Below are positions 1 to 64,000 of a DNA stretch of 64,000 bases, one piece after another. Made by a program: the position numbers and the translations under genes. Under the pieces are notes generated by a model, which did not search any database, was not told the origin of the DNA, and was given only the letters and a program-made list of their open reading frames with translations. Within the stretch, counting starts at the first letter, position 1, and each line of letters opens with the position of its first letter. This DNA is from Bdellovibrionales bacterium RIFOXYC1_FULL_37_79 (GTDB taxonomy: Bacteria > Bdellovibrionota > Bacteriovoracia > Bacteriovoracales > Bacteriovoracaceae): NCBI GenBank assembly GCA_001770015.1, contig MEQB01000064.1, positions 1-64,000 on the forward strand, written 5' to 3'.

Positions 1-1
1 A

Positions 2-352
2 AAACTTGAGCGTATAAAAAAAGAGTATGAGGAATCTCTTTTAGAATTAAAGGCCGGAAGTAAAAATTCTCTGGATAAAATTGTAGGCCTTGATACTTTG
101 GACAAATTTATGAATCATTACCGAACAATGGTTTTAAATGACATGCCGGTGGATCAGAAAAAACAAATGATTTCGAAATTCGTGAAAAAAATTGAGGCAG
201 ATACTGACCGGATAAAAATTCATTTTATTGTGGATGATGAACATTATCAGCAGGAACTTGCGCTTCAAACAAAAAGTCCCAACATTTTGGTTGGGCCTAA
301 TTATTTTTCGAATTTTGGTTCGTGTACCTTGATTTTTAAGAATTCTACATAA
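2..352 (+). CDS. C-terminal part of a probable serine recombinase (5' end outside window)
   Basis: The frame is open from the window edge to a TAA stop, so only the last 116 codons are visible. The start of the visible part is a charged, helical stretch (KLERIKKEYEES...). It is followed by a segment with DMPVDQKKQMISKFVKKI and DTDRIKIHF. This layout, a coiled-coil and then a short beta segment, resembles the C-terminal region of large serine recombinases, but the catalytic domain is not in view. The stop lies 3 bp from the 3' end of tRNA-Leu, a common position for integration genes. It could be an unrelated DNA-binding protein; family assignment is an inference from the tail alone. Confidence 0.55.
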   Translation, partial: KLERIKKEYEESLLELKAGSKNSLDKIVGLDTLDKFMNHYRTMVLNDMPVDQKKQMISKFVKKIEADTDRIKIHFIVDDEHYQQELALQTKSPNILVGPNYFSNFGSCTLIFKNST

Positions 353-355
353 AAT

Positions 356-441
356 TGGTGCCTCGGAAGGGACTTGAACCCCCACAGTATTGCTACCGGC
401 GGATTTTGAATCCGCTGCGTCTACCATTTCGCCACCGAGGC
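356..441 (-). tRNA. tRNA-Leu (anticodon CAA), CCA encoded
   Basis: On the minus strand the sequence begins GCCTCGGTGGCGAAATGG and folds as a class II tRNA. The acceptor stem GCCTCGG pairs with CCGAGGC. The D arm contains TGGTAGACGC. The anticodon stem GCGGA/TCCGC encloses the loop TTCAAAA, giving anticodon CAA. A long variable arm and the T loop GGTTCAAGTCC follow. The CCA end is encoded (TGG at 356-358 on the plus strand). The TAGACGC D-arm sequence and long variable arm are typical of leucine tRNAs. Confidence 0.96.
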
Positions 442-457
442 AATTTTTGATTGTTTG

Positions 458-486
458 ATATTAGTGTCTATAAAATTTTATGTCAA
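458..486 (-). promoter_or_regulatory. Sigma-70-type promoter of tRNA-Leu
   Basis: Read on the minus strand there is a perfect TTGACA (-35, complement of 481-486), a 17-bp spacer and TAATAT (-10, complement of 458-463). Transcription would begin about 10 bp before the mature tRNA 5' end at 441. Confidence 0.75.
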
Positions 487-591
487 TTGAATGTACTTAA
501 AAAAAACTGTTGCGCCTTGCGGTAGCATTTTATAATGGGATATAATATCATATCAGATGAGGTTTTTTTAGATTTAGTAAGGAGCACTAGG

Positions 592-897
592 ATGGAACAA
601 TCAGATTGGAAATCAGGGATCAAAAAATTGCTTAATATTTGTCAGGATGAAGTTAAAAAAACCACTAAAATTGGGCATAAGATGATTCATGCATCCCACA
701 CCAATACTTGTTTGAAGGATGCATATGAAAAATTAGGCAAGGTTACTTTTGAAGCAATGGAAAGTAAAAGTCTGTTGTGGGAAGATGAAGTAGCTGTGGA
801 GTTATTTAATATAATTCATGATTGTCGTAATAACTTGGTCGTTTTGGAAGACGAAGTTAATAAAATAAAATTTCAAGATAGGTCAGTGGTTAAGTGA
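592..897 (+). CDS. Small hypothetical helical protein
   Basis: A 101-residue protein that I do not recognise. The frame extends upstream to 535, but ATG 592 is preceded by AAGGAG at 579-584 with 7-nt spacing, so 592 is the likely start. It is predicted helical and charged, with no signal peptide or membrane segment. The C-terminal half contains LVVLEDEVNKIKF, which looks like a short amphipathic helix. The gene is convergent with engB and its last 25 bp overlap the end of engB. Confidence 0.6.
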   Translation: MEQSDWKSGIKKLLNICQDEVKKTTKIGHKMIHASHTNTCLKDAYEKLGKVTFEAMESKSLLWEDEVAVELFNIIHDCRNNLVVLEDEVNKIKFQDRSVVK

Positions 898-1556
898 AGA
901 TTAATGGCGGTTAGTAGTCCTCCCAGTATGGAGTCATGCAGTTCCTTGATTCCTTCCTTTGATTCAGCGGAAACGAAATGAATGTATTTGACGGTCTTGT
1001 ATTCATCAAAAAGGTGAGGTTTGATTTTTTTAAGACTGGCCTTGTCTTTTTGGGTTTTTATTTTATCCATTTTGTTAAACACCAAGGTGGTTTCCAGGTG
1101 ATATCTTTTTAAAAAACTGAAAAATTGTTTGTCAGCGCTTTGATCGGGGTGCCTGGCATCTTGAATATTGACGATTTTTACCTGTTTGGTAATGTTATTA
1201 AAAAAGGATTGCATAAGAAGATCCCAATTATTGGACATTTCTTTGGAAATCGCAGCATGTCCATATCCTGGTAAATCAAATAAGTACAAGGGGGGCATGG
1301 TGGTATCTTTTTTCCCTTCGTTTGATAAATAAAATTGAAAAATGTTTACTTCCCGGGTTCGACCTGGGGTTTTGGAGGTCCTGGCAGTACTTTTTCCAAA
1401 GATGGAATTGATGAGGGATGATTTCCCGACGTTGGATCTGCCCGTGAACGCAATACCGATATGATGATCATTTTCACCAAGCCATTGGAGGAGTTGGTTA
1501 TGATTGCTGATGCCCATGAGAAATTCTGCGCTACCTTTTAATATTTCCATTGTCAT
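873..1556 (-). CDS. engB: EngB/YihA/YsxC ribosome-biogenesis GTPase
   Basis: A 227-residue TRAFAC-class GTPase. Visible motifs are G1 GRSNVGKSS (residues 39-47), a G2 region with TPGRTRE (63-69), G3 DLPGYG (94-99), G4 NKMDK (161-165) and a G5-like VSAES near 193. RSNVGKSS plus DLPGYG is diagnostic of EngB, which assists assembly of the large ribosomal subunit. Length is typical of the family (about 200 residues) with a short N-terminal extension. ATG 1556 is preceded by AAGG at a rather long spacing. A second ATG two codons later is equally possible. Confidence 0.96.
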   Translation of the reverse strand: MTMEILKGSAEFLMGISNHNQLLQWLGENDHHIGIAFTGRSNVGKSSLINSIFGKSTARTSKTPGRTREVNIFQFYLSNEGKKDTTMPPLYLFDLPGYGHAAISKEMSNNWDLLMQSFFNNITKQVKIVNIQDARHPDQSADKQFFSFLKRYHLETTLVFNKMDKIKTQKDKASLKKIKPHLFDEYKTVKYIHFVSAESKEGIKELHDSILGGLLTAINLHLTTDLS

Positions 1557-1615
1557 AATTTTTTACCTTGTATTTTGGTTCATCTTAATGGAGTAGCTAA
1601 TATTTATCAACACTT

Positions 1616-1631
1616 TGGCATTTATTTTGAA
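1616..1631 (+). promoter_or_regulatory. Possible sigma-54 (-24/-12) promoter
   Basis: TGGCATTTATTTTGAA keeps the GG element and the TTG of the -12 box at the spacing expected for TGGCAC-N5-TTGC, but the final C is A. It lies 27 bp before the start of a sigma-54 activator gene, so autoregulation is conceivable. The match is weak and rests on one site. Confidence 0.25.
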
Positions 1632-1657
1632 TTAATTATCCATAAAAAAGGAGATTT

Positions 1658-3001
1658 ATGGAAAATACAAATGATAATGTCTTGTCTTTTAAAAATTTTA
1701 AGGAATATGGGAGCCATATTTTATTAGAGAGAGGATTGCGCCTGGGGGATACGCTCTGGTTTATGCCTTGTGAAGGCCGGTCATTCCAAGTCAAATTGAA
1801 CCGGACCAGGTATGATATTTGTTCCAGTAGTGAACATAAAGGTCTCGTTGACGGGAATAAAATATTCCTGCCCAATCTTTGTGGTAAACCATTTTTTTAT
1901 CAAATTAGTTTGGGTTTAAAAAATTCCAATGATGAAAGTGAGCATGACTCAAGATATCTGTTAAAAAGCATGTCTTCCATACCGTTTAGACTAAATTATA
2001 GTTTTAGTTTTGAGTCATTTTTGGAGAGAGGGGATGTCATTGATATTGGTTATAATCGTATCCGGGGTCAGACAATTCGAAATGAGGAGGACCACGAGAT
2101 GCTTTTGTTTGAAGAAAGCGATGAGCTTCTATCCAATTTGCCGCTACTTACTTCGGATTTGAATATTTTACTGGAAGGTGAAACAGGTACCGGCAAAACG
2201 GTTTTGGCCAAAAAAATTCATGAAAAAAGCCAGAGAAGAGGGAACTTTGTTCATGTTAATCTTTCTTCATTTTCGGAAGGATTGATAGAATCCGAGTTAT
2301 TCGGACATACGAAAGGGGCCTTTACGGGGGCCATTTCCTCTAAGCGAGGGGCTTTTATGCAGGCCAATCATGGGACATTATTTTTGGATGAAATTGATTC
2401 ACTTTCACCTTATTTACAAACCAAACTGTTGTTGACTCTGGATTCTAAAATCGTCAGACCGGTGGGAGGGGAAGAAACCTTTTCTCCAGATATAAGGTTG
2501 ATTCTGGCGTCAGGGAAAAAACTCACACATCTGGTTAGGGAAAAAAAGATGAGGGAAGATTTTTATTATAGAATTTCATCTGGAATAAAGTTGGAGCTTA
2601 TTCCGCTTCGAGAAAAGAGAGCAAATATTCAAAAAGCATGTAATTGGTTTATGGAACAAGAGGACGTGATGATCAGTTTAAGCTTGATGAATTTTTATAT
2701 GGAATTTCCCTGGCCGGGAAATTTACGGCAGTTGTTTTCTCATTTGAAAAGAAAAAAAATATTAACCAAAGGGAGAAAGCTTTTTTATGATAAATCGGAC
2801 GAGGACTTGGTGTTTGGTTTTAAAATGGAAGATAAGTTTTTGTTGTCAGATGATATTATTAAATTACATGAATTCAAACATCGTTACATCAAACATGTGT
2901 ATATGAGATTTGATGGAAGTCTGGATCAGATATCATCAGTTCTTGGCATAAGCCGCAATACCCTGAGAACCAGCATGGAAAAAAAGGTCATGCTACAATG
3001 A
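1658..3001 (+). CDS. Sigma-54-dependent transcriptional activator
   Basis: A 447-residue bacterial enhancer-binding protein. The AAA+ core shows Walker A GETGTGKT (from residue 174), ESELFGHTKGAFTGA with the sigma-54 contact loop GAFTGA (from about 220), and Walker B GTLFLDEID near 243. The C-terminus carries a Fis-type helix-turn-helix (DQISSVLGISRNTLRTS). The first 150 residues are not a canonical receiver. GDVIDIGYNRI near 130-140 recalls the end of an FHA domain, so an FHA-like sensor is possible but unproven. ATG 1658 follows AAGGAG. Its 3' end overlaps the convergent FliL-like gene by 14 bp. Its targets are not visible here. Confidence 0.94.
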   Translation: MENTNDNVLSFKNFKEYGSHILLERGLRLGDTLWFMPCEGRSFQVKLNRTRYDICSSSEHKGLVDGNKIFLPNLCGKPFFYQISLGLKNSNDESEHDSRYLLKSMSSIPFRLNYSFSFESFLERGDVIDIGYNRIRGQTIRNEEDHEMLLFEESDELLSNLPLLTSDLNILLEGETGTGKTVLAKKIHEKSQRRGNFVHVNLSSFSEGLIESELFGHTKGAFTGAISSKRGAFMQANHGTLFLDEIDSLSPYLQTKLLLTLDSKIVRPVGGEETFSPDIRLILASGKKLTHLVREKKMREDFYYRISSGIKLELIPLREKRANIQKACNWFMEQEDVMISLSLMNFYMEFPWPGNLRQLFSHLKRKKILTKGRKLFYDKSDEDLVFGFKMEDKFLLSDDIIKLHEFKHRYIKHVYMRFDGSLDQISSVLGISRNTLRTSMEKKVMLQ

Positions 3002-3905
3002 TCATCTGAAAATAAACATCTTTGATCTCACCTTCTATCTTTTTTTCCTTGAGTAGTTCATTGATTTCAAAAATAACTTTTTCCCTGATGATCGTCTTAC
3101 CTTCTTTGGTAAGAGGAAAATCAGGAATGATTGGATGCATGTTATTGTTCAGGCGATCCTTCACCAGTCCCGTGTTGTCGTCAATGAACTGTCTGGTAAA
3201 ACGATTGCTGGTCACCAGTGTGATGTCAAGCAAAAGAGTCCGGACAGAATTGACGGAACCAACGTATATGGGCATGGTGACTTCAAAGATATCAACTTGC
3301 AAGGCCGGAAGTATTCGGCGAAAATAACTCTCCCGGTATTTGGGTACAATTTTATTCTGATGCATGTGTTGGTTATCCTGACCAGTCATAACGCCAAGAT
3401 AGATGGTCCGGCTGGATTTTACTATTCCGAGGATGATTAAGATCAAAAAGAAACAACTAAGCGTTATTACCAGCACCGTATTGGGGGAAAGCGATGAATA
3501 AAAATGTTTTATTTTTATTTGCAGAGGCTTAGTTTGTTGTTTTAAATTGGAAGATATGGTGGATAAAAGTTTCTGTGGATTGATAGATTGAAAGTTGATA
3601 TTCCTGACCCACACTAAAAACTTGGAAATAGTGTCACGGAAATTTTTAATTGGCTCAAATAATTTTTTGAAAGAAACCTTCGAAGTGGTTTTTGGGGGTT
3701 GTGTTTTGGTTTTGGTTTTGGTTTTAATTTTAAAATGGTTGATCAGGTCAAGAGATTGGTGATTAATTTTTTGAACGAATCCATCCATATTTTGTTGGAA
3801 TTTTTTGGTGGTAATCTTTTTGTAGATTTTTGCCAGAATAGCAAGGATGATAGCGATTACCTTGTTGGCCATGGATTCAAATTTTAACCAGAATTTCTTG
3901 ATCAT
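2988..3905 (-). CDS. FliL-like membrane protein with long basic N-terminus
   Basis: A 305-residue protein. Residues 1-140 are Lys-rich and cytoplasmic-looking, with a KTKTKTKT run at 61-68. One membrane segment follows at about 142-162. The periplasmic C-terminal domain ends with FPLTKEGKTIIREKV, a short gap, then NELLKEKKIEGEIKDVYF. This matches the end of FliL (LTPEGK..lr..i...iN..L..g.v..VyF), the flagellar stator-associated protein. FliL proteins are usually about 150-180 residues, so this one has an unusual N-terminal extension. No other flagellar gene is in the window, so the link to the motor is inferred from the C-terminal similarity only. Confidence 0.65.
   Translation of the reverse strand: MIKKFWLKFESMANKVIAIILAILAKIYKKITTKKFQQNMDGFVQKINHQSLDLINHFKIKTKTKTKTQPPKTTSKVSFKKLFEPIKNFRDTISKFLVWVRNINFQSINPQKLLSTISSNLKQQTKPLQIKIKHFYSSLSPNTVLVITLSCFFLILIILGIVKSSRTIYLGVMTGQDNQHMHQNKIVPKYRESYFRRILPALQVDIFEVTMPIYVGSVNSVRTLLLDITLVTSNRFTRQFIDDNTGLVKDRLNNNMHPIIPDFPLTKEGKTIIREKVIFEINELLKEKKIEGEIKDVYFQMIIVA
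3704..3721. repeat. Hexanucleotide tandem repeat (TTTTGG)x3
   Basis: Three perfect TTTTGG units followed by a degenerate TTTTAA lie inside the FliL-like gene and encode its KTKTKTKT run. Changes in copy number would keep the reading frame. Confidence 0.8.
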
Positions 3906-4122
3906 GTGTTCTTGTCGGAAATAATAAAATACTTTTTATTTTAAATCATCATACGTCTTGAATATATTGGGATGATAATAAACTCTTTTAGTCGGGTATT
4001 GGGGGAATATTTTTCTTGTCCAGTAAGGAGTGCTTATAAAACTTTTAAACGAGAGGTTTTTAACCGAACCAAACGCAGTGATATATTGCTTGAATTATCA
4101 GGTAATTAAAAGGTGTGATCTT

Positions 4123-4785
4123 ATGAAAAAATTATTCAATTTCTTGATCATTATATTTTTTAGCAGTTGTGCCTTGATGGAAAATCGAACTTTTGTAGAT
4201 GAAATGGAGAAGGATACGGATGGTTTTTGGGTTGCCAACAGGGACTTCTTCGTGGTGGGGGGAGATGAGGGAAAACGTTATAGGAGCCAAAGCGAGATTT
4301 TAGAAAGAACCCCGGCATCCGCTAAGGGGGCAAAGGAAATGATACAAGATAAATCCCTGGAAGATGAATTGGCCTTTAAAGAATCAAGGCTTAAAGATAC
4401 TGAACTGCAAAAATATAATGAATACAGTAAAGATCTTGAGACGGTATCTGAAAAAATTTATTACCTTGATTTGTCACCTCAGGAAAGGACGGAGTACGTC
4501 GAAAACAAGGGATGGAGTAGGACGTCAGAAATCAATTATCAAAATGATTTAAAGGAGACAAATAAGGCCAGATTTACAGCATTTATGAGTGATAATTCGG
4601 TAGCAAAGGAAGTCTGGCTTGGAATGGACGAAAGCGAAGTGATGAAAAACTGGGGGAGACCGGCCAAGATTGAAGTGGCAGGCCACCCTAAATATCGCAA
4701 TGAGAGATGGGTTTTTTATGATAAAGGAAGGTCGAAATATATTTATTTTGAAAATGGTAAAGTTCAAGGATGGGCGATAGATTAA
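4123..4785 (+). CDS. Lipoprotein with BamE/SmpA-like C-terminal domain
   Basis: From ATG 4123 (AAAGGTG upstream) the 220-residue product starts MKKLFNFLIIIFFSSCALM: a short hydrophobic core and a lipobox ending at Cys, so it should be a lipoprotein. The middle is charged and probably helical. The C-terminal 55 residues (VWLGMDESEVMKNWGRP, then ERWVFYDKG and YIYFENGKVQGW) resemble SmpA/OmlA-type domains, where GM...V...WGxP is followed by beta strands. An upstream in-frame start at 4030 would bury the signal peptide and is rejected. Function is unknown; an envelope role is inferred. Confidence 0.75.
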   Translation: MKKLFNFLIIIFFSSCALMENRTFVDEMEKDTDGFWVANRDFFVVGGDEGKRYRSQSEILERTPASAKGAKEMIQDKSLEDELAFKESRLKDTELQKYNEYSKDLETVSEKIYYLDLSPQERTEYVENKGWSRTSEINYQNDLKETNKARFTAFMSDNSVAKEVWLGMDESEVMKNWGRPAKIEVAGHPKYRNERWVFYDKGRSKYIYFENGKVQGWAID

Positions 4786-4845
4786 GTAACTATAACCTGA
4801 TATAATATCCCAAGCTCGAATTGTTTTAAATTACGGGATGTGGTT

Positions 4846-5718
4846 ATGGTACAGTCAATGACAGGGTTTGGACGCTTTGAAGTGTTGGAGAATGGTTTTC
4901 AAGTTGTGGTTGAAATTAAAAGCGTTAATAACCGTTTCAAGGATATTCGTTTTAAAATTCCCAATATTTTAAATCAATACGAAATCGAAATGAAGAATAT
5001 GGTGGCTTCCTTTTTTTCCCGGGGATCGCTGGACGTTTTTGTCAACTATAAAAAAACTGACAAGTTAGGCAGGCTGGAAGATTTGGATGAAGAAAAAATT
5101 CTTCTTTATGTGGAAAAGATGAAAAAGATTTCTAAATCTTCCGGGATAAAAATGGATTTCGGGCCATGTGATTTTTTAAGAGCGGAATTTTATAATGAAA
5201 AAGATGAAGAGACGGTGCATGTTTTGCATGATCTGGTGAGCAGGGCCTTAAAGGAGGCTCTGGGTAATTTAAAAAATTCCCGGGAACTGGAAGGAAATAA
5301 ACTTATTTCTTCCATCAAGGTTCATTTGGAGGAGTTTAATAAAAATTTTTCTTTGATCACGCAAAGATCAAGTGATTATCGTGAAGAAATTACGAGTCGG
5401 TTACAAAAAAAATTCCGTGAGTTTTCGGCGGATTTAAAAATAGATGAACCGAGGTTTTTACAAGAGGTGGTTTATTATTTGGAAAAACTGGACGTGAATG
5501 AGGAGATTGACCGCATCAATTCGCATTTGGCCCAAATGGATAAACTGATGCATTCGCACAAGGAAATAGGCAGGGAAGTTGATTTTTTAATCCAGGAACT
5601 GGGGAGAGAAACCAATACCATAGGCTCAAAGTCAGGCCATATTGAGATATCAGATGGTGTTGTGCAAATGAAGGTTCAGTTAGAAAAAATTAGAGAGCAA
5701 GGGCTTAATCTGGAGTAA
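4846..5718 (+). CDS. yicC: YicC family endoribonuclease
   Basis: A 290-residue protein that begins MVQSMTGFGR, the signature start of the YicC/YloC family, and contains EIKSVNNRFKDIRFKIP. The C-terminal half (DUF1732 region) is present, with EEIDRINSHLAQMDKL, GREVDFLIQELGRETNTIGSKS and the closing VQMKVQLEKIREQGLNLE. YicC proteins are stress-related endoribonucleases. An in-frame GTG two codons earlier (4840) is possible, but ATG 4846 gives the family-typical start. It is the first gene of the yicC-gmk-rsh cluster; only 3 bp separate it from gmk. Confidence 0.94.
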   Translation: MVQSMTGFGRFEVLENGFQVVVEIKSVNNRFKDIRFKIPNILNQYEIEMKNMVASFFSRGSLDVFVNYKKTDKLGRLEDLDEEKILLYVEKMKKISKSSGIKMDFGPCDFLRAEFYNEKDEETVHVLHDLVSRALKEALGNLKNSRELEGNKLISSIKVHLEEFNKNFSLITQRSSDYREEITSRLQKKFREFSADLKIDEPRFLQEVVYYLEKLDVNEEIDRINSHLAQMDKLMHSHKEIGREVDFLIQELGRETNTIGSKSGHIEISDGVVQMKVQLEKIREQGLNLE

Positions 5719-5721
5719 AAA

Positions 5722-6300
5722 ATGGGTGGCAAATCGGGAATAGTTATCGTGGTCGTGGCCCCGTCTGGAACAGGAAAAACGACCTTGATTAATCGTCTTA
5801 AAGCAGAGTTTCCGCAAATCAAGGAATCTATTTCCTATACAACTCGTTATAAAAGATCTGGAGAAGTGAGTGGAGAACAATATTTTTTTATTTCCAAGGA
5901 GGAATTTGAAAATAAAATTAGAAATGATGATTTTTTAGAATGGGCCATCGTCCATGAAAATTATTACGGAACATCCAAACAGTTTCTTTTTGACCAGATT
6001 CAAAATGGTAATTTTGTTCTTTGTGATATTGATGTACAGGGCGCTGACAACGTAAAAAAATATTTTAAAGACCAGGCCCAGGTGATTTTTATTTCGCCAC
6101 CTTCCTTAGAAGTGCTAAGACAAAGATTGGAGGGCAGAAAAACCGAATCACAGGATATTATTGAAATAAGACTGCGTAATGCTAAAAAAGAAATCCAGAG
6201 AAAGGATGATTACGATTATCTAGTGGTTAATGATGATCTCGACCAAGCATTTTATAAATTAAAAGAGGTTATCCATAAAATCATAGGAGATAAAAATTGA
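5722..6300 (+). CDS. gmk: Guanylate kinase
   Basis: A 192-residue enzyme phosphorylating GMP to GDP. The P-loop is APSGTGKTTL (residues 13-22). The GMP-binding region has SYTTRYKRSGEVSGEQYFFIS, with the final Y/F and E residues conserved. DIDVQGADNVKKYF and the lid RLEGRKTES follow. Length is typical. Its stop overlaps the TTG start of rsh (TTGA), which suggests translational coupling between a GTP-pool enzyme and the (p)ppGpp enzyme. Gammaproteobacteria place rpoZ between gmk and spoT; it is absent from this position here. Confidence 0.97.
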   Translation: MGGKSGIVIVVVAPSGTGKTTLINRLKAEFPQIKESISYTTRYKRSGEVSGEQYFFISKEEFENKIRNDDFLEWAIVHENYYGTSKQFLFDQIQNGNFVLCDIDVQGADNVKKYFKDQAQVIFISPPSLEVLRQRLEGRKTESQDIIEIRLRNAKKEIQRKDDYDYLVVNDDLDQAFYKLKEVIHKIIGDKN

Positions 6301-8489
6301 TCTCCAAATTAAATTTTGACCATGAAAGAGAATTGGAGTTGGGTGAGCTGATCAACCGGGTCAAGGCATACTATCCTGAAGCTAATTTTGATATGTTGAC
6401 CAAGGCATATTATTTTGCAGAGAAATGTCATGAAGGGCAGCTTAGAAGTTCTGGGGAAAAATATATCATTCACCCTATCAATGTTTGTGCCACCTTGGTT
6501 AAACTTAGAATGGATATGGATTCTCTCGTGGCCGGGTTGCTCCACGATGTGGTCGAGGATTGTGGAATCTCAGATCAGGAAATAGAAAAAGAATTTTCTC
6601 CAGGAGTTGCTCAAATTGTTATTGGTCTTACCAAAATTTCCAAAATTCAGTTTAAAACCAAGGAAGAGTCGCAGGCTGAAAATTTTCGAAAAATGGTGGT
6701 GGCTTTTGCCAAAGATTTAAGGGTGATCATTGTTAAACTTGCTGATCGAATGCATAACATGCGAACGCTCCAATATGTTTCCGATGAAAGACAAAAAAAG
6801 GTGGCTCAGGAGACGCTTGATATTTATGTACCACTGGCTAGCAGGCTTGGTATCAACTCAGTTAAAGGAGAGTTGGAGGACTTGTGTTTAAGATTTTTAA
6901 AGCCGGATATTTATTATCGATTGGCGGAAAAAGTCGCCAAGAAAAAAAGTGATCGGGAAAAATATATCCGGGATACCCTTGGTGTAATCAAGGATAAGCT
7001 GCATGAATATTCTCTTAAAGCAGAAGTAAAAGGGCGTCCGAAGCATTTTTTTTCAATTTATAAAAAAATGATGGCCCGAGGAGTGGATTTTGAACAAATT
7101 CAGGATGTGCTGGCTTTTAGAATCCTGGTTAATAATATCACTGAATGTTACAAGGGGCTTGGGATCATTCACTCCTCGTTCACTCCGGTACCTGGAAGGT
7201 TTAAGGATTATATCGCCATTCCCAAGGTTAATGGTTATCAATCACTTCATACAACAGTTATAGGCCCCATGGCAGAACGGATTGAAATCCAGATAAGAAC
7301 CCACGAAATGGATGAAGTGGCGGAAACCGGGGTGGCTGCTCATTGGAAATACAAAGAAGGGATCGGGTCAGGCAAGAAAAAGCTTGATTGGGTGCAGGAG
7401 CTGCTCGAGTTTAATAAAAATGTTGATAATAACTCCGAATTTATGGATGTTATAAAAAATGATCTCGATGTGGGAGGTATTTTTATTTTTACGCCCAAGG
7501 GGGATGTGGTGGAGCTTAGTTATGGCTCCACGCCGCTGGATTTTGCCTATTCCGTGCATACCGAAGTGGGAAACCGAACTGTTGGTGCGAAAGTAAATGG
7601 CAAGATGGTGCCTCTTCGTTACAAATTGAAGTCTGGTGATTCGGTAGAGGTTCTTACCAGTAAAAGTCAGTCTCCTTCCAAGGATTGGCTGAATATTGTA
7701 AAAACCAGCCGGGCCAAGACCAAAATCAAGCAATGGTTGCTCAAGGTTGAAAAAGAAAACAACCGCAAAATGGGAAAGGATATTTTAGAAAAAACCTTAA
7801 GGATTTTTTCCACTTCACTTAAAACTTTAAAGAAAAATGAGGAAATAGATCCTCTTTTAAAGGAATTTAAATCAAGAACGGAAGAAGAGCTTTTTGATCA
7901 CATAGGTGCCGGCAAATATACCGCTAAAGAGGTGGTGGAGTTTTTAAAACTTTCCAAGAAGGATGAAGATTCAACGGAAACAGAAAAGAAGATTGATGAA
8001 ATAGATCTTTATTCAAAAAAACTTACCCGTAATGCCAGAAAAAAATCCCAAAAAGACAATGCGGTGGTGGTGGATGGAATGAGTGATGTCATGGTGAGAA
8101 TTGCCAGATGTTGCAATCCCATTCCCGGCGATTTGATTGTCGGTTATATAACCAGAGGACGGGGGATTACGGTGCATACCGCTGCCTGTGATCGTATTGA
8201 TTTTGGAGAGATAGCCAGAAAAATAGATGTTGAGTGGAACGAGGAGTTTTCGTTCAAGCATCCAGTTAATATCAGAATTGTATCCCATGACAAACCGGGA
8301 ATTCTAACTAAAATTTCAAAAACATTAAATAATATGAATATCAATATTAAATCAGCACTGGGTAAATCAACTTCAGATAACAAGGGAAATTTTATTTTCG
8401 AAGTGGAAGTGAAGGATTATAGCGAGCTGTTAAAGATTATCAGTACACTGGAAAGCCTGGAGGAAATCCTGTCCGTAACCCGGGCCTAA
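6297..8489 (+). CDS. rsh: Bifunctional (p)ppGpp synthetase/hydrolase (Rsh)
   Basis: A 730-residue RelA/SpoT homologue. The HD hydrolase has H45, H59, HDVVED (83-88) and KLADRMHNMRTL, all intact. The synthetase has GRPKHFFSIYKKM, NGYQSLHTTV and EIQIRTHEMDEVAE. A TGS domain (IFIFTPKGDVVELSYGSTPLDFAY) and a C-terminal ACT domain complete the long Rsh layout. Both activities are therefore expected. The start is TTG with AGGAGA at 6285-6290 and 6-nt spacing, overlapping the gmk stop. It probably controls the stringent response and should be the only long Rsh if the lineage follows the usual one-Rsh pattern. Confidence 0.97.
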   Translation: MISKLNFDHERELELGELINRVKAYYPEANFDMLTKAYYFAEKCHEGQLRSSGEKYIIHPINVCATLVKLRMDMDSLVAGLLHDVVEDCGISDQEIEKEFSPGVAQIVIGLTKISKIQFKTKEESQAENFRKMVVAFAKDLRVIIVKLADRMHNMRTLQYVSDERQKKVAQETLDIYVPLASRLGINSVKGELEDLCLRFLKPDIYYRLAEKVAKKKSDREKYIRDTLGVIKDKLHEYSLKAEVKGRPKHFFSIYKKMMARGVDFEQIQDVLAFRILVNNITECYKGLGIIHSSFTPVPGRFKDYIAIPKVNGYQSLHTTVIGPMAERIEIQIRTHEMDEVAETGVAAHWKYKEGIGSGKKKLDWVQELLEFNKNVDNNSEFMDVIKNDLDVGGIFIFTPKGDVVELSYGSTPLDFAYSVHTEVGNRTVGAKVNGKMVPLRYKLKSGDSVEVLTSKSQSPSKDWLNIVKTSRAKTKIKQWLLKVEKENNRKMGKDILEKTLRIFSTSLKTLKKNEEIDPLLKEFKSRTEEELFDHIGAGKYTAKEVVEFLKLSKKDEDSTETEKKIDEIDLYSKKLTRNARKKSQKDNAVVVDGMSDVMVRIARCCNPIPGDLIVGYITRGRGITVHTAACDRIDFGEIARKIDVEWNEEFSFKHPVNIRIVSHDKPGILTKISKTLNNMNINIKSALGKSTSDNKGNFIFEVEVKDYSELLKIISTLESLEEILSVTRA

Positions 8490-8492
8490 AAA

Positions 8493-9128
8493 TTATTCCA
8501 CTCCCCATAAAGTTAAAAAGATCCAGGTCTTTAAAAACTTATAGACTTCGATATAGAGCATTTTGATATTCCAAATTTTTTTGAAATCAGTTGGAATACC
8601 GTAAAAAAAGAAAATGGCATTGGTGTTTAATTTGATGGTGTTGATGATATGTTTGATGCGCATGATATGATAGTCACTGGATATGACCATCACCTTCTTA
8701 AGATTAGAATTTTGTTTAATATATCTGAGCGTGGAAATAACATTTTCAATAGTGTTGTGCGCTTCATAGTCTATTTCAAAAGAATTGGGATCGATGGTGT
8801 CGATATGTTGATATTGTTTTAATATCTGTTCCACGGTGAGCTTGGAATAAACCCCGGTAATAAAAATATGCGGTTGTTTGAATTCAAACGATTTTTCAAA
8901 AGCAGTTTGGATACGGCCTTTGCCACCCGTAAACACCACGATCAGGTCTGGCGGATTATTAAATAATGCTTTTTCGGTAAATTTACGTTGGTCATCAGAA
9001 AAGCGAATAAAAGAGATTCCCAGTAAAAGATAGATTAGTAAAAAGGTGGTTAAAACAAACAGGGTGTTTTTAAAATACCTGAAAAATTTTGTTCTTTTGG
9101 TTTCAAAAATATATTTACTTCTAAACAT
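8493..9128 (-). CDS. YdcF/ElyC-like DUF218 membrane protein
   Basis: A 211-residue protein with one N-terminal membrane segment (residues about 22-42) and a periplasmic DUF218-type domain. Motifs seen are LIVVFTGGKGRIQTAFE, FITGVYSK, the acidic/His pair around DYEAHNTIENV and VISSDYHIMRIKHI. DUF218 proteins such as SanA, YdcF and ElyC have roles in the envelope or peptidoglycan precursors; the reaction here is unknown. It is the last gene of a minus-strand set after ridA (12-bp gap) and converges on rsh with only 3 bp between stops. Confidence 0.82.
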   Translation of the reverse strand: MFRSKYIFETKRTKFFRYFKNTLFVLTTFLLIYLLLGISFIRFSDDQRKFTEKALFNNPPDLIVVFTGGKGRIQTAFEKSFEFKQPHIFITGVYSKLTVEQILKQYQHIDTIDPNSFEIDYEAHNTIENVISTLRYIKQNSNLKKVMVISSDYHIMRIKHIINTIKLNTNAIFFFYGIPTDFKKIWNIKMLYIEVYKFLKTWIFLTLWGVE

Positions 9129-9140
9129 TTAACCGACCTA

Positions 9141-9530
9141 TTAATTAAATTTAGCTGCGATCACTTCAATTTCAATCTCAGCATTTTTGGGTAGGCCTTT
9201 AACCTCAACACAACTCCTGGCGGGATAAGGCTGGTCAAAGTATTTTTCATAGGTCGCATTGACTTTAGAGAAATTGCTTAGATCTTTGATAAAAATAGTG
9301 GTTTTTATAATGTGATTACGGGAGAGATTTTGTGATTGTAAAAGGGCATCAATATTCTTCATGATTTGCAGGAGTTGTTGGTCAAAACCATTTGCCAGTT
9401 CCTTGGTTTCGGGATTGATTCCGAGCATTCCTGAAAAATAATAAGTTTGATTGAAAACGACACCCTGGGTGTAGGCACCAATGGCCTCAGGGGCGTGATT
9501 GGTTTGAATGATCATAGTGTCTTTGGGCAT
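9141..9530 (-). CDS. ridA: RidA family reactive-imine deaminase
   Basis: A 129-residue protein of the YjgF/YER057c/UK114 family. It shows APEAIGAYTQGV, YFSGMLGINPETKEL, IKTTIFIKDLSNF, the substrate-anchoring Arg in YPARSCVEV and LPKNAEIEIEVIA. RidA hydrolyses reactive enamine/imine intermediates of PLP enzymes to ketoacids. AGGAGA stands upstream of the ATG. It is sandwiched between malic enzyme (20-bp gap) and the DUF218 gene in one orientation, so cotranscription is likely. Confidence 0.94.
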   Translation of the reverse strand: MPKDTMIIQTNHAPEAIGAYTQGVVFNQTYYFSGMLGINPETKELANGFDQQLLQIMKNIDALLQSQNLSRNHIIKTTIFIKDLSNFSKVNATYEKYFDQPYPARSCVEVKGLPKNAEIEIEVIAAKFN

Positions 9531-9550
9531 ACCATCTCCTGCTTTATAAC

Positions 9551-10828
9551 TTAATGAAAAATTCTTTTTATCAAATTTTTTTTATATTGGTTGAAATCGC
9601 TAATTTCTTTTTGGGCCACCCCGGTTGCCATGGCCGCTTTGGCAACTGCTGGTGCCAGGTGAGTGAGCACTCTGGAATCAAAAGGTTTGGGAATAAGATA
9701 ATGAGGTCCGAATTCAAAATTTTCGTTATTATAGGCCCGTTTTACTTCTTCGGTGACTTCGAGCCTAGCTAGCTCAGATAAGGCCATGGCTGCTGCCAGT
9801 TTCATTTCTTTGTTAATAGTTTTGGCACGTACATCGAGTGCGCCCCTAAAAATAAAAGGAAATCCCAAAACATTGTTGACTTGATTGGGGAAATCAGAGC
9901 GCCCGGTGGCCATGATGGCATCTTTTCTAACTTCAAACACCTGCTGGGGATAAATTTCTGGATTAGGATTTGCCATGGCGAAGATAATGGGACTGGTGTT
10001 CATGGTTTTTACCATGGCGGGGGTGATAATTCCTTCCACGGAAACCCCGATAAAGGCATCAGCACCATGCATGGCCTCATCTATCGTTTTTAAATTCAGG
10101 CTGGAAGCAAAATTTTTCTTGTATCTGTTTAAATCGGTTCTTTTATTAGTGATGACTCCCTTGGAATCCACCATGATAATTTGTTCTCTAGAAACTCCCA
10201 CATCCATCAGCAGATTAGCACAGGCAATCGAGGCAGCTCCGGCCCCTGAAAAGACAACCTTAACGTTCTTGATATGCTTTTTACTGACCTCAAGCGCATT
10301 TAAAAAAGCAGCCGTGGTGATGATGGCGGTTCCGTGTTGATCGTCATGAAAAACTGGAATGTTCATTTCTTTAATGAGTCTTTCCTCAATTTCAAAACAT
10401 TCAGGTGCTTTGATGTCTTCCAAATTAATGCCACCAAAGGTCGGTTCCAAGGCCTTGACGATATTAACTATTTCGTCAGTACTTTTGGCATTTAATTCAA
10501 GGTCAAAAACATCAATATCAGCAAAACGCTTGAATAAAACTGCTTTGCCTTCCATTACTGGTTTTCCGGCAAGTGGGCCTATGTTACCAAGTCCCAGTAC
10601 CGCCGTGCCATCAGTGATGACTGCCACCAGGTTTTCTTTACTGGTGTATTTGTACACATCCTGGGGATTTTTTTTAATTTCCAGGCAAGGGTAGGCGACT
10701 CCTGGAGTATAGGCTAGTGAGAGATCCCGGGCGGTTTGACAAGACTTGGAGGATGCAACACTTATTTTACCGGGTACGGGGTATTCATGATATTTAAGTG
10801 CATCAACTTTTAACTCGTGCTTTTCCAT
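9551..10828 (-). CDS. NAD(P)-dependent malic enzyme
   Basis: A 425-residue oxidative-decarboxylation enzyme (malate to pyruvate and CO2). Motifs include [57 protein letters not shown] and the Rossmann [13 protein letters not shown]. The length equals the catalytic part of MaeB-type enzymes without the phosphotransacetylase extension. ATG 10828 with GGAG at 7-nt spacing gives [15 protein letters not shown] seven codons upstream lacks a better ribosome site. It starts the malic enzyme-ridA-ydcF-like run. Cofactor preference cannot be told by eye. Confidence 0.95.
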
Positions 10829-10976
10829 AAGGGTCTCCGGGTACCTCAATATTTTTTGCCTTAATCAATAAACTTTTTAAGAATTTAACATATTTAATAG
10901 GGGCGTGCACAACTTATTTTTTAAATAATATGCTCTGGTCAGGTCAAAAAATCGAAGGTGGGGGGGGCAGAGGGGT

Positions 10977-11948
10977 TTAAATAGGGTTAATGCAAGCCGG
11001 GCGTTGGATAAATTCAATGGCAAGAAATGAACCGGTGGCCTTCTTTTCGACCCTTTTAATTCTTCCAGTAAAGTAGGCCTGACTTTTAGTCGAACCGATA
11101 ATGCCTCGAATGATTTGGTTGGCGGTGAAAGCAAGTTCAATGGAAGTGATGGTGTAAATCAGCATACCATGATCACTAAAATTGATGGTTTCAAAAAAGG
11201 CTTGACCTTCGCCTAGATCGATGGTTATGGGTAATACAATGCTATATCTTACAGATCGTCGCCTACCTGGAATTTCTGGACCGGTAGCCTCTTCATTTAT
11301 TTTGGGGACACTGTAAAGAATCTTTTCCGGTAGCTCGATGGCAGATAATTTTCCGTCATAAACGCAGCCCGTGTCTAGATTTATTTTTTGATTATCCAAG
11401 GTGGCATCCAAGATGGGAGTATGGCCGTGAATAATGGTTTTATTCCATTGATAATTGCTTTTTAAAAAATCCTCCCTGACCCAGAGAAATTGCTCCAAGA
11501 AGATGAGTGGTCTTTGTTTTATTTCTTCCAGGGGAAGTTCGGGCAATCCGGCATGTACAAAAAAATAATCATCGGTTTCATGAAAAAGTTTTAAATTATT
11601 AAAAAAATCAAGGTGGTTTTTGGGAAATTCAAAATTTCCTAATTCGCTACAATAGCTAGACAAAGTAGTGGTTCCGCCATTAAATAAAAAGGCTCCGGCT
11701 TCCAGCGTGTTCTTGTCATAAAAAAAATCTAAAAACATTTGTTCATGATTTCCCATGAGTGTGATGACATTATATTTTTTTGCCAGATTCAAGATAGTAT
11801 TGACCACTCCCTTGGAATCCTTGCCCCGGTCTATATAATCGCCTAGAAATAAAATGGTGTCAGAGTCCTTAAAAGGAAGTCGGGTTAGCAGTAATTCTAA
11901 CTCTTTATTACAACCATGGATATCGCCTATGGCAAATAGCTTTCCCAT
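10977..11948 (-). CDS. PPP-type protein phosphatase fused to a PilZ domain
   Basis: A 323-residue fusion. Residues 1-215 form a PP1/PP2A-like metallophosphatase: GDIHG (8-12), GDYIDRG (36-42), GNHE (66-69), VHAGLP (131-136), HGHTP (174-178) and LDTGC (191-195). After a short linker, residues about 228-315 form a PilZ domain with the c-di-GMP motifs RxxxR (R230-R234) and NxSxxG (N256-G261). By family knowledge the PilZ part should bind c-di-GMP and could gate the phosphatase. It is the last gene of a four-gene signalling operon with an HD-GYP gene, 5 bp after the receiver gene, which makes c-di-GMP control plausible. The substrate is unknown. Confidence 0.9.
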   Translation of the reverse strand: MGKLFAIGDIHGCNKELELLLTRLPFKDSDTILFLGDYIDRGKDSKGVVNTILNLAKKYNVITLMGNHEQMFLDFFYDKNTLEAGAFLFNGGTTTLSSYCSELGNFEFPKNHLDFFNNLKLFHETDDYFFVHAGLPELPLEEIKQRPLIFLEQFLWVREDFLKSNYQWNKTIIHGHTPILDATLDNQKINLDTGCVYDGKLSAIELPEKILYSVPKINEEATGPEIPGRRRSVRYSIVLPITIDLGEGQAFFETINFSDHGMLIYTITSIELAFTANQIIRGIIGSTKSQAYFTGRIKRVEKKATGSFLAIEFIQRPACINPI

Positions 11949-11953
11949 AATAG

Positions 11954-12409
11954 TTACTCGGTTTTTTTAGATTTCATTAATTTTTGATAAGCGGTTATGG
12001 TTTCCCCGTCTTGTTTTGAACTGGTATTGGTTTTTTTGGCATGATTGAGGGCTTTTAATACAATTTCCTCCAGCGATTCAAAATGAGGTTTGTTTAAAAA
12101 GTCAAAAGCGCCATATTTGAGGGCATCCATCATATATTGTTCTGATCCATATCCTGTGAAAAAAATGAAGGGTTTATCAATTTTACACTCACGGGCGTTT
12201 TTAATAAAGGCCATACCATCCATAATGGGCATTTTAATATCGCTTAAAATCACATCAATCTCAGAATGTTTTTTAACCAGGTTGAGAGCATCCAGGCCAT
12301 TATGGGCAGTAAAAATGGTGTCAACGAAGGGAGTAAGCATGGTCTTTAAGATCTCGACAATGTGTACCTCATCATCAACAATTAAAATAACTTTTTTTTC
12401 AGTCGTCAT
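11954..12409 (-). CDS. Stand-alone response regulator receiver
   Basis: A 151-residue single-domain receiver with a short Lys-rich tail. It shows the acidic pair in ILIVDDE, the phospho-acceptor in VILSDIKMP, the T switch in FIFFTGYGS and Lys in FLNKPH. There is no output domain, so it probably passes a phosphoryl signal or binds a partner. ATG 12409 follows GAGG. A longer frame reaching 12445 would overlap the upstream gene and is rejected. Gaps to the neighbours are 10 and 5 bp, so it belongs to the HD-GYP/PilZ operon. No histidine kinase is encoded nearby. Confidence 0.9.
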   Translation of the reverse strand: MTTEKKVILIVDDEVHIVEILKTMLTPFVDTIFTAHNGLDALNLVKKHSEIDVILSDIKMPIMDGMAFIKNARECKIDKPFIFFTGYGSEQYMMDALKYGAFDFLNKPHFESLEEIVLKALNHAKKTNTSSKQDGETITAYQKLMKSKKTE

Positions 12410-12419
12410 AAATACAACC

Positions 12420-14078
12420 TCATAATTTACTCTTGTGTGAAGCACTGGCTTCGCGTTTTATTTCAGGAACTTTTTCAATTTTTTGCGGCTCTTCAGTCAT
12501 AACCCGGGGAGCAGCCTTGATTTGTTTTTGGAGTTCCTCATCAATTAGTTTGATATCAAATAAAAACTCTTTCGGTCTTTTGAAAAGCAGGTAATTAACA
12601 AATTGCCGCATGGTTTGCAATTGGATCTCACTTACGGTGTGGATAAATCCCATATAGTGTTTACGACTTCCTTGATTTTCTATTTGCCGGGTGGAAGGAA
12701 CCACCGTCACATATAAATCAAATGGCTGGTCAAATTTGATGGTGGTATAGTAGGGAATTTCAAATTCACACAAGAAGGTTATTTCATGCTCGGTCAAACT
12801 GGTTATGGTGGTGTTTCTTTTTACTTCAATGATTCTGCGATTGTCAGTTAGATGAAATTTAAAAGTCTGGTCAGGTTCAACTTTTTCAATATAATTTTTT
12901 TCAAAGTTTTCCAGGAGTTGTTTTACCAGACTCATGGATATTTCAGCCGGAGAGGAGATAATGGCGTTATAGTTGTAAACTTTTTGACTGGCTTCGCTGG
13001 AAGAGGGGTTGTTAAAGGTGACGATCACCGGAATATATCCAGGAAATGTTCGAATGAGTGTCACAATTTGGGTCAAAGTATTCAGGGAATTGGGAAGCCT
13101 GTGGGGAATATTGAATTTTTCATCTTCATCGTGAAGATTGTCAAAGGAGAAGATAATTAAATTGGGTTTTAATATTTTTATGATTTCCAGTCCACTATGC
13201 AGGTGACTGATAAAATAAAAGTTGATTTTTAAATTTTGATATTGGGAAAAATCAGTGAGAAACTCCAGGGAGTTGCTGACGATAAGCACACTGCTATAGA
13301 TGGATTTGAGTTGCTCACGATTAAAATCGATCCATGTTTCAAAGGTATCCTTTTGCATGCTATCTTCGGTGATTTCATCCCAGGGACCGGCAAACGGGAT
13401 TCTAAATTCGGCGTTATATAAATAATCGTAGTAAATGGAGCTTTCTTCCTTAAAGGAGACATCAAATTTTTTTATTTTAAATTCAGGGAATAAATTGGTT
13501 CTGGCTTCAATATCCTCATCGATTTTAGGTTCAATATCGCTTTCAATTTGAAGCGCATCACTACTTATTCCTGTAATGGTGGAAGGGGCATGAAAATAAT
13601 GATTGAGGGCCAGATGATCAGCAATGGCATATTTGGGGAATTTGGCATTTTCCTCATAGGCAATATAAAAGGAGTCATTAAAAAAAGTATCATCATTTTC
13701 TCCTTTGATGTGGGAGTAAACGATAATTCCGCTGGCGGCAATGAATTTAATATTATTAAACTCTTCCAAGGAGGTAAAAAGACTGAAAATGGGAACTGGT
13801 CTGAAAAGATGATGTCTTTTAAGTATTAAAAGATGTGAAAGCAGGTCACTGATCAACTTGGTATCAAGATATATTTTGGAAAAATCCAAAATACAAAGGT
13901 GTGGCATCATTTTGATAAAAGTTTTTGATAACTCGACAATGAGGTCAGGGTTGTCCGTGATAACAATTTGTTTGGTCAGCACTGTCTCACGACTACATTT
14001 TCGATCATAGAAACTTTTTAAATCCCTAAAAAAGATATCATCGTCGCCAATATATAGAATTTTTCGGTTATCTGTCAT
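12420..14078 (-). CDS. Large protein with two receiver-like domains and a PilZ-like C-terminus
   Basis: A 552-residue soluble protein not matched to a named family. The N-terminus (KILYIGDDDIFFRDL, LCILDF) and a central region (SVLIVSNSLEFLTDF, NLIIFSFDN) have the alternating strand/helix look of receiver domains, both apparently degenerate. Around residues 400-490 a beta-rich stretch (FHLTDNRRIIEV, ITSLTEHEITFLCEFEIP) resembles a PilZ domain lacking the full RxxxR/NxSxxG signature. A Lys/Glu-rich tail follows. It lies between HD-GYP and receiver genes with 9-10 bp gaps. A scaffold role in c-di-GMP signalling is inferred. Confidence 0.6.
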   Translation of the reverse strand: MTDNRKILYIGDDDIFFRDLKSFYDRKCSRETVLTKQIVITDNPDLIVELSKTFIKMMPHLCILDFSKIYLDTKLISDLLSHLLILKRHHLFRPVPIFSLFTSLEEFNNIKFIAASGIIVYSHIKGENDDTFFNDSFYIAYEENAKFPKYAIADHLALNHYFHAPSTITGISSDALQIESDIEPKIDEDIEARTNLFPEFKIKKFDVSFKEESSIYYDYLYNAEFRIPFAGPWDEITEDSMQKDTFETWIDFNREQLKSIYSSVLIVSNSLEFLTDFSQYQNLKINFYFISHLHSGLEIIKILKPNLIIFSFDNLHDEDEKFNIPHRLPNSLNTLTQIVTLIRTFPGYIPVIVTFNNPSSSEASQKVYNYNAIISSPAEISMSLVKQLLENFEKNYIEKVEPDQTFKFHLTDNRRIIEVKRNTTITSLTEHEITFLCEFEIPYYTTIKFDQPFDLYVTVVPSTRQIENQGSRKHYMGFIHTVSEIQLQTMRQFVNYLLFKRPKEFLFDIKLIDEELQKQIKAAPRVMTEEPQKIEKVPEIKREASASHKSKL

Positions 14079-14087
14079 ATATGGTTA

Positions 14088-15500
14088 TTATACCTTGTCT
14101 CCCTTAGGCATTTCAAGTGTTGTAAAAATTTGGGCAAAGGCCACAAAAAGGTTTTGATCAAATCTTTGCAGGTTTTTTTCGTCTCTCATCATTTCGGTGA
14201 AAGCTTCCACCGGTTTGACTTTTTTTCTCTTCATAATGACCGCACATAAATCAACCAACCCGACGATTTGGGCCAGGGGATAAATTTTAATTCCAGTTAT
14301 TCCTCTGGGAAAACCTCCGCCATCAGCTGTCTCGTGATGTTGAAAAACTATTTGCTTAATGGGTTCTTTAACGCTCGGCATGTCAGCCAGCATATCCACC
14401 CCGAGCTGAGGATGTTGTTTATATTCTTTCAATTGTTCTTCACTCATATCCTTCGTATCAAGTAATGATAGAGTTTTTGACAGTTTTAGTTTGCCAATAT
14501 CATGCAGCATGGCCCCCATGGTGACTTTTTCCAAGGTTCCCCGGGTGGCCCAGGACAACTTGTTGCAAATAAGAGATGAAAAGAAAACCACCAGGAAAGC
14601 ATGAGAATAGGCGTTTGGATCAAAATCTTGTAATTGTTTTATAACATTGCTCAGCTTGGGGTCTTCGTGAATCAAGCTATCAATATGTTTGCATATATCC
14701 TTACCATCTTCAATTAAATGGGGCTGGATACCGTTGGTATAGATTTCTTCCACATATTTTTCAGTCATGTTTTTAATGAGGGATACTTTTTGAGTGGTGG
14801 AAACCGATTTCATGCTCATAACTTTTTCGAGCAGTTTGTTCATATATCTTACATATAATCCCCGGTCCTGGGTTCTAAAGTAGAGATATTCCACATTTTT
14901 TTCAGAGCGATATTTTTTAATGGTTTCCGGCTCAAAGGAATCACCTGCATGTAAAAGTTTTATATAGTGATTGGGACTAACCCGTACAAACAAATCAAAA
15001 ACAGACTTGTTTCCAGATAAGAACTCTGTAATTTTAACCCGGGTGAATTCATCGTCTCTGGCCCGTATGGAGGTTCCTTCCTCGCTATAATCACGTTTCT
15101 TTTTAGAGGCATTTTTCCACATGCTAAATTGCAGTTCACCTTCTATGGATCTCATTAACTGGTCTTGGGTGAAAGGTTTGGTGATGATATCGGTGACACC
15201 AATTTTGGTGAGCATCTCTTTTTCAATACCAATCTCATCAAAAACCTTTGGGGTTTTAATGGTTAAGATGACTTTGGAAGAGGGGCTATTGACGTTGATG
15301 TATTTCAATACCTCGATGACACTATGATCCTTGGTCTCCCAATCTATGATGACCGCAAAAAATTTGGTTTTATAGATTTTAAGCTGGGCCATTTTACCAG
15401 TGAAGGCACAGTCTGTGGCGTATGATGAGCCGGCCAAGTAACTGCAAACTTTGTCTCTCCATTCGTTATCTGGTTCAATGATCAGTATGTTTAATGCCAT
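14088..15500 (-). CDS. Receiver-linked HD-GYP domain protein
   Basis: A 470-residue protein. The N-terminus is receiver-like (LIIEPDNEWRD, AVIIDWETKD, Lys in ITKPF). A linker leads to an HD-GYP domain with HDIGK (about 332-336), HPQLG, HHE and DGGGFPRG, where the usual GYP is GFP, plus a late Asp in VGLVDLC and RFDQNL. HD-GYP enzymes hydrolyse c-di-GMP. Metal ligands look present, but the GYP to GFP change and the altered downstream motif could reduce activity. It is the first gene of the operon. AAGGAAG precedes ATG 15500. Confidence 0.87.
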   Translation of the reverse strand: MALNILIIEPDNEWRDKVCSYLAGSSYATDCAFTGKMAQLKIYKTKFFAVIIDWETKDHSVIEVLKYINVNSPSSKVILTIKTPKVFDEIGIEKEMLTKIGVTDIITKPFTQDQLMRSIEGELQFSMWKNASKKKRDYSEEGTSIRARDDEFTRVKITEFLSGNKSVFDLFVRVSPNHYIKLLHAGDSFEPETIKKYRSEKNVEYLYFRTQDRGLYVRYMNKLLEKVMSMKSVSTTQKVSLIKNMTEKYVEEIYTNGIQPHLIEDGKDICKHIDSLIHEDPKLSNVIKQLQDFDPNAYSHAFLVVFFSSLICNKLSWATRGTLEKVTMGAMLHDIGKLKLSKTLSLLDTKDMSEEQLKEYKQHPQLGVDMLADMPSVKEPIKQIVFQHHETADGGGFPRGITGIKIYPLAQIVGLVDLCAVIMKRKKVKPVEAFTEMMRDEKNLQRFDQNLFVAFAQIFTTLEMPKGDKV

Positions 15501-15625
15501 TAGCTTCCTTGTAGGTCGTATCTGTTCTCTTCGTCTATTTTACTTTAAATAATAGTAAATAAAGATCGGTGAAAACAGGAATATTTTTGTGGTTTATTAT
15601 AAAGCAAAATGGTCAACTAAATTCT

Positions 15626-16666
15626 TTAGTGTTCATGTTTGTGATGAATATCGGGGTAATGAATGTGACTGTGGGTAATTTTATGATGAAAGTGCTGGTG
15701 GGAGTGTTTTTGACCAGGAGTGATGCCTTCATGGAAGTGATCATGATGTTTATCATCATGGGAGTGCTCATGCAAATGATTGACTTCATGGTGGGTATGT
15801 TCATGGTGGTGATGTTCATAAATTAACAAAGCAATGCCAATGATCATGAGTAAAAATGCGATTACAAATTCCATGCTCAGCATGGTTTGAAAAATCATAA
15901 AGGAGACTATGCTTCCCAGAAAAGGATTAATTGAGAAAATAATTTGGGATCTGGATGCTCCAATATTTCTGGCAGAGTTGATATAAAGTATGATGCTGAG
16001 TCCATAAGAAAAAGCCCCTATGATTAATGCGTAAAAAACATCATTAAGTATAATCAGGCCATTTTCAAACATTAAAAACATTAAAAAATTAAATGATCCG
16101 GCAAAAAAACCTTTCAGGATGGTATTAACAGTGGGTGAAATGGATGCTACATTGGCGGTCAAATTGTTGTCAATTCCCCAAAAAATACATGCCAGGATAA
16201 TGAGGGCCCCTCCATAATTGATGGAAAGATTAAAATTGATAACCAGCAGGCTTCCGGCAATCACGGTTAAAATTGATGATAAAATGACTTTGGTACTCAG
16301 ATGTTCCTTGAATACAAACCAGGCAAAAAAGGAAGTGGCTACAGTTTCCATATTGAGAAGCAGTGAAGCTGATTCAGGAGAGGAATATTTGATACCGTAA
16401 AGGAGTGCTACCGGTCCGGTTATTCCTCCGAAAATAATAGCACCGGCAATTCTTTTAAGATCTGACTTATGACTGATCAGTTGACTGATTTCGTTTTTTA
16501 AATTTTTAATTTTAAAAGGCAGTAAAAAAAGAGCGGCTCCCAGATAAAACAGGGAAGCAAGTAGCAGGGGGGAATTGTTGTGATTTAAAATAAGTTTGGA
16601 AAAAGGGGTGGACAAACCAAATAAGAAAGCCGCCAGGATGGCATGAACGATATAGATTTTTTTCAT
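15626..16666 (-). CDS. EamA-type (DMT superfamily) transporter with His-rich C-terminal tail
   Basis: A 346-residue protein with about ten hydrophobic segments in two EamA halves (start AILAAFLFGLSTPFSKLIL; second half from YGGALIILACIFWGIDNNL). The last 60 residues after IALLIYEHHHHEHT contain about 27 histidines plus acidic residues. That tail looks like the metal-sensing or metal-chelating loops of zinc, nickel and cobalt transporters, and it is unusual for EamA proteins, which mostly carry small organic solutes. The start overlaps the end of the upstream gene by 4 bp, implying an operon. Metal export or binding is an inference. Confidence 0.88.
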   Translation of the reverse strand: MKKIYIVHAILAAFLFGLSTPFSKLILNHNNSPLLLASLFYLGAALFLLPFKIKNLKNEISQLISHKSDLKRIAGAIIFGGITGPVALLYGIKYSSPESASLLLNMETVATSFFAWFVFKEHLSTKVILSSILTVIAGSLLVINFNLSINYGGALIILACIFWGIDNNLTANVASISPTVNTILKGFFAGSFNFLMFLMFENGLIILNDVFYALIIGAFSYGLSIILYINSARNIGASRSQIIFSINPFLGSIVSFMIFQTMLSMEFVIAFLLMIIGIALLIYEHHHHEHTHHEVNHLHEHSHDDKHHDHFHEGITPGQKHSHQHFHHKITHSHIHYPDIHHKHEH

Positions 16667-17556
16667 AATGCCTTCATAATTAACTGGTAAAGAGTAGGAA
16701 TGGTTTCTTCATGTTTGGCAATAATAGAAAGGCCCAGTCCTCCCAGTGAAGTCGGTCTTTCCACCACGTTAACGGTGGGCCTATAATGTTTAATCATATC
16801 CATATTAGCGGCAGTGAAATTTTTAACCTGATAATTTAAATTTCGTACGACAGTGAAGGCCTTTAAAAAAACTTCAGGCATGATCACTGCTGAACCAATA
16901 TTGACCACCACTCCATCTTCCAGTTGGGTTAGGGATTTCGCTAATATTTTAAAATCCAAATAAGAAGTTTGTCCCATGGCGGCACCATCACACCGGGGAT
17001 GTTGATAGATGATTTCTGTCCCGATAGCCGTGTGAACGGTGAAAGGGATTTTTTTGTGATAGGTCCAATATGAAAGGCTGGCTTCTTTGAAAGGGAGATT
17101 TTTTTCAGCAATCATTTTGCCAATAGCTTCACCCATTCCCAGGTTTTTTTTGCTTCCATTTATGATGGCCTCATTTAACATGCTTCCAGTTTCCTCACTC
17201 ATTCCGAAACTTCCATCCTCGATACTTTTGGCAACATCCTCGGAAGTTTCTCCAATCAGGGCAATTTCAAAATCATGAATAGGAAGTGAGCCATTAACCG
17301 CCACATGTCCGATGATACCTCTTTTGACCAGGTCAATGATAAAAGGGGTGCATCCCACTTTTAAAACGTGTCCTCCCAGCATAAAAATAATTTTTTTATG
17401 ATTTTTATAAGCGGCGACTATTTTATTAGCAAGAATGGGTAAATTTTTATCCGGAAGAAGAGGGTATTTTTGGTTGATATCAAAAAAATTGATCAGTTTC
17501 TCTTTGTTTTTTCTGGTTTTGATTGGATAGGTTTTAATTTTAGAAAAATCTAGCAT
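16663..17556 (-). CDS. Conserved protein, possibly deoxyhypusine-synthase-like fold
   Basis: A 297-residue soluble protein of unknown function. Visible features are IIFMLGGHVLKVGCTPFIIDLVKRG, HVAVNGSLPIHDFEIALIGETSEDVA, a central Gly/Lys segment, PFTVHTAIGTEIIYQHP and VVVNIGSAVIMPEVFLKA. The GGH...D..G...H...NG.....D pattern and the late GSAVI.PE segment give a Rossmann-like impression similar to deoxyhypusine-synthase-like bacterial proteins. I would not assign that reaction without a profile search. It forms a 4-bp-overlap pair with the His-tailed transporter, so the two may act on one substrate. Confidence 0.55.
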   Translation of the reverse strand: MLDFSKIKTYPIKTRKNKEKLINFFDINQKYPLLPDKNLPILANKIVAAYKNHKKIIFMLGGHVLKVGCTPFIIDLVKRGIIGHVAVNGSLPIHDFEIALIGETSEDVAKSIEDGSFGMSEETGSMLNEAIINGSKKNLGMGEAIGKMIAEKNLPFKEASLSYWTYHKKIPFTVHTAIGTEIIYQHPRCDGAAMGQTSYLDFKILAKSLTQLEDGVVVNIGSAVIMPEVFLKAFTVVRNLNYQVKNFTAANMDMIKHYRPTVNVVERPTSLGGLGLSIIAKHEETIPTLYQLIMKAL

Positions 17557-17685
17557 AAGTCGCCTTTTTAAGTTATTGATAATTCGTTTGTATTTTTAAA
17601 TTATACATTAATATTTTGACTCATTCAAAATGTAAAGGGATGATACCCGCTGATTGCTTTATAAGAAATCTTATGGGGAGGATTT

Positions 17686-18504
17686 ATGAAATATAATGTT
17701 TTATTTTTGGCGATTACGATCATGATATCCTGGAATGTTTTTTCCTTTAACCCTGATGAATTATTTGTAAATGGCTATTATCATCAGGATGAAGTTCTTA
17801 CTCCAGAGGAGGGGATTATCATCAACGCCAAAGTGGATGGAGAATATCAAAATTTTGTTCTAGCGGCTTTCCCGCCATCTTTTATGGAATGGAATATTAA
17901 AAAAAGAAAACAGGCCATTAATGACATCGTTGAGCATCAACCACCACATTTAAATGGACCTCATAACGGAGTGGTGGCCACCTATGGATATAAAAGAAAT
18001 GATTCTTTTTTTGCGCTTAATAATTCAGTCAAAGGTATGGGATTTATTCCTCGCAGGGATACCATCAAAGAATTGATGATTAATCTTAAATCCACCCAAA
18101 ATGAACCTTATAATGTCAAACTGGGAGTGATCAGGGATTTGTATGATAATGTTGAAAAATGGTTTGATTTACATGGCCAGATTTCATTGGAACTTTATAG
18201 TGAAAGACAATTTTTAACCCAAACCTTTTTAAACCAGGCCTTTAATCCGGTCTCAACTATTGTTTACCTAGATATTCCTTCTTATAAATTTAAAGCGATT
18301 ACCCAGCTTCTGGATCCGCATGATCCCACCTTGACCGGATATGCACGGGATCTGGCTGACTATGCAAATTTGATTCATAGCTATTTTCATGGAGAGTTTA
18401 CCAAGGAATTTATTGCGGTCATTTACTGGGCAATCGAAATATATGATAATTCCCCCGGAAGATTGGATGCCCGGGGTTTGCGAATTGTTCCTCCGATGCC
18501 CTAA
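17686..18504 (+). CDS. Secreted protein of unknown function
   Basis: A 272-residue product with a signal peptide (MKYNVLFLAITIMISWNVFS) and GGGGAGG upstream of ATG 17686. The mature part has no motif I recognise. It contains LAAFPPSFMEWNIKKRKQ, a GVVATYGYKRNDSFFALNN stretch and VSTIVYLDIPSYKFKAI, suggesting a mixed globular domain, and only non-paired Cys. It is followed after 16 bp by a small gene with a strong ribosome site, so the two probably form an operon. Confidence 0.7.
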   Translation: MKYNVLFLAITIMISWNVFSFNPDELFVNGYYHQDEVLTPEEGIIINAKVDGEYQNFVLAAFPPSFMEWNIKKRKQAINDIVEHQPPHLNGPHNGVVATYGYKRNDSFFALNNSVKGMGFIPRRDTIKELMINLKSTQNEPYNVKLGVIRDLYDNVEKWFDLHGQISLELYSERQFLTQTFLNQAFNPVSTIVYLDIPSYKFKAITQLLDPHDPTLTGYARDLADYANLIHSYFHGEFTKEFIAVIYWAIEIYDNSPGRLDARGLRIVPPMP

Positions 18505-18520
18505 ACCTCCGGAGGAGCAG

Positions 18521-18868
18521 ATGAAGAAAACCTACACTCGCTTGGAAATCAATCAAATGGTAAGACGAAATTTACAGGCCAACTGTATTGATCTCACCCA
18601 GGTTAATTATTCAAGTTCCCTGCGAACGATCAGGTTGTATGGGAGATTGGTTAAAAATACCGGGAAAGATCTGGTGATCAAGGAGATTGAAAATATTATG
18701 CGGGTGTTGCAGGCAATACCCGGGATAATGGATATCACATTTGACCTTGATAATTGGAATATTTCCGCTGGAAGTATTACCCCCAAAGGTTCTAAAAAGA
18801 AAGATGAGAAAAAGAAAGAGGAAAACGCACACAAAGAGCCCAATACTATGCCGGATGATCTGGAGTAA
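18521..18868 (+). CDS. Small hypothetical protein with charged tail
   Basis: A 115-residue cytoplasmic-type protein. GGAGGAG just before ATG 18521 fixes the start; the longer frame from 18389 overlaps the previous gene. Residues 1-85 look like an alpha/beta domain (LRTIRLYGRLVKNTG, IENIMRVLQAIPGIMDI, TFDLDNWNISAG). The tail is a Lys/Glu run (KKKDEKKKEE). The IP.GIM.ITFDLDNWN part recalls BON-like or heavy-metal-like small alpha/beta folds, but that is only a visual impression. It ends 2 bp before the convergent mltD stop. Confidence 0.6.
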   Translation: MKKTYTRLEINQMVRRNLQANCIDLTQVNYSSSLRTIRLYGRLVKNTGKDLVIKEIENIMRVLQAIPGIMDITFDLDNWNISAGSITPKGSKKKDEKKKEENAHKEPNTMPDDLE

Positions 18869-18869
18869 G

Positions 18870-20780
18870 CTAGCGAGCGACAATTTCGGGGATGGTGATA
18901 ATCTGACCAACGGATAGCTTGTCGGTTAGTTGCCTGCTTGATTGATAATTTCTGGCCAGCCAATAGGGAAGTTCAAACCTTTTTAAGATATTGGATAGAA
19001 TATCCCCTCGCATAACTTTATATTCTTTGGTGGTAGCCACGCTGTAATTATTGAAAAAATCTTCTTGAATGGCAATGTGGTACTGATTTCGTAGTTTTTT
19101 AAATTCGATGAGACTTTCGTTGGAAAACTGGATTTTAATTTTTTGACCAAGGTGAATGGTGGATCGGATGTTTAGTTGATTTAAATGTCTGATCTGTTCA
19201 GTTCTGATTTTTGCCCAATCGGCATAATGGCCAAGGGTTTCTTCAGTTTCTATCGTAATGGTGTAGATGTTGTCTGAAACTAAAATAACGTCAAGTTCGT
19301 ATTTTTGTAAATTGATAGTTGGTTTTGAGATAGAAGTGTCAGCTGGTAAAATGGCGGTGGCTTCAACGGCTGGGAGTTGGGCAATGACCGCCGCTTGGGG
19401 GGATGCCGTTTGATTGATCTCACTTGATTGAGTAATGATGGGGGTAGCTGTTACAGTGGTTTTTTCTTTGGATGCCAACGCAAGTGTTTTGACATTTTTT
19501 GCGGGGATTTTAATTTTCATACCGGCATAGATTCTAGAGGGATTGGAGATTTGATTGTAGTTAATGATGTTGTCCATAGAGGTGTTATATATTCTGGAGA
19601 TGTCATATAAATTTTCCCCACCTGCAACCAGATGGATGTTTTCGGTGCCAAAAGTGTTGACCTCTTCTTTGACGGTTTTCAAAGAGTCTTGAAATTGAAC
19701 CATTTGTTCGTTAGTCGTGACCGGGATATGCAGGTGAAAATTTTTAGGCAAACGAAATTCCCCCTGGTAGGCGATGGGTCTGATTGAAGGGTTATAGGTC
19801 TGTAAAACTTCCTTGGAGATGTTCAGGTTTTTTATAATTTGTGAAACCGTATATTCCCGGTCAAGAGCAAAAATGGAAAAATCAAATTTCGGCGGAGCCT
19901 TGAAGCTTTCAAAATATTTTTCTGGATTTTTGGAAATTTCTACGGTCGCCATATAGGTGGCATAAAAGTTTTGGGAAGCAAAACCAAAGCGTCTTCCGTC
20001 ATATAATTCAACAATTTCATGAATTTTGTTTGTACCCAATTGATTGATGGCACGTTCAATGCTTTTCGGGCCATGGTTGTAGGCAGTCAAGGCCAGTGGC
20101 CAGGTTCCCAAGAGGTTGAAATTATCTTTTAAAAATTTGGCGGCAGCATAAGTGGCTTTGATCACATCTCTTCTTTCATCAACCGTGTAAGTGACTTTGA
20201 GGTGGTATTTTCTGGCCGTGGCTCGCATAAACTGCCAGATGCCAGCGGCACCGACTTTGGAGTAGGCCTTATAATTAAAAGATGATTCTACGTGAGGTAG
20301 GTAGGCCAGCTCCTCTGGAAGGTTTAAATCTTTAAAAATTTTTTTTATATGTTCCAGATATTTATATGATTCTATCAAACCTTGATAATATCGATCTTTT
20401 AACCCATATTGGAATCTTAAATTTGAACTCAAGGCAAGTAAATAATCTGGTGATTTTTCACCAATGATGTTGGCAATAGATTGTTCCTGGTCAGTAAGAT
20501 TCTGGTAATTTTTGTGGGCGATTGATTTTAAAATATTTGCCAATTCTTTTTTTTCCTGTTTGATAAACCTCAGGCGTTCTCTCTGGGAAGGCGGAAGGGT
20601 TACTTTTTTATAAACAATACTTAAATCATTTATGTCGTGGAGAAAGGCTTCTTCAGTAGTGATTTCGGTATAGACTTTTTTCCAAAAATCAACTCGAATT
20701 TGCATGCGGCCTTCCACGGGAAAATCTTGTGCCAGCAAATTGAGTGAGTTAAAAAAAATCAAGGTATAAATAAGAAACAT
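18870..20780 (-). CDS. mltD: MltD-like lytic murein transglycosylase with LysM repeats
   Basis: A 636-residue exported enzyme that cleaves glycan strands of peptidoglycan. A signal peptide (MFLIYTLIFFNSLNLLAQ) precedes a family 1 SLT domain with the catalytic Glu in LPHVESSFN, then GAAGIWQFM, LTAYNHGPKSI and NFYATYMA. Three LysM-type wall-binding repeats follow: NIHLVAGGENLYDISRIYN with YNQISNPSRIYAGMKIKIP, a middle one around IYTIT...LGQKIKI, and a C-terminal EYKVMRGDILSNILKRF. The ATG overlaps the stop of the upstream Omp85-like gene (TAATG), so wall cleavage and an outer-membrane protein are co-expressed. Confidence 0.93.
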   Translation of the reverse strand: MFLIYTLIFFNSLNLLAQDFPVEGRMQIRVDFWKKVYTEITTEEAFLHDINDLSIVYKKVTLPPSQRERLRFIKQEKKELANILKSIAHKNYQNLTDQEQSIANIIGEKSPDYLLALSSNLRFQYGLKDRYYQGLIESYKYLEHIKKIFKDLNLPEELAYLPHVESSFNYKAYSKVGAAGIWQFMRATARKYHLKVTYTVDERRDVIKATYAAAKFLKDNFNLLGTWPLALTAYNHGPKSIERAINQLGTNKIHEIVELYDGRRFGFASQNFYATYMATVEISKNPEKYFESFKAPPKFDFSIFALDREYTVSQIIKNLNISKEVLQTYNPSIRPIAYQGEFRLPKNFHLHIPVTTNEQMVQFQDSLKTVKEEVNTFGTENIHLVAGGENLYDISRIYNTSMDNIINYNQISNPSRIYAGMKIKIPAKNVKTLALASKEKTTVTATPIITQSSEINQTASPQAAVIAQLPAVEATAILPADTSISKPTINLQKYELDVILVSDNIYTITIETEETLGHYADWAKIRTEQIRHLNQLNIRSTIHLGQKIKIQFSNESLIEFKKLRNQYHIAIQEDFFNNYSVATTKEYKVMRGDILSNILKRFELPYWLARNYQSSRQLTDKLSVGQIITIPEIVAR

Positions 20781-21967
20781 TAGTGCCCCCTTCCAATTCC
20801 AACGCTAAATGAAACAAAGTTCTCTTCAAAGTGATTATTAGTTCCCCAGATGATTCCAATGCCGGGCATGGCGATTTCTTTTAAATATAAATAGCCGCCG
20901 ATACCGTATGAACTGAAATTTCTTCTTTGGGTATAGGTGGATTCATAGATTCCATAATCAGCAAAAGGTGCGATGGTCCAGGTTCCGTAATTTGCAAAGG
21001 ATACGGGGATTTGATAATCACAAGAAAAAGAAAGGGTTTGCTCAACCCACAGCCCACCTTCAGGAATTCCGCGAAAGGAGGGAATTGCACCGATTTTTTC
21101 CAGATCTTTGGATGAAGAATCGGAAATAACCAATATGTTCATACCCAGTTGCAAGGCATGTTTTAACCAGATATTTTTTTGGTATTTTAGATTGAAAATA
21201 TCTTTGGTAATGTTGTTATTACTATCAGATCTAGCAAATTGTTTGGCGAAGACGAAGGCGCTTTCAATTCCCTCGTTAAAATAAAATTTATAATTGGAAT
21301 TTTGATACTTGAGTTCGATTTCATAAAAATACGAATGGTAACTTGTCGGTACGATGAAATTATCTAAAACACTGTATTTTAGATCTTGGTAAATAAGGGA
21401 TAAACCAGCTTCTATTTCGGGTATGATCCGATATCCCAGGCCTGATTTGAATAAGGTTTCATTCTCCTTGAATCCATATTGGACATTATTTTCATTATAG
21501 GCCTTTTGATCAGTATCTGACTTGGAGGAAAGAATTTCAAAAATCCAGTCTGAATAAAACAAATCCTTATCCTTGTAAAAGAGCATATAGTTGTTGGATT
21601 CGCTGCCTAAACTGCCACCGATCACTGCCAATTTGCCCTTGCCAAGGAAATTTCTTTCGACTAAATATCCACCATAGGAACTGGAGTTACTGCTTACTTT
21701 GATTTGAGGTATGGGGATAAGCGTCCATCTTTCTTTTACCTCGATCAGGGTTTTGTCATTAAAATTTTTAACGTCGACATGGGAAAATAATTGACTATTG
21801 AGCAGACATTGAGTCAGGTCGGTGTTTTCGGTGCGGTTACATTTTTTGATCAAATGTAAAATGTAGGAAGTTTTAGTTTTGGTATTGCCAGTAATGGTAT
21901 AACTTCTGGCAACTACGGCGTTTATTTGGGCAATCAACAAAAGAATGAATAAAATTTTTGTTTTCAT
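20780..21967 (-). CDS. Short Omp85-type outer-membrane barrel (single POTRA-like repeat)
   Basis: A 395-residue protein with signal peptide (MKTKILFILLLIAQINAVVA). One POTRA-like segment (YTITGNTKTKTSYILHLIKK, CLLNSQLFSHVDVK, TLIEVKERWTLIPIP) is followed by a beta-barrel with GGYLVERNFLGKGKLAVIGG, aromatic strand ends and LPSFRG-type motif IPSFRGIPEGGLW. This arrangement resembles Omp85/TamA/surface-antigen proteins but with one repeat only. BamA has five and TamA three. No Shine-Dalgarno is seen before the ATG. Partnered with mltD by a 1-bp overlap. Confidence 0.72.
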   Translation of the reverse strand: MKTKILFILLLIAQINAVVARSYTITGNTKTKTSYILHLIKKCNRTENTDLTQCLLNSQLFSHVDVKNFNDKTLIEVKERWTLIPIPQIKVSSNSSSYGGYLVERNFLGKGKLAVIGGSLGSESNNYMLFYKDKDLFYSDWIFEILSSKSDTDQKAYNENNVQYGFKENETLFKSGLGYRIIPEIEAGLSLIYQDLKYSVLDNFIVPTSYHSYFYEIELKYQNSNYKFYFNEGIESAFVFAKQFARSDSNNNITKDIFNLKYQKNIWLKHALQLGMNILVISDSSSKDLEKIGAIPSFRGIPEGGLWVEQTLSFSCDYQIPVSFANYGTWTIAPFADYGIYESTYTQRRNFSSYGIGGYLYLKEIAMPGIGIIWGTNNHFEENFVSFSVGIGRGH

Positions 21968-22015
21968 GGGAGGTATTGTACATTTAAAATCTATCTTTAT
22001 AAAGGAAACAATCAG

Positions 22016-22852
22016 ATGTATGTGGAGTTAATAAAAAAAAGATGCTCGGTCAGAACGTTCACCTTAGATATTTTTTCTAAAGAAAAACTAAGTGAAATTG
22101 AAAATATTTTAAAAAATGTATCAAGGACTCCATTTAACACTTATGGCCGCTTTAAAATGATCAAGCTTGATCAAGGGGAAGGAAGGAGCCTTGTAAGGGC
22201 AATGACAACTTATGGGGTCATTAAAAATCCTCAATATTTTTTGGTAGGCATGATTAACAAGGTTACCGGGAATTTGGTGGATTTTGGTCATTCATTTGAA
22301 AAGATAATATTGGACTTAACCGCTCTGGATATAGGGACATGCTGGCTTGGAGGCACTTTTAATCAATCTATCTTTGCCAAATATGCCCAGTGTTTGGCTG
22401 ATGAAGTGATTCCCTGTGTAGTGGCCCTCGGGGTTAGTGCCTCTTTACAATCTCCCACGGACAGGTTGATCAAATTTATGGCCGCCAGTCATAAAAGAAA
22501 AGAATGGAAAGCTCTTTTTTTTCAAAATAATTTTAAGGATTTTGCAGTATTGGCAAATCACCACCATCAACTGGCCCTGGAAATGGTAAGACTGGCACCC
22601 TCTGCTTCTAACAAGCAACCTTGGCGTATTTTATATGAGGACAATTGCTTTCATTTTTATCTTGATAGAAATTCAAGCTATAACAGATTGATCGATTTTT
22701 TAAATTTAGCTGATTTGCAATTGGTGGATATGGGAATAGCCATGTGCCATTTGGAGCTTGCTTTATTGGATGCAAAAATCCTTGGACAATTTGAATTTAT
22801 AAAGGGGATGGAGCAAAAACATTATACTTATATAACCAGTTTCAGATGTTAG
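22016..22852 (+). CDS. Nitroreductase family oxidoreductase
   Basis: A 278-residue FMN-dependent nitroreductase-like protein, longer than the compact enzymes. N-terminal YVELIKKRCSVRTFT is the typical FMN-phosphate start. Then come DIGTCWLGGTFNQSIF and, near the C-terminus, LEMVRLAPSASNKQPWRI, which is the second FMN motif. This order (duplicated half-like layout) fits the TM1586 type. It is divergently placed 48 bp from the Omp85-like gene. Substrate unknown. Confidence 0.85.
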   Translation: MYVELIKKRCSVRTFTLDIFSKEKLSEIENILKNVSRTPFNTYGRFKMIKLDQGEGRSLVRAMTTYGVIKNPQYFLVGMINKVTGNLVDFGHSFEKIILDLTALDIGTCWLGGTFNQSIFAKYAQCLADEVIPCVVALGVSASLQSPTDRLIKFMAASHKRKEWKALFFQNNFKDFAVLANHHHQLALEMVRLAPSASNKQPWRILYEDNCFHFYLDRNSSYNRLIDFLNLADLQLVDMGIAMCHLELALLDAKILGQFEFIKGMEQKHYTYITSFRC

Positions 22853-22870
22853 AAAAATGCCAGGTGATGG

Positions 22871-23248
22871 TTACTGGCAAACGTTCTTGGAACAGTTTCT
22901 TTTGGGGAGGCGGGGGCGAATATAGACTGCCAAAATATGGTAAAATCCTTGAGCTATGGTCTTTATTAGCGGTAGCTTTAATAGCCTAGATAATGTTTTA
23001 TATTTGGGAATTCTTTTAAATATTTCTATAAAAGTGTCAATTCCTTGATAGACGTTTCCCTGGGAATCAATACTGTGCATGTATTTATCAACGTCAGACA
23101 TTTTTAAATGATAAACGGATACATCAAACTCAGCTTGCGTGTAATCCTGTCCAGTTAAAACATTTGCCTTGTCGAGTTTGAGAAAATGTCTAACCCGGTT
23201 TTCACACATAAAACATTTTCCGTCATAAAGAATGGTAAGTTTGTCCAT
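22871..23248 (-). CDS. DCC family (DUF393) thiol-disulfide protein
   Basis: A 125-residue protein opening with LTILYDGKCFMCENRVRHFL. This contains the DGxCxxC signature of DUF393, a thioredoxin-like group assumed to do thiol-disulfide exchange. The hydrophobic KTIAQGFYHILAVYIRPRLP and a Cys-containing tail complete the family form. It converges with the nitroreductase gene, with an 18-bp gap. Confidence 0.88.
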   Translation of the reverse strand: MDKLTILYDGKCFMCENRVRHFLKLDKANVLTGQDYTQAEFDVSVYHLKMSDVDKYMHSIDSQGNVYQGIDTFIEIFKRIPKYKTLSRLLKLPLIKTIAQGFYHILAVYIRPRLPKRNCSKNVCQ

Positions 23249-23386
23249 ATGAACATCAGTCTACCTACTTATCATATTATTACAATCTTTTTTGCAGTCT
23301 AGCACGATCTAAAAAATGTAATGAAATAAGCTGAATTAACACTAATATAACTATCATTGATAATACCCTGGAAAAGGAGGTGTGGG

Positions 23387-24175
23387 TTGGATGCTAAACA
23401 GTTTTTTGAGAAGGTTTGGGATGATTATATAAGGGTGACTCCCCAGGCAAATAAGATCAATCAACTTTTTAAAAAGAAATATGGCCAGGTTGTGAATGAT
23501 CATATTGCTTTTAGGACTTTTAATTTAACTCCTTTGTCGGTCGGGGAGCTGGAACATTTCTTTTTTGAGATGGATTACCGCTTTGATAAAGAATATCAAT
23601 TTGAAGAAAAAAAACTGTATGCGAGAAGTTATGTACATCCAGATGAATCAATGCCGATGATTTTTTTTAGTCAGTTACTGACAGAGCAGTTAAGTAAAAA
23701 ATCACAAATTATTATTTCCAAGCTGGTCGAGCAGATCAATAAAACAAAGATCCAGGATTTGGGCTTTTTTTATTCGGGCCTTGGATGGGAGATGCCAACC
23801 TATGACGAGTATCTGGTTTTGTTAAAAGAAAGTGAGTATGCAGCCTGGCTTAGTGTCATGGGAATGCGGGCCAACCATTTTACACTCCGGGTTTCATCCA
23901 TTACTAATGCTCTGGATTTAGTGGAGGAAAATAATTTTTTATTAAATATATCGGGAGGCAAAGTCAAAGGTTCTCCTCAACTTTTATTGGAACAAGGAGC
24001 TACGCTGGCGGATTCCGTGCTGGTAACTTTTAAGGACGGTACCAAGCAATCAGTACCCACTTGTTATTATGAGTTTGCCAAAAGATATTTAGATCCATCA
24101 GGAAATTTATATAGGGGTTTTGTGACCAGCAGTGCAGATAAAATATTTGAATCAACCAATCAGGGGGGAATATGA
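23387..24175 (+). CDS. DUF1338 protein, short HglS-like 2-oxoadipate dioxygenase/decarboxylase candidate
   Basis: A 262-residue DUF1338 protein. The metal-binding VOC-type motifs are seen as NDHIAFRTFN and ANHFTLRVSS, with GWEMPTYDEY and a late CYYEFAKRYLDPSG. HglS, the characterised member, converts 2-oxoadipate to 2-hydroxyglutarate in lysine breakdown but is about 460 residues; this is the short form. The start is TTG 23387 with a near-perfect AAGGAGG at 23374-23380 and 6-nt spacing. The ATG-like frame upstream is not supported. The next two genes overlap or abut it and encode other lysine-pathway enzymes, which strengthens the assignment. Confidence 0.85.
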   Translation: MDAKQFFEKVWDDYIRVTPQANKINQLFKKKYGQVVNDHIAFRTFNLTPLSVGELEHFFFEMDYRFDKEYQFEEKKLYARSYVHPDESMPMIFFSQLLTEQLSKKSQIIISKLVEQINKTKIQDLGFFYSGLGWEMPTYDEYLVLLKESEYAAWLSVMGMRANHFTLRVSSITNALDLVEENNFLLNISGGKVKGSPQLLLEQGATLADSVLVTFKDGTKQSVPTCYYEFAKRYLDPSGNLYRGFVTSSADKIFESTNQGGI

Positions 24176-25263
24176 GCGCAGGATTACTTATCGGTGCAGG
24201 AAAAATAGGACAGGCAATTGCTCACTATCTGTCACTTCATGGCCATGAATTGGTAGTGGTTGACGAAAATGAACCAAGTTTGAAAGCTCTGGATAAATTA
24301 AAAGGCATTTCGACTGTAAAAAATCCAATTGAAAATGAAAATGATCTTCGAACACTTTTATCTAATAAACATTTCGTGGTATCGGCAGCCCCATTTTATA
24401 AGAACAAAATGATTGCCAAGGCGGCTTTACAAGCAGGGGTCAGCTATTTTGACTTAACCGAAGATGTGGAGACCATTAAATATATAGAAAATTTATCCAA
24501 GGAGGCAAAACCTGGACAGTTTTTTATTCCGGCCTGTGGACTGGCCCCTGGTTTTATTACCATTCTTGGGAAAAGTGTCGCCGATAAATTTGATAAAATT
24601 TTTGAGTTAAAACTGCGTACTGGTGCACTACCTCTTTATCCGACCAACCGGCTTAAATATAATTTAACGTGGTCAACCGAGGGCCTTATCAATCAATATT
24701 GCAATGCCTGTGAGGCCATTCATGAAGGTGAGATCGTCTATTTACCGGCCCTTGGTGATTTGGAGGTTTTTACTTTGGATGGTATCGAATATGAAGCCTT
24801 TAATACTTCGGGTGGACTGGGTACTTTGGTGCATACTTTAAAAGGTCGAGTGCACAAACTTGATTATAAATCAATCAGGTACCCCGGGCATCAAAAGTAT
24901 ATGCATTTTTTATTAAGTGAATTACAAATGGAGCACCTGGAAAATAGAAAAAAACTAAAAGAGATCATGGAGGCTTCCATCCCTGGCACCAAGCAAGATT
25001 TGTGTCTGGTCTTTGTCTCAGCGAGTGGAATGAGAAATGGTAAGTTGGAACAAATTTCAGATGTTAGAAAAATTATAAATCAAGAAATAAACCAAATTCA
25101 CTGGGGGGCCATTCAGATTTCCACGGCCATGAGTGTTTGCGCAGTGATTGATTTGTTCAGTAAAAATAAGTTTGCTGGACAAGGCTTGGTAAAACAGGAG
25201 GACATCAGACTGGAGGATTTTTTACAAACCCCGTTTGGGGTTTATTTTAAAGCAGGATTATAA
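24172..25263 (+). CDS. Saccharopine dehydrogenase / L-lysine 6-dehydrogenase family enzyme
   Basis: A 363-residue NAD(P)-binding enzyme. Residues 4-9 give the Rossmann GAGKIGQ, followed by VVDENEPSLKAL. Family motifs include PACGLAPGF, NLTWSTEGLINQYCNACEAI, GEIVYLPALGDLE, AFNTSGGLGTL and IRYPGHQKYM. This set fits lysine 6-dehydrogenase or saccharopine dehydrogenase, both of which lead to allysine; which one cannot be decided by eye. ATG overlaps the DUF1338 stop by 4 bp and its own stop abuts the aldehyde dehydrogenase ATG. The context supports lysine catabolism. Confidence 0.88.
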   Translation: MSAGLLIGAGKIGQAIAHYLSLHGHELVVVDENEPSLKALDKLKGISTVKNPIENENDLRTLLSNKHFVVSAAPFYKNKMIAKAALQAGVSYFDLTEDVETIKYIENLSKEAKPGQFFIPACGLAPGFITILGKSVADKFDKIFELKLRTGALPLYPTNRLKYNLTWSTEGLINQYCNACEAIHEGEIVYLPALGDLEVFTLDGIEYEAFNTSGGLGTLVHTLKGRVHKLDYKSIRYPGHQKYMHFLLSELQMEHLENRKKLKEIMEASIPGTKQDLCLVFVSASGMRNGKLEQISDVRKIINQEINQIHWGAIQISTAMSVCAVIDLFSKNKFAGQGLVKQEDIRLEDFLQTPFGVYFKAGL

Positions 25264-26826
25264 ATGAAAATTGAAAATTTGATTAATGAACTGGGCATTG
25301 CTAAATATTTTGATCAAAAAAAAGCTCACGCTCTTTTTGTTGGAAAACAATCATATCAGGGAGAAGGTGCTGGTATCGAAGTCAATTCCCCCATTGATAA
25401 TCAACGGATGACCCAGGTTGCATCTGCCAACTTGAATCAAATTAATGAAAACTTGGCATCTTTTCAAGATGCATTTCAAAAACTACAAATTATTCCGGCG
25501 CCTATTCGTGGAAAATTAGTGAAAATAATTGGAAGTAAAGTTCAGGCCAAAAAAAATGCCCTGGCCCGCATGATCACATTGGAAGTTGGTAAACCCTTAA
25601 GCGAAGCCCATGGAGAGGTGCAGGAGTGGATTGATATTTGTGACTTTGCGGTAGGGCTTTCCAGGCAGCTTACCGGACTAACCATCGCCACCGAGAGATA
25701 TGATCATCGCTTAATGGAACAGTGGCATCCTTTAGGGCCGGTACTTGTCATTTCTGCTTTTAATTTTCCGCTGGCGGTTTGGGCCTGGAATGCCATGATA
25801 GCTTTTGTCTGCGGTGATAGTGTGGTATGGAAACCCTCACTGGTTACCCCGCTTTGTTCAATTGCTGCCCATGAAATTGTCATGGATAGTATTAGGGAGA
25901 TAAATAAAGAGGACGGCGGTTTTCCTACCTCGATACATGGATTATTTTTAACCGGAATAAAAGAGACAAAAGAGCTGGTTAAAAATCCGGTTTTTCCCTT
26001 GGTCTCTGCCACAGGCTCAGTGGAGATGGGCCGGGATGTAAACGTCAATGTCGCTAAAAGATTGGGGAGAAGTTTGTTGGAGCTTGGCGGAAACAATGCC
26101 TTGATTATATCAAATTTCGCAGATATTGATCTGGCCATTAGAGCAGTTGTTTTTTCTGCGGTGGGAACCTCTGGACAGAGGTGCACAACCCTTAGAAGAC
26201 TTATTGTTCATGAGGCGGTTGAAGAAGAAGTGATCGGTAGGTTAATTAAAGCATACGGCACTTTGAAGATTGGTCATCCCTTGGATGAAAAAAATCACAT
26301 GGGTCCTTTGATAAATCAAATGGCATATAACAAAATGGTGGAGGCACTCCACCTGGCAAAAGAGCAAGGTGGCACAATAATTTGTAGAGGGGAGCGAATT
26401 TACCCCGAAGAGTGTGCGGGTGGTTATTATGTGACTCCCGCGTTGGTTAAAATTGATAAAGATGCTTTAATTGTAAAACAAGAAACTTTTGTGCCGATTT
26501 TGTATGTGATTACTTATCATGATTTGAGTGAGGCAATCGCTATCAATAATAATGTACCCCAGGGATTATCCTCTGCACTTTTTTCCACTAATATATTAGA
26601 AGTCGAGAAATTTATGTCAGCCATGGGTTCTGATTGTGGACTGGTTAACATCAATGTGGGAACCAGTGGTGCGGAAATTGGTGGGGCATTTGGGGGTGAA
26701 AAAGAAACTGGAGGAGGAAGGGAATCAGGTAGTGATGCTTGGAAAAATTATATGAGAAGAGTAACCAGTACAATTAATTATTCAACAAAATTACCGCTGG
26801 CCCAGGGAATCAAGTTTGAATTCTAA
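25264..26826 (+). CDS. ALDH7-type aminoadipate semialdehyde dehydrogenase
   Basis: A 520-residue aldehyde dehydrogenase. Motifs include VISAFNFPLAVWAWN, VVWKPS, the catalytic Glu in LLELGGNNA and the nucleophile Cys in SGQRCTTLRR, with GGAFGGEKETGGGRESGSDAWK near the end. The EMGGGR-type C-terminal sequence and the long NFPLAVWAWNA pattern are typical of ALDH7 (antiquitin), which oxidises 2-aminoadipate 6-semialdehyde. It is directly fused in expression to the two preceding genes (stop and ATG adjacent), completing a three-gene lysine degradation cassette. No aminoadipate aminotransferase gene is next to it. Confidence 0.94.
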   Translation: MKIENLINELGIAKYFDQKKAHALFVGKQSYQGEGAGIEVNSPIDNQRMTQVASANLNQINENLASFQDAFQKLQIIPAPIRGKLVKIIGSKVQAKKNALARMITLEVGKPLSEAHGEVQEWIDICDFAVGLSRQLTGLTIATERYDHRLMEQWHPLGPVLVISAFNFPLAVWAWNAMIAFVCGDSVVWKPSLVTPLCSIAAHEIVMDSIREINKEDGGFPTSIHGLFLTGIKETKELVKNPVFPLVSATGSVEMGRDVNVNVAKRLGRSLLELGGNNALIISNFADIDLAIRAVVFSAVGTSGQRCTTLRRLIVHEAVEEEVIGRLIKAYGTLKIGHPLDEKNHMGPLINQMAYNKMVEALHLAKEQGGTIICRGERIYPEECAGGYYVTPALVKIDKDALIVKQETFVPILYVITYHDLSEAIAINNNVPQGLSSALFSTNILEVEKFMSAMGSDCGLVNINVGTSGAEIGGAFGGEKETGGGRESGSDAWKNYMRRVTSTINYSTKLPLAQGIKFEF

Positions 26827-26921
26827 TTTTTTTTAGACAAAACAAACGATAAAAGCTAAAATTATTTTCACTGCAAAACACCGTCGTCGAGGTCATTATT
26901 TCTGAAAAATGTCAAGTAACA

Positions 26922-28691
26922 TTGCCGAGTCATGATTATTATGAAGCTGAAGTCGAGTGTCGGTCAGGTTGTCCGGTGAAAACCGATGCGAGAGGTTATC
27001 TGATCGCAACCTATAAGGGGGATTATCTCACGGGATATCAAATTTCCAGAGCAACCAATCCTTTTGCATCCATTTGTGGAAAAGTATGTGGAGCTCCCTG
27101 TGAGGCTGCCTGTCGCAGAAAAAAAGTTGATGAGACATTGTCTATCAGAAACGTCAAAGGTTTTTTAACCAGTCAATATGGACCGGAATGTGGAGATTTA
27201 TTTACTCCTTTGACCTATTCCACGGTTAGAGGAAGCCATCATCCGTCGCTCACTGGAAAAACGGTGGGCATAATAGGTGGCGGGGTGGCCGGTTATACTT
27301 GTGCCCATGATTTAGCTAGGCTTGGACATAGGGTAACCATTTTTGAAAAAGAATATATCAGTGGTGGAATGCTGGTGCAGGGGGTTCCTTTGAATCGTCT
27401 GTCCAGAGCCGTGGTGCAAAGTGAAATTGATTCCATCTTGCAATACAAACATATTGAAGTTATTCATAACTGCGAAGTTGGAAAAGATATAAGCTTTCAT
27501 GAAATCAAAAATAAATATGATGCTGTTTTTATAGCGGTAGGTTTAGCGGTTGGAAGAATTCTTCCTATGGAAAATGCCAATCATCCAAATGTTTATTCAG
27601 GTCTTAAATTCCTGCTTGATTTTAATTTTCATAGACCCTGGGATCTTTCTAATAAAAAATCAATTGTGATCGGGGGAGGTGATGTGGCCTTGGATGTGGC
27701 CAGATCTGCACTTCGCTGTAAATCCCCTTTGGTAGAACTTTGTTGTGTAGAAAGGGAGCATTTAGGAGAAATGCGAGGATCCAGGGATGAAAGAGAAGGT
27801 GGGCGTAGAGAGGGGGTTATCATTAATGATGGCTGGGGACCTTTGAAATTCGAGATTGTTGATGGGAAAATGAAAGGGTTGTGGGTGCAAAAAGTTAAGC
27901 GGGTTATGGATGATCAAGGTCGGTTTAATCCAGAGTACTTTGATGATAAAAGATTATTGGAAGGGGATTGTGTGTTTATGGCAGTTGGGCAAACCAGTGA
28001 TCTAAATTTTTTAGACCAATCTGGGGTTGAAATTGACAGAGGCATCATCAAGAACGATAAAATTACCCGTGCTACCAATTTGGAAGGGGTTTATGTCGGG
28101 GGAGATGTGGCGCTGGGACCTAAACTTTTTATTGATGGTATTCAAAGCGGGTCAGAAGCGGCCCTTGCCATCGATGCTTATCTTACTAAAACCGCTTTAA
28201 AGCAACCATATCGCATACTTCAATTCAGTGAAATTGAAGACTATGATAGAAGTAATCACTATCTGTTGCGGCCTAAAATTGACCGGGAAGAGTTATATGT
28301 TAATGTCGTAACTGATCCACAGAAAAATTCTACGGTGGAATATCCGGAGGAAATCGCTAAAAATGAAGGAGCTCGCTGCTTAGAATGTCACATCCATCCT
28401 ACTTTTGAGGGGTCGATTTGTATTCTTTGCGGAGGATGTGTGGATGTTTGCCCTAGCTATTGTTTAAGTATGAAAAGCATTGATCGAATAATGGGTGGTG
28501 CAGAGGTGGAGTTTTTACTTGACCAGGAATTTGGAAAAGGAGAAAGAAAAACAAAAAAGGGATCGGTTATGCTTTTTGACCCGCTAAAATGTATCAGATG
28601 CGGAATGTGCGCTATCAAATGCCCTACAGGCTCTTGTAAGATGAGTGTTAATAGCTTTAACGATGTGTATATTGAGAGCGTTGTAAAATGA
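26922..28691 (+). CDS. GltD-like FAD/NAD(P) FeS oxidoreductase with extra ferredoxin domain
   Basis: A 589-residue protein. An N-terminal Cys-rich segment (CRSGCPV, CGKVCGAPCEAAC) is the FeS region of glutamate-synthase small-subunit-like enzymes. Then come FAD motif GIIGGGVAGYTCAHDLA, NAD(P) motif SIVIGGGDVALDVARSALR, a TNLEGVYVGGDVALGP flavin end and a C-terminal two-cluster ferredoxin (CILCGGCVDVCP, CIRCGMCAIKCP). The start is uncertain: TTG 26922 has no strong ribosome site and the frame is open further upstream. It overlaps ccoS (ATGA) and opens the bc/cbb3 respiratory locus, so a role as electron donor or in FeS/respiratory supply is inferred. Confidence 0.82.
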   Translation: MPSHDYYEAEVECRSGCPVKTDARGYLIATYKGDYLTGYQISRATNPFASICGKVCGAPCEAACRRKKVDETLSIRNVKGFLTSQYGPECGDLFTPLTYSTVRGSHHPSLTGKTVGIIGGGVAGYTCAHDLARLGHRVTIFEKEYISGGMLVQGVPLNRLSRAVVQSEIDSILQYKHIEVIHNCEVGKDISFHEIKNKYDAVFIAVGLAVGRILPMENANHPNVYSGLKFLLDFNFHRPWDLSNKKSIVIGGGDVALDVARSALRCKSPLVELCCVEREHLGEMRGSRDEREGGRREGVIINDGWGPLKFEIVDGKMKGLWVQKVKRVMDDQGRFNPEYFDDKRLLEGDCVFMAVGQTSDLNFLDQSGVEIDRGIIKNDKITRATNLEGVYVGGDVALGPKLFIDGIQSGSEAALAIDAYLTKTALKQPYRILQFSEIEDYDRSNHYLLRPKIDREELYVNVVTDPQKNSTVEYPEEIAKNEGARCLECHIHPTFEGSICILCGGCVDVCPSYCLSMKSIDRIMGGAEVEFLLDQEFGKGERKTKKGSVMLFDPLKCIRCGMCAIKCPTGSCKMSVNSFNDVYIESVVK

Positions 28692-28855
28692 TCTTAACTA
28701 TTATAATCACTCTCTTCTTGACGTTATTGCTTGGATTTTTTTTCTTCTTACTTTTTTGTTGGGCCGTAAAAGATGGACAATACACGGATACTGAAGAAGC
28801 CAAATATTTAATGTTTCGTGAGCCGGAAGATATTATAGAGAAAAATAATAAGTAG
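28688..28855 (+). CDS. ccoS: CcoS, cbb3 oxidase maturation protein
   Basis: A 55-residue protein too short for most gene finders. It has one N-terminal membrane segment (TLLLGFFFFLLFCWAV) followed by KDGQYTDTEEAKYLMF, which matches the CcoS hallmark (WAVksGQfdD.e..a..mL). CcoS is needed to insert cofactors into cbb3 oxidase. ATG overlaps the preceding stop (ATGA). Position before Rieske and cytochrome b, not next to ccoI, is unusual. Confidence 0.85.
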   Translation: MILTIIITLFLTLLLGFFFFLLFCWAVKDGQYTDTEEAKYLMFREPEDIIEKNNK

Positions 28856-28869
28856 GTTGGAATTAAAAA

Positions 28870-29349
28870 ATGGAAAATAAAGAAAATAAAGAAAATAAAA
28901 AAATGGATCGTCGGGAATTTATGGTCAATTCGGCGGTGTTTGGATTGCTGGGCGCTTTATTCGCTGTCGGATCAGGTGCGGTTTATAAATTTTTAAAGCC
29001 AGTGGTCAGTTATCAAACACCCAAGAAATTTAGATTAAATATTAAAGACCTTCCTCCCGTTGGTGACGAACTCATCTTTCAGGAACAAAAAACGCTTGTT
29101 CGAAGAAAAAGTTTATCTGAAGTGGCAGCCATTTCGCTGGTTTGTACTCATCTTGGATGTATAGTTAACAAAGTGGCCACGGGTTTTTTGTGTCCTTGTC
29201 ATGGTTCACAATATGATAACGAGGGATTGGTGGTGGGAGGTCCTGCTCCGAAAACACTATCCTGGCATTTTATCAAAGTGATTCCTGGAAATCAGATAGA
29301 AATTGACACGGGTACCTCACTTGCAGAAAATACATTTTTTAAAATCTAA
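28870..29349 (+). CDS. Rieske [2Fe-2S] protein of the cytochrome bc complex
   Basis: A 159-residue membrane-anchored Rieske protein. The N-terminus carries [19 protein letters not shown], a Tat-like RR motif and a hydrophobic anchor. The cluster motifs are CTHLGC (first Cys-His pair and disulfide Cys) and CPCHGSQYD (second pair), followed by GGPAPKTL. A ninefold-base repeat encodes ENKENKENK before MDRREF, so the start may be at ATG 28903 instead of 28870. Next gene, cytochrome b, begins 7 bp after the stop. It should pass electrons from quinol at cytochrome b to the downstream cytochrome c. Confidence 0.95.
28873..28899 (+). repeat. 9-bp tandem repeat (GAAAATAAA)x3
   Basis: Three perfect in-frame copies encode ENK-ENK-ENK at the start of the Rieske protein. 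Copy number change would not disturb the frame. Confidence 0.85.
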
Positions 29350-29355
29350 GAGGGT

Positions 29356-30690
29356 ATGATGAAAGAGCTTATACAGTTATATTTAAAAAAGGTCTATTAT
29401 ACTGTCATGAGACACGGATTTGATAAAACCGGTTTAACCAAATCTAAAATTATTTTCAGTAATCTTTTTTTACATATCCATCCGGTAAAAGTACATCGCC
29501 GGTCACTCATGTTTAAGACCACCATGGGACTCGGGGTGATGTCTCTGGCGCTGTTTATTATTTTGACCATTACTGGTGTTCTTATAATGTTTCATTATGT
29601 TCCTTCAATTGCACTAGGTCCTGACAATCTTCCGGATGCTTATGGACGCATGCTTAATTTAAGGAGCAATTTGTTCTGGGGAGGATTTATCCGGAATATG
29701 CACAGATGGTCAGCTCATGCCATGGTTGCTGTGGTTGCTATGCATATGCTTAGAGTTTTTTTGACGGGGTCATACCGGAATGGAAGAGAATTTAATTGGG
29801 TCATAGGGGTTATTTTGGGGTTATTAACGATCTTGCTCTCTTATACCGGATATCTGCTGCCTTGGGATCAATTGGCGTACTGGGGAGTCAAGGTCGGAAC
29901 CGAAATCGCCAAGATTGCTCCCGGGGGTGATCTGATCAGAGGGATTTTGCTGGGGGATAATGATGTTGGTCAGGAGGCATTGCTGCGTTTTTATGTTCTT
30001 CATGTGGCGGTTTTACCAATCATCATTTCCATCTTTATTGCAATTCATTTGTTTCGCATTAGAAAGGATGGTGGGCTTGGCAGACCTGCAGATACCAGCC
30101 AGGAAAAATTAATACCTGTAAGTGACTGCGGCAGAGTGGAGAATAATTCTTTTTTCAAAAGTTGCCGGTCATACCAATTGGTGGAGTTTGTAGAAGGAAC
30201 TGAACCCAAAGTCAATGAAGAGGTCGAGCAAATGGTTTTCGCATGGCCTAAACTTATTGTCAGGGAAATAATTGTAACACTATTGATTACCGTATTGATG
30301 GTGATCTTTTCAATTATGTTTGATGCAGGCCTGGAAGGACCTGCTGATCCCAATCACCCAACCAACCCGTCTAAAGCCCCTTGGTATTTTTTAGGATTAC
30401 AAGAACTGGTAAGCTATCATGGTTTTATTGGAGGAGTGCTTATTCCAGGCTTATTGGTGGTGCTGGTGGCGTTGGTACCTTATATTGAAATGTTTATTGA
30501 AACGGGGTTGAAGCTCAACCGGAAAATTGTTTCGGGTGTTTGGTTTCATAAAGAGAGATTGCTGGAGAATTCAATCTTTCTTAGTCTTTATATCATTATG
30601 ATTTTTTTAATTATAATGGGTACTTTTTTCAGGGGGGAAAATTGGTCATTTGTTTATCCTTTTGCCATCCAGTCCGGTGGAGGACATTGA
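29356..30690 (+). CDS. Cytochrome b of b6f/bc type (b6 and subunit IV-like domains fused)
   Basis: A 444-residue membrane protein with about eight to nine helices. The heme-binding His pairs are spaced as H-13-H (HRWSAHAMVAVVAMH) and H-14-H (LHVAVLPIIISIFIAIH). The 14-residue second spacing is the b6 pattern, not the bc1 pattern. The subunit IV-like part has NPSKAPWYFLGLQELVSYHG, replacing the PEWY motif. A hydrophilic insert (residues about 240-290) separates the halves. It oxidises quinol and should reduce the Rieske protein. Next gene, a multiheme cytochrome c, begins right after the stop. Confidence 0.95.
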   Translation: MMKELIQLYLKKVYYTVMRHGFDKTGLTKSKIIFSNLFLHIHPVKVHRRSLMFKTTMGLGVMSLALFIILTITGVLIMFHYVPSIALGPDNLPDAYGRMLNLRSNLFWGGFIRNMHRWSAHAMVAVVAMHMLRVFLTGSYRNGREFNWVIGVILGLLTILLSYTGYLLPWDQLAYWGVKVGTEIAKIAPGGDLIRGILLGDNDVGQEALLRFYVLHVAVLPIIISIFIAIHLFRIRKDGGLGRPADTSQEKLIPVSDCGRVENNSFFKSCRSYQLVEFVEGTEPKVNEEVEQMVFAWPKLIVREIIVTLLITVLMVIFSIMFDAGLEGPADPNHPTNPSKAPWYFLGLQELVSYHGFIGGVLIPGLLVVLVALVPYIEMFIETGLKLNRKIVSGVWFHKERLLENSIFLSLYIIMIFLIIMGTFFRGENWSFVYPFAIQSGGGH

Positions 30691-30691
30691 T

Positions 30692-32443
30692 ATGATGAGA
30701 GATTATTGGATATTAGGTATGCTTATGATTCTGGCCACCCTGGGGGTGTCGTTATCCGTGTATAAGGAAATGAGACCGGAGTATATTGCTTATCAAAAAC
30801 AATATTATGAATTGACTGGCGTTAAGCAATATGAATACGAAATAAAACAGTTAAATTTTAATACAGATTCCGGCATATTAATAGATCGCTGTATGACCTG
30901 TCATTTGGGAGCAACCAACCCTGCTGCCAGTCACTTTCCGGTTCCGTTGAATTTTCATAAAGCCATCGTGAGCGATAATCAAGACCATCATAATTTTGAT
31001 AAAATCGGGTGTGTGGTGTGCCACGATGGGAATGGTCGAGGACTGGGTAAAGTCGATGCCCATGGTGATTATCATGATTGGCATTCTCCCATACTTAAGG
31101 GGAAAATGGTGCAGGCTAATTGTTCCAGATGTCATGAAACGACGGTTAATGATCTTGCGGGAGCGGTCAATTTCAACCGAGGAAAAAAGCTTTATTTTGC
31201 AAGGGCATGCTGGGCCTGTCATACCATTATGGGGTTGTCCTCGGGTAAAAGTGCACCGGATTTAACTGATGCTGGCGCTAAATTTTCAGTTGAATATTTA
31301 AAAGAATCAATTGTTGATCCCACCGCCAATTCCAGTATTTCCAAAATGCCAAAATTTTCATGGGTCACCCGGACCGATGATGTAAATGATTTAACGATCT
31401 TTTTAAAGGGGCAACGTGCTAATCGATTGAAAGATAATAAAAAGGCTCCCGTGGAATATAAAAGAGCCGATTTGGATTTTTTGAATATAACTTCTTCCAG
31501 TGCGAGCCTGGGGAAGGAAATATTTTGGGGAATCTCAAAAGATGGAATAAATACGAGAGGTGGTTGCATTAATTGTCATTCCATTAGAAATGATAAAGGC
31601 GAGTTACAAGGTGGCCATAACGCTCCCGAGCTGACTTTCGTTGCCCGCTCACGTACGAAAGCTTTTATTATAGAACATATCAAAAATCCAAAAAAACATG
31701 TGCCAGACACGATTATGCCATCCTTTGCCAGCTTAAGTGACCAGGCGATCGATTCATTATATAAATTTCTGGATAGTTTTGAATTTTCCTTAACCGGTGA
31801 AGAAAAATATTCCGATATTCATATATATAAGACATATTGTAGTGGCTGCCACGGTGAAAAGCTGGATGGGAGAGGACCGCGATATGCCTTACTTGATCCG
31901 CTTCCCAGGGATTTCACTAAATTTCAATTTATCAAATCCTATCAAGAAAGGTTTGCCAGCTCTATAAAAAAAGGTGTCCCTGGAACGGCCATGAGTTCAT
32001 GGGAGAATGTGCTGGATGAAAAACAAATTCATTTGGTTAAAAATTATATAATCAAAATGGCGGGAGCTTTAAAGGATTCTTATAAAAGATTGAATATTGA
32101 ATTACCTTCAGTTAATGCCAAAGATCGAAAACCACCTTACGCTGCCTTAGTCCCGGGTGATTTTCAAAAAGGGAAAATTGTTTTTCAAAGATATTGCACT
32201 TCTTGCCATGGCAAACTTGCCAACGGGAAAGGTCCTAATGCCTATTTTTTGGTTCATCCACTTCCTAGAAATTTACTTAATACGGAGTTTATGAATCAGC
32301 CTGCAGTTGATGATAAAAGGCTTTATCAATCCATCATGCTGGGAGTGGCCGGTACTTCCATGCCACCCCATGATTTTTTGCCTGATCAAAGCATTTTAGA
32401 TTTGATTGAATATATTAAACAATTAAATAAAGTACAGGAATAA
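30692..32443 (+). CDS. Membrane-anchored heptaheme cytochrome c
   Basis: A 583-residue protein with an N-terminal membrane anchor (WILGMLMILATLGVSLS) and seven CxxCH heme sites: CMTCH, CVVCH, CSRCH, CWACH, CINCH, CSGCH and CTSCH. The last two lie in GxxYCxxCHG-type class I domains resembling CcoP (YCSGCHGEKLDGRG and YCTSCHGKLANGKG). GGAGGA stands before ATG 30692; an upstream in-frame codon at 30650 is inside cytochrome b and is rejected. Lying between cytochrome b and ccoN, it could replace both cytochrome c1 and CcoP, linking the two complexes. This is inference from context and heme content. Confidence 0.94.
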   Translation: MMRDYWILGMLMILATLGVSLSVYKEMRPEYIAYQKQYYELTGVKQYEYEIKQLNFNTDSGILIDRCMTCHLGATNPAASHFPVPLNFHKAIVSDNQDHHNFDKIGCVVCHDGNGRGLGKVDAHGDYHDWHSPILKGKMVQANCSRCHETTVNDLAGAVNFNRGKKLYFARACWACHTIMGLSSGKSAPDLTDAGAKFSVEYLKESIVDPTANSSISKMPKFSWVTRTDDVNDLTIFLKGQRANRLKDNKKAPVEYKRADLDFLNITSSSASLGKEIFWGISKDGINTRGGCINCHSIRNDKGELQGGHNAPELTFVARSRTKAFIIEHIKNPKKHVPDTIMPSFASLSDQAIDSLYKFLDSFEFSLTGEEKYSDIHIYKTYCSGCHGEKLDGRGPRYALLDPLPRDFTKFQFIKSYQERFASSIKKGVPGTAMSSWENVLDEKQIHLVKNYIIKMAGALKDSYKRLNIELPSVNAKDRKPPYAALVPGDFQKGKIVFQRYCTSCHGKLANGKGPNAYFLVHPLPRNLLNTEFMNQPAVDDKRLYQSIMLGVAGTSMPPHDFLPDQSILDLIEYIKQLNKVQE

Positions 32444-32446
32444 ACT

Positions 32447-33802
32447 ATGAGACCCAATACTGCCTCTAAATTGCTTATAATATGCTCCTTGTTTTATTTG
32501 ATTATTGGCGTGAGCCTCGGGTTTGTTACGGCCATGAAACTGTTATGGCCGACCGTCGGGGAGATCGAGATCTTAACTTTTGGAAGGATCAGATCAGTGC
32601 ATACCAACCTGGTTATGTTTGGTTGGCTTCTCCAGGCGGGCATGGGACTTATTTTTTTTATTTTACCAAAACTTTTACATAATAAACTGTTTTCAGAAAA
32701 ACTCGGTGTTGCCACTTGCGTTTTATTTAATATTGCAACTCTTGGTAGCGCCCTATTTATTTTTGCCGGGAAGATGAAAAATATTGAATATGGCGAGATT
32801 CCGATACCTTTTGATTATTTGACGGTGGTATGTTGGATCATGTTTGCGATCAATGTTTTTGGTACGGTGATAAACCGGAATGTTAAATATCTGTATGTAA
32901 GTGTTTGGTACATTATAGGTACGGTTATTTGGACTTCATTTGTTTATATCACTGGAAATATCATCACTCAGTTACCGTTTATTACCGGAATAAACCAGGC
33001 CAATTTAACCTGGTTTTATGTTCACAATGCCGTAGGATTGATTTTTACCCCAATGGGGGTGGCGATAGCTTATTACATTATTCCAAAATCTTTAAATACC
33101 CCGCTTCATTCCCATAAATTATCATTGATCGGCTTTTGGGTGATCTCGTTTGTCTACGTGTGGACAGGTGCCCATCATATGATTCATGGGCCGATTTCTT
33201 ATTGGCTGCAAACGGTGGCGATTTTGTTTTCCTGGAGCTTGATTATTCCGGTGGTGGCGGTGATCACGAATTTTTTGGGAACTTACCTGGCCACTGCCAA
33301 AGATAAAAGGTATTTGGGGCCTATTCCCAAATTTATGTATATGGGAACCATCTTTTATTTATTAACTTGCCTACAAGGTCCTTTTCAAGCAATCAGAACC
33401 GTTAATATTATCACCAGTAAAAATGATTGGGTGGTCGGGCATGCTCATATGGCATTGTTGGGTGCTTTTACTTTTTTTGCAGTGGGAGGGATATACCATG
33501 TGCTGCCTAGAATTATTGGTCGCAAGCTATATTCTGAAAAGCTTGGCAATATTCAGTTTTGGATCATGACTTTGGCGAGTATTTTATTCTTTGGTATTTT
33601 GTGGGTCGGTGGAGTGGTGCAAGGATATTTTTGGCATAATTTGAATGGAACTTTTTTAGAGATATTAAAAATGATGAAGCCATATCACACCATACGGTTT
33701 GTTTCTGGAAGCTTGCTGGTGGTGGGGATTATTATTTTTCTTTATAATATTATGGAGACTCTGTGGGGAAAGGCCCAGGAATTGAAGGACGTTGAGGTAT
33801 AA
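32447..33802 (+). CDS. ccoN: cbb3-type cytochrome c oxidase subunit I (CcoN)
   Basis: A 451-residue polytopic heme-copper oxidase catalytic subunit. Heme and Cu ligands appear as RSVHTNLVMFGW, FYVHNAVGLIF, WTGAHHMIHGP (Cu-B His pair) and VGHAHMALLGAF, with YHVLPR near the C-terminal helices. PKSLNTPLHSHKLSLIGFW is a CcoN-like stretch. The protein is slightly shorter than the usual 470-500 residues. It begins 3 bp after the heptaheme gene and abuts ccoO, so all are co-transcribed. Terminal oxygen reduction under low oxygen is the family role. Confidence 0.95.
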   Translation: MRPNTASKLLIICSLFYLIIGVSLGFVTAMKLLWPTVGEIEILTFGRIRSVHTNLVMFGWLLQAGMGLIFFILPKLLHNKLFSEKLGVATCVLFNIATLGSALFIFAGKMKNIEYGEIPIPFDYLTVVCWIMFAINVFGTVINRNVKYLYVSVWYIIGTVIWTSFVYITGNIITQLPFITGINQANLTWFYVHNAVGLIFTPMGVAIAYYIIPKSLNTPLHSHKLSLIGFWVISFVYVWTGAHHMIHGPISYWLQTVAILFSWSLIIPVVAVITNFLGTYLATAKDKRYLGPIPKFMYMGTIFYLLTCLQGPFQAIRTVNIITSKNDWVVGHAHMALLGAFTFFAVGGIYHVLPRIIGRKLYSEKLGNIQFWIMTLASILFFGILWVGGVVQGYFWHNLNGTFLEILKMMKPYHTIRFVSGSLLVVGIIIFLYNIMETLWGKAQELKDVEV

Positions 33803-33803
33803 C

Positions 33804-34391
33804 ATGAAGAAACCGGCCTTTGAAAAAAATTTATTTTTACTTGGTATGGGGGCTTTTTTGGTTTTTTCAGTGGGAGCTATTTTAACTACCATTATACCCC
33901 CCTTGGTGGATCATACTTTCTATCAATCCCCTTACCCAGTTCATACTTACACTGCCAGTGAATTAAATGGAATGAAAATATACCAGGCCAATGGGTGTGT
34001 GTACTGTCATACTCAGCAGATCAGGAATCTTAAAGAGGATCAGGTCAGATTTGGATGGAGACTGGTGGAAGCTCCCGTAAGTCAATCATGGGAATATGTA
34101 AATGATAGATGGCATTTCCTTGGTACCAAAAGAACCGGACCCGATCTTGCCCGGGTTGGGGGTAAATATGCATCTTCCTGGCACTGGGCCCATTTCAAAG
34201 ATCCAAGGAATATGGGAGAAAAATATCAAACTCAAAATAATCGTTTTCAAGAAGCATCGCTGATGCCGAATTTTTATTTTTTATCAGACGGTCAAATCAA
34301 GGATTTGACTGCTTATTTGCAAACGCTTGGGCGAAATATGAATTGGAGAAAAGGTCAAAGTGGTGAGTATTTAAATGACTACGAAAATTAG
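33804..34391 (+). CDS. ccoO: cbb3-type oxidase monoheme subunit II (CcoO)
   Basis: A 195-residue membrane-anchored monoheme cytochrome c. The anchor is FLLGMGAFLVFSVGAILTTI. The heme site is NGCVYCHTQQIR, and the family's GTKRTGPDLARVGGKY and HFKDPRN plus Met ligand in ASLMPNF are seen. ATG 33804 begins two bases after the ccoN stop. No ccoP gene follows; instead come a small membrane protein, a SafE-like protein and ccoI. The subunit receives electrons from cytochrome c and passes them to CcoN. Confidence 0.96.
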   Translation: MKKPAFEKNLFLLGMGAFLVFSVGAILTTIIPPLVDHTFYQSPYPVHTYTASELNGMKIYQANGCVYCHTQQIRNLKEDQVRFGWRLVEAPVSQSWEYVNDRWHFLGTKRTGPDLARVGGKYASSWHWAHFKDPRNMGEKYQTQNNRFQEASLMPNFYFLSDGQIKDLTAYLQTLGRNMNWRKGQSGEYLNDYEN

Positions 34392-34399
34392 GTGTTGAT

Positions 34400-34552
34400 A
34401 TGAATGAGCAATCAAATAAAAATGAAAAGATGCTGGAAGATACCAGCGAAATTAAAATTGGTAATGCGGATGTTGGAAAATTTAATTTGGTGGTATATTT
34501 TATTATTATTGTGGCCTGTTTAATTTATTTATTTACTCATTTCTCCAAGTAG
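34400..34552 (+). CDS. Small single-span protein in the CcoQ position
   Basis: A 50-residue product whose first 28 residues are charged (MNEQSNKNEKMLEDTSEIKI) and whose end is a membrane span (FNLVVYFIIIVACLIYLFTHF). It sits 8 bp after ccoO and 6 bp before the SafE-like gene. CcoQ is also small, but its span is N-terminal, so this is at best a positional counterpart. Either an assembly factor or a stabilising subunit is possible. Confidence 0.6.
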   Translation: MNEQSNKNEKMLEDTSEIKIGNADVGKFNLVVYFIIIVACLIYLFTHFSK

Positions 34553-34558
34553 GAAAAG

Positions 34559-35224
34559 ATGGATATAGAGACCCCCACCAGTATTATTTATTCCTTGATA
34601 GCGGGAGGATCACTCGGTTTGTTTGCCACTCCTCATTGTTTTGGCATGTGTGGGCCTTTGCATATGGCGATTTGTTTAAAAAACAAGGATAGCGCCGTCA
34701 GATCAATTACCCAGTTTAATTTAGGCAGAATAATCGGTTATACCAGTATTGGTGCGTTACTTGGTCTCTTGGGATCTTTATTACGGACGTATGTTACCAT
34801 CAAGGTTCCAAGCATTGGGGGAATAAAGCCAGGTATGATTATTCCGATTATGGTTATGCTTTATATTTCGATTAGTGCTTTTAGAAAAAAGGGAATTAGC
34901 AGCACTAACAGTGGATGGTGGAGTAATTTTTTTAAGCAAAAAGAAACGGTTTTATTAATACCCTTAGGCTTTTTGGCCAGTCTGCTTCCCTGTGGAATAC
35001 TTTATGTTGCTTTTGGAATTGCGATGGGAACCAGTAGTTTAATTTACGGGGCCAGTTTTATGTTGGCATTTGTACTTACCCAAACCTTTTTCATGGAGAT
35101 TGCGGCCATCGTGGGCAAAGGTATTCACATCCGATATGAAAATGTCTGGAATAAAGTTTTTCCCTGGGTGACTTTGTTGCTTACCATCTTTTATATTTTG
35201 ATGCTTGTAAAAAAGGTTGTATGA
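34559..35224 (+). CDS. SafE/DsbD-like membrane protein linked to cbb3 maturation
   Basis: A 221-residue polytopic protein. It opens with IAGGSLGLFATPHCFGMCGPLHMA, which holds the CxxxC and GxxHCxGMCGP signature of the sulfite-exporter TauE/SafE-like DsbD_2 family. That family is often found beside ccoI and ccoG genes and may supply or reduce thiols or copper for cbb3 assembly. SLLPCGILYVAFGIAMG is the matching second half. It overlaps ccoI by 4 bp (ATGA). Confidence 0.85.
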   Translation: MDIETPTSIIYSLIAGGSLGLFATPHCFGMCGPLHMAICLKNKDSAVRSITQFNLGRIIGYTSIGALLGLLGSLLRTYVTIKVPSIGGIKPGMIIPIMVMLYISISAFRKKGISSTNSGWWSNFFKQKETVLLIPLGFLASLLPCGILYVAFGIAMGTSSLIYGASFMLAFVLTQTFFMEIAAIVGKGIHIRYENVWNKVFPWVTLLLTIFYILMLVKKVV

Positions 35225-37563
35225 GTAAGTGCATTGTTTGTGGCAGACCGGTAACAGGAGATCACCACCAATACTGTTGTCATGGTTGTCAGGCCATTGC
35301 TATGATCGTTGATTCCATGCATATGGATGAAAATGCTAAAATTAATCATACGCAAAAACTGTTAAAGCAATTGTTTGGGGGAAACAATTTCGAAAAGGCT
35401 GAACTTTCGATGATCGATACCTTCAATTTGCAAACCCAATTTCAGTCTTTTAAAAATAATGATCATAAAACCAATCTGGATCAATACGAGTTCCAGGTTG
35501 CTGGAATGGTGTGTCCTGCTTGCTCCTGGCTGATTCACCATTTGTTAATCAAAAAAAATGGAATTATGGATGTCAATCTCAACTTCATATCGGAAAGGTG
35601 TCTGGTAACTTACGACCCCATGGTGATTGGAAAAGATTCAATTGATAATTATATTGTTCAAATGGGTTATCAAACCTTATCAAACATCAGTCCGGGAAAG
35701 GATTTTAATTACCTTCGATTTGGGGCGGGATGGTTTTTAGCGCTGAATTCCATGATGCTGGCTTTTTTAGTTTATTCTGCAGAAGTCATGAAGATTCCCT
35801 ACGAATTACAACTACTATGTTCATTTCTCCTTTTGCTTTTTGCCACGCTTACCCCCATGGTGGCTGCTTCCCAGATTTATAAAGCGGGTTGGTTTCAACT
35901 AAAAACTTTTAATTTTAAGATGGAAGCCTTGATTGTACTTTCGACCTTCACCGCCTGGTTGTATTCCATCTTCTCTTTAATCAGAGGGGATTTTGCCCAT
36001 TTATATTTTGAAGTGGTACCACTACTTCTAATGATTACAGAAACTGGAAACATGATTACCGGTCTTTTTTATAAAAGGCTTTACCAGAGATTGACGGTTA
36101 TGCGACTGAGCATACCTAAAAAAGTGAGATTAAAAAGGGAAGAAACATATGATTTCGTTGAAATAAAGGAAGTAAAAAGTGGAGATGTTTTTGCGGTCCA
36201 ATCAGGCGAAGTTATTCCGCTTGATGGTATTTTACTTATCGATGGAGAATTTGATTTCAGTGTGATTACGGGCGAGAGCAATAATGTATTGCTAAAAGCT
36301 GGTCAGTTTATAGGTTCGGGGGGAAAAGTTTTAACCAACCCGGTTGAATTAATTGTTCCACCTGGTGAAGTGAGTTCAAAAGTTGATACCATTATTGAAA
36401 GCACCATGAGTGCCTTTAACAGCAAAAAGAAAGTTGCTCTTTGGGGGGATAAGATCAGTAGCTATTTTGTTCCCTTGGTGCTTGCAATTTCTTTTATTAC
36501 TTTTTTTTATTTTCTTCAAACAGATCTCTTTACCGCCATAACCCGTTCCATGACAGTGTTGATAATCGCTTGTCCATGTGCTTTCGGTATTGCGGAACCT
36601 TTGGTGATGGTCTTTGCCACCGAGTGGGCCTTTGAGGCCGGGATCCAAATATTTAATGGCAATGCCTTGCGAATGATTCCATCAATAATAGTGTTTGATA
36701 AAACCGGTACGCTTACGGTTGGTAAACCAGTCATTCAAAAAATGATCTGGCTGGAAAAACCTGCCGATCAATATCTTGATATCATATCGTCTTTGGAATA
36801 TGGAGTGGATCACCCTGTCGCACAGACCTTGAGTGAAGTGGGACAGATTATAAAAATTGATAATAAAAAAATTAAAGCAGGTCAGATTGAAGGAGAGTAC
36901 GATGGAAAATACTATCAGATAGGCAAAGAAAGTCTCTATCCACAGGTGGTGATTCCGCCAGAATTTTCGGATTCATCGATTGTACTATTTGGGGACTATG
37001 ATAAATGCTATGCTATCATTGCGCTGGAAGATAAAATTCGTGATGAAGTAAAAGATATAATTAATCAATTTAAAAATTATAAAATTCAACCTCATATTTG
37101 TTCAGGAGATAGATTAAGTGTTGTGGCAAAAGTTTCAAAGATCTTGGGGGTGACTGATTATTTGGCCCATATGTCTCCATTGGATAAAGTACAATATATT
37201 AAAAGGCTTCAAGATAGAAAAGCAAAAGTGCTCATGGTGGGAGATGGAGTCAATGATTCCCAAGCTATGATGAGTGCTGATTTTGGTCTTTGCGTATTTC
37301 ATGGACAGGCGATGACGAAACTTAGCGCAGATGGTGTCTTTTTAACCAATCATATCAAAGGACTCCCTCAATTAATTGGCATCATGAAAGCAGTACGAAA
37401 AAAAATAATACTTAATTATTCATGGGCACTCCTATATAACTTTATTGGAATCATCTTTGCCATAACCGGAGTTTTGAAACCATCTTATGGAGCTTTGGCC
37501 ATGGCACTTAGTAATGGTTTTGTTATATTCAATTCCAGCAGGTCTGGGCGGGATGTTCGTTAA
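35221..37563 (+). CDS. ccoI: CcoI/FixI-type copper-transporting P1B ATPase
   Basis: A 780-residue P-type ATPase. It begins with CIVCGRPVTGDHHQYCCHGC, a Cys-rich segment typical of CcoI, followed by a heavy-metal-associated domain with VCPACSWLIHHLL. Intramembrane CPC is seen in ACPCAFGIAEP (about 449). The phosphorylation site is DKTGTLT (about 494), with SGDRL-type GDRLSVVAK and GDGVND (about 674). Copper exporters of the CcoI branch feed the cbb3 oxidase with copper, and the gene's place at the end of the oxidase cluster agrees. It starts within the upstream stop. Confidence 0.95.
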   Translation: MSKCIVCGRPVTGDHHQYCCHGCQAIAMIVDSMHMDENAKINHTQKLLKQLFGGNNFEKAELSMIDTFNLQTQFQSFKNNDHKTNLDQYEFQVAGMVCPACSWLIHHLLIKKNGIMDVNLNFISERCLVTYDPMVIGKDSIDNYIVQMGYQTLSNISPGKDFNYLRFGAGWFLALNSMMLAFLVYSAEVMKIPYELQLLCSFLLLLFATLTPMVAASQIYKAGWFQLKTFNFKMEALIVLSTFTAWLYSIFSLIRGDFAHLYFEVVPLLLMITETGNMITGLFYKRLYQRLTVMRLSIPKKVRLKREETYDFVEIKEVKSGDVFAVQSGEVIPLDGILLIDGEFDFSVITGESNNVLLKAGQFIGSGGKVLTNPVELIVPPGEVSSKVDTIIESTMSAFNSKKKVALWGDKISSYFVPLVLAISFITFFYFLQTDLFTAITRSMTVLIIACPCAFGIAEPLVMVFATEWAFEAGIQIFNGNALRMIPSIIVFDKTGTLTVGKPVIQKMIWLEKPADQYLDIISSLEYGVDHPVAQTLSEVGQIIKIDNKKIKAGQIEGEYDGKYYQIGKESLYPQVVIPPEFSDSSIVLFGDYDKCYAIIALEDKIRDEVKDIINQFKNYKIQPHICSGDRLSVVAKVSKILGVTDYLAHMSPLDKVQYIKRLQDRKAKVLMVGDGVNDSQAMMSADFGLCVFHGQAMTKLSADGVFLTNHIKGLPQLIGIMKAVRKKIILNYSWALLYNFIGIIFAITGVLKPSYGALAMALSNGFVIFNSSRSGRDVR

Positions 37564-37571
37564 TTTATTAT

Positions 37572-37609
37572 GATCACTTAACCTGCTTTATAGAACAAGT
37601 TAAGTGATC
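37572..37609. terminator. Hairpin between convergent genes
   Basis: A perfect 11-bp inverted repeat, GATCACTTAAC (37572-37582) and GTTAAGTGATC (37599-37609), separated by 16 bp, lies between the ccoI stop and the end of the minus-strand gene. There is no strong T run on either side, so it may be a bidirectional terminator, a pause site or a protein-binding site. Confidence 0.45.
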
Positions 37610-37632
37610 GGGTGATTATATTTAATGGGGGA

Positions 37633-38034
37633 TTAATTTCTTTTAGATCTTGCTTTTTTATCCTGTCGCCTTTCTCTTTTAAAATTTTGCTGATCATTTC
37701 TTTTTTCCATTTTAAAATGGTGTCGATCATTCCTCCTGTTTTGACTAAAGTTTTGGGTGTCCTCTTTTTTATCTTGAATAAATTCTGGCTTGCTTATTTC
37801 ACCATTTTTATACGCTTCTCGACGCTCTTGATTTTCCTTTCGAAATGCCTCAACTTCCTTTTTTCTGTCTTCAATATAGTCCTTGCGCTCGGTTTTACGC
37901 TCTTCTCGGTAAGCTTCTCTGGCTTCTTTTCTGTCTTCATGATAGCTCGAATTATTTTCACTGGGGGTGTCTTGGGCCATCAAAGTTGGGGCCAGACATA
38001 AACTTAAAATTAAAGGGTAAACTAGTCTTTTCAT
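37633..38034 (-). CDS. Secreted, highly charged coiled-coil protein
   Basis: A 133-residue product. ATG 38034 follows GGAGG at 5-nt spacing and gives a signal peptide (MKRLVYPLILSLCLAPTLMA). The mature part is almost entirely charged: EDRKEAREAYREERKTERKDY, KKEVEAFRKENQERREAYKN, then a basic RNDRHHFKMEKRNDQQNFKRE end. It is predicted to be one long helix or coiled coil. A periplasmic stress or scaffold role, similar to CpxP/Spy-like proteins, is possible but no motif proves it. It lies divergent from the ECF sigma gene. Confidence 0.65.
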   Translation of the reverse strand: MKRLVYPLILSLCLAPTLMAQDTPSENNSSYHEDRKEAREAYREERKTERKDYIEDRKKEVEAFRKENQERREAYKNGEISKPEFIQDKKEDTQNFSQNRRNDRHHFKMEKRNDQQNFKRERRQDKKARSKRN

Positions 38035-38118
38035 GGGGTCCTCCAAATAAACGGTTTGATTAAGAAAAAATGACCGCTTCGTATCGGTAGATACGAGAAA
38101 AATTGAAAGAAGTTTCGC

Positions 38119-38147
38119 TTGACTTAACTGCCTGAAATTAATAGGCT
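38119..38147 (+). promoter_or_regulatory. Possible promoter of the ECF sigma operon
   Basis: TTGACT (38119-38124), a 17-bp spacer and TAGGCT (38142-38147) form a weak sigma-70-like match. A start near 38154 would leave a 12-nt leader before ATG 38166. Confidence 0.4.
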
Positions 38148-38165
38148 TTATTGGTGAATAAGCAG

Positions 38166-38804
38166 ATGGCAAAACTTTTTAATCTTCCTGTCGTATTAAC
38201 TTATAGACTTTTTTCTGATGGTGAATTGATGAAAAAAGTTAAAAGGAAGGATAATATGGCCTTTGACGTGCTTTATGAACGTTATGTTGATCGAGTGTGG
38301 AGTTATATTTTTTATAAAGTCCACAGTCAGGAGCGGGCATTTGAATTGACCCAGGATGTTTTTCTAAAACTATTCAATAAAGCTGACCTTTACGATGAGG
38401 AAAAAAAATTTAGTAGTTGGATGTGGTCTTTGGTGCGCAACCATTTGGTGGATGATTTTAAGGCCAAAGACGCGCTTGCCCCGTCTTCGAGTCGAGCCGA
38501 GCTCTTTAATCATATTAATGGTGAGGAAGATGACAATAGGATGGAGGACGTGTTATTTGATGATCATGGTGCTGACCAGCTTTTTGAATTAGTGCTTTCA
38601 AAGTCTAATCTGAATCAAATCAAGGAATGTTTTACCAAGCTTCCAGCTAATCAATTGGAAGTGTTATCGTTAAAAATATTTTCAGATCAATCAATTGAAG
38701 AGATAGCGCTTGGGATAAAGAAAAAATCAGGGGCGGTCAAATCTTTGCTGTTTCGTGCCCGGGACTCACTTAGATTGTGTCTAGAGAGAAGTGGGTTGAT
38801 ATGA
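38166..38804 (+). CDS. ECF-type RNA polymerase sigma factor
   Basis: A 212-residue sigma-70 family factor of extracytoplasmic-function type. Region 2 shows ELMKKVKRKDNMAFDVLYERYVDRVWSYI and ELTQDVFLKLFNKADLY, ending SSWMWSLVRNHLVDDFK. Region 4 shows KLPANQLEVLSLKIF and IEEIALGIKKKSGAVKSLLFRARDSL. An acidic stretch (NGEEDDNRMEDVLFDD) links the two. The start at ATG 38166 keeps the region 2 lead SDGELM; an upstream TTG is less likely. Its ATGA overlap with the next gene, a membrane protein, indicates an anti-sigma partner. Confidence 0.93.
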   Translation: MAKLFNLPVVLTYRLFSDGELMKKVKRKDNMAFDVLYERYVDRVWSYIFYKVHSQERAFELTQDVFLKLFNKADLYDEEKKFSSWMWSLVRNHLVDDFKAKDALAPSSSRAELFNHINGEEDDNRMEDVLFDDHGADQLFELVLSKSNLNQIKECFTKLPANQLEVLSLKIFSDQSIEEIALGIKKKSGAVKSLLFRARDSLRLCLERSGLI

Positions 38805-39130
38805 AACGCTGGGAAAAAAAATTATATAATAACCTTATTTTAAAAGCGCCGCAGGAGCTGAAAACCCAAGTTGAGAAGAATCTTTCCGTTGAGCAGCGCA
38901 CTTCCCCTATGCGGATGTACTTAGTTCCGGTCTTGGTTGTTTTAACGATTATTTGGGGGGCCACCAATGTGTATTTGAAACGGGCACCGTCATTGTCTAT
39001 AGATGATTTGGCGATCATTAAGCAATGGGATAATCTTTTGCTATATGAGAATCTTGAATTGTTTGCAACTTTTAATCTTGAAGAACTCGAAGATGAGGAT
39101 TGGGATATTTTAACCGGTAATACGATATGA
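38801..39130 (+). CDS. Probable anti-sigma membrane protein
   Basis: A 109-residue protein with a cytoplasmic part (MKRWEKKLYNNLILKAPQEL), one membrane span (MYLVPVLVVLTIIWGATNV) and an acidic periplasmic tail ending NLEELEDEDWDILTG. The start ATG overlaps the sigma stop. There is no zinc-type anti-sigma motif, so the role is inferred from position and topology. Confidence 0.65.
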   Translation: MKRWEKKLYNNLILKAPQELKTQVEKNLSVEQRTSPMRMYLVPVLVVLTIIWGATNVYLKRAPSLSIDDLAIIKQWDNLLLYENLELFATFNLEELEDEDWDILTGNTI

Positions 39131-39333
39131 TCAAGCTAAAGTCTTATTGGAGTATATTGTTTTTGGTTTTTTATGCTTATTCAGGTGATTTAGATGAGGA
39201 GATTGTTAATAATTTGGAATTTGTCGAATCTTTGGATCTGATCGAAAAAAGTGAAGAGTATGAATTGAAAAACTTGGGGCAAAAAGAAGTCATAATGCTT
39301 ATCGAAGAAGAAAAAAACGGAGATCAGACATGA
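39127..39333 (+). CDS. Small secreted acidic protein of the ECF operon
   Basis: A 68-residue product with a signal-peptide-like start (SYWSILFLVFYAYSG) and an acidic helical remainder (DLDEEIVNNLEFVESLDLIEK). It overlaps both neighbours by 4 bp, in a tight sigma/anti-sigma/DUF3106 operon. Function is unknown. Confidence 0.6.
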   Translation: MIKLKSYWSILFLVFYAYSGDLDEEIVNNLEFVESLDLIEKSEEYELKNLGQKEVIMLIEEEKNGDQT

Positions 39334-39749
39334 AAAATATATTACCTCTCATATCCCTGATTCTTTTTATGGGTGTTTGGCTGACTTTTGACTCCCTGGC
39401 AGAAACTAATCGGGAAAGATGGGATAAGATGTCCCCGTTACACAAACAAGAATTACGTGAACGTTATAAGCAATGGCAAGTTCTGCCGGAGGATAAAAAA
39501 AATATATTAAAAAAACGCTTTCAACACTTTCTGGAGCTTTCCTATGAAGAACGAAATCGGGCCAGGGATAATTTTAAGCGATTTCAACGATTGCCTATTG
39601 AAAAAAGAGAGAAGATTAAAAAATTTTTAAAAACCTGGTCCAAGCTTTCAACCAGGGAGCGTGCCGATCGGATAGAGAAACTTAAAACGATAAGAAATGA
39701 AAGACAAGCACGAAGAAACAAAATTGCACCAAAAAGAAGAGGAAGATGA
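39330..39749 (+). CDS. DUF3106 family secreted helical protein
   Basis: A 139-residue protein with a signal peptide (LPLISLILFMGVWLTFDSLA). The rest is repeating WxxLSP...RERYKQWQxLP blocks: RWDKMSPLHKQELRERYKQW, ELSYEERNRARDNFKRFQRL and WSKLSTRERADRI. This is the DUF3106 pattern, usually found in periplasmic proteins next to ECF sigma genes in related bacteria. It could act as a stress sensor or chaperone-like partner; that is inference. Confidence 0.78.
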   Translation: MKNILPLISLILFMGVWLTFDSLAETNRERWDKMSPLHKQELRERYKQWQVLPEDKKNILKKRFQHFLELSYEERNRARDNFKRFQRLPIEKREKIKKFLKTWSKLSTRERADRIEKLKTIRNERQARRNKIAPKRRGR

Positions 39750-40615
39750 AAAAAATAATTTTTATGTTTTGTTTAGTGTTACTATCACTATCAAGCGCAA
39801 GCGAGAAGGGTGAAAGTGAAAAAAGGAAATCATATTTTGGGTTCAATATAGATTTAGGCGAAAATCGATACCGAGACTTTTTGGTGAACGGGGCATGGGG
39901 TATTAATTCGATTTGGCAAACCGGAGTTGCGGGATCAACCAGTGATGATCAGGATTCTAATCGCTATCAAATGGGTTCAATTTTTATTTCGGGTCGTTGG
40001 AATGATTATTTTGATAATAAGGTGACTTTGTTTCGATCTAAAGAACAGCCTGAAGAGCTGACTGGTAGTGGAGCTGAGCTCAAAACCACGGCCAAGTATC
40101 CTGTATTTAAAGAAGGGTTTTATACCACCCTTGCTTTGACTTTGGGAAATACTCGTTATCAGCAAGAAACCTATCAATCGAGGGTGCTTGGGGCCACAAC
40201 CGTAATTAAAGATTTTGTCCAAAGATATGTTGTTTTTGAGCTTAGCCAGGATGTGCTTGAGTGGTTGTTGGTGGGACTGGAAATGACCAAGTATTCCTAT
40301 GAGGATGCCTCGGAAGCCTCTTTTACTGGTAATAAAAGAAAATTTTCAATAAGCACAAGCGTTGATGGATCGTCTGATTATCCAGATAAAAAGACTAAAT
40401 TGTATCTCTCAGCATTATATCAACGTTTTCTTTTTGATGTTGCATTGGCAAAAACATTTTCCAAATTGCAAAATAATGATTCGGTCAACCGATCACTTGA
40501 TATCAGTTATGAGCTTTCCAATCAATTTTATCCCTCGCTGGGGATTTCTAGTATAAAATATGACGATCATTCTACGAATGAAACTCTGTCTTTGGGATTG
40601 GATTTGGTTTTTTAA
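39746..40615 (+). CDS. Outer-membrane beta-barrel protein of the ECF operon
   Basis: A 289-residue protein with signal peptide (MKKIIFMFCLVLLSLSSASE). Alternating strand-like segments with aromatic residues follow (YFGFNIDLGENRYRDFLV, FYTTLALTLGNTRY, TKLYLSALYQRFLFDVALA). It ends in LSLGLDLVF, the C-terminal Phe typical of barrels. It overlaps the DUF3106 gene by 4 bp. A passive porin or the envelope readout of the ECF system is inferred. Confidence 0.7.
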   Translation: MKKIIFMFCLVLLSLSSASEKGESEKRKSYFGFNIDLGENRYRDFLVNGAWGINSIWQTGVAGSTSDDQDSNRYQMGSIFISGRWNDYFDNKVTLFRSKEQPEELTGSGAELKTTAKYPVFKEGFYTTLALTLGNTRYQQETYQSRVLGATTVIKDFVQRYVVFELSQDVLEWLLVGLEMTKYSYEDASEASFTGNKRKFSISTSVDGSSDYPDKKTKLYLSALYQRFLFDVALAKTFSKLQNNDSVNRSLDISYELSNQFYPSLGISSIKYDDHSTNETLSLGLDLVF

Positions 40616-40631
40616 AATTTAAGAGGCGTAT

Positions 40632-41675
40632 ATGATCGAAATTTCCACTATCTGGAATCTAATTTGTCCCAGACTGACAGAAAGTGAGCTGGTGAAAAAT
40701 TTAAATGAACTAAGTATGCAATTTACTGTTCGGCGAGGTGATTTGGACCGTTATACCCAGGATGAAAAATTGGTGGCGGCATACAGTGCCTTTTATCTGC
40801 CGACTAACATGCCAAAATTTAAATTTTTGATGGATCAACTAGAACCCAAGATTAGGGAGCAAATTTCTCAAAGCCATTTTTGGGATTTTGGCTCAGGGCC
40901 TGGAACCTTCTCTTTGGCGTATCTGGATTATTTCAGCAGAGCAGATGATTTAAAGGTGACTCTGGTGGATAGTTCGAAGCTGATGCTAAGTCAAGCACGC
41001 CTATTTCTGAGTTCTCTCTTCCCCAAGAGGATGGTTAAATATTTGGACAAATTGCCCAAAGAAATCCAGGGTAAAAAAACTTTGCTGTTTGGCCATAGCT
41101 TTAATGAAATTGGATATCAGCGGGCGATTGAAATTATCAGACAAGTTGATCCAGATTATCTCATCATGATTGAGCCGGGGACCAAGGAGGTTTTTTCCTA
41201 TATTAATGATCTAAGAATTTATATGAGAGAGCATGGGTATGCCTGTCTATATCCTTGTTTGAATCTCCATAGTGACTGTCCGATGACAAGTAGGCTAAGT
41301 GATTGGTGTCACGGAGTGATGCGGATGGTGCATGACCCAGATTTGGAAAGGTTATCTCAATTAATAAAAAAAGATCGTAGGAATATGCCTTTTATTGCTC
41401 ATGTCTATCAAAAAGGTAGTTGGCAAAGCGATAGTGATAAGGGGACTGAGCAAGCTCGGCTGGTGCGGTTTTTAAATAATTCCAAGTTTGGTTTTGAAGT
41501 GGAAGTTTGTCTGTGTAAAGAGAATGATTTAGTCATTGAAAAAATCCAATTGCTTAAAAAGGATATGACAAAAGAAGAGATTAAGAAATTCGAAAATATT
41601 AACGTTGGATCAAAACTGACTTTTACTGTTATTAAAAAATTTGATGACTTTATTCGTGTAAAGTTAAGTTGCTAA
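40632..41675 (+). CDS. Rsm22-like methyltransferase
   Basis: A 347-residue protein with a SAM-binding fold: FWDFGSGPGTFSLAYLDYF, VTLVDSSKLMLSQA and LLFGHSFNEIGY. The middle carries a Cys pair pattern (LYPCLNLHSDCPM, LSDWCHGVMRM), which fits the zinc/FeS-like segment of the Rsm22 family linked to the small ribosomal subunit. AGAGG lies before the ATG. Length is close to bacterial Rsm22-like proteins. Its target rRNA or protein is not visible from sequence. Confidence 0.85.
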   Translation: MIEISTIWNLICPRLTESELVKNLNELSMQFTVRRGDLDRYTQDEKLVAAYSAFYLPTNMPKFKFLMDQLEPKIREQISQSHFWDFGSGPGTFSLAYLDYFSRADDLKVTLVDSSKLMLSQARLFLSSLFPKRMVKYLDKLPKEIQGKKTLLFGHSFNEIGYQRAIEIIRQVDPDYLIMIEPGTKEVFSYINDLRIYMREHGYACLYPCLNLHSDCPMTSRLSDWCHGVMRMVHDPDLERLSQLIKKDRRNMPFIAHVYQKGSWQSDSDKGTEQARLVRFLNNSKFGFEVEVCLCKENDLVIEKIQLLKKDMTKEEIKKFENINVGSKLTFTVIKKFDDFIRVKLSC

Positions 41676-41688
41676 ACGCAGTTGTTTT

Positions 41689-42186
41689 TTATCGATTTGT
41701 ATTATTTAAATTTTTGTGGGTAACCAAACTATTAATTTTTGAATCCCGGTGAGCAATTTCTTTTTTTAATTTTTTGATTTCTTGTTCAAGAGAAGAAACT
41801 GTGCCATTTAGGCTTTCTACCCGATGGGACAGATATTGGTTGTAGCCCTTCGAATATGAGGCCAAAAAGCGCTTTTCTTTGCGTTTGGGACATATACCGT
41901 TGTATTTTTTGCCCTGGAGACCCCATATCGCCGCATTGGATTGGTCGCAAAATTGGGAAAGCCCGTACTGGTAACCCTTTTGGAATTCTCTTTTATTAAT
42001 TTGCACATGGTGTTTTAAGCTGCAGCTGGTGTAGTAATACGAGTATCCCTCGTCATAACTCATGCCCTCGAAGGCCTGTCCCAGACCCACTTTTAACCAG
42101 TCGAGGTCCTGACATTGTTTTTTCGTTTGAGACGAAGAGCAGGCAAAGTTAAAAATTAGTAGTATAAAAAATAGACCTTTAAGCAT
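41689..42186 (-). CDS. DUF2799 lipoprotein
   Basis: A 165-residue lipoprotein. The signal sequence ends FNFACSS with a lipobox Cys. The body holds the DUF2799 pattern: CQDLDWLKVGLGQAFEGM, SCSLKHHVQINKREFQKGYQYGL, a Cys in QFCDQSNAAIWGLQGKKYNGICP, and FLASYSKGYNQYL. A Lys/Glu coiled coil follows. ATG 42186 follows GGGGG; a TTG one codon earlier is possible. Function of DUF2799 is unknown. Confidence 0.82.
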   Translation of the reverse strand: MLKGLFFILLIFNFACSSSQTKKQCQDLDWLKVGLGQAFEGMSYDEGYSYYYTSCSLKHHVQINKREFQKGYQYGLSQFCDQSNAAIWGLQGKKYNGICPKRKEKRFLASYSKGYNQYLSHRVESLNGTVSSLEQEIKKLKKEIAHRDSKINSLVTHKNLNNTNR

Positions 42187-42243
42187 CAATCCCCCGCTAG
42201 CATGATGGACCCATGCGTCAGACTATAAACTAGGAAGTCAACT

Positions 42244-42271
42244 TTGTCTTAAAGTGTGAAAATGTTATACT
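42244..42271 (+). promoter_or_regulatory. Probable promoter for the EFR1 gene
   Basis: TTGTCT (42244-42249), 16 bp and TATACT (42266-42271) resemble a sigma-70 promoter. A start near 42279 would leave a leader of roughly 145 nt before ATG 42426. Confidence 0.45.
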
Positions 42272-42425
42272 GTAATGCGATATAAACGAAATTATGGTAG
42301 AATATAAGGCATCTAACCTATTAAAATTACATGCGATTCTTGATTCCCAAATAATTCGATTATCAAAGTGGTAAGGAAGGGACTAGAACTTGGACTTAGA
42401 ATTTAAAAATTGAGTGAGTCTTAAA

Positions 42426-43412
42426 ATGAATCTTATCTATGTCAATACAGGTACCGGCAATAGTCTAAAAGTTGCTTTATGGATGAAAGAACTTGCTGAA
42501 GCCACCAACGTAGTGCTTATGAATTTGGGTAATCCGGCCGAGGAATTAAAACTGAGCGATCGATTGGGACTAGTGACTCCCACTCATGGTTTTACGGCAC
42601 CCTGGCTTGCTATCAAATTTGCGTGGAAGCTTCCTGCTGGAAAAAAAAGAGAAGCCTTTTGTGTGGCCACTCGTGCGGGTATTGTAGTGAGAGGATGGCA
42701 GCCTCCGGGGTTAGCCGGCACTGCTTGTTTTTTATTGGCGCTGATTTTATTTCTTAAAGGTTATAAAGTGAAAGGAGTCATGAGTGTTAATATGCCAAGC
42801 AATTGGATACAAATGCATCCAGGCTTGTCTATTAATAATATTAATCAGATTAAAGAGCGTTCAAGAAAACAAGTCGAATTATTTTATGAAAAAATTTTAG
42901 CGGGAGATTATTATTGGTGGAATAAAAATAATCTTTATGAATTTATTTTTGGACTATTGCTTTCGCCAATTTCTTTTTTATATTTGGTAATTGGACGATT
43001 TACGCTGAGTAAAATATTCTTTGCCAATTCTAATTGCGATACTTGTGGATTATGTGCGCAAGCATGTCCGGTGGGAGCGATCAGCTTTAATCTAGATAAA
43101 AAACTTTTTTGGAGTTACAAATGTGAAGCCTGCATGCGCTGTATGGCCTATTGTCCTAAGCGGGCGATTGAGGCCAGTCATCCGCTTTTGGTTTTTTATC
43201 TGTTTTTTTATAATCAAATAATTGGAAAATATTTTGTGATGCTGGTAACCAGACTGGGTGCCAGTTATGGACTGGTTTTTGGTTTTTACCAGGTCTTTCA
43301 TTTTCTTGGTAAAATAAAATGGATCAATAAAATTTTCACCTATACAACGTTGACTCACTACTTTCGTCGGTATCACGAACCCGAAATAAAATTGTCCGAT
43401 CTTTTAAACTGA
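42426..43412 (+). CDS. EFR1-type flavodoxin-ferredoxin fusion
   Basis: A 328-residue protein. The N-terminus has a flavodoxin-like fold with the phosphate loop IYVNTGTGNSLKVAL, PTHGFTAPWLAIKF and a C-terminal ferredoxin pair: CDTCGLCAQACPVGA and CEACMRCMAYCPKRA. Two hydrophobic stretches (LYEFIFGLLLSPISFLYLVIG; later HPLLVFYLFFYNQII) may touch the membrane. EFR1 proteins move electrons of low potential. The gene lies 0.7 kb before the Ehr-type complex operon, so the two could share a redox partner; that is inference. A GTG at 42414 is an alternative start. Confidence 0.88.
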   Translation: MNLIYVNTGTGNSLKVALWMKELAEATNVVLMNLGNPAEELKLSDRLGLVTPTHGFTAPWLAIKFAWKLPAGKKREAFCVATRAGIVVRGWQPPGLAGTACFLLALILFLKGYKVKGVMSVNMPSNWIQMHPGLSINNINQIKERSRKQVELFYEKILAGDYYWWNKNNLYEFIFGLLLSPISFLYLVIGRFTLSKIFFANSNCDTCGLCAQACPVGAISFNLDKKLFWSYKCEACMRCMAYCPKRAIEASHPLLVFYLFFYNQIIGKYFVMLVTRLGASYGLVFGFYQVFHFLGKIKWINKIFTYTTLTHYFRRYHEPEIKLSDLLN

Positions 43413-43572
43413 CTTTTTTGGTCGGATAAATTGAGCTACGCATATCATGGTCCCGGTTAGCATTTATCAATAAAATAATCAGAAAATATCTCGAAAGTAA
43501 TTATAGGCGGGAGTATTATATTGGTTATCAACTGAATAATTGGTTTTACATGATTATATTTAAGGAGTTCAT

Positions 43573-44028
43573 ATGAAAATGTATTTGGTGTCAATTTTAT
43601 GTGCGCTGGTGGTTTTTAATTTTAGCATATTGTCGCAAGATCAAACTCAAGATCCAGTGGTAAAGGAAGCTGATGTCGATACGGATACTGAACCAGTTGC
43701 AGATACAGAACCCGATGCTGATGCTGATACCAAAGAAGACATGGAAAAATTAGAAACCAAGCATGAAGTGCAACCGACGAAGGAAGAAAAAGCAGCGATG
43801 GCAGAGCCTGTTATAAAGGAAGAAAAGGCTCCTGAAAAAAAAGCTGCAGTTACCAAAAAATCAAAAACCAAGAAACAGATAGCCAAGAAAAAACAGGCGG
43901 CAAAAAAGAAAGCCAAGCTGGCCGCTAAAACCAAGAAGAAAAACGAGCTGGGTTTAAAGACTAAGAAGAAAGCCAAGGTAGCCACTAAAAAACCCGCTAA
44001 AAAGAAAAAATCTGCCAAAAAAGTTTAA
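43573..44028 (+). CDS. Secreted acidic-basic low-complexity protein (histone H1-like tail)
   Basis: A 151-residue product with signal peptide (MKMYLVSILCALVVFNFSIL). Residues about 25-60 are acidic with D/T/E repeats (DTDTEPVADTEPDADADT). The last 90 residues are Lys/Ala-rich (KKKQAAKKKAKLAAKTKKK), in histone H1/AlgP style. RBS AAGGAG is before the ATG. A two-block polyampholyte with a signal peptide is unusual for such tails, which normally bind DNA in the cytoplasm. Envelope binding to anionic polymers is a guess. Confidence 0.65.
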   Translation: MKMYLVSILCALVVFNFSILSQDQTQDPVVKEADVDTDTEPVADTEPDADADTKEDMEKLETKHEVQPTKEEKAAMAEPVIKEEKAPEKKAAVTKKSKTKKQIAKKKQAAKKKAKLAAKTKKKNELGLKTKKKAKVATKKPAKKKKSAKKV

Positions 44029-44068
44029 TAACTTCTCTGCTATGGCGCTGTGCGCCAGGCTGGTTATT
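44027..44068 (+). terminator. Possible terminator hairpin after the Lys-rich gene
   Basis: AATAAC (44027-44032) pairs with GTTATT (44063-44068), enclosing TGGCGC/GCGCCA (44043-44048 and 44052-44057, loop of 3). A short T run follows at 44075-44079. It overlaps the end of the coding region, so the assignment is moderate. Confidence 0.4.
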
Positions 44069-44168
44069 GATTAGTTTTTAGAAGACAAGTTTCTTGCTTT
44101 TTTACAAAGCCTATCTTATTTTAACAACTGATTTCCCCCTCAAAATTTTTATTCCAAAAGGGATTTTT

Positions 44169-46172
44169 ATGAACTTTGTTCTAATCGCTATTTTTGCGTT
44201 TTTTGTTTTTGGTGTTTTAGCTCTTTTTACAGGAAACCAGAAAAGCATTATGGCGGATCTTATTCGCACCTGTGGCCCGATTGGCGGATCCATTCTAGGA
44301 TTGATACCCGTTATCCAGGTTTTGGCAGGCAAAAAAATAAGTGCTTTTATTATGCCTTGGGAGTTGTTTAATGGTTCCTTCTATCTGGAAATTGATCTGT
44401 TATCAGCTTTTTTTCTTTTGCCGATTTTTATTTTGACCATTCTAGCTTCATTTTATGGTTTTTCCTATTTAAAGCAATATGCCAATCAACGCAACCTTGG
44501 TTCGATCGCATTTTTCTTTAATCTATTTATTATGAGCATGGTTTTGGTGGTTTGTGCAAAAAATATTATTATGTTTTTGCTCGCATGGGAATTGATGGCA
44601 CTCACTTCTTTTTTTCTGGTCATGTTTGAAAGTGAAAAAAGTCTTACCAAGTGGACTGGGTGGCTTTATATGTCGCTTACCCATTTGGGAACCGCTTGTT
44701 TGTTTGTCTTTTTTTTCATGGCGGCGGATGGTGCACTATCTTTTGATTTTGGAGATATTGCCATAAGTTTTGATAAAAATAAAACCTCCCTCTGTTTTCT
44801 GCTGGCGCTGATTGGCTTTGGTACCAAGGCTGGCATGATCCCTTTTCATATTTGGTTGCCGGAGGCCCATCCAGCTGCACCAGCACATGTTTCGGCTATC
44901 ATGTCAGGGGTTATGATCAAGACGGGGATTTATGGAATATTAAGAACCATTTTGTTGATAGGGGTTCCGGGGTTATCTTGGGGCATTGTTTTAATTATTT
45001 TGGGTGCTCTTTCCGGGGTCATTGGAATTTTATTTGCGCTGGCACAACATGATATTAAAAGATTGCTGGCCTACAGTAGTGTGGAAAATATCGGTATTAT
45101 TTTACTAGGCTTGGGCCTTGGGGTGGTTGGTATTAAAACCCAATCGCCTGTGATGGGTGTGCTGGGGCTGGCGGGAGCATTTTTGCATATTTTAAATCAT
45201 GCTTTTTTTAAAGGGTTATTATTTTTTGGGGCGGGATCAGTGATTTATGCCACTCATACGAATCGTATTGATGAGCTTGGGGGAATTTTAAAACGCATGC
45301 CACTGACCGGGCTGACTTTTTTTATTGGATCGATTTCCATTTGTGGATTACCACCGTTTAATGGTTTTATCAGTGAGCTATTTATTTATATGGGATCATT
45401 CAAGGAAATTGTGGTGGGTGATTTTGATAATACGTCAATTTTATTGCCCATTATAACCATTCTTGCCCTGGTGACGATTGGCGGATTGGCAGCGCTGTGT
45501 TTTACCAAAGCCTTTAGTATTATTTTTCTTGGTGAACCAAGGTATAAATTTAATCACGAGATAAAAGAATCTCCGGCCTTTATTGTTTATCCGATGCTTG
45601 TTTTATGTGCAATTTGTGTGATGGTTGGTGTTTTTCCAAGTTTGATTTTGCCAATTCTTGAAGAACCCGTATCCCTGTTTTTTTCTAATGAAGTAGTCAG
45701 GAGTACTTTTGTACCCATGGGGGAAATGTTTGGCATTATGACGTACGTCTATTTGTCGTTGATAGGGTTTATAACCTTAATTGCAATTGTCAGGAATATG
45801 CTTGTCAAGCGCAGGTCTTATCAAACGACAGTGACCTGGGATTGTGGATATATAAGGCCTCAGGCTACCATGCAGTACACGGCATCGTCCTTTGTAGAAA
45901 CTCTGGTGGATATTTTTTCTTTTATTTTAAGAACCAAGAAAACCATGGATAAACCTTCGACTTATTTTCCGCTGAAAAATGCCGGATTAAACACCCGGAC
46001 TGCAGATACTTTTGCTCAGAAATTGTATTATCCGGTTTATTATTTTTTTAAAGGACATATGTTCAAATTGTTAAAGATCCAGTACGGCAATATTAATTTG
46101 TATATGTTTTATATTATTCTTACCTTGGTCATTATGCTGTCAGTGAATTTATTAACCAGGAGCGAGCTGTGA
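44169..46172 (+). CDS. Ehr/group-4-hydrogenase-like antiporter subunit (HyfB-like)
   Basis: A 667-residue polytopic NuoL/HyfB-type subunit with about 16 helices. Features are AKNIIMFLLAWELMALTSFFLVM (lysine-linked glutamate helix), FGTKAGMIPFHIWLPEAHPAAPAHVSA, QHDIKRLLAYSSVENIGII and NHAFFKGLLFFGAGSV, all conserved proton-channel helices. A C-terminal segment (TVTWDCGYIRPQATMQY) matches HyfB. ATG 44169 follows AAGGGA; the longer frame is rejected. It is the first of six co-directional genes (overlaps or gaps under 20 bp) forming one complex. Confidence 0.93.
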   Translation: MNFVLIAIFAFFVFGVLALFTGNQKSIMADLIRTCGPIGGSILGLIPVIQVLAGKKISAFIMPWELFNGSFYLEIDLLSAFFLLPIFILTILASFYGFSYLKQYANQRNLGSIAFFFNLFIMSMVLVVCAKNIIMFLLAWELMALTSFFLVMFESEKSLTKWTGWLYMSLTHLGTACLFVFFFMAADGALSFDFGDIAISFDKNKTSLCFLLALIGFGTKAGMIPFHIWLPEAHPAAPAHVSAIMSGVMIKTGIYGILRTILLIGVPGLSWGIVLIILGALSGVIGILFALAQHDIKRLLAYSSVENIGIILLGLGLGVVGIKTQSPVMGVLGLAGAFLHILNHAFFKGLLFFGAGSVIYATHTNRIDELGGILKRMPLTGLTFFIGSISICGLPPFNGFISELFIYMGSFKEIVVGDFDNTSILLPIITILALVTIGGLAALCFTKAFSIIFLGEPRYKFNHEIKESPAFIVYPMLVLCAICVMVGVFPSLILPILEEPVSLFFSNEVVRSTFVPMGEMFGIMTYVYLSLIGFITLIAIVRNMLVKRRSYQTTVTWDCGYIRPQATMQYTASSFVETLVDIFSFILRTKKTMDKPSTYFPLKNAGLNTRTADTFAQKLYYPVYYFFKGHMFKLLKIQYGNINLYMFYIILTLVIMLSVNLLTRSEL

Positions 46173-47032
46173 TTACTATCATTTTGGCCTTGATTCTCTC
46201 ACCTTTACTGCTTGGTTTTGTTAATCAAACCAAGGCTTTTTTTGCCGGGAGAGTGGGAGTGCCTTTTACACAGCTATATTTTGATCTTTTTAAACTTTTT
46301 AAAAAAGATTTTGTGTATAGTAAGACCACCACCTGGGTTTTTCGGGCCGGTCCTATCGTGAATATTTCTGCAGCTTTGATCATATTATTTTTCCTGCCTC
46401 TTTCCGTCATGAGTTTTAAAGGGGACATTATATTGGTTATGTATCTGTTGGGGTTGATGCGTTTTTTTACTATTGTTGCTGCCCTGGATACAGGATCGGC
46501 TTTTGAAGGGATGGGGGCAGCCCGGGAAGTGCTCTATGCTATTTTTGCGGAGATCGTGGTGTTTACCAGCCTGATCGCTTTAGTTTATTTGACCCAGAGT
46601 TTATCTTTGGCGGAGATTTTTGGAAAAATTTCCCCGTATCATTGGACACATTATGGCCCCACCCTTGGGCTTATTTCTTTTGTCTTGCTGGTAATACTCT
46701 TGTTGGAAAATTGCCGTATCCCGTTTGATGACCCCAATACTCACCTGGAATTAACCATGATTCACGAGGTGATGGTGCTAGATCATGGTAGTTTTGATTT
46801 TGGGTTAATTCAGTATGCAAGTTCGTTAAAATTGTGGATTTGGTGTTCAATGCTTGCCCATGTATTACTTCCAATTTCATCCATATGGAGCAATGTGGTG
46901 GGAATTTTTTTGATCTCAATATTGGTTGGTATCGTGGAATCCACCATGGCAAGGTTTAAATTAATTAGAATTCCCCAGGTTCTGCTTGCCTGCTTTGCTT
47001 TATCAATCCTTTCTTTGTTTTTAATGAGGTAG
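46169..47032 (+). CDS. HyfC/NuoH-like membrane subunit
   Basis: A 287-residue protein with about eight helices. It starts with GTG overlapping the hyfB-like stop. Signature stretches are FAGRVGVPFTQLYFDLFKLFKKDF, DTGSAFEGMGAAREVLYAIFAE and ENCRIPFDDPNTHLELTMIHEVMVLDHG. The last two are the quinone-site-like, acid-bearing loops shared by HyfC, HycD and NuoH. This subunit docks the peripheral arm to the membrane. It is expected to couple redox chemistry to ion transfer. Confidence 0.93.
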   Translation: MITIILALILSPLLLGFVNQTKAFFAGRVGVPFTQLYFDLFKLFKKDFVYSKTTTWVFRAGPIVNISAALIILFFLPLSVMSFKGDIILVMYLLGLMRFFTIVAALDTGSAFEGMGAAREVLYAIFAEIVVFTSLIALVYLTQSLSLAEIFGKISPYHWTHYGPTLGLISFVLLVILLLENCRIPFDDPNTHLELTMIHEVMVLDHGSFDFGLIQYASSLKLWIWCSMLAHVLLPISSIWSNVVGIFLISILVGIVESTMARFKLIRIPQVLLACFALSILSLFLMR

Positions 47033-47035
47033 TAT

Positions 47036-47629
47036 ATGCAATTTGCCCAGATAATAATGATTCTTCTGATCTTTTTAAATTTTTGGATTTTAGGGGTGAG
47101 CCGGATCAGGTCTTATATAAAAATTTTATCTTATCAGGGCGTTTTGATTGGTTTGATTCCCATCTTGCGGCTTAATCTTGAAATGGTGACCCTCGGAATA
47201 ATCGTACTTTTATTGAAGGCCATTATTTTTCCCAGATTATTATTAAGGATGTCAAAAAAAATCAAGGCCACCAAAGAGGAGAAACCATATATTTCTTTGG
47301 CGCTGGCACCCCTTTTGGGCGCTTTATTTTTGTTGATAGCTTCCAGAATTTCCTATGAGCTTATGACCCCAATTTTTATTATCATCGTGGGTTTTTTTCT
47401 CACTATTACCAGACGAAAGGCCATCAACCAAATTATCAGTTTTATGATTTTTGAAAATGGTATTTTTATTTTGGGATTTACAATGGCAGCTCATTTCCCA
47501 ATTATTGTGGAGATGGCCATTTTACTGGATGTTTTGGCCGCAGTTTCAGTGATGGTTCTGTCGCTTGATAAAATAAATCAAACATTCACCCATACAGATG
47601 TCGATAAACTCGACTCATTAAAAGGTTGA
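47036..47629 (+). CDS. HyfE-like (NuoK-related) membrane subunit
   Basis: A 197-residue protein of about six hydrophobic segments. AIIVLLLKAIIFPRLLLRMSKK-type LKAIIFPRLL and FMIFENGIFILGFTMAAHFPI, with the glutamate embedded in the helix, fit HyfE, the NuoK-related subunit of formate hydrogenlyase and Ehr complexes. It starts 3 bp after the hyfC-like gene and overlaps the next by 4 bp. Confidence 0.85.
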   Translation: MQFAQIIMILLIFLNFWILGVSRIRSYIKILSYQGVLIGLIPILRLNLEMVTLGIIVLLLKAIIFPRLLLRMSKKIKATKEEKPYISLALAPLLGALFLLIASRISYELMTPIFIIIVGFFLTITRRKAINQIISFMIFENGIFILGFTMAAHFPIIVEMAILLDVLAAVSVMVLSLDKINQTFTHTDVDKLDSLKG

Positions 47630-49095
47630 TAACCATGCATGCATCAATATTGCTTCCGCTTTTAATTATTATTCCCGTTTTTTTTGCTCTCCTTGCCAAA
47701 TGGATATCAAGGACCCTGGAATGGATGTTGATAGGGGTTACCTTGACTCTGGGTATAGCTTTTTTTCTAACCTTTACGATGGTCAGTACCAACCAGGTTA
47801 TTTATTCATTTTCTCGTTGGTTATTCCTTGATCATCTTTCCGCTTATTATCTTTTTATGATGATTTTGGTTTTTTGGATGAGTTCGCTCTATTCGTTGAT
47901 CTACTTTAAAAAAAGTGATTTGAGTGCCTCATCACTTAGCACCTTTTCCATGTTGTGGTTACTTTCTATGAGTGCGGTCATGCTGGTGCTTTTATCCAAT
48001 CATGTGGTTTTAATCTGGGTTGGATTGGAGGCAACCACGGTTTTCACCACTTTTTTGATAGCGCTTCATCAGAGTAAAAAATCGCTGGAAGCCATGTGGA
48101 AATATCTCATCATCTGTTCGCTCGGAGTTGCCTTTGCCCTGATTGGAACGATTTTGCTGGCTGCCTCCACCCATGGTTTGGACCACAACATGGAGAACGT
48201 TTTGCTATGGACGAATCTTAAAACTCATGCGACCTTGCTGGATACATCTCTTTTAAAAATCGCTTTTATTTTTATTTTTGTAGGGTATGGTACCAAGTCT
48301 GGTCTTGCCCCTATGCATACCTGGTTACCAGATGCTCATAGCCAGGCACCCTCGCCGGTTTCTGCATTTTTTTCTGGATTTATGATTAATACAGGCATTT
48401 ATTGTATTGCCCGTTTTATTCCTATTATCGAGGCAGCTACAAAGCACTCCGGGTTTGCCTTGCAGTTTGTGGGGATTATGGGAGCTATTTCCATCATGCT
48501 GGCGGCAATCTTTATTTTTTTTCAAACCGATTTAAAACGGCTGCTTGCTTATAGCAGTGTTGAGCATATGGGGATTATAGCCCTTGGGCTTGGTCTGGGG
48601 GGGGTTGGTACCAGCGTTGCCCTTTTTCATTCACTTAATCATTCAGTATGTAAAACCCTTTCATTTTTTTCAGCGGGAAGGATCGGGCAAATATATGAGA
48701 CTCACGATATGAAAAGTATATCCAGCACTATCAACGTCAATCCAGTCTGGGGAGTGGGATTGCTGGTCGGATTGCTGGCCTTGATTGGGATGGCCCCTTT
48801 TTCTATTTTTATGAGTGAACTTCAATTGATAAAAGTAGCGGTGGGGACACGTTCTTGGTTGTACCTGGTGGTTTTTTTAGTGGGAACCAGTATTGTTTTT
48901 ATTGGAATTTTAAGACAGGCGATTGGAATGTCTTTTGGCAAAATAAAAGGTGGTACTGTTGAAATTGGAAAACCGGTCGAATATATACTGGTGATTCTTT
49001 TGGTCATCATCATAGCAGGGCTTGGTGTGTTTATGCCCGAATCGTTGTGGGGCTTTATTTTAAAGGCCGCAAGCGTTGTTAACGGAGTTAAATAG
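47626..49095 (+). CDS. Second antiporter-like subunit (HyfF-like)
   Basis: A 489-residue NuoN/HyfF-type subunit. It shows LIWVGLEATTVFTTFLIALHQS, GYGTKSGLAPMHTWLPDAHSQAPSPVSA, FQTDLKRLLAYSSVEHMGIIALG and HSLNHSVCKTLSFFSAG, which are the proton-pathway helices. With the HyfB-like gene this gives two antiporter-type subunits in the operon; no third (HyfD-like) one is present. Two such channels suggest more ion translocation per cycle than in the single-channel hydrogenase-3 type. Confidence 0.92.
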   Translation: MITMHASILLPLLIIIPVFFALLAKWISRTLEWMLIGVTLTLGIAFFLTFTMVSTNQVIYSFSRWLFLDHLSAYYLFMMILVFWMSSLYSLIYFKKSDLSASSLSTFSMLWLLSMSAVMLVLLSNHVVLIWVGLEATTVFTTFLIALHQSKKSLEAMWKYLIICSLGVAFALIGTILLAASTHGLDHNMENVLLWTNLKTHATLLDTSLLKIAFIFIFVGYGTKSGLAPMHTWLPDAHSQAPSPVSAFFSGFMINTGIYCIARFIPIIEAATKHSGFALQFVGIMGAISIMLAAIFIFFQTDLKRLLAYSSVEHMGIIALGLGLGGVGTSVALFHSLNHSVCKTLSFFSAGRIGQIYETHDMKSISSTINVNPVWGVGLLVGLLALIGMAPFSIFMSELQLIKVAVGTRSWLYLVVFLVGTSIVFIGILRQAIGMSFGKIKGGTVEIGKPVEYILVILLVIIIAGLGVFMPESLWGFILKAASVVNGVK

Positions 49096-49097
49096 GT

Positions 49098-50531
49098 ATG
49101 ATTTATAAAACAAAAATTTCCCAAATTCCGCTACTGCCTTTGGGGGCACTTAAAAATGAATTAGTGAAAAAAGAGAAAAGGTTATCGGCTCTTTTTTTTC
49201 ATCCCGCCGACCGGCATCTATATGTGGTTTGCTCGGATGATGAAAAAGGAGAACTCAGTCTAGTTAAAACTCCAATCGAAACCTATCGTTATGAATCCCT
49301 CACTCCCGCTTATCCGGCAGCTCATTTGTTTGAGAGGGAAATTCTGGAAACCCATCAAATAGTGCCTGAAAATCATCCCTGGCCCAAACCAGTCAGATAT
49401 CTCAAGGATCTTATTGGCGATACTAATTTTTACAGGATCGAAGGATTGGAATCTCATGAAGTGGCGGTCGGGCCGGTTCACGCTGGGGTGATTGAACCCG
49501 GGCATTTTCGATTTCAATGTCATGGGGAGACTGTTTATCATTTGGAGATCTCCCTGGGATATCAACACCGTGGGATTGAAAAAAAATTAATTGGTGGACC
49601 TTCCCTGCGAACACTCCCTTATATGGAGACCTTGGCCGGCGATACCAGCATTGGACATGCGTGGGCCTTTTGCAAAAATATTGAGTCATTGTCCAACGTG
49701 GTGGTGGGTGAGAGGGAGAATCTGCTTCGGGCCATCATGCTTGAACTGGAACGATTGGCCAATCATACCGGTGATATGGGAGCTTTGGCCGGAGATGTTG
49801 GCTTTCTACCCACTCTTTCCTATTGTGGTCGCTTGCGGGGTGACTATTTAAATATGTCTGCGTTTATATGTGGAAGTCGCTTTGGACGGGGTATGCTGAA
49901 ACCTGGTGGCGTTTCCTTTGATCTAAGTCTTGACCAAATTAAAGAATTGGAATTAAAACTGGACAATGTTTTTAAAGATACCAAAGGTGCCATCAACGTT
50001 TTATGGCATTCCAATATGGTTTTAAATCGATTTGAAGGTACTGGCGTCATAACCCAGAAGGAAGCCCGTGATTTGGGGTTTGTGGGGATGGTGGCGAGGT
50101 CCACGGGACTTAATCTGGATGTTAGAAAAAATTTCGATCACGGGGATCTGTATAATGATTTGTCTATAGCGGTTTGTGACTCAGGTGATGTCTTTGCCAG
50201 AGCAACTTTGAGATGGTTGGAAATGAAAAATTCCTATACATTTATAAAGAGTGCTCTTAACAAACTTAAAAAGGCCCCCCCCCTTAACCCGATCAAGCCA
50301 GGACCGCTCGAAAGTGATAGTTTGGCGGTTTCTTTGGTGGAAGGCTGGCGCGGGGAAATCTGTCATGTAAACATCACCAATAGTGTGGGAATGTTTTCAA
50401 CTTATAAGGTTATCGATCCATCCTTTCATAATTGGACCGCTTTGGCCTTGAGTTTAAGAAATCAGGAAATATCAGATTTTCCTCTTTGCAATAAGAGTTT
50501 TAACTTATCCTATTGCGGTCATGATCTTTAA
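49098..50531 (+). CDS. Hydrogenase-like large subunit without NiFe ligands (HyfG/NuoCD-like)
   Basis: A 477-residue subunit fusing a NuoC-like N-terminus (LYVVCSDDEKGELSLVKTP) to a NuoD/hydrogenase-large-like body. VGPVHAGVIEPGHFRF and LEISLGYQHRGIEK are normal. Where group 4 hydrogenases have CGxCxxxH, it has GDTSIGHAWAFC (about 180-191). At the C-terminal DPCxxC site it has DPSFHNW (about 439). The four Cys that bind NiFe are thus missing, so hydrogen chemistry is unlikely. A C9 tract (50275-50283) encodes part of KAPPLNP. Confidence 0.92.
   Translation: MIYKTKISQIPLLPLGALKNELVKKEKRLSALFFHPADRHLYVVCSDDEKGELSLVKTPIETYRYESLTPAYPAAHLFEREILETHQIVPENHPWPKPVRYLKDLIGDTNFYRIEGLESHEVAVGPVHAGVIEPGHFRFQCHGETVYHLEISLGYQHRGIEKKLIGGPSLRTLPYMETLAGDTSIGHAWAFCKNIESLSNVVVGERENLLRAIMLELERLANHTGDMGALAGDVGFLPTLSYCGRLRGDYLNMSAFICGSRFGRGMLKPGGVSFDLSLDQIKELELKLDNVFKDTKGAINVLWHSNMVLNRFEGTGVITQKEARDLGFVGMVARSTGLNLDVRKNFDHGDLYNDLSIAVCDSGDVFARATLRWLEMKNSYTFIKSALNKLKKAPPLNPIKPGPLESDSLAVSLVEGWRGEICHVNITNSVGMFSTYKVIDPSFHNWTALALSLRNQEISDFPLCNKSFNLSYCGHDL
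50275..50283 (+). repeat. C9 homopolymer inside the large-subunit gene
   Basis: Nine consecutive C bases occur within the HyfG-like coding region at about codon 393, in a GC-poor gene. Length change by one or two bases would truncate the protein. Confidence 0.9.
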
Positions 50532-50547
50532 ATGGGAGTGATATAAA

Positions 50548-51321
50548 ATGTTAGACGTATTACGAGAACGCTTCAAACAAAAGAAAAGAACTTCCGCTTA
50601 TCCTAAGAAACCGGTGCAGCTTTCAGAAAGATTTAGAGGCAGGCCCCAGATTGATTTGAATCTATGCAAAAGCACGGAGTGCGTGGAGTGTGAAAAAGTT
50701 TGTCCGACCGGTGCGATCACATGTAAAGATCAAAAACCATCCATAGACCTCGGCAAATGTCTTTTTTGTTTGGAGTGTTCCAAGGCCTGTCCCACTCAGG
50801 CGATTTCCTTTACCAATGATTATCGCTTGGCGACCTCTCGAAGAAGTGATCTGGTTTTATCGGCTCCAGATCATTATGAGTTAAAAAAGGCACAGGCCCT
50901 CAAAAAAGAAATGTTAAGACTCTATGGAAGATCCTTGAAGCTTAGACAAATCAGTGCGGCTGGATGCAATGCTTGTGAAGCTGACACCAACGTATTGGGA
51001 ACCTTGTTTTTTGATTTATCCCGTTTTGGTATTCAGATCGTTGCTTCTCCCCGACATGCCGATGGTATTTTAGTGACCGGGCCGGTTTCTAAAAATATGG
51101 AAGTGGCCCTTAGAAAAACTTATGAAGCGGTACCGGGACCTCGTATTGTCATTGCCACCGGAGCTTGTGCGATTTCGGGCGGAATTTTTTCAGGCCATGA
51201 GGAAACATGTGGCGGGCTTGATGCCATGATTCCGGTTGATCTTTATATCCCCGGTTGTCCTCCTCATCCTATGACTATTCTGGATGGATTACTGCGCTTA
51301 CTCTCTCAAAAAACCAACTAA
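50548..51321 (+). CDS. Ferredoxin-NuoB-like fusion (HyfH-HyfI)
   Basis: A 257-residue fusion. Residues about 33-90 form a two-cluster ferredoxin with CKSTECVECEKVCPTGA and CLFCLECSKACPTQA. From about 130 follows a NuoB/HyfI-like domain with GCNACEAD, VTGPVSKNME, ATGACAISGGIFSG and IPGCPPHPMTILDGLL, keeping the four Cys of the proximal [4Fe-4S] cluster. Its electron chain would lead to the large subunit. HyfH and HyfI are often separate genes in hydrogenases; the fusion here ends the operon. Confidence 0.93.
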   Translation: MLDVLRERFKQKKRTSAYPKKPVQLSERFRGRPQIDLNLCKSTECVECEKVCPTGAITCKDQKPSIDLGKCLFCLECSKACPTQAISFTNDYRLATSRRSDLVLSAPDHYELKKAQALKKEMLRLYGRSLKLRQISAAGCNACEADTNVLGTLFFDLSRFGIQIVASPRHADGILVTGPVSKNMEVALRKTYEAVPGPRIVIATGACAISGGIFSGHEETCGGLDAMIPVDLYIPGCPPHPMTILDGLLRLLSQKTN

Positions 51322-51545
51322 ATTAATAAAATATTATTATCATAAAGTTCCAATGGTTAGCGGATAGGTGACCAATTTACATGGCAGGATTTGGGAAATC
51401 TGGATCTTTTTTTGTCCCTCGTCTGAAATCTAACTTATCAAAAAGAGGCTTCTTTTATCTTTCCATAAAAAAAGAAAAATATTTGAGTGCAAAGTTTTTT
51501 ATGAGGGCCCATAATAGTAAAGTAATGAAATTTAAGGGGGAACCT

Positions 51546-53489
51546 ATGAAAAGATATTTTTTGACTTTTGTGACACTCTTTTCACTTATTTACAATCAAG
51601 TCGGTTGGGCGGTTAATTTTCAGCAAGCGGTAAGACCATTGGCCGAGATGGTTCTCACTTATAATAGTATGAGAACAGATCCGTTATCGTTTACTAAGAG
51701 TATGGACAGCCGTGACAGTCGGGTCTATCGGGATATTTTAAAAAAGGGAAATGTTTCGCAACTTCCAGAGATCACCAGGATCCAGGAAGGGGTTTATCAG
51801 TTAATCGTGGGAGAAGATCGGGTTATTTTTGATGAGAAGAATTGGAATAATCGGATTATTATTGTCAATGCTTTTGCCATTGCCCTCTCCAAGATTAAAA
51901 ATTTGAATCAATTAATGGAGACGCTCGGAAAGGTGCTTTCTGGTAAAGAAAAAACGACCAGTATTTTTGAGCAAATCAGGGATTTTTTCTTCACACCAGT
52001 TATGGCAGGGATAACTAGCTCAACGCCATCATCTACCTCTTGGCTAACTCCCGGCAAAGCGATCATTGGAGCAGGCTTGCTGGCCGCTTTGGGTATTGGC
52101 TTTCTGGTTTATAAAAATAAGGATAATGATAAAAAATCAAGTTCAACTTCTAACGCAAAATCAACGTTAGGCTCAACCTCGATCGGGGGAGGAGTGGCAG
52201 GAAAAACTTTATCTGTTTCGGAAGTGGGAGCCTCCCAGGACCATGGTTTTTTTGCAATTGAAGAGTTTAATGGTGCTCTTTTTGCGGGATCTTTTGGTTA
52301 TGCAAAAAGACAGATGATCTATAAGGTTGAACCATTTGGTCCAGTTAGCCCAGGATTTACGGTTCGGGAGTCAGTGTGCGCTTTAAAATCATTTAATGGA
52401 TCACTTATTGCCAATACAGAAAGTGATGGTTTGATTTATAAATCAACAGATGGAAGTAATTGGCAAAAAGTTCATGATGGTGGAGGGCCTGTCGGTTGCG
52501 CTTTGGCCGTACATAAGGATTATATTTATGCAGCCAGTGCCAATCCCAATGAGAGCAATAAACCAAGTTATATTTATCGTTCAAAAGATGGATCATCTTG
52601 GGAAAAAGTCTATGATGGCGGTAAAAAAGTGGAATATATAAGAGAGCTGGTTTCTTATGGTGATAATGTTTATGCATTTTATGTCACAGATCAAAATAAT
52701 ACTTTTATGCTTAAATCAGCTGATGGGCAAAAATGGGATAAATCGAGTACTCCGGCCAGAATGTTCAGAGGAAGGGTTCATAAAGGTTTATTGTATCTTA
52801 CCAGTGCAGGGGCGCACTCTGGGGGTGCTTCTGGAATATGGAAGTATGATGGAAGCAGTTTTACTCAAGTTCACGCAGTTCCGGGTAAAAGCCATGTCAG
52901 TAATATAATTGGGGCAGGAAATGATCTCATCGCTATAACTACCAAGCAATGGAAGGGCCACGGTGGTGGAGCATCCATTCTGGTTTCTTGTGGTGGTGAT
53001 AGTAATTGGACGGAGAAGAAAGTATTTAATGAAACTGAAAGTTGGGGCCTGGCCGTTAAAGATGGTTCTGTATATGTTGGTACCAAGGAAGACGGTGGTG
53101 GAGGAAAACTTTACAAGTTTCAAGGAATTTGTAGTGGGGCCTCAGTTACTGAAACGGCCAGTTCTTCAGGGACCGCTGATCCAGATGCAAAAGCTTGTAA
53201 TCAAGTAGAGGGCTTTGTTTGGAAGATGAATAAACAAGGAAATCTGGCAGTGGTTATGAATAAAGCTGATCAAGGGTGCAAGGCAATTGTTAATGGAAGA
53301 AATCCTGACGAATGTAAAAAGCTGGATAATGGCGATAATCGGCCATTTTGCAGACACTATCAAAGCCCGGGTAGTTTCCAATCGCCGGCTACAGTGGAAG
53401 TCAATTGTAATGGATCGGTTAAATACAAGGTAAATATTCCAGCAACAGGCCAGCGCTGTGCTTTCTATCCTGGTGGCTGGGGCGATTAA
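51546..53489 (+). CDS. Secreted modular protein with Asp-box beta-propeller
   Basis: A 647-residue product. A signal peptide (MKRYFLTFVTLFSLIYNQVGWA) is followed by a conserved segment (RPLAEMVLTYNSMR to GKVLSGKEKTTS). Next comes a hydrophobic helix (AIIGAGLLAALGIGFLVYK), a Ser/Thr-rich linker and a beta-propeller with at least three Asp-box repeats: STDGSNW (about 300), SKDGSSW (about 345) and SADGQKW (about 390). A C-terminal Cys-rich domain begins with GFVWKMNKQGN and ends FYPGGWGD. N- and C-terminal parts are shared with the next gene. ATG 51546 has GGGGGA upstream; longer frames add no signal peptide. The role is unknown. Confidence 0.75.
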   Translation: MKRYFLTFVTLFSLIYNQVGWAVNFQQAVRPLAEMVLTYNSMRTDPLSFTKSMDSRDSRVYRDILKKGNVSQLPEITRIQEGVYQLIVGEDRVIFDEKNWNNRIIIVNAFAIALSKIKNLNQLMETLGKVLSGKEKTTSIFEQIRDFFFTPVMAGITSSTPSSTSWLTPGKAIIGAGLLAALGIGFLVYKNKDNDKKSSSTSNAKSTLGSTSIGGGVAGKTLSVSEVGASQDHGFFAIEEFNGALFAGSFGYAKRQMIYKVEPFGPVSPGFTVRESVCALKSFNGSLIANTESDGLIYKSTDGSNWQKVHDGGGPVGCALAVHKDYIYAASANPNESNKPSYIYRSKDGSSWEKVYDGGKKVEYIRELVSYGDNVYAFYVTDQNNTFMLKSADGQKWDKSSTPARMFRGRVHKGLLYLTSAGAHSGGASGIWKYDGSSFTQVHAVPGKSHVSNIIGAGNDLIAITTKQWKGHGGGASILVSCGGDSNWTEKKVFNETESWGLAVKDGSVYVGTKEDGGGGKLYKFQGICSGASVTETASSSGTADPDAKACNQVEGFVWKMNKQGNLAVVMNKADQGCKAIVNGRNPDECKKLDNGDNRPFCRHYQSPGSFQSPATVEVNCNGSVKYKVNIPATGQRCAFYPGGWGD

Positions 53490-53521
53490 AAAAGACGCAT
53501 ATGTGAGAGGGGGAGGGATTG

Positions 53522-54463
53522 ATGAGAAATTATATTGTGACGATGGTTACTTTGTTTTCGCTTATGTTCAATCAGATTGTTTTGGCCGCTGCTGGTGCCG
53601 GACAGGCCTTAAGACCACTTAATGAAATGGTCTCAAGCTATAATAGCATGAGAAACAATCCGTCTTTGTTTTTGGACAGTCTGGACAAGGATAGCAAGAA
53701 GGTCTATCAGGATATTTTAAAACAAGGGAAGATTAAAGAGCTTCCCGAACTGGTTAAAGTTAAAGAGGGTACTTATCAACTGCAAGTTGGTGAGGATAAA
53801 GTTATTTTTGATGAACAAAATTGGAATCAAAAAAAGATTATTATCAATAATTTTTCTATCGACTTATCCAAAATTACCAGCGTTCATCAACTTCTAGAAA
53901 CGCTTAATCAAGTGCTTTCAAAGAAATCCAAGACCACCAGTATGTTGCAATTCCTGGGAAATTTTTTAATTCCCAGCGCCCTGGGTGTGGTTTTGGGGTG
54001 GAATAAAACAACTGGGTGGCTTGTGGCAGGTATGTTGGCAGTTTTAGGGGTGGGGTATATGGTTTATAAGGATCAAAAGAACGATAAGAGCTCCTCAAAC
54101 AGTTCCGGTAATCCTGCTGTTTCCGTTACTACACCTGATCCGACTCCGGCTATGAGTGGTGACGGGAAAAGTTGTAGCCAATCGGTGGGATTTGTTTGGA
54201 AAATGAATAAGAGCGGTAATACCGCTGTCCTAGTGAATAAAAAGTACTCCAAGTGTAGTGTTAGAACCAATGGAAAATCGCCTAACATACCTGGTGGGGT
54301 GTTGGATGATGGACGTCCTTATTTCCGATATAAGGGGCATCCGACCCAATTTGGCCCAACCGCCAAAGTGGAGGTGGTTTGTAATAGTAAAATAGAGGAG
54401 ACCATCAATATCCCGGATACTGGAAAAAGATGTTCTTACTACCCAGGTGGTTGGGGCGACTGA
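53522..54463 (+). CDS. Paralog of the propeller protein lacking the propeller
   Basis: A 313-residue product. It repeats the first gene's layout without the propeller: signal peptide (IVTMVTLFSLMFNQIVLA), the RPLNEMVSSYNSMRNN to LNQVLSKKSKTTS region, a hydrophobic segment (LVAGMLAVLGVGYMVYK), a Ser/Pro linker, then the Cys domain GFVWKMNKSGN ending YYPGGWGD. GGGGGAGG precedes ATG 53522; TTG 53519 is one codon earlier. The gap to the first gene is 32 bp, and a terminator follows. Gene duplication with domain gain or loss is the simplest reading. Confidence 0.78.
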   Translation: MRNYIVTMVTLFSLMFNQIVLAAAGAGQALRPLNEMVSSYNSMRNNPSLFLDSLDKDSKKVYQDILKQGKIKELPELVKVKEGTYQLQVGEDKVIFDEQNWNQKKIIINNFSIDLSKITSVHQLLETLNQVLSKKSKTTSMLQFLGNFLIPSALGVVLGWNKTTGWLVAGMLAVLGVGYMVYKDQKNDKSSSNSSGNPAVSVTTPDPTPAMSGDGKSCSQSVGFVWKMNKSGNTAVLVNKKYSKCSVRTNGKSPNIPGGVLDDGRPYFRYKGHPTQFGPTAKVEVVCNSKIEETINIPDTGKRCSYYPGGWGD

Positions 54464-54487
54464 GAATGAGTTTTAATTAGTCAGAGT

Positions 54488-54528
54488 AAAGGTCTTAAAC
54501 TTCTCAAAGGGTTTAAGACCTTTTTTTT
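54488..54528 (+). terminator. Rho-independent terminator after the paralog pair
   Basis: AAAGGTCTTAAAC (54488-54500) pairs perfectly with GTTTAAGACCTTT (54511-54523). The stem of 13 bp has a 10-nt loop and is followed by T8 (54521-54528, partly in the stem). Confidence 0.92.
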
Positions 54529-54649
54529 ACATGGGTGGATAGTTGACTAAAATGATAGGGCCTAGTAATCCCTATTTTTCAAAACCAAAGTCATCTGTTT
54601 TAGGATAAAATAAAATATACATTCTTTATATACAACGAAGGACAAGTGA

Positions 54650-57487
54650 ATGCAGTTAGTGATCGTGAAAGATTATTTTGAAATGTCTAAAACCGCTTCC
54701 AAGATGATTGTTAATGAAATTAATAAAAGGAAAAGTCCGGTGCTGGCACTTCCAACTGGTGATACTCCGATCAATATGTATAAGGAGCTGGTACTGGCGT
54801 ATAAAAAGGACTTGCTGGATTTTTCCAAGGTGATTGCATTTAATCTGGATGAATATCTAGGGCTGTCGCATGATCATTGGGGCAGCTACGCATTCTTCAT
54901 GCATAATAGGCTTTATTCGAAGGTAAATATTTTAAAAGAAAATTGCTTTATTCCAAATGGATTAACCCGTAATATAAAAAAAGAGTGCCAAAGATATGAG
55001 CAGGAAATTGAAAAAGTTGGCGGCATTGATCTGGCGGTACTTGGGATTGGAATCAACGGGCATATTGGATTTAATGAACCCGGAACATTGTTTAATACTA
55101 AGACTCATCTGACCACGTTGTCCCAAGACACCATCGAAAATAATCTGCATAATTTTTCCAATCAAAAAGAGATTCCCAAATCGGCGATTACCATGGGAAT
55201 TGGTACCATTATGAAGGCCAAGCAAATTATTCTGCTGGCCAGTGGTCCGCATAAAGCGGAAGCGATTAGCAGATTATTTAATGATCCGGTCTCCACTAAA
55301 TTTCCAGCTTCCATCTTGCAAACTCATGGCAATGTGACGGTGATTGTGGATGAAATGGCGGCGACGGGACTTAAAAATACCGGTTATAACGATAAAACAT
55401 TTTGTGATTTTACTATTTATGATGAACAGTCCCTACCAAAAAATAAGAATATCTTAATTTTTTCACCCCATCCCGATGATAGTTCAATCAGCGCTGGTGG
55501 AACGATTACCTTATTATCCCAAAACAATAAAGTGGAGATTATCGTCATGACCCAGGGGCATCGGGCCTTTATTCCCGGACTGACCAAAGCGGAAAAAATC
55601 AAACAAAGGATCATTGAAGCGAAAAATGAAGCTGCCCAGTTGGGAGCCGCATGCACCTGCCTGGCTCTTTCGTTTTATGACAAGGGAAAAATTAATAAAA
55701 ATGACATTAAAACAGTTGCGGATCTGTTAAAAAAGAAAAAGCCAGATATTATTTTTTTAGCCCCCAGGGAAGATCATCACCCCACGCATCGGCAAAGTAC
55801 CGAAATTATCATGAGTGCACTCAAGGAATATCAAAAAGAAAAAACCAATGTGATGGAGCTTTGGCATTTCGAAACTCCATGGTCCATGTTCTCTCCAGGG
55901 GATTTCAACGCCGTGGTGGGCCTTTCTAAAAAAGTTATTTTAAATAAAGTCAGGGCAATCAAAATGCATAAAAGCCAGATCGAGCGAACGCCTTTTGACA
56001 AGGTCTCTCAAGCGATGGCGCTCATGAGAGCGGCAGTCGTTCCAGAACAAATCCTTGGTACTTACGGACAAGTGCCTTCCAAATTTGCTAGTTTTGCAGA
56101 GATTTTTTCTATCAAAAGATTTAATCCTGGCAAAGGTTTTGTGGAATCAGTCTCAGGCATTCGGGGAATATTTGGCATGGATTTGACCGAGGAAGTCGCC
56201 GAATCCTATGCGTATTCCTATGGACTTTGGCTGGGAAACAAAATCAAACAAACTCCCAAAGTGGCACTGGGAAGGGATACCCGACCTTCAGGTATGCTTT
56301 TAATTAAAGCGGTTATCAAGGGGCTGGAAAAGGCCAAGTGCCATATCTATAATATCAATATTGCCACCACTCCGCTTTTGCAGTTTGAGGTGAAAAACCA
56401 ACGTTGTGATGGAGGAGTCATTATTACCGCCAGTCATAATGAGCCGGATTGGAATGGACTGAAATTCTTTTGGAAAGATGGCCGGATTTTGAAACAAGAA
56501 TACATGAGTGAGGTAATTGAAAATTTTCATATTGAGCAGGAAAACAGGGATAAGGACAAGGAAATTACTTTTTCAGATGATTATATAGATTATGTTTTAA
56601 ATCATTTAGGGAAAAAAATTGTTAATAAAATCAGGAAGGCAAAATTAAAAATTGTGGTTGATCCAAACGGTGGGGCCATGATTGTGGTTATTAAAAAGAT
56701 CTTTAAGGCCATTGGTATCGAAACGATTGAACTTAATATGGACCTGGGAGTTTTTGGACATCAGGTTGAACCCACCAAAGAAGCACTAAAACATCTGGCG
56801 CCCATTATCAAACAACATAAGGCCCATTTGGGAGTTGGCTGGGATTGTGATGGTGATCGTGTGGAGATTATTTTGCCCAACGGTCATTTTATCTCTGGTC
56901 ACTATATCCTAGCACTGGTGGTTGACAGTATTTTAAAGAAAATAAAAATAGGAAAAGGTAGCGTGGTGACCAGTTGTGCCACCTCGCAAGTGGTTTATGA
57001 TATTGCTAAAAAGCACTATGCACATTTTATAGAAACGGATGTAGGTGAAGCCAATGTCATGGAAAAAATTCATGAGACCAATGCGAATGTCGGTGGAGAG
57101 GGCTCCTGCGGGGGAGGGATTATTCCACCGAGTTCTGGTCGTGATGGAATTCTTACGCTTTTTGAAATCCTGGGTTTGACGGTATCCATGAATAAAAAAC
57201 TTAGTGAAATTTTAAGATCCTATCCCCGCTATTTTACTATAAATAAAAATATTAAAATCAATAAAAATATTTTTAAAAAATTAGAAGATGCCATCAAGAA
57301 AAATTATAAGGACATGGAAATAAAAAAATTTGGTCAAACTTCCATCAAAGTATATTTTCCCGATCATGCCTTTGTGCTATTTAGAATTTCCAAAACTGAA
57401 ACTTCTATTTTAAGAATTATCGTGGACTCCACCTCGCTTGAGCGTTCGACGAATATAATTCAGGAGGCAATTGGACTTATTTCGTAA
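54650..57487 (+). CDS. Three-domain fusion: NagB-like / PIG-L-like / phosphohexomutase-like
   Basis: A 945-residue protein. Residues 1-250 are a glucosamine-6-phosphate deaminase (NagB) domain: ALPTGDTP, FNLDEYLG, GIGINGHIGFNEPGT. Residues about 266-485 are a PIG-L/LmbE deacetylase-like domain with FSPHPDDSSISAGG and EDHHPTHRQS metal ligands. From about 496 to the end is an alpha-D-phosphohexomutase: SGIRGIFG, GRDTRPSG, catalytic Ser in ITASHNEPDWNG, metal loop DCDGDR and GGEGSCGGG near the sugar site. NagB-PIG-L fusions are known; a third mutase domain is unusual. It could channel amino-sugar phosphates. The next gene overlaps it by 17 bp. Confidence 0.93.
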   Translation: MQLVIVKDYFEMSKTASKMIVNEINKRKSPVLALPTGDTPINMYKELVLAYKKDLLDFSKVIAFNLDEYLGLSHDHWGSYAFFMHNRLYSKVNILKENCFIPNGLTRNIKKECQRYEQEIEKVGGIDLAVLGIGINGHIGFNEPGTLFNTKTHLTTLSQDTIENNLHNFSNQKEIPKSAITMGIGTIMKAKQIILLASGPHKAEAISRLFNDPVSTKFPASILQTHGNVTVIVDEMAATGLKNTGYNDKTFCDFTIYDEQSLPKNKNILIFSPHPDDSSISAGGTITLLSQNNKVEIIVMTQGHRAFIPGLTKAEKIKQRIIEAKNEAAQLGAACTCLALSFYDKGKINKNDIKTVADLLKKKKPDIIFLAPREDHHPTHRQSTEIIMSALKEYQKEKTNVMELWHFETPWSMFSPGDFNAVVGLSKKVILNKVRAIKMHKSQIERTPFDKVSQAMALMRAAVVPEQILGTYGQVPSKFASFAEIFSIKRFNPGKGFVESVSGIRGIFGMDLTEEVAESYAYSYGLWLGNKIKQTPKVALGRDTRPSGMLLIKAVIKGLEKAKCHIYNINIATTPLLQFEVKNQRCDGGVIITASHNEPDWNGLKFFWKDGRILKQEYMSEVIENFHIEQENRDKDKEITFSDDYIDYVLNHLGKKIVNKIRKAKLKIVVDPNGGAMIVVIKKIFKAIGIETIELNMDLGVFGHQVEPTKEALKHLAPIIKQHKAHLGVGWDCDGDRVEIILPNGHFISGHYILALVVDSILKKIKIGKGSVVTSCATSQVVYDIAKKHYAHFIETDVGEANVMEKIHETNANVGGEGSCGGGIIPPSSGRDGILTLFEILGLTVSMNKKLSEILRSYPRYFTINKNIKINKNIFKKLEDAIKKNYKDMEIKKFGQTSIKVYFPDHAFVLFRISKTETSILRIIVDSTSLERSTNIIQEAIGLIS

Positions 57488-58397
57488 TTTTATGAAGATA
57501 TTATTAATAATTATTTTTTTAAACTTAGTAATGGGGGTATCAATGTCAACTACCAAAAGCAGTGAGGTTTATGCTGACTGTTCAAGATTGATCGTTAGTA
57601 CCACCAACCCCCTAGATTACCGAATCAATCTTGATTTGGTGTTTAAAAAGATAGAAAATTTCAAACATCAGTATGGTGCTCAAATACACACCAAGATTTT
57701 GGGACAGTCGGATGGTGAACCGGTTTATCGTATTGATCTGCCCGGACATGGGCCTTTGAAAAAGAAAAAAGTGGTGCTCACCGCAGGTATTCATGGAAAT
57801 GAACCTATAGGAGTGGAGGTAGTGCTTTCGATTATTGATCAGTTGGTCCATAATACCAAGCTTCGCAATGAATATGATTTTATTTTTTTTCCCACCTTAA
57901 ACCCGGGGGGGCTTAGAAATAACAAGCGATTCACCAATGATCTGGTGGAAATGAATGCCACCTTTGTGAAGGGCCAAGAAGGTAAAGTAGCCTTGATGAT
58001 TAAAAATTCAATGCAACCCGAAGAAGAAATTTATAAGGCCCTTGATCTGCATGAGGCTGTTAGTCAAAATGGCTTTTTTTTTATTAGCTCGAATCAAAAT
58101 GATGATGCTTTGCTTAAACGAGTGGTTGCGGAAATACCGAAGGAGTATGTTCTTCGGTCAAGTGATAATGTTTATCCCCAATCATTACGCTCCGTCTCAG
58201 ACCCTGCGAAAATAGCCTATATTTTAAAGGCCCCGGGAGAAGCCATTTCTTTAAATCCAGGCACTATGAAGGATTACTGGTCGGAAGTTTTCAAGGCAAA
58301 AGATTCTTATACGGTGGAATCTCCTAAAAAACTGGATTACAAAACTAAAAAAGAGATTTATATGAAGGCTGTACAAAGCTTTTTGAATAATTTGTAA
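57471..58397 (+). CDS. Exported M14-type hydrolase (succinylglutamate desuccinylase-like)
   Basis: A 308-residue zinc hydrolase. Hydrophobic start MKILLIIIFLNLVMGVS fits a signal peptide. TAGIHGNEPIGVEV gives the HxxE metal pair, FPTLNPGGLRNNKR the Asn-Pro-Gly-Gly-Arg block, and LDLHEA the third His. This order resembles AstE/aspartoacylase-like members and other M14 peptidases. The start TTG 57471 is close behind AGGAGG but with only 3-nt spacing; ATG 57492 is an alternative. It overlaps the end of the fusion gene, so the two may be coupled. Substrate unknown. Confidence 0.8.
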   Translation: MDLFRNFMKILLIIIFLNLVMGVSMSTTKSSEVYADCSRLIVSTTNPLDYRINLDLVFKKIENFKHQYGAQIHTKILGQSDGEPVYRIDLPGHGPLKKKKVVLTAGIHGNEPIGVEVVLSIIDQLVHNTKLRNEYDFIFFPTLNPGGLRNNKRFTNDLVEMNATFVKGQEGKVALMIKNSMQPEEEIYKALDLHEAVSQNGFFFISSNQNDDALLKRVVAEIPKEYVLRSSDNVYPQSLRSVSDPAKIAYILKAPGEAISLNPGTMKDYWSEVFKAKDSYTVESPKKLDYKTKKEIYMKAVQSFLNNL

Positions 58398-58519
58398 GAA
58401 ATTGATAGAAGACATGATTTAATTAAAAAGAATATACTCATAAAATGATCTGCTTTGAATTTTTTATCAACATTCAATAAGTTTAGATATATGATAGCGG
58501 GCGATCCATGGAGGGAACA

Positions 58520-59614
58520 ATGACTATTCTTCACCAATTTTCTTTGATCATTATTATACTGGCAAGTTTTTATTCGAAAGCCATTTTATCATCGGAACCA
58601 TTACCCAATTGGATAGATCCAATCAGAGAAAAAAGTGATGGGGCGGCACCCAAGCATTTTATTATACCCTCTCCTCCCTCCGAGTCGTTTCGTTTGGTGG
58701 CAGAGTATGAAAAGGCTAAAGCAGTGGTCCTTGGTTGGAGTGGATACACTTCAATGCTTTTAGAAATTGCTAAAGCGGCTGGGAGCGAGGGGAACGCTGA
58801 GATCTGGGTGTTATCAGGCCCTGATTCTATTCCGGCTATTCCTGCCGATAAACATATTAAACTTCCATGTCCATTAAATACAGTCTGGATGCGAGATTAT
58901 GGGCCATTTGGTATAACTGAATCCACTAATAGCCTGGGAGTGGTTGATTCAGTTTATAGACACTATGCTTATCGCCGTCTGGATGATCAGGTTCCAACCT
59001 GTATTGCCCACGAGCAAAATATTGATGTGTTTGCCATGAACTTGATTTTAGATGGAGGTAATTTGCTGGTGGATCGCCACGGTAATCTCTTTATGACGAA
59101 AAGGACTTATGATTGGAATAATACTAAAACCAAAGAAGAGGTAGATAATCTTCTTATGGAATATTTCAAGGTTAAAAAGATTCATGCCTTGGATTACGCC
59201 GGATACCCGAACTATCCTGCTGATGGAACCGGTCATATTGATATGTTTGTAAAGCTTTTAAACGATGATACCGTGTTGATTGCGGAGAGTGAAAATGAGC
59301 CTTTCAAATCCAATGGTCAAAAGGCCTTTGAATATTTTAAAGGATTGAAAACTCCAAGCGGTGGTGATTATAAAATTCTGCGCATCAAAGGATGGAGCAG
59401 AAGTGGCACCTGGTATACTTATACGAATTCGCTTATTGTAAATAATGTTGTTTTGGTTCCTTCTTTTTCGGCTTATTCGAATGAAAATCAGAAGGCCATT
59501 GGTATTTATCAGGAAGGAATGCCAAATGTCAAAGTACAGTTAATCAATTCGGATAGTTCAATTTCCGCAGGAGGCGCTATTCACTGTGTGACTCAATTGA
59601 TTCCGGCGATCTAA
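58520..59614 (+). CDS. Secreted agmatine deiminase / peptidyl-arginine deiminase family enzyme
   Basis: A 364-residue member of the PF04371-type guanidino-group-modifying enzymes. Motifs: TVWMRDYGPFG, LDGGNLLVD, GTGHIDMFVK and, at the C-terminus, GGAIHCVTQ with the nucleophilic Cys. Unlike cytoplasmic agmatine deiminases it has a signal peptide (ILHQFSLIIIILASFYSKAILS). ATG 58520 follows GGAGG; an upstream ATG at 58508 would hide that site. It could act on agmatine or on arginine side chains outside the cell; the sequence does not decide. The stop overlaps the end of the GH15 gene on the other strand. Confidence 0.88.
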   Translation: MTILHQFSLIIIILASFYSKAILSSEPLPNWIDPIREKSDGAAPKHFIIPSPPSESFRLVAEYEKAKAVVLGWSGYTSMLLEIAKAAGSEGNAEIWVLSGPDSIPAIPADKHIKLPCPLNTVWMRDYGPFGITESTNSLGVVDSVYRHYAYRRLDDQVPTCIAHEQNIDVFAMNLILDGGNLLVDRHGNLFMTKRTYDWNNTKTKEEVDNLLMEYFKVKKIHALDYAGYPNYPADGTGHIDMFVKLLNDDTVLIAESENEPFKSNGQKAFEYFKGLKTPSGGDYKILRIKGWSRSGTWYTYTNSLIVNNVVLVPSFSAYSNENQKAIGIYQEGMPNVKVQLINSDSSISAGGAIHCVTQLIPAI

Positions 59615-61407
59615 AACACCGTTTGAAATGGCTGCTTGTTCATTCCCTGATCGATTTTGAAAACAGCATTAATTAGGCCAACATGGCTATAGGTTTGCGG
59701 AAAATTTCCCCATTGTGATAACTCCACACCTTCAACATCTTCGCTGAGAAGTTTTAAGGCATTTGACCCTTCCAGAACTTTTTTTAACATTAAGTTGGCT
59801 TCTTGCACACGACCCATGACGGCCAGGGCTTCAATATACCAGAAGGAACAGATTAAAAAAGAGGAGTCCGTATTGCCAAAATCATCTGCATGTTGATATC
59901 GATAGAGAAGATTATTGGGTGATTTTAATTCGCGATAAATTGCCTCCAGATGATCCCTGGATTTTTGGGAATAGGGTTTTAGATAATTCATGGTGATTAA
60001 AAGCAAAGTGCTGGCATCCAAATGTTCGCCTTCGATGGAGGCCTTGTAGCATTTTCGGACAGGATCATAGCATCGTTCAATGTATTCCACTGATTTGATT
60101 CTAAGTTTCTTAGCGTACTTTTTTAGTATTTTGTCGTCGTAATTTTCAGCAATTCTCTCGGCAGCACTGCAACCTGCCCAGTGAAATAAATAGGTGTGGG
60201 TATGGCGGTATAACTTATTCCTAAATTCCCATATTCCAGAATCAGGTTGGTCAAAACATTTTTCAATTTTTTTTAAGATTTGATGAATGATGGTGGTTGG
60301 AAGCCTCTCATCACGCACCGAGAGCCGTCGGTCATTGTATAAAGGTAGAAGTGCCAGTAAAATTTGTCCATAGACATCAAATTGAATCTGATTACGGGCA
60401 TCGTTACCAACTCTTACCGGCTGGTTGTCTAAATACCCCTGGAGATCCATAATTTTTTCACTGAACTGGGGGTTACCATCAATGGCATAAACCGGTTGCA
60501 GGTGATCAAGATCTGAAGACACTAAATTATGCACAAAATGGGAATAACTTTCTAATTCTGAAAAATGGGAAATTAAATTGAAGGCCTTTAAGGTATAATA
60601 TGAATCTCGAGGCCAGCAAAAACGGTAGTCCCAATTACGACCAGCACCGTTTGCTTCTGGTAAAGAAGTGGTGCCTGCTGCTATAATGGCTCCGGTATCT
60701 TCATATTGATGGAGTTTGAGAGCCAGTGCTGATCTGATTACTTCCTCTTGATAAAGCGAAGGAATGGAACTGCGTTTAACCCAAGTTCGCCAATAAATTT
60801 TGGTTTTTTGCAAGAATTCATCACAAGTGCTTTCCAGTGGTGCTTCCAGAGGAGTCCCATAATTGAGTGAAAAATATAAGTTGTGGGTTAAGTAAAATGG
60901 CGTTTGATTGAGAATGTAATTTATAGGAGTGTTGGTGGTCAGTCTTATTTCATGTTTGGCACCAAAGTAACTGATATGATTGCTGCCTTGAATTTCGTTG
61001 AGGATTTTTTCTCCATAGTCACATCTTGGGGAGCAACAAACCCTTATGTGCGGTTTACCTTTTAAGATTTCAACTTTTCTCATTAGCATAATAGGTTTGA
61101 AATATCTTTCGTATAATAAAAACCTGGGGGCGTAATCAAGCACCCGGAATGCATCCGTATCACTCGTAAATTCTGTAACCAAGATATTGGTATTTTCCAA
61201 ATAATATTGTTTGGATTTAAACTTGGTAAGCTCATGTGGTTGGATATAAAAATCACCGCCTTTTGTCGCATCTAATAAGTTTCCAAATATAAAACTGCTG
61301 TCAAAGCGAGGCCAGCACATCCATGAAATATTTGCCTGATCATTTACATATGCTAAATAGTTGCAATTTCCAATGATGCCTAGGTTATATTTATGTGGCG
61401 TTGTCAT
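59611..61407 (-). CDS. GH15 family glucoamylase/trehalase-like hydrolase
   Basis: A 598-residue soluble GH15 enzyme. The N-terminal beta domain starts LGIIGNCNYLAYVN with WMCWPRFDSSFIFGNLLD. The catalytic (alpha/alpha)6 part has NGAGRNWDYRFCWPRDSYYT, LQPVYAIDG, DSGIWEFRN and FLICSFWYIEALAVMGR. Such enzymes often sit beside trehalose genes and can cleave trehalose or alpha-glucans. It is divergent (51 bp) from the OtsA-OtsB fusion, which favours a trehalose or glucan turnover role by context. No signal peptide is present. Confidence 0.92.
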   Translation of the reverse strand: MTTPHKYNLGIIGNCNYLAYVNDQANISWMCWPRFDSSFIFGNLLDATKGGDFYIQPHELTKFKSKQYYLENTNILVTEFTSDTDAFRVLDYAPRFLLYERYFKPIMLMRKVEILKGKPHIRVCCSPRCDYGEKILNEIQGSNHISYFGAKHEIRLTTNTPINYILNQTPFYLTHNLYFSLNYGTPLEAPLESTCDEFLQKTKIYWRTWVKRSSIPSLYQEEVIRSALALKLHQYEDTGAIIAAGTTSLPEANGAGRNWDYRFCWPRDSYYTLKAFNLISHFSELESYSHFVHNLVSSDLDHLQPVYAIDGNPQFSEKIMDLQGYLDNQPVRVGNDARNQIQFDVYGQILLALLPLYNDRRLSVRDERLPTTIIHQILKKIEKCFDQPDSGIWEFRNKLYRHTHTYLFHWAGCSAAERIAENYDDKILKKYAKKLRIKSVEYIERCYDPVRKCYKASIEGEHLDASTLLLITMNYLKPYSQKSRDHLEAIYRELKSPNNLLYRYQHADDFGNTDSSFLICSFWYIEALAVMGRVQEANLMLKKVLEGSNALKLLSEDVEGVELSQWGNFPQTYSHVGLINAVFKIDQGMNKQPFQTVF

Positions 61408-61458
61408 ATGGAGATTATATCGTTAAAATAAATTTTATAAAAGGGGGGTGAGAAAGCT

Positions 61459-63663
61459 TTGTTTGATAAAAAAAACCGGTGGATTATCGTCAGCAATCGA
61501 TTGCCCCTGGAAGTCAAGAATGATGAAATCATCAGAGGATCAGGGGGATTAATAACCGCTATAACCGGAATTGATTCCGCTAATCCGATCCTATGGGCGG
61601 GACTGGTTCCCGGAGAAGATATTGAAAATGATTATCTGGCAAGTCTAAAAAAACTCAAGGATAAAATCCAATACCACCCCATATTTATTAAAAAGAAAGA
61701 ATATCATAAATATTATAACGGATTTTGTAATGATGTTTTATGGCCGCTTCTTCATTACGAAACTGAATATGTCAGATATGATTTAAGCAATTGGAAGACC
61801 TATATTGATGTAAACAAAAAGATTGCTAGAAATTTAAGTACCTTAATTGCGAAAGATGATATTGTCTGGATACATGATTTTCATCTTCTGCTGGTTCCCA
61901 AATTTTTAAAAAAAATCAAACCTAATTGTAAAATTGGTTTTTTCCTGCATGTCCCGTTTCCGAGTTATGAGATTTTCAGACAACTGCCCATGGCCAATCA
62001 TATACTCGAGGGAGTGCTGGGGGCAGATTTGATCGGTTTTCATGATTATAGTTATCTTAGGTATTTCGTCAGTTCCGTTAGAGGTGTGCTGGGGATTTAT
62101 CCTACCAAAATGCAAATCGAGTTTAACCAGCATCAAACCAAACTGGGGGTTTTTCCTGCCAGTATTAATTATCAGATTTTTAGAGAAATTTCCAAATCAC
62201 AAGAGACAGCGCTGCTGATGGATAAATGGAAGCAATCCAGTTTTGAGATTGAAAAAGTTATTTTGGGTGTGGATCGACTGGATTATACTAAGGGTATAGA
62301 TTTAAAACTGAAAGCTTATGAGGTGTTTTTGGAAAAATACCCGCAGTGGCGGGGTCGTATTCAGCTCTTGCAACTGGCCACCCCCACCAGAACGGAAGTG
62401 CCGGAATATATCAACTTAAAAAATGAAATTGATATGGCAGTTGGAAGAATAAATGGAAAATTCGGAACCGCCAACTATGTTCCTATTAAATATATGTTTA
62501 ATTTTGTAACACCCAGTGAGCTGGCTGCCCTTTATGCCCATGCCGACGTTTTATTGGTAACCAGTAAAAGGGATGGGATGAACCTAGTGGCATTGGAATA
62601 CATTGTTTCGCAAAACAATGATGATCCGGGAGTTGTCATTTTAAGCGAGTTCACCGGCGCAGTTTCCCATTTATCCGAGGCAATTTCTATCAATCCTTGG
62701 AATATCTATGAAACTGCCGATGCCATCTTTCATGCCATTAATATCCCCTTGTCCGAGAAGGCGAGAAAAAATAATATAATGAAAAAATTCCTATTCAATT
62801 ATACGGCGACGACATGGGCCCAAAGGTTTATGCAAGAGTTGGAGGCCTATAAAGTAGTAGATCAAAAAATGCGTCATATAAGTAGCGAGGAAAATATTCC
62901 ATTAGAAATACAAACAGCTATTAAAAATCACCATAATAATCTTTTACTTTTACTTGATTATGATGGAACCCTTACTCCCATTAGATCAGAGCCATCCAAG
63001 GCACTCTTGACCTTAAGGGCCAGAAGATTAATTCATAAGTTTGCTATAACCCAGAAAGTGGATGTCTGTATTATCAGCGGGCGTGATCGTGATTTTCTAA
63101 AAAGGCAGTTTGAAAATTATAACGTGTATTTGGCGGCCGAGCATGGTGCCCAGTTTTATAACAAGAGTAAGGGCAAATGGATGACTCTGGTCACCGATCA
63201 TAAAAAAAAGTGGTATGCCAGTGCTTTAAAAATTATGCTTGATTTTGCCAATATGGTTCCGTCGAGCTATGTCGAGCGTAAAGATTATGCAATCTGCTGG
63301 CATTATAGAAACAGCCCTGTTGAGTTTGCCAGATACCAGGCCGTGAAGCTTAGAAACGAGCTGGAAGAATTAATGAGAAATTATCCGGTTAATGTGATTT
63401 CCGGAAAAAAAGTGGTGGAAATCAAGGATCATTCTGCCAATAAGGGAGTGTTTTTAAGATGGTTTCTCAATAGATATGATTTTTCTGACAAGGCGATTAT
63501 TGCAATTGGTGATGATGCCACCGATGAGTCACTCTTTAAGGAGTTGAACTCTAATAAAGGTATAACTATCAAGGTTGGAGCAGCAAACTCTGCGGCTACT
63601 TACCGGATGGATGAACACACTGATGTCCTTTGGTTCTTGGAAAAAATAGATCAGATGCTTTAG
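61459..63663 (+). CDS. otsAB: Trehalose-6-phosphate synthase/phosphatase fusion (OtsA-OtsB)
   Basis: A 734-residue fusion. Residues 1-470 are a GT20 synthase: IIVSNRLPLEVKNDE, GGLITAITG, HVPFPSYEIFRQLP, GVDRLDYTKGI and SKRDGMNLVALEY, all conserved for UDP-glucose and glucose-6-phosphate use. From about 490 the HAD phosphatase follows with LLLDYDGTLTPI, ISGRDR and GDDATDESLF. The enzyme can make trehalose in one chain. The start is TTG 61459, with a G-rich upstream stretch. It lies divergent to the GH15 gene. Trehalose for osmotic or desiccation stress is the likely product. Confidence 0.95.
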   Translation: MFDKKNRWIIVSNRLPLEVKNDEIIRGSGGLITAITGIDSANPILWAGLVPGEDIENDYLASLKKLKDKIQYHPIFIKKKEYHKYYNGFCNDVLWPLLHYETEYVRYDLSNWKTYIDVNKKIARNLSTLIAKDDIVWIHDFHLLLVPKFLKKIKPNCKIGFFLHVPFPSYEIFRQLPMANHILEGVLGADLIGFHDYSYLRYFVSSVRGVLGIYPTKMQIEFNQHQTKLGVFPASINYQIFREISKSQETALLMDKWKQSSFEIEKVILGVDRLDYTKGIDLKLKAYEVFLEKYPQWRGRIQLLQLATPTRTEVPEYINLKNEIDMAVGRINGKFGTANYVPIKYMFNFVTPSELAALYAHADVLLVTSKRDGMNLVALEYIVSQNNDDPGVVILSEFTGAVSHLSEAISINPWNIYETADAIFHAINIPLSEKARKNNIMKKFLFNYTATTWAQRFMQELEAYKVVDQKMRHISSEENIPLEIQTAIKNHHNNLLLLLDYDGTLTPIRSEPSKALLTLRARRLIHKFAITQKVDVCIISGRDRDFLKRQFENYNVYLAAEHGAQFYNKSKGKWMTLVTDHKKKWYASALKIMLDFANMVPSSYVERKDYAICWHYRNSPVEFARYQAVKLRNELEELMRNYPVNVISGKKVVEIKDHSANKGVFLRWFLNRYDFSDKAIIAIGDDATDESLFKELNSNKGITIKVGAANSAATYRMDEHTDVLWFLEKIDQML

Positions 63664-63682
63664 CTTGATAGAAATTAGAGTT

Positions 63683-64000
63683 CTATTCCCATGAGGGCGT
63701 GTTTAACCATCTGCGCATGTTAAAGCCACTGGGAGTGGATCTGTAAATTTGAAAATTGAATTTTTCATACAACGCAAGTGCTGTTTGGTTATGTTTAAAT
63801 ACAAACAGTCCTACAGCATTAATCTGATTTTCTTTTACAAGAAGGAGCAATTGCTCAATAGTTTGAGATCCGAATCCTTGGTTTTGATAATCTTCATTAA
63901 TCATGAAATCACAGATAAATGCTTCTTTAAAATTATTTTTATCTTTGAGCATGTACCATATCATACCAATTGTCGTATCCGAGGCAGTTAACACAACATC
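63683..64000 (-). CDS. GNAT family N-acetyltransferase (partial at window end)
   Basis: The frame runs from the window edge to a stop at 63683, so the N-terminus is missing. Visible is the acetyl-CoA loop of GNAT enzymes in DFMINEDYQNQGFGSQTIEQLL, followed by GLFVFKHNQTALALYEKFNF, the typical ALxLYEKxGF end. Substrate unknown. Confidence 0.85.
   Translation of the reverse strand, partial: DVVLTASDTTIGMIWYMLKDKNNFKEAFICDFMINEDYQNQGFGSQTIEQLLLLVKENQINAVGLFVFKHNQTALALYEKFNFQIYRSTPSGFNMRRWLNTPSWE

Follow-up and report, generated by a model that had tools for sequence, protein, structure and literature searches.

YcgR-type effectors carry a C-terminal regulatory PilZ domain, with an RxxxR motif in the linker to the preceding domain, and many PilZ proteins are without a known output. 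In Bdellovibrio bacteriovorus, phosphorylation of the tail of the FHA-GGDEF cyclase DgcB has been proposed to turn the enzyme on; a phosphatase gene, Bd0740, which has been placed in PF10049, lies in the operon of DgcB, and it has been suggested that a phosphatase acts as the counterpart of this phosphorylation (PMC6733907). A further described relative of the proteins analyzed here is the unconventional Bdellovibrio HD-GYP protein Bd1817, which was reported to be without the GYP tyrosine and to be catalytically inactive (PMC4159591).

We analyzed a stretch of 64,000 nucleotides from Bdellovibrionales bacterium RIFOXYC1_FULL_37_79, referred to here as the window, in which four open reading frames on the minus strand are packed in one string. 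In order of transcription, these genes encode an HD-GYP protein (gene 1), a 552-residue protein (gene 2, P552), a stand-alone receiver (gene 3, REC), and a phosphatase-PilZ fusion (gene 4, PPP-PilZ). The intergenic gaps measure 9, 10, and 5 bp, and the string is set off by 125 and 127 bp from its neighbors, an EamA transporter gene upstream and a malic enzyme gene downstream. These are thus four real, tightly packed genes on a single strand, as a preliminary description of this DNA had reported. Its reading of the locus as a four-gene operon agrees with this layout but fails as an account of a conserved four-gene unit, since three of the genes are conserved together and PPP-PilZ has a separate history. 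The four genes are presumably co-transcribed; in a promoter scan, the number of matches was not above that obtained with shuffled sequence. Elsewhere in the window, two open reading frames near the cluster (16663-17556, 297 amino acids, and 17686-18504, 272 amino acids) were without a Pfam match at 0.001, and positions 44094-51321 encode consecutive membrane and iron-sulfur subunits, which by eye resemble a complex of the group 4 hydrogenase or formate-hydrogenlyase type.

Architecture and distribution of the PPP-PilZ fusion

The last gene of the string (gene 4; 10977..11948, minus strand) encodes a protein of 323 amino acids, for which Pfam and AlphaFold bear out the earlier claim of a PPP phosphatase fused to a PilZ domain with intact RxxxR and NxSxxG motifs. 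Residues 4-180 matched Metallophos (1.4e-17) and residues 229-313 matched PilZ (1.2e-6), the latter with a score of 29.2 bits, which is above the curated cut-off of 22.5. The PPP catalytic domain spans about residues 4-215 (11304..11939, minus strand) and contains the motifs GDIHG, GDYIDRG, GNHE, HAG, and HGHT; the PilZ domain (11010..11264, minus strand) has six predicted strands. RxxxR occupies residues 230-234 in the interdomain linker (11247..11261, minus strand), and NxSxxG, which reads NFSDHG, corresponds to residues 256-261 (11166..11183, minus strand). The AlphaFold model is confident (pLDDT of 88.8) and shows the C-terminal domain as six-stranded, with strands at residues 240-244 and 249-257, and RxxxR and NxSxxG are positioned as described for the c-di-GMP motifs of canonical PilZ domains (PMC12943098). 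A search of the open-access literature yielded no paper on a fusion of PilZ with a phosphatase, and the enzyme is apparently unstudied.

In our preferred reading, to which we give about even chances, gene 4 would encode a c-di-GMP-gated PPP-family phosphatase that was recruited beside a receiver. The PilZ domain would bind c-di-GMP via the RxxxR of the linker and NxSxxG, and this binding would switch the phosphatase on or off by altering how the barrel is placed against the catalytic domain, by analogy with what is generally known of YcgR-type effectors. We infer the binding of c-di-GMP, the gating, the protein substrates, and the coupling to the neighboring genes. If the sensor controls the phosphatase, a single protein would link two major bacterial signaling systems, and the joining of PilZ to PPP would provide a direct route from c-di-GMP to the dephosphorylation of proteins (or nucleotides).

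In the alignments, the PPP motif residues (GDxHG, GDxxDRG, GNHE, and the histidine motifs) were invariant. PilZ was matched in 9 of the 12 relatives aligned, and R230, R234, N256, and G261 were nearly invariant across two phyla. This conservation, along with the fully canonical motif of the window copy, argues against the alternative in which the PilZ domain, without binding c-di-GMP, serves a structural or protein-docking role and the phosphatase is controlled otherwise, for example by the receiver. We consider this alternative unlikely, although the serine of NxSxxG varies within the family, with Asn or Thr in several relatives and the sequence DYNEFG at locus L039, and although many PilZ domains in general do not bind c-di-GMP. 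Examples of such nonbinding domains have been described (PMC12943098).

The preliminary description had suggested looking for the fusion in other genomes, and it is indeed present there. A class-level search of 129 genomes retrieved full-length fusions of the clade from five genomes besides that of the window, one of which contained two copies. The wider phylum search added further families, and a collection of named records contributed two more from Bdellovibrionota and two from Myxococcota. In a maximum-likelihood tree, 11 fusions from Bdellovibrionota and Myxococcota formed one clade (support of 100/97), within which the window copy and that of locus L040 were sisters (99/96). Among the sequences found, the fusion is thus of single origin. 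A twelfth candidate (L045) fell outside the clade, was without the PilZ motifs and had no PilZ match, and was rejected as a member; the other loci retrieved in the scan of named records encode stand-alone PPPs of approximately 205-250 amino acids where the open reading frame was readable. The fusion is usually a solo gene, mostly with no c-di-GMP genes alongside. The PilZ match, the conserved motif residues of both domains, the confident model, and the single clade are in favor of the preferred reading of a gated phosphatase; against it count this isolated position, the variable serine of NxSxxG, the Met that precedes GNHE in the window copy, and the usual absence of PPP-PilZ from the string formed by the other three genes.

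The HD-GYP/P552/REC module

Gene 1 (14088..15500, minus strand) encodes a protein of 470 amino acids that consists of a receiver-like N terminus, a linker region, and an HD-GYP domain. The preliminary description had called it a receiver-HD-GYP protein. Its HD domain is secure, with a Pfam match to HD_5 of 1.4e-20 over residues 294-451 and with the HD pair and further metal ligands kept in the window copy (YSH, LHDIGK, HP, HHE, and VD). The receiver part is weak (Response_reg, 7.6e-6, below the curated cut-off), and the GYP motif is not present as such: the sequence HHETADGGGFP has GFP in its place, so that the tyrosine is gone, as it is in most homologues from such clusters, which also have GFP. 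The nearest structure in the PDB is that of Bd1817 (3tm8, 1.4e-20), which aligns over the linker and the HD domain and which, like gene 1, is without the tyrosine; a receiver-like domain at the N terminus sets gene 1 apart from Bd1817. The HD pair or other metal ligands are missing from the HD-GYP homologues at loci L056, L057, L059, L063, and L065, and such losses suggest that many of the cluster homologues are inactive. Hydrolysis of c-di-GMP by gene 1 is possible, but it is uncertain because of the GFP motif, the loss of the HD pair in several homologues, and the reported inactivity of its nearest solved relative, Bd1817. The earlier statement that hydrolysis and sensing of c-di-GMP and the dephosphorylation of proteins are united in this string consequently goes beyond the evidence: the fusion with its c-di-GMP motifs stands, and the phosphodiesterase activity is uncertain.

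P552 (12420..14078, minus strand) matched nothing in Pfam or NCBIfam and had no direct match in the PDB; Pfam also found nothing in 17 members of its family. Relatives were detected in 92 of the 129 class genomes at E ≤ 0.001, whereas at E ≤ 1e-20 the phylum sample contained P552 in the window's own family only (33 of 192 genomes). Family members measure about 460-700 amino acids, often occur in several copies per genome, and have no Pfam or NCBIfam name. The protein contains two related, putatively receiver-like halves, at about residues 5-105 (13764..14066, minus strand) and 254-350 (13029..13319, minus strand), which hhalign relates to each other at 94.8%. The family (A2) profile weakly matches the response regulator 3n53 in the first half (profile positions 24-100, E of 0.0062) and the LuxO receiver 3cfy in the second (positions 254-327, E of 0.0098), and a comparison of the second half with the REC family gave a P value of 7.5e-4 in hhalign. 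Of the two features that had been ascribed to P552, the receiver-like halves are therefore backed by profile work, if by weak matches and without Pfam, and the PilZ-like end could not be shown. Pfam did not support the latter in any of the 17 members, nor did fold prediction, for which the model was unusable, or profile comparison with 7 local PilZ domains, a set later widened to 36; the profile comparison gave a P value of 0.17, in a test that returns only 59.8% for the true PilZ domain of the fusion.

P552 has a conserved C-terminal KSKL (12420..12434 including the stop codon, minus strand). After a variable linker, each of the 17 members in the alignment terminates in -KL, for the most part as KSKL; RKL or SKL, and in one case KRA, stands at the end of more distant cluster members, and the noncluster paralogue L171 is without a -KL ending. 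The residues are kept while the codons vary among relatives, which rules out that the ending is a by-product of the downstream ribosome-binding site, and a peroxisomal signal is ruled out by the bacterial host. The ending looks like a putative docking peptide.

REC (11954..12409, minus strand) is the stand-alone receiver that had been noted earlier, a CheY-like protein of 151 amino acids with a Response_reg match of 2.4e-23 and, in the family alignment, the canonical DD/D/T/K residues. The start is placed at the ATG at position 12409, which has a GAGG ribosome-binding sequence upstream; a 163-amino-acid form that starts at a GTG overlaps the preceding gene.

The HD-GYP, P552, and REC genes were consecutive in 15 of the 16 loci with both flanks available, a figure that covers the subfamily of best P552 matches and not distant paralogues such as L170 and L171. 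The sole exception was L054, in which the HD gene lies on the opposite strand. PPP-PilZ was absent within the examined flanks of these loci, and a conserved four-gene operon is thereby rejected for the loci examined: HD-GYP/P552/REC is conserved, and PPP-PilZ is normally not part of it. The four genes are two units, namely, the HD-GYP/P552/REC module and a PPP-PilZ gene with its own history, and the module is older than the placement of PPP-PilZ there. In the genomes searched, the module with the P552 family was confined to one family-level group, in which it represents a conserved c-di-GMP-linked unit whose middle protein matched no named family.

Among the loci examined, the fusion follows the HD-GYP/P552/REC cluster in the window only. 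In 15 of the 16 testable loci the module lacks PPP-PilZ, which as a rule lies elsewhere, as would be expected if the module were the working unit and PPP-PilZ had come to lie beside it by a chance rearrangement, so that the four genes form no functional unit. We hold this explanation to be a real possibility, if a doubtful one. Against it stand the gap of just 5 bp on the same strand and the arrangement in the closest relative (G064), in which HD and P552 are located at one contig edge with no receiver open reading frame starting at the place of REC, whereas REC and PPP-PilZ are paired on a different contig, next to an efflux gene. The same is argued by locus L039, in which a different receiver adjoins the fusion. 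Receivers of two types are thus found directly upstream of PPP-PilZ, one in the window and L040, whose REC proteins group together (86/93), and a distant one in L039. Two such neighbors by chance would be uncommon, since, of the 62 receiver matches in the genome at 1e-10, fewer than half are in short stand-alone frames. At L044 (6245-7605), PPP-PilZ shares one base at its start with a stand-alone PilZ gene. The upstream receivers and this overlap lend modest support to a functional pairing rather than to chance. Under the preferred reading of a gated phosphatase, its placement behind the module would bring the expression of PPP-PilZ, and possibly its activity, into a receiver-controlled c-di-GMP circuit.

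Kinases, FHA proteins, and a DgcB-like cyclase in the genome

The window genome (4.36 Mb) contains 17 PilZ, 4 GGDEF, 15 FHA, and 3 Hanks-kinase matches. No Ser/Thr kinase match was obtained on the window's contig, in agreement with the earlier remark that no kinase is encoded nearby, and the three Hanks-type kinases are encoded elsewhere in the genome. One of them lies within 1 kb of a GYF-PilZ gene, in a row on contig C1 (L166, 1669-5409) that comprises a PilZ protein with two GYF_2 domains, a small lipoprotein-like open reading frame, and the Hanks kinase. A DgcB-like FHA-GGDEF cyclase is encoded approximately 7 kb beyond this row (L231, 1269-2288, contig C1).

The presence of an FHA-GGDEF homologue and of Hanks kinases makes it likely that a phosphothreonine-to-c-di-GMP route exists in the window genome. 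Protein substrates of the fusion are plausible because the genome encodes three Hanks kinases, one of them near the GYF-PilZ gene, and the DgcB-like FHA-GGDEF protein; the most likely targets would be phospho-Ser/Thr proteins made by these kinases. Joint occurrence of the fusion and the cyclase was discarded as support, since the cyclase (L231, 1272-2177) is near-universal in the class and conserved at about 59-66% identity in almost every genome of the class that was tested; it was not found in G064, a genome that is 95% complete and contains PPP-PilZ. As a concrete type of phosphatase in relatives of Bdellovibrio, the fusion is a candidate for the suggested DgcB-limiting activity (PMC6733907).

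A more elaborate scheme can be drawn from these components, which we regard as quite improbable as a whole. A Hanks kinase would phosphorylate the DgcB-type FHA-GGDEF protein, the resulting rise in c-di-GMP would activate PPP-PilZ as a phosphothreonine phosphatase, and the latter would dephosphorylate the cyclase and other FHA targets, closing a feedback loop whose threshold would be set by the receiver module via the HD-GYP protein.

Comparison with known phosphatases and PilZ effectors

The preliminary description had labeled the phosphatase PP1/PP2A-like. This label proved too specific, since bacterial and trypanosomal PPPs match better by both sequence and fold: the PnkP phosphatase, a trypanosomal ALPH-type phosphatase (2qjc), lambda PP, and ApaH were nearest, with PP1/PP2A behind them, and membership in the PP1/PP2A group was rejected on these grounds. 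All NCBIfam equivalogs matched by gene 4 scored below their cut-offs.

Several of these data bear on what the enzyme acts on. A basic residue before GNHE is part of the signature of Ser/Thr phosphatases; it is absent from the window copy, which has Met at this place (LMGNHE), whereas L040 reads LKGNHE and lambda PP and PphA read VRGNHE. In the PDB, the PnkP phosphatase and a putative diadenosine tetraphosphatase come closest to the PPP domain in both sequence and fold, and the highest NCBIfam scores include those of the ApaH-type Ap4A hydrolase and polynucleotide kinase-phosphatase, all of them far below cut-off. These three observations are in favor of a PPP domain that acts on a small molecule, for instance a dinucleoside polyphosphate such as Ap4A or another nucleotide, with PilZ linking this activity to c-di-GMP. 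We nevertheless judge such a substrate rather unlikely, because the fusion keeps DRG and GNHE as in lambda PP and PphA/PphB, whereas E. coli ApaH has ARG and GNHD, and because lambda PP aligns over the whole catalytic domain.

Taken together, the fusion as a putative c-di-GMP-gated protein phosphatase can be set beside three known systems. Lambda PP (NinI) and E. coli PphA and PphB share with it the GDxHG, GDxxDRG, GNHE, W-R, GHT, and DTG blocks. These enzymes end after the catalytic domain, which in the fusion is followed by a linker and PilZ; the basic residue before GNHE, in addition, is missing from most fusions. The likeness to YcgR-type effectors, drawn from general knowledge, lies in the C-terminal position of PilZ and in the RxxxR of the joining linker; in the fusion, PilZ is joined to a metallophosphatase and not to a YcgR-N domain, and no flagellar link is known for it. 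With respect to the DgcB/Bd0740 system, Bd0740 belongs to PF10049 and has not been described as a PilZ fusion, unlike PPP-PilZ, and the window genome has in common with this system an FHA-GGDEF homologue and Hanks kinases.
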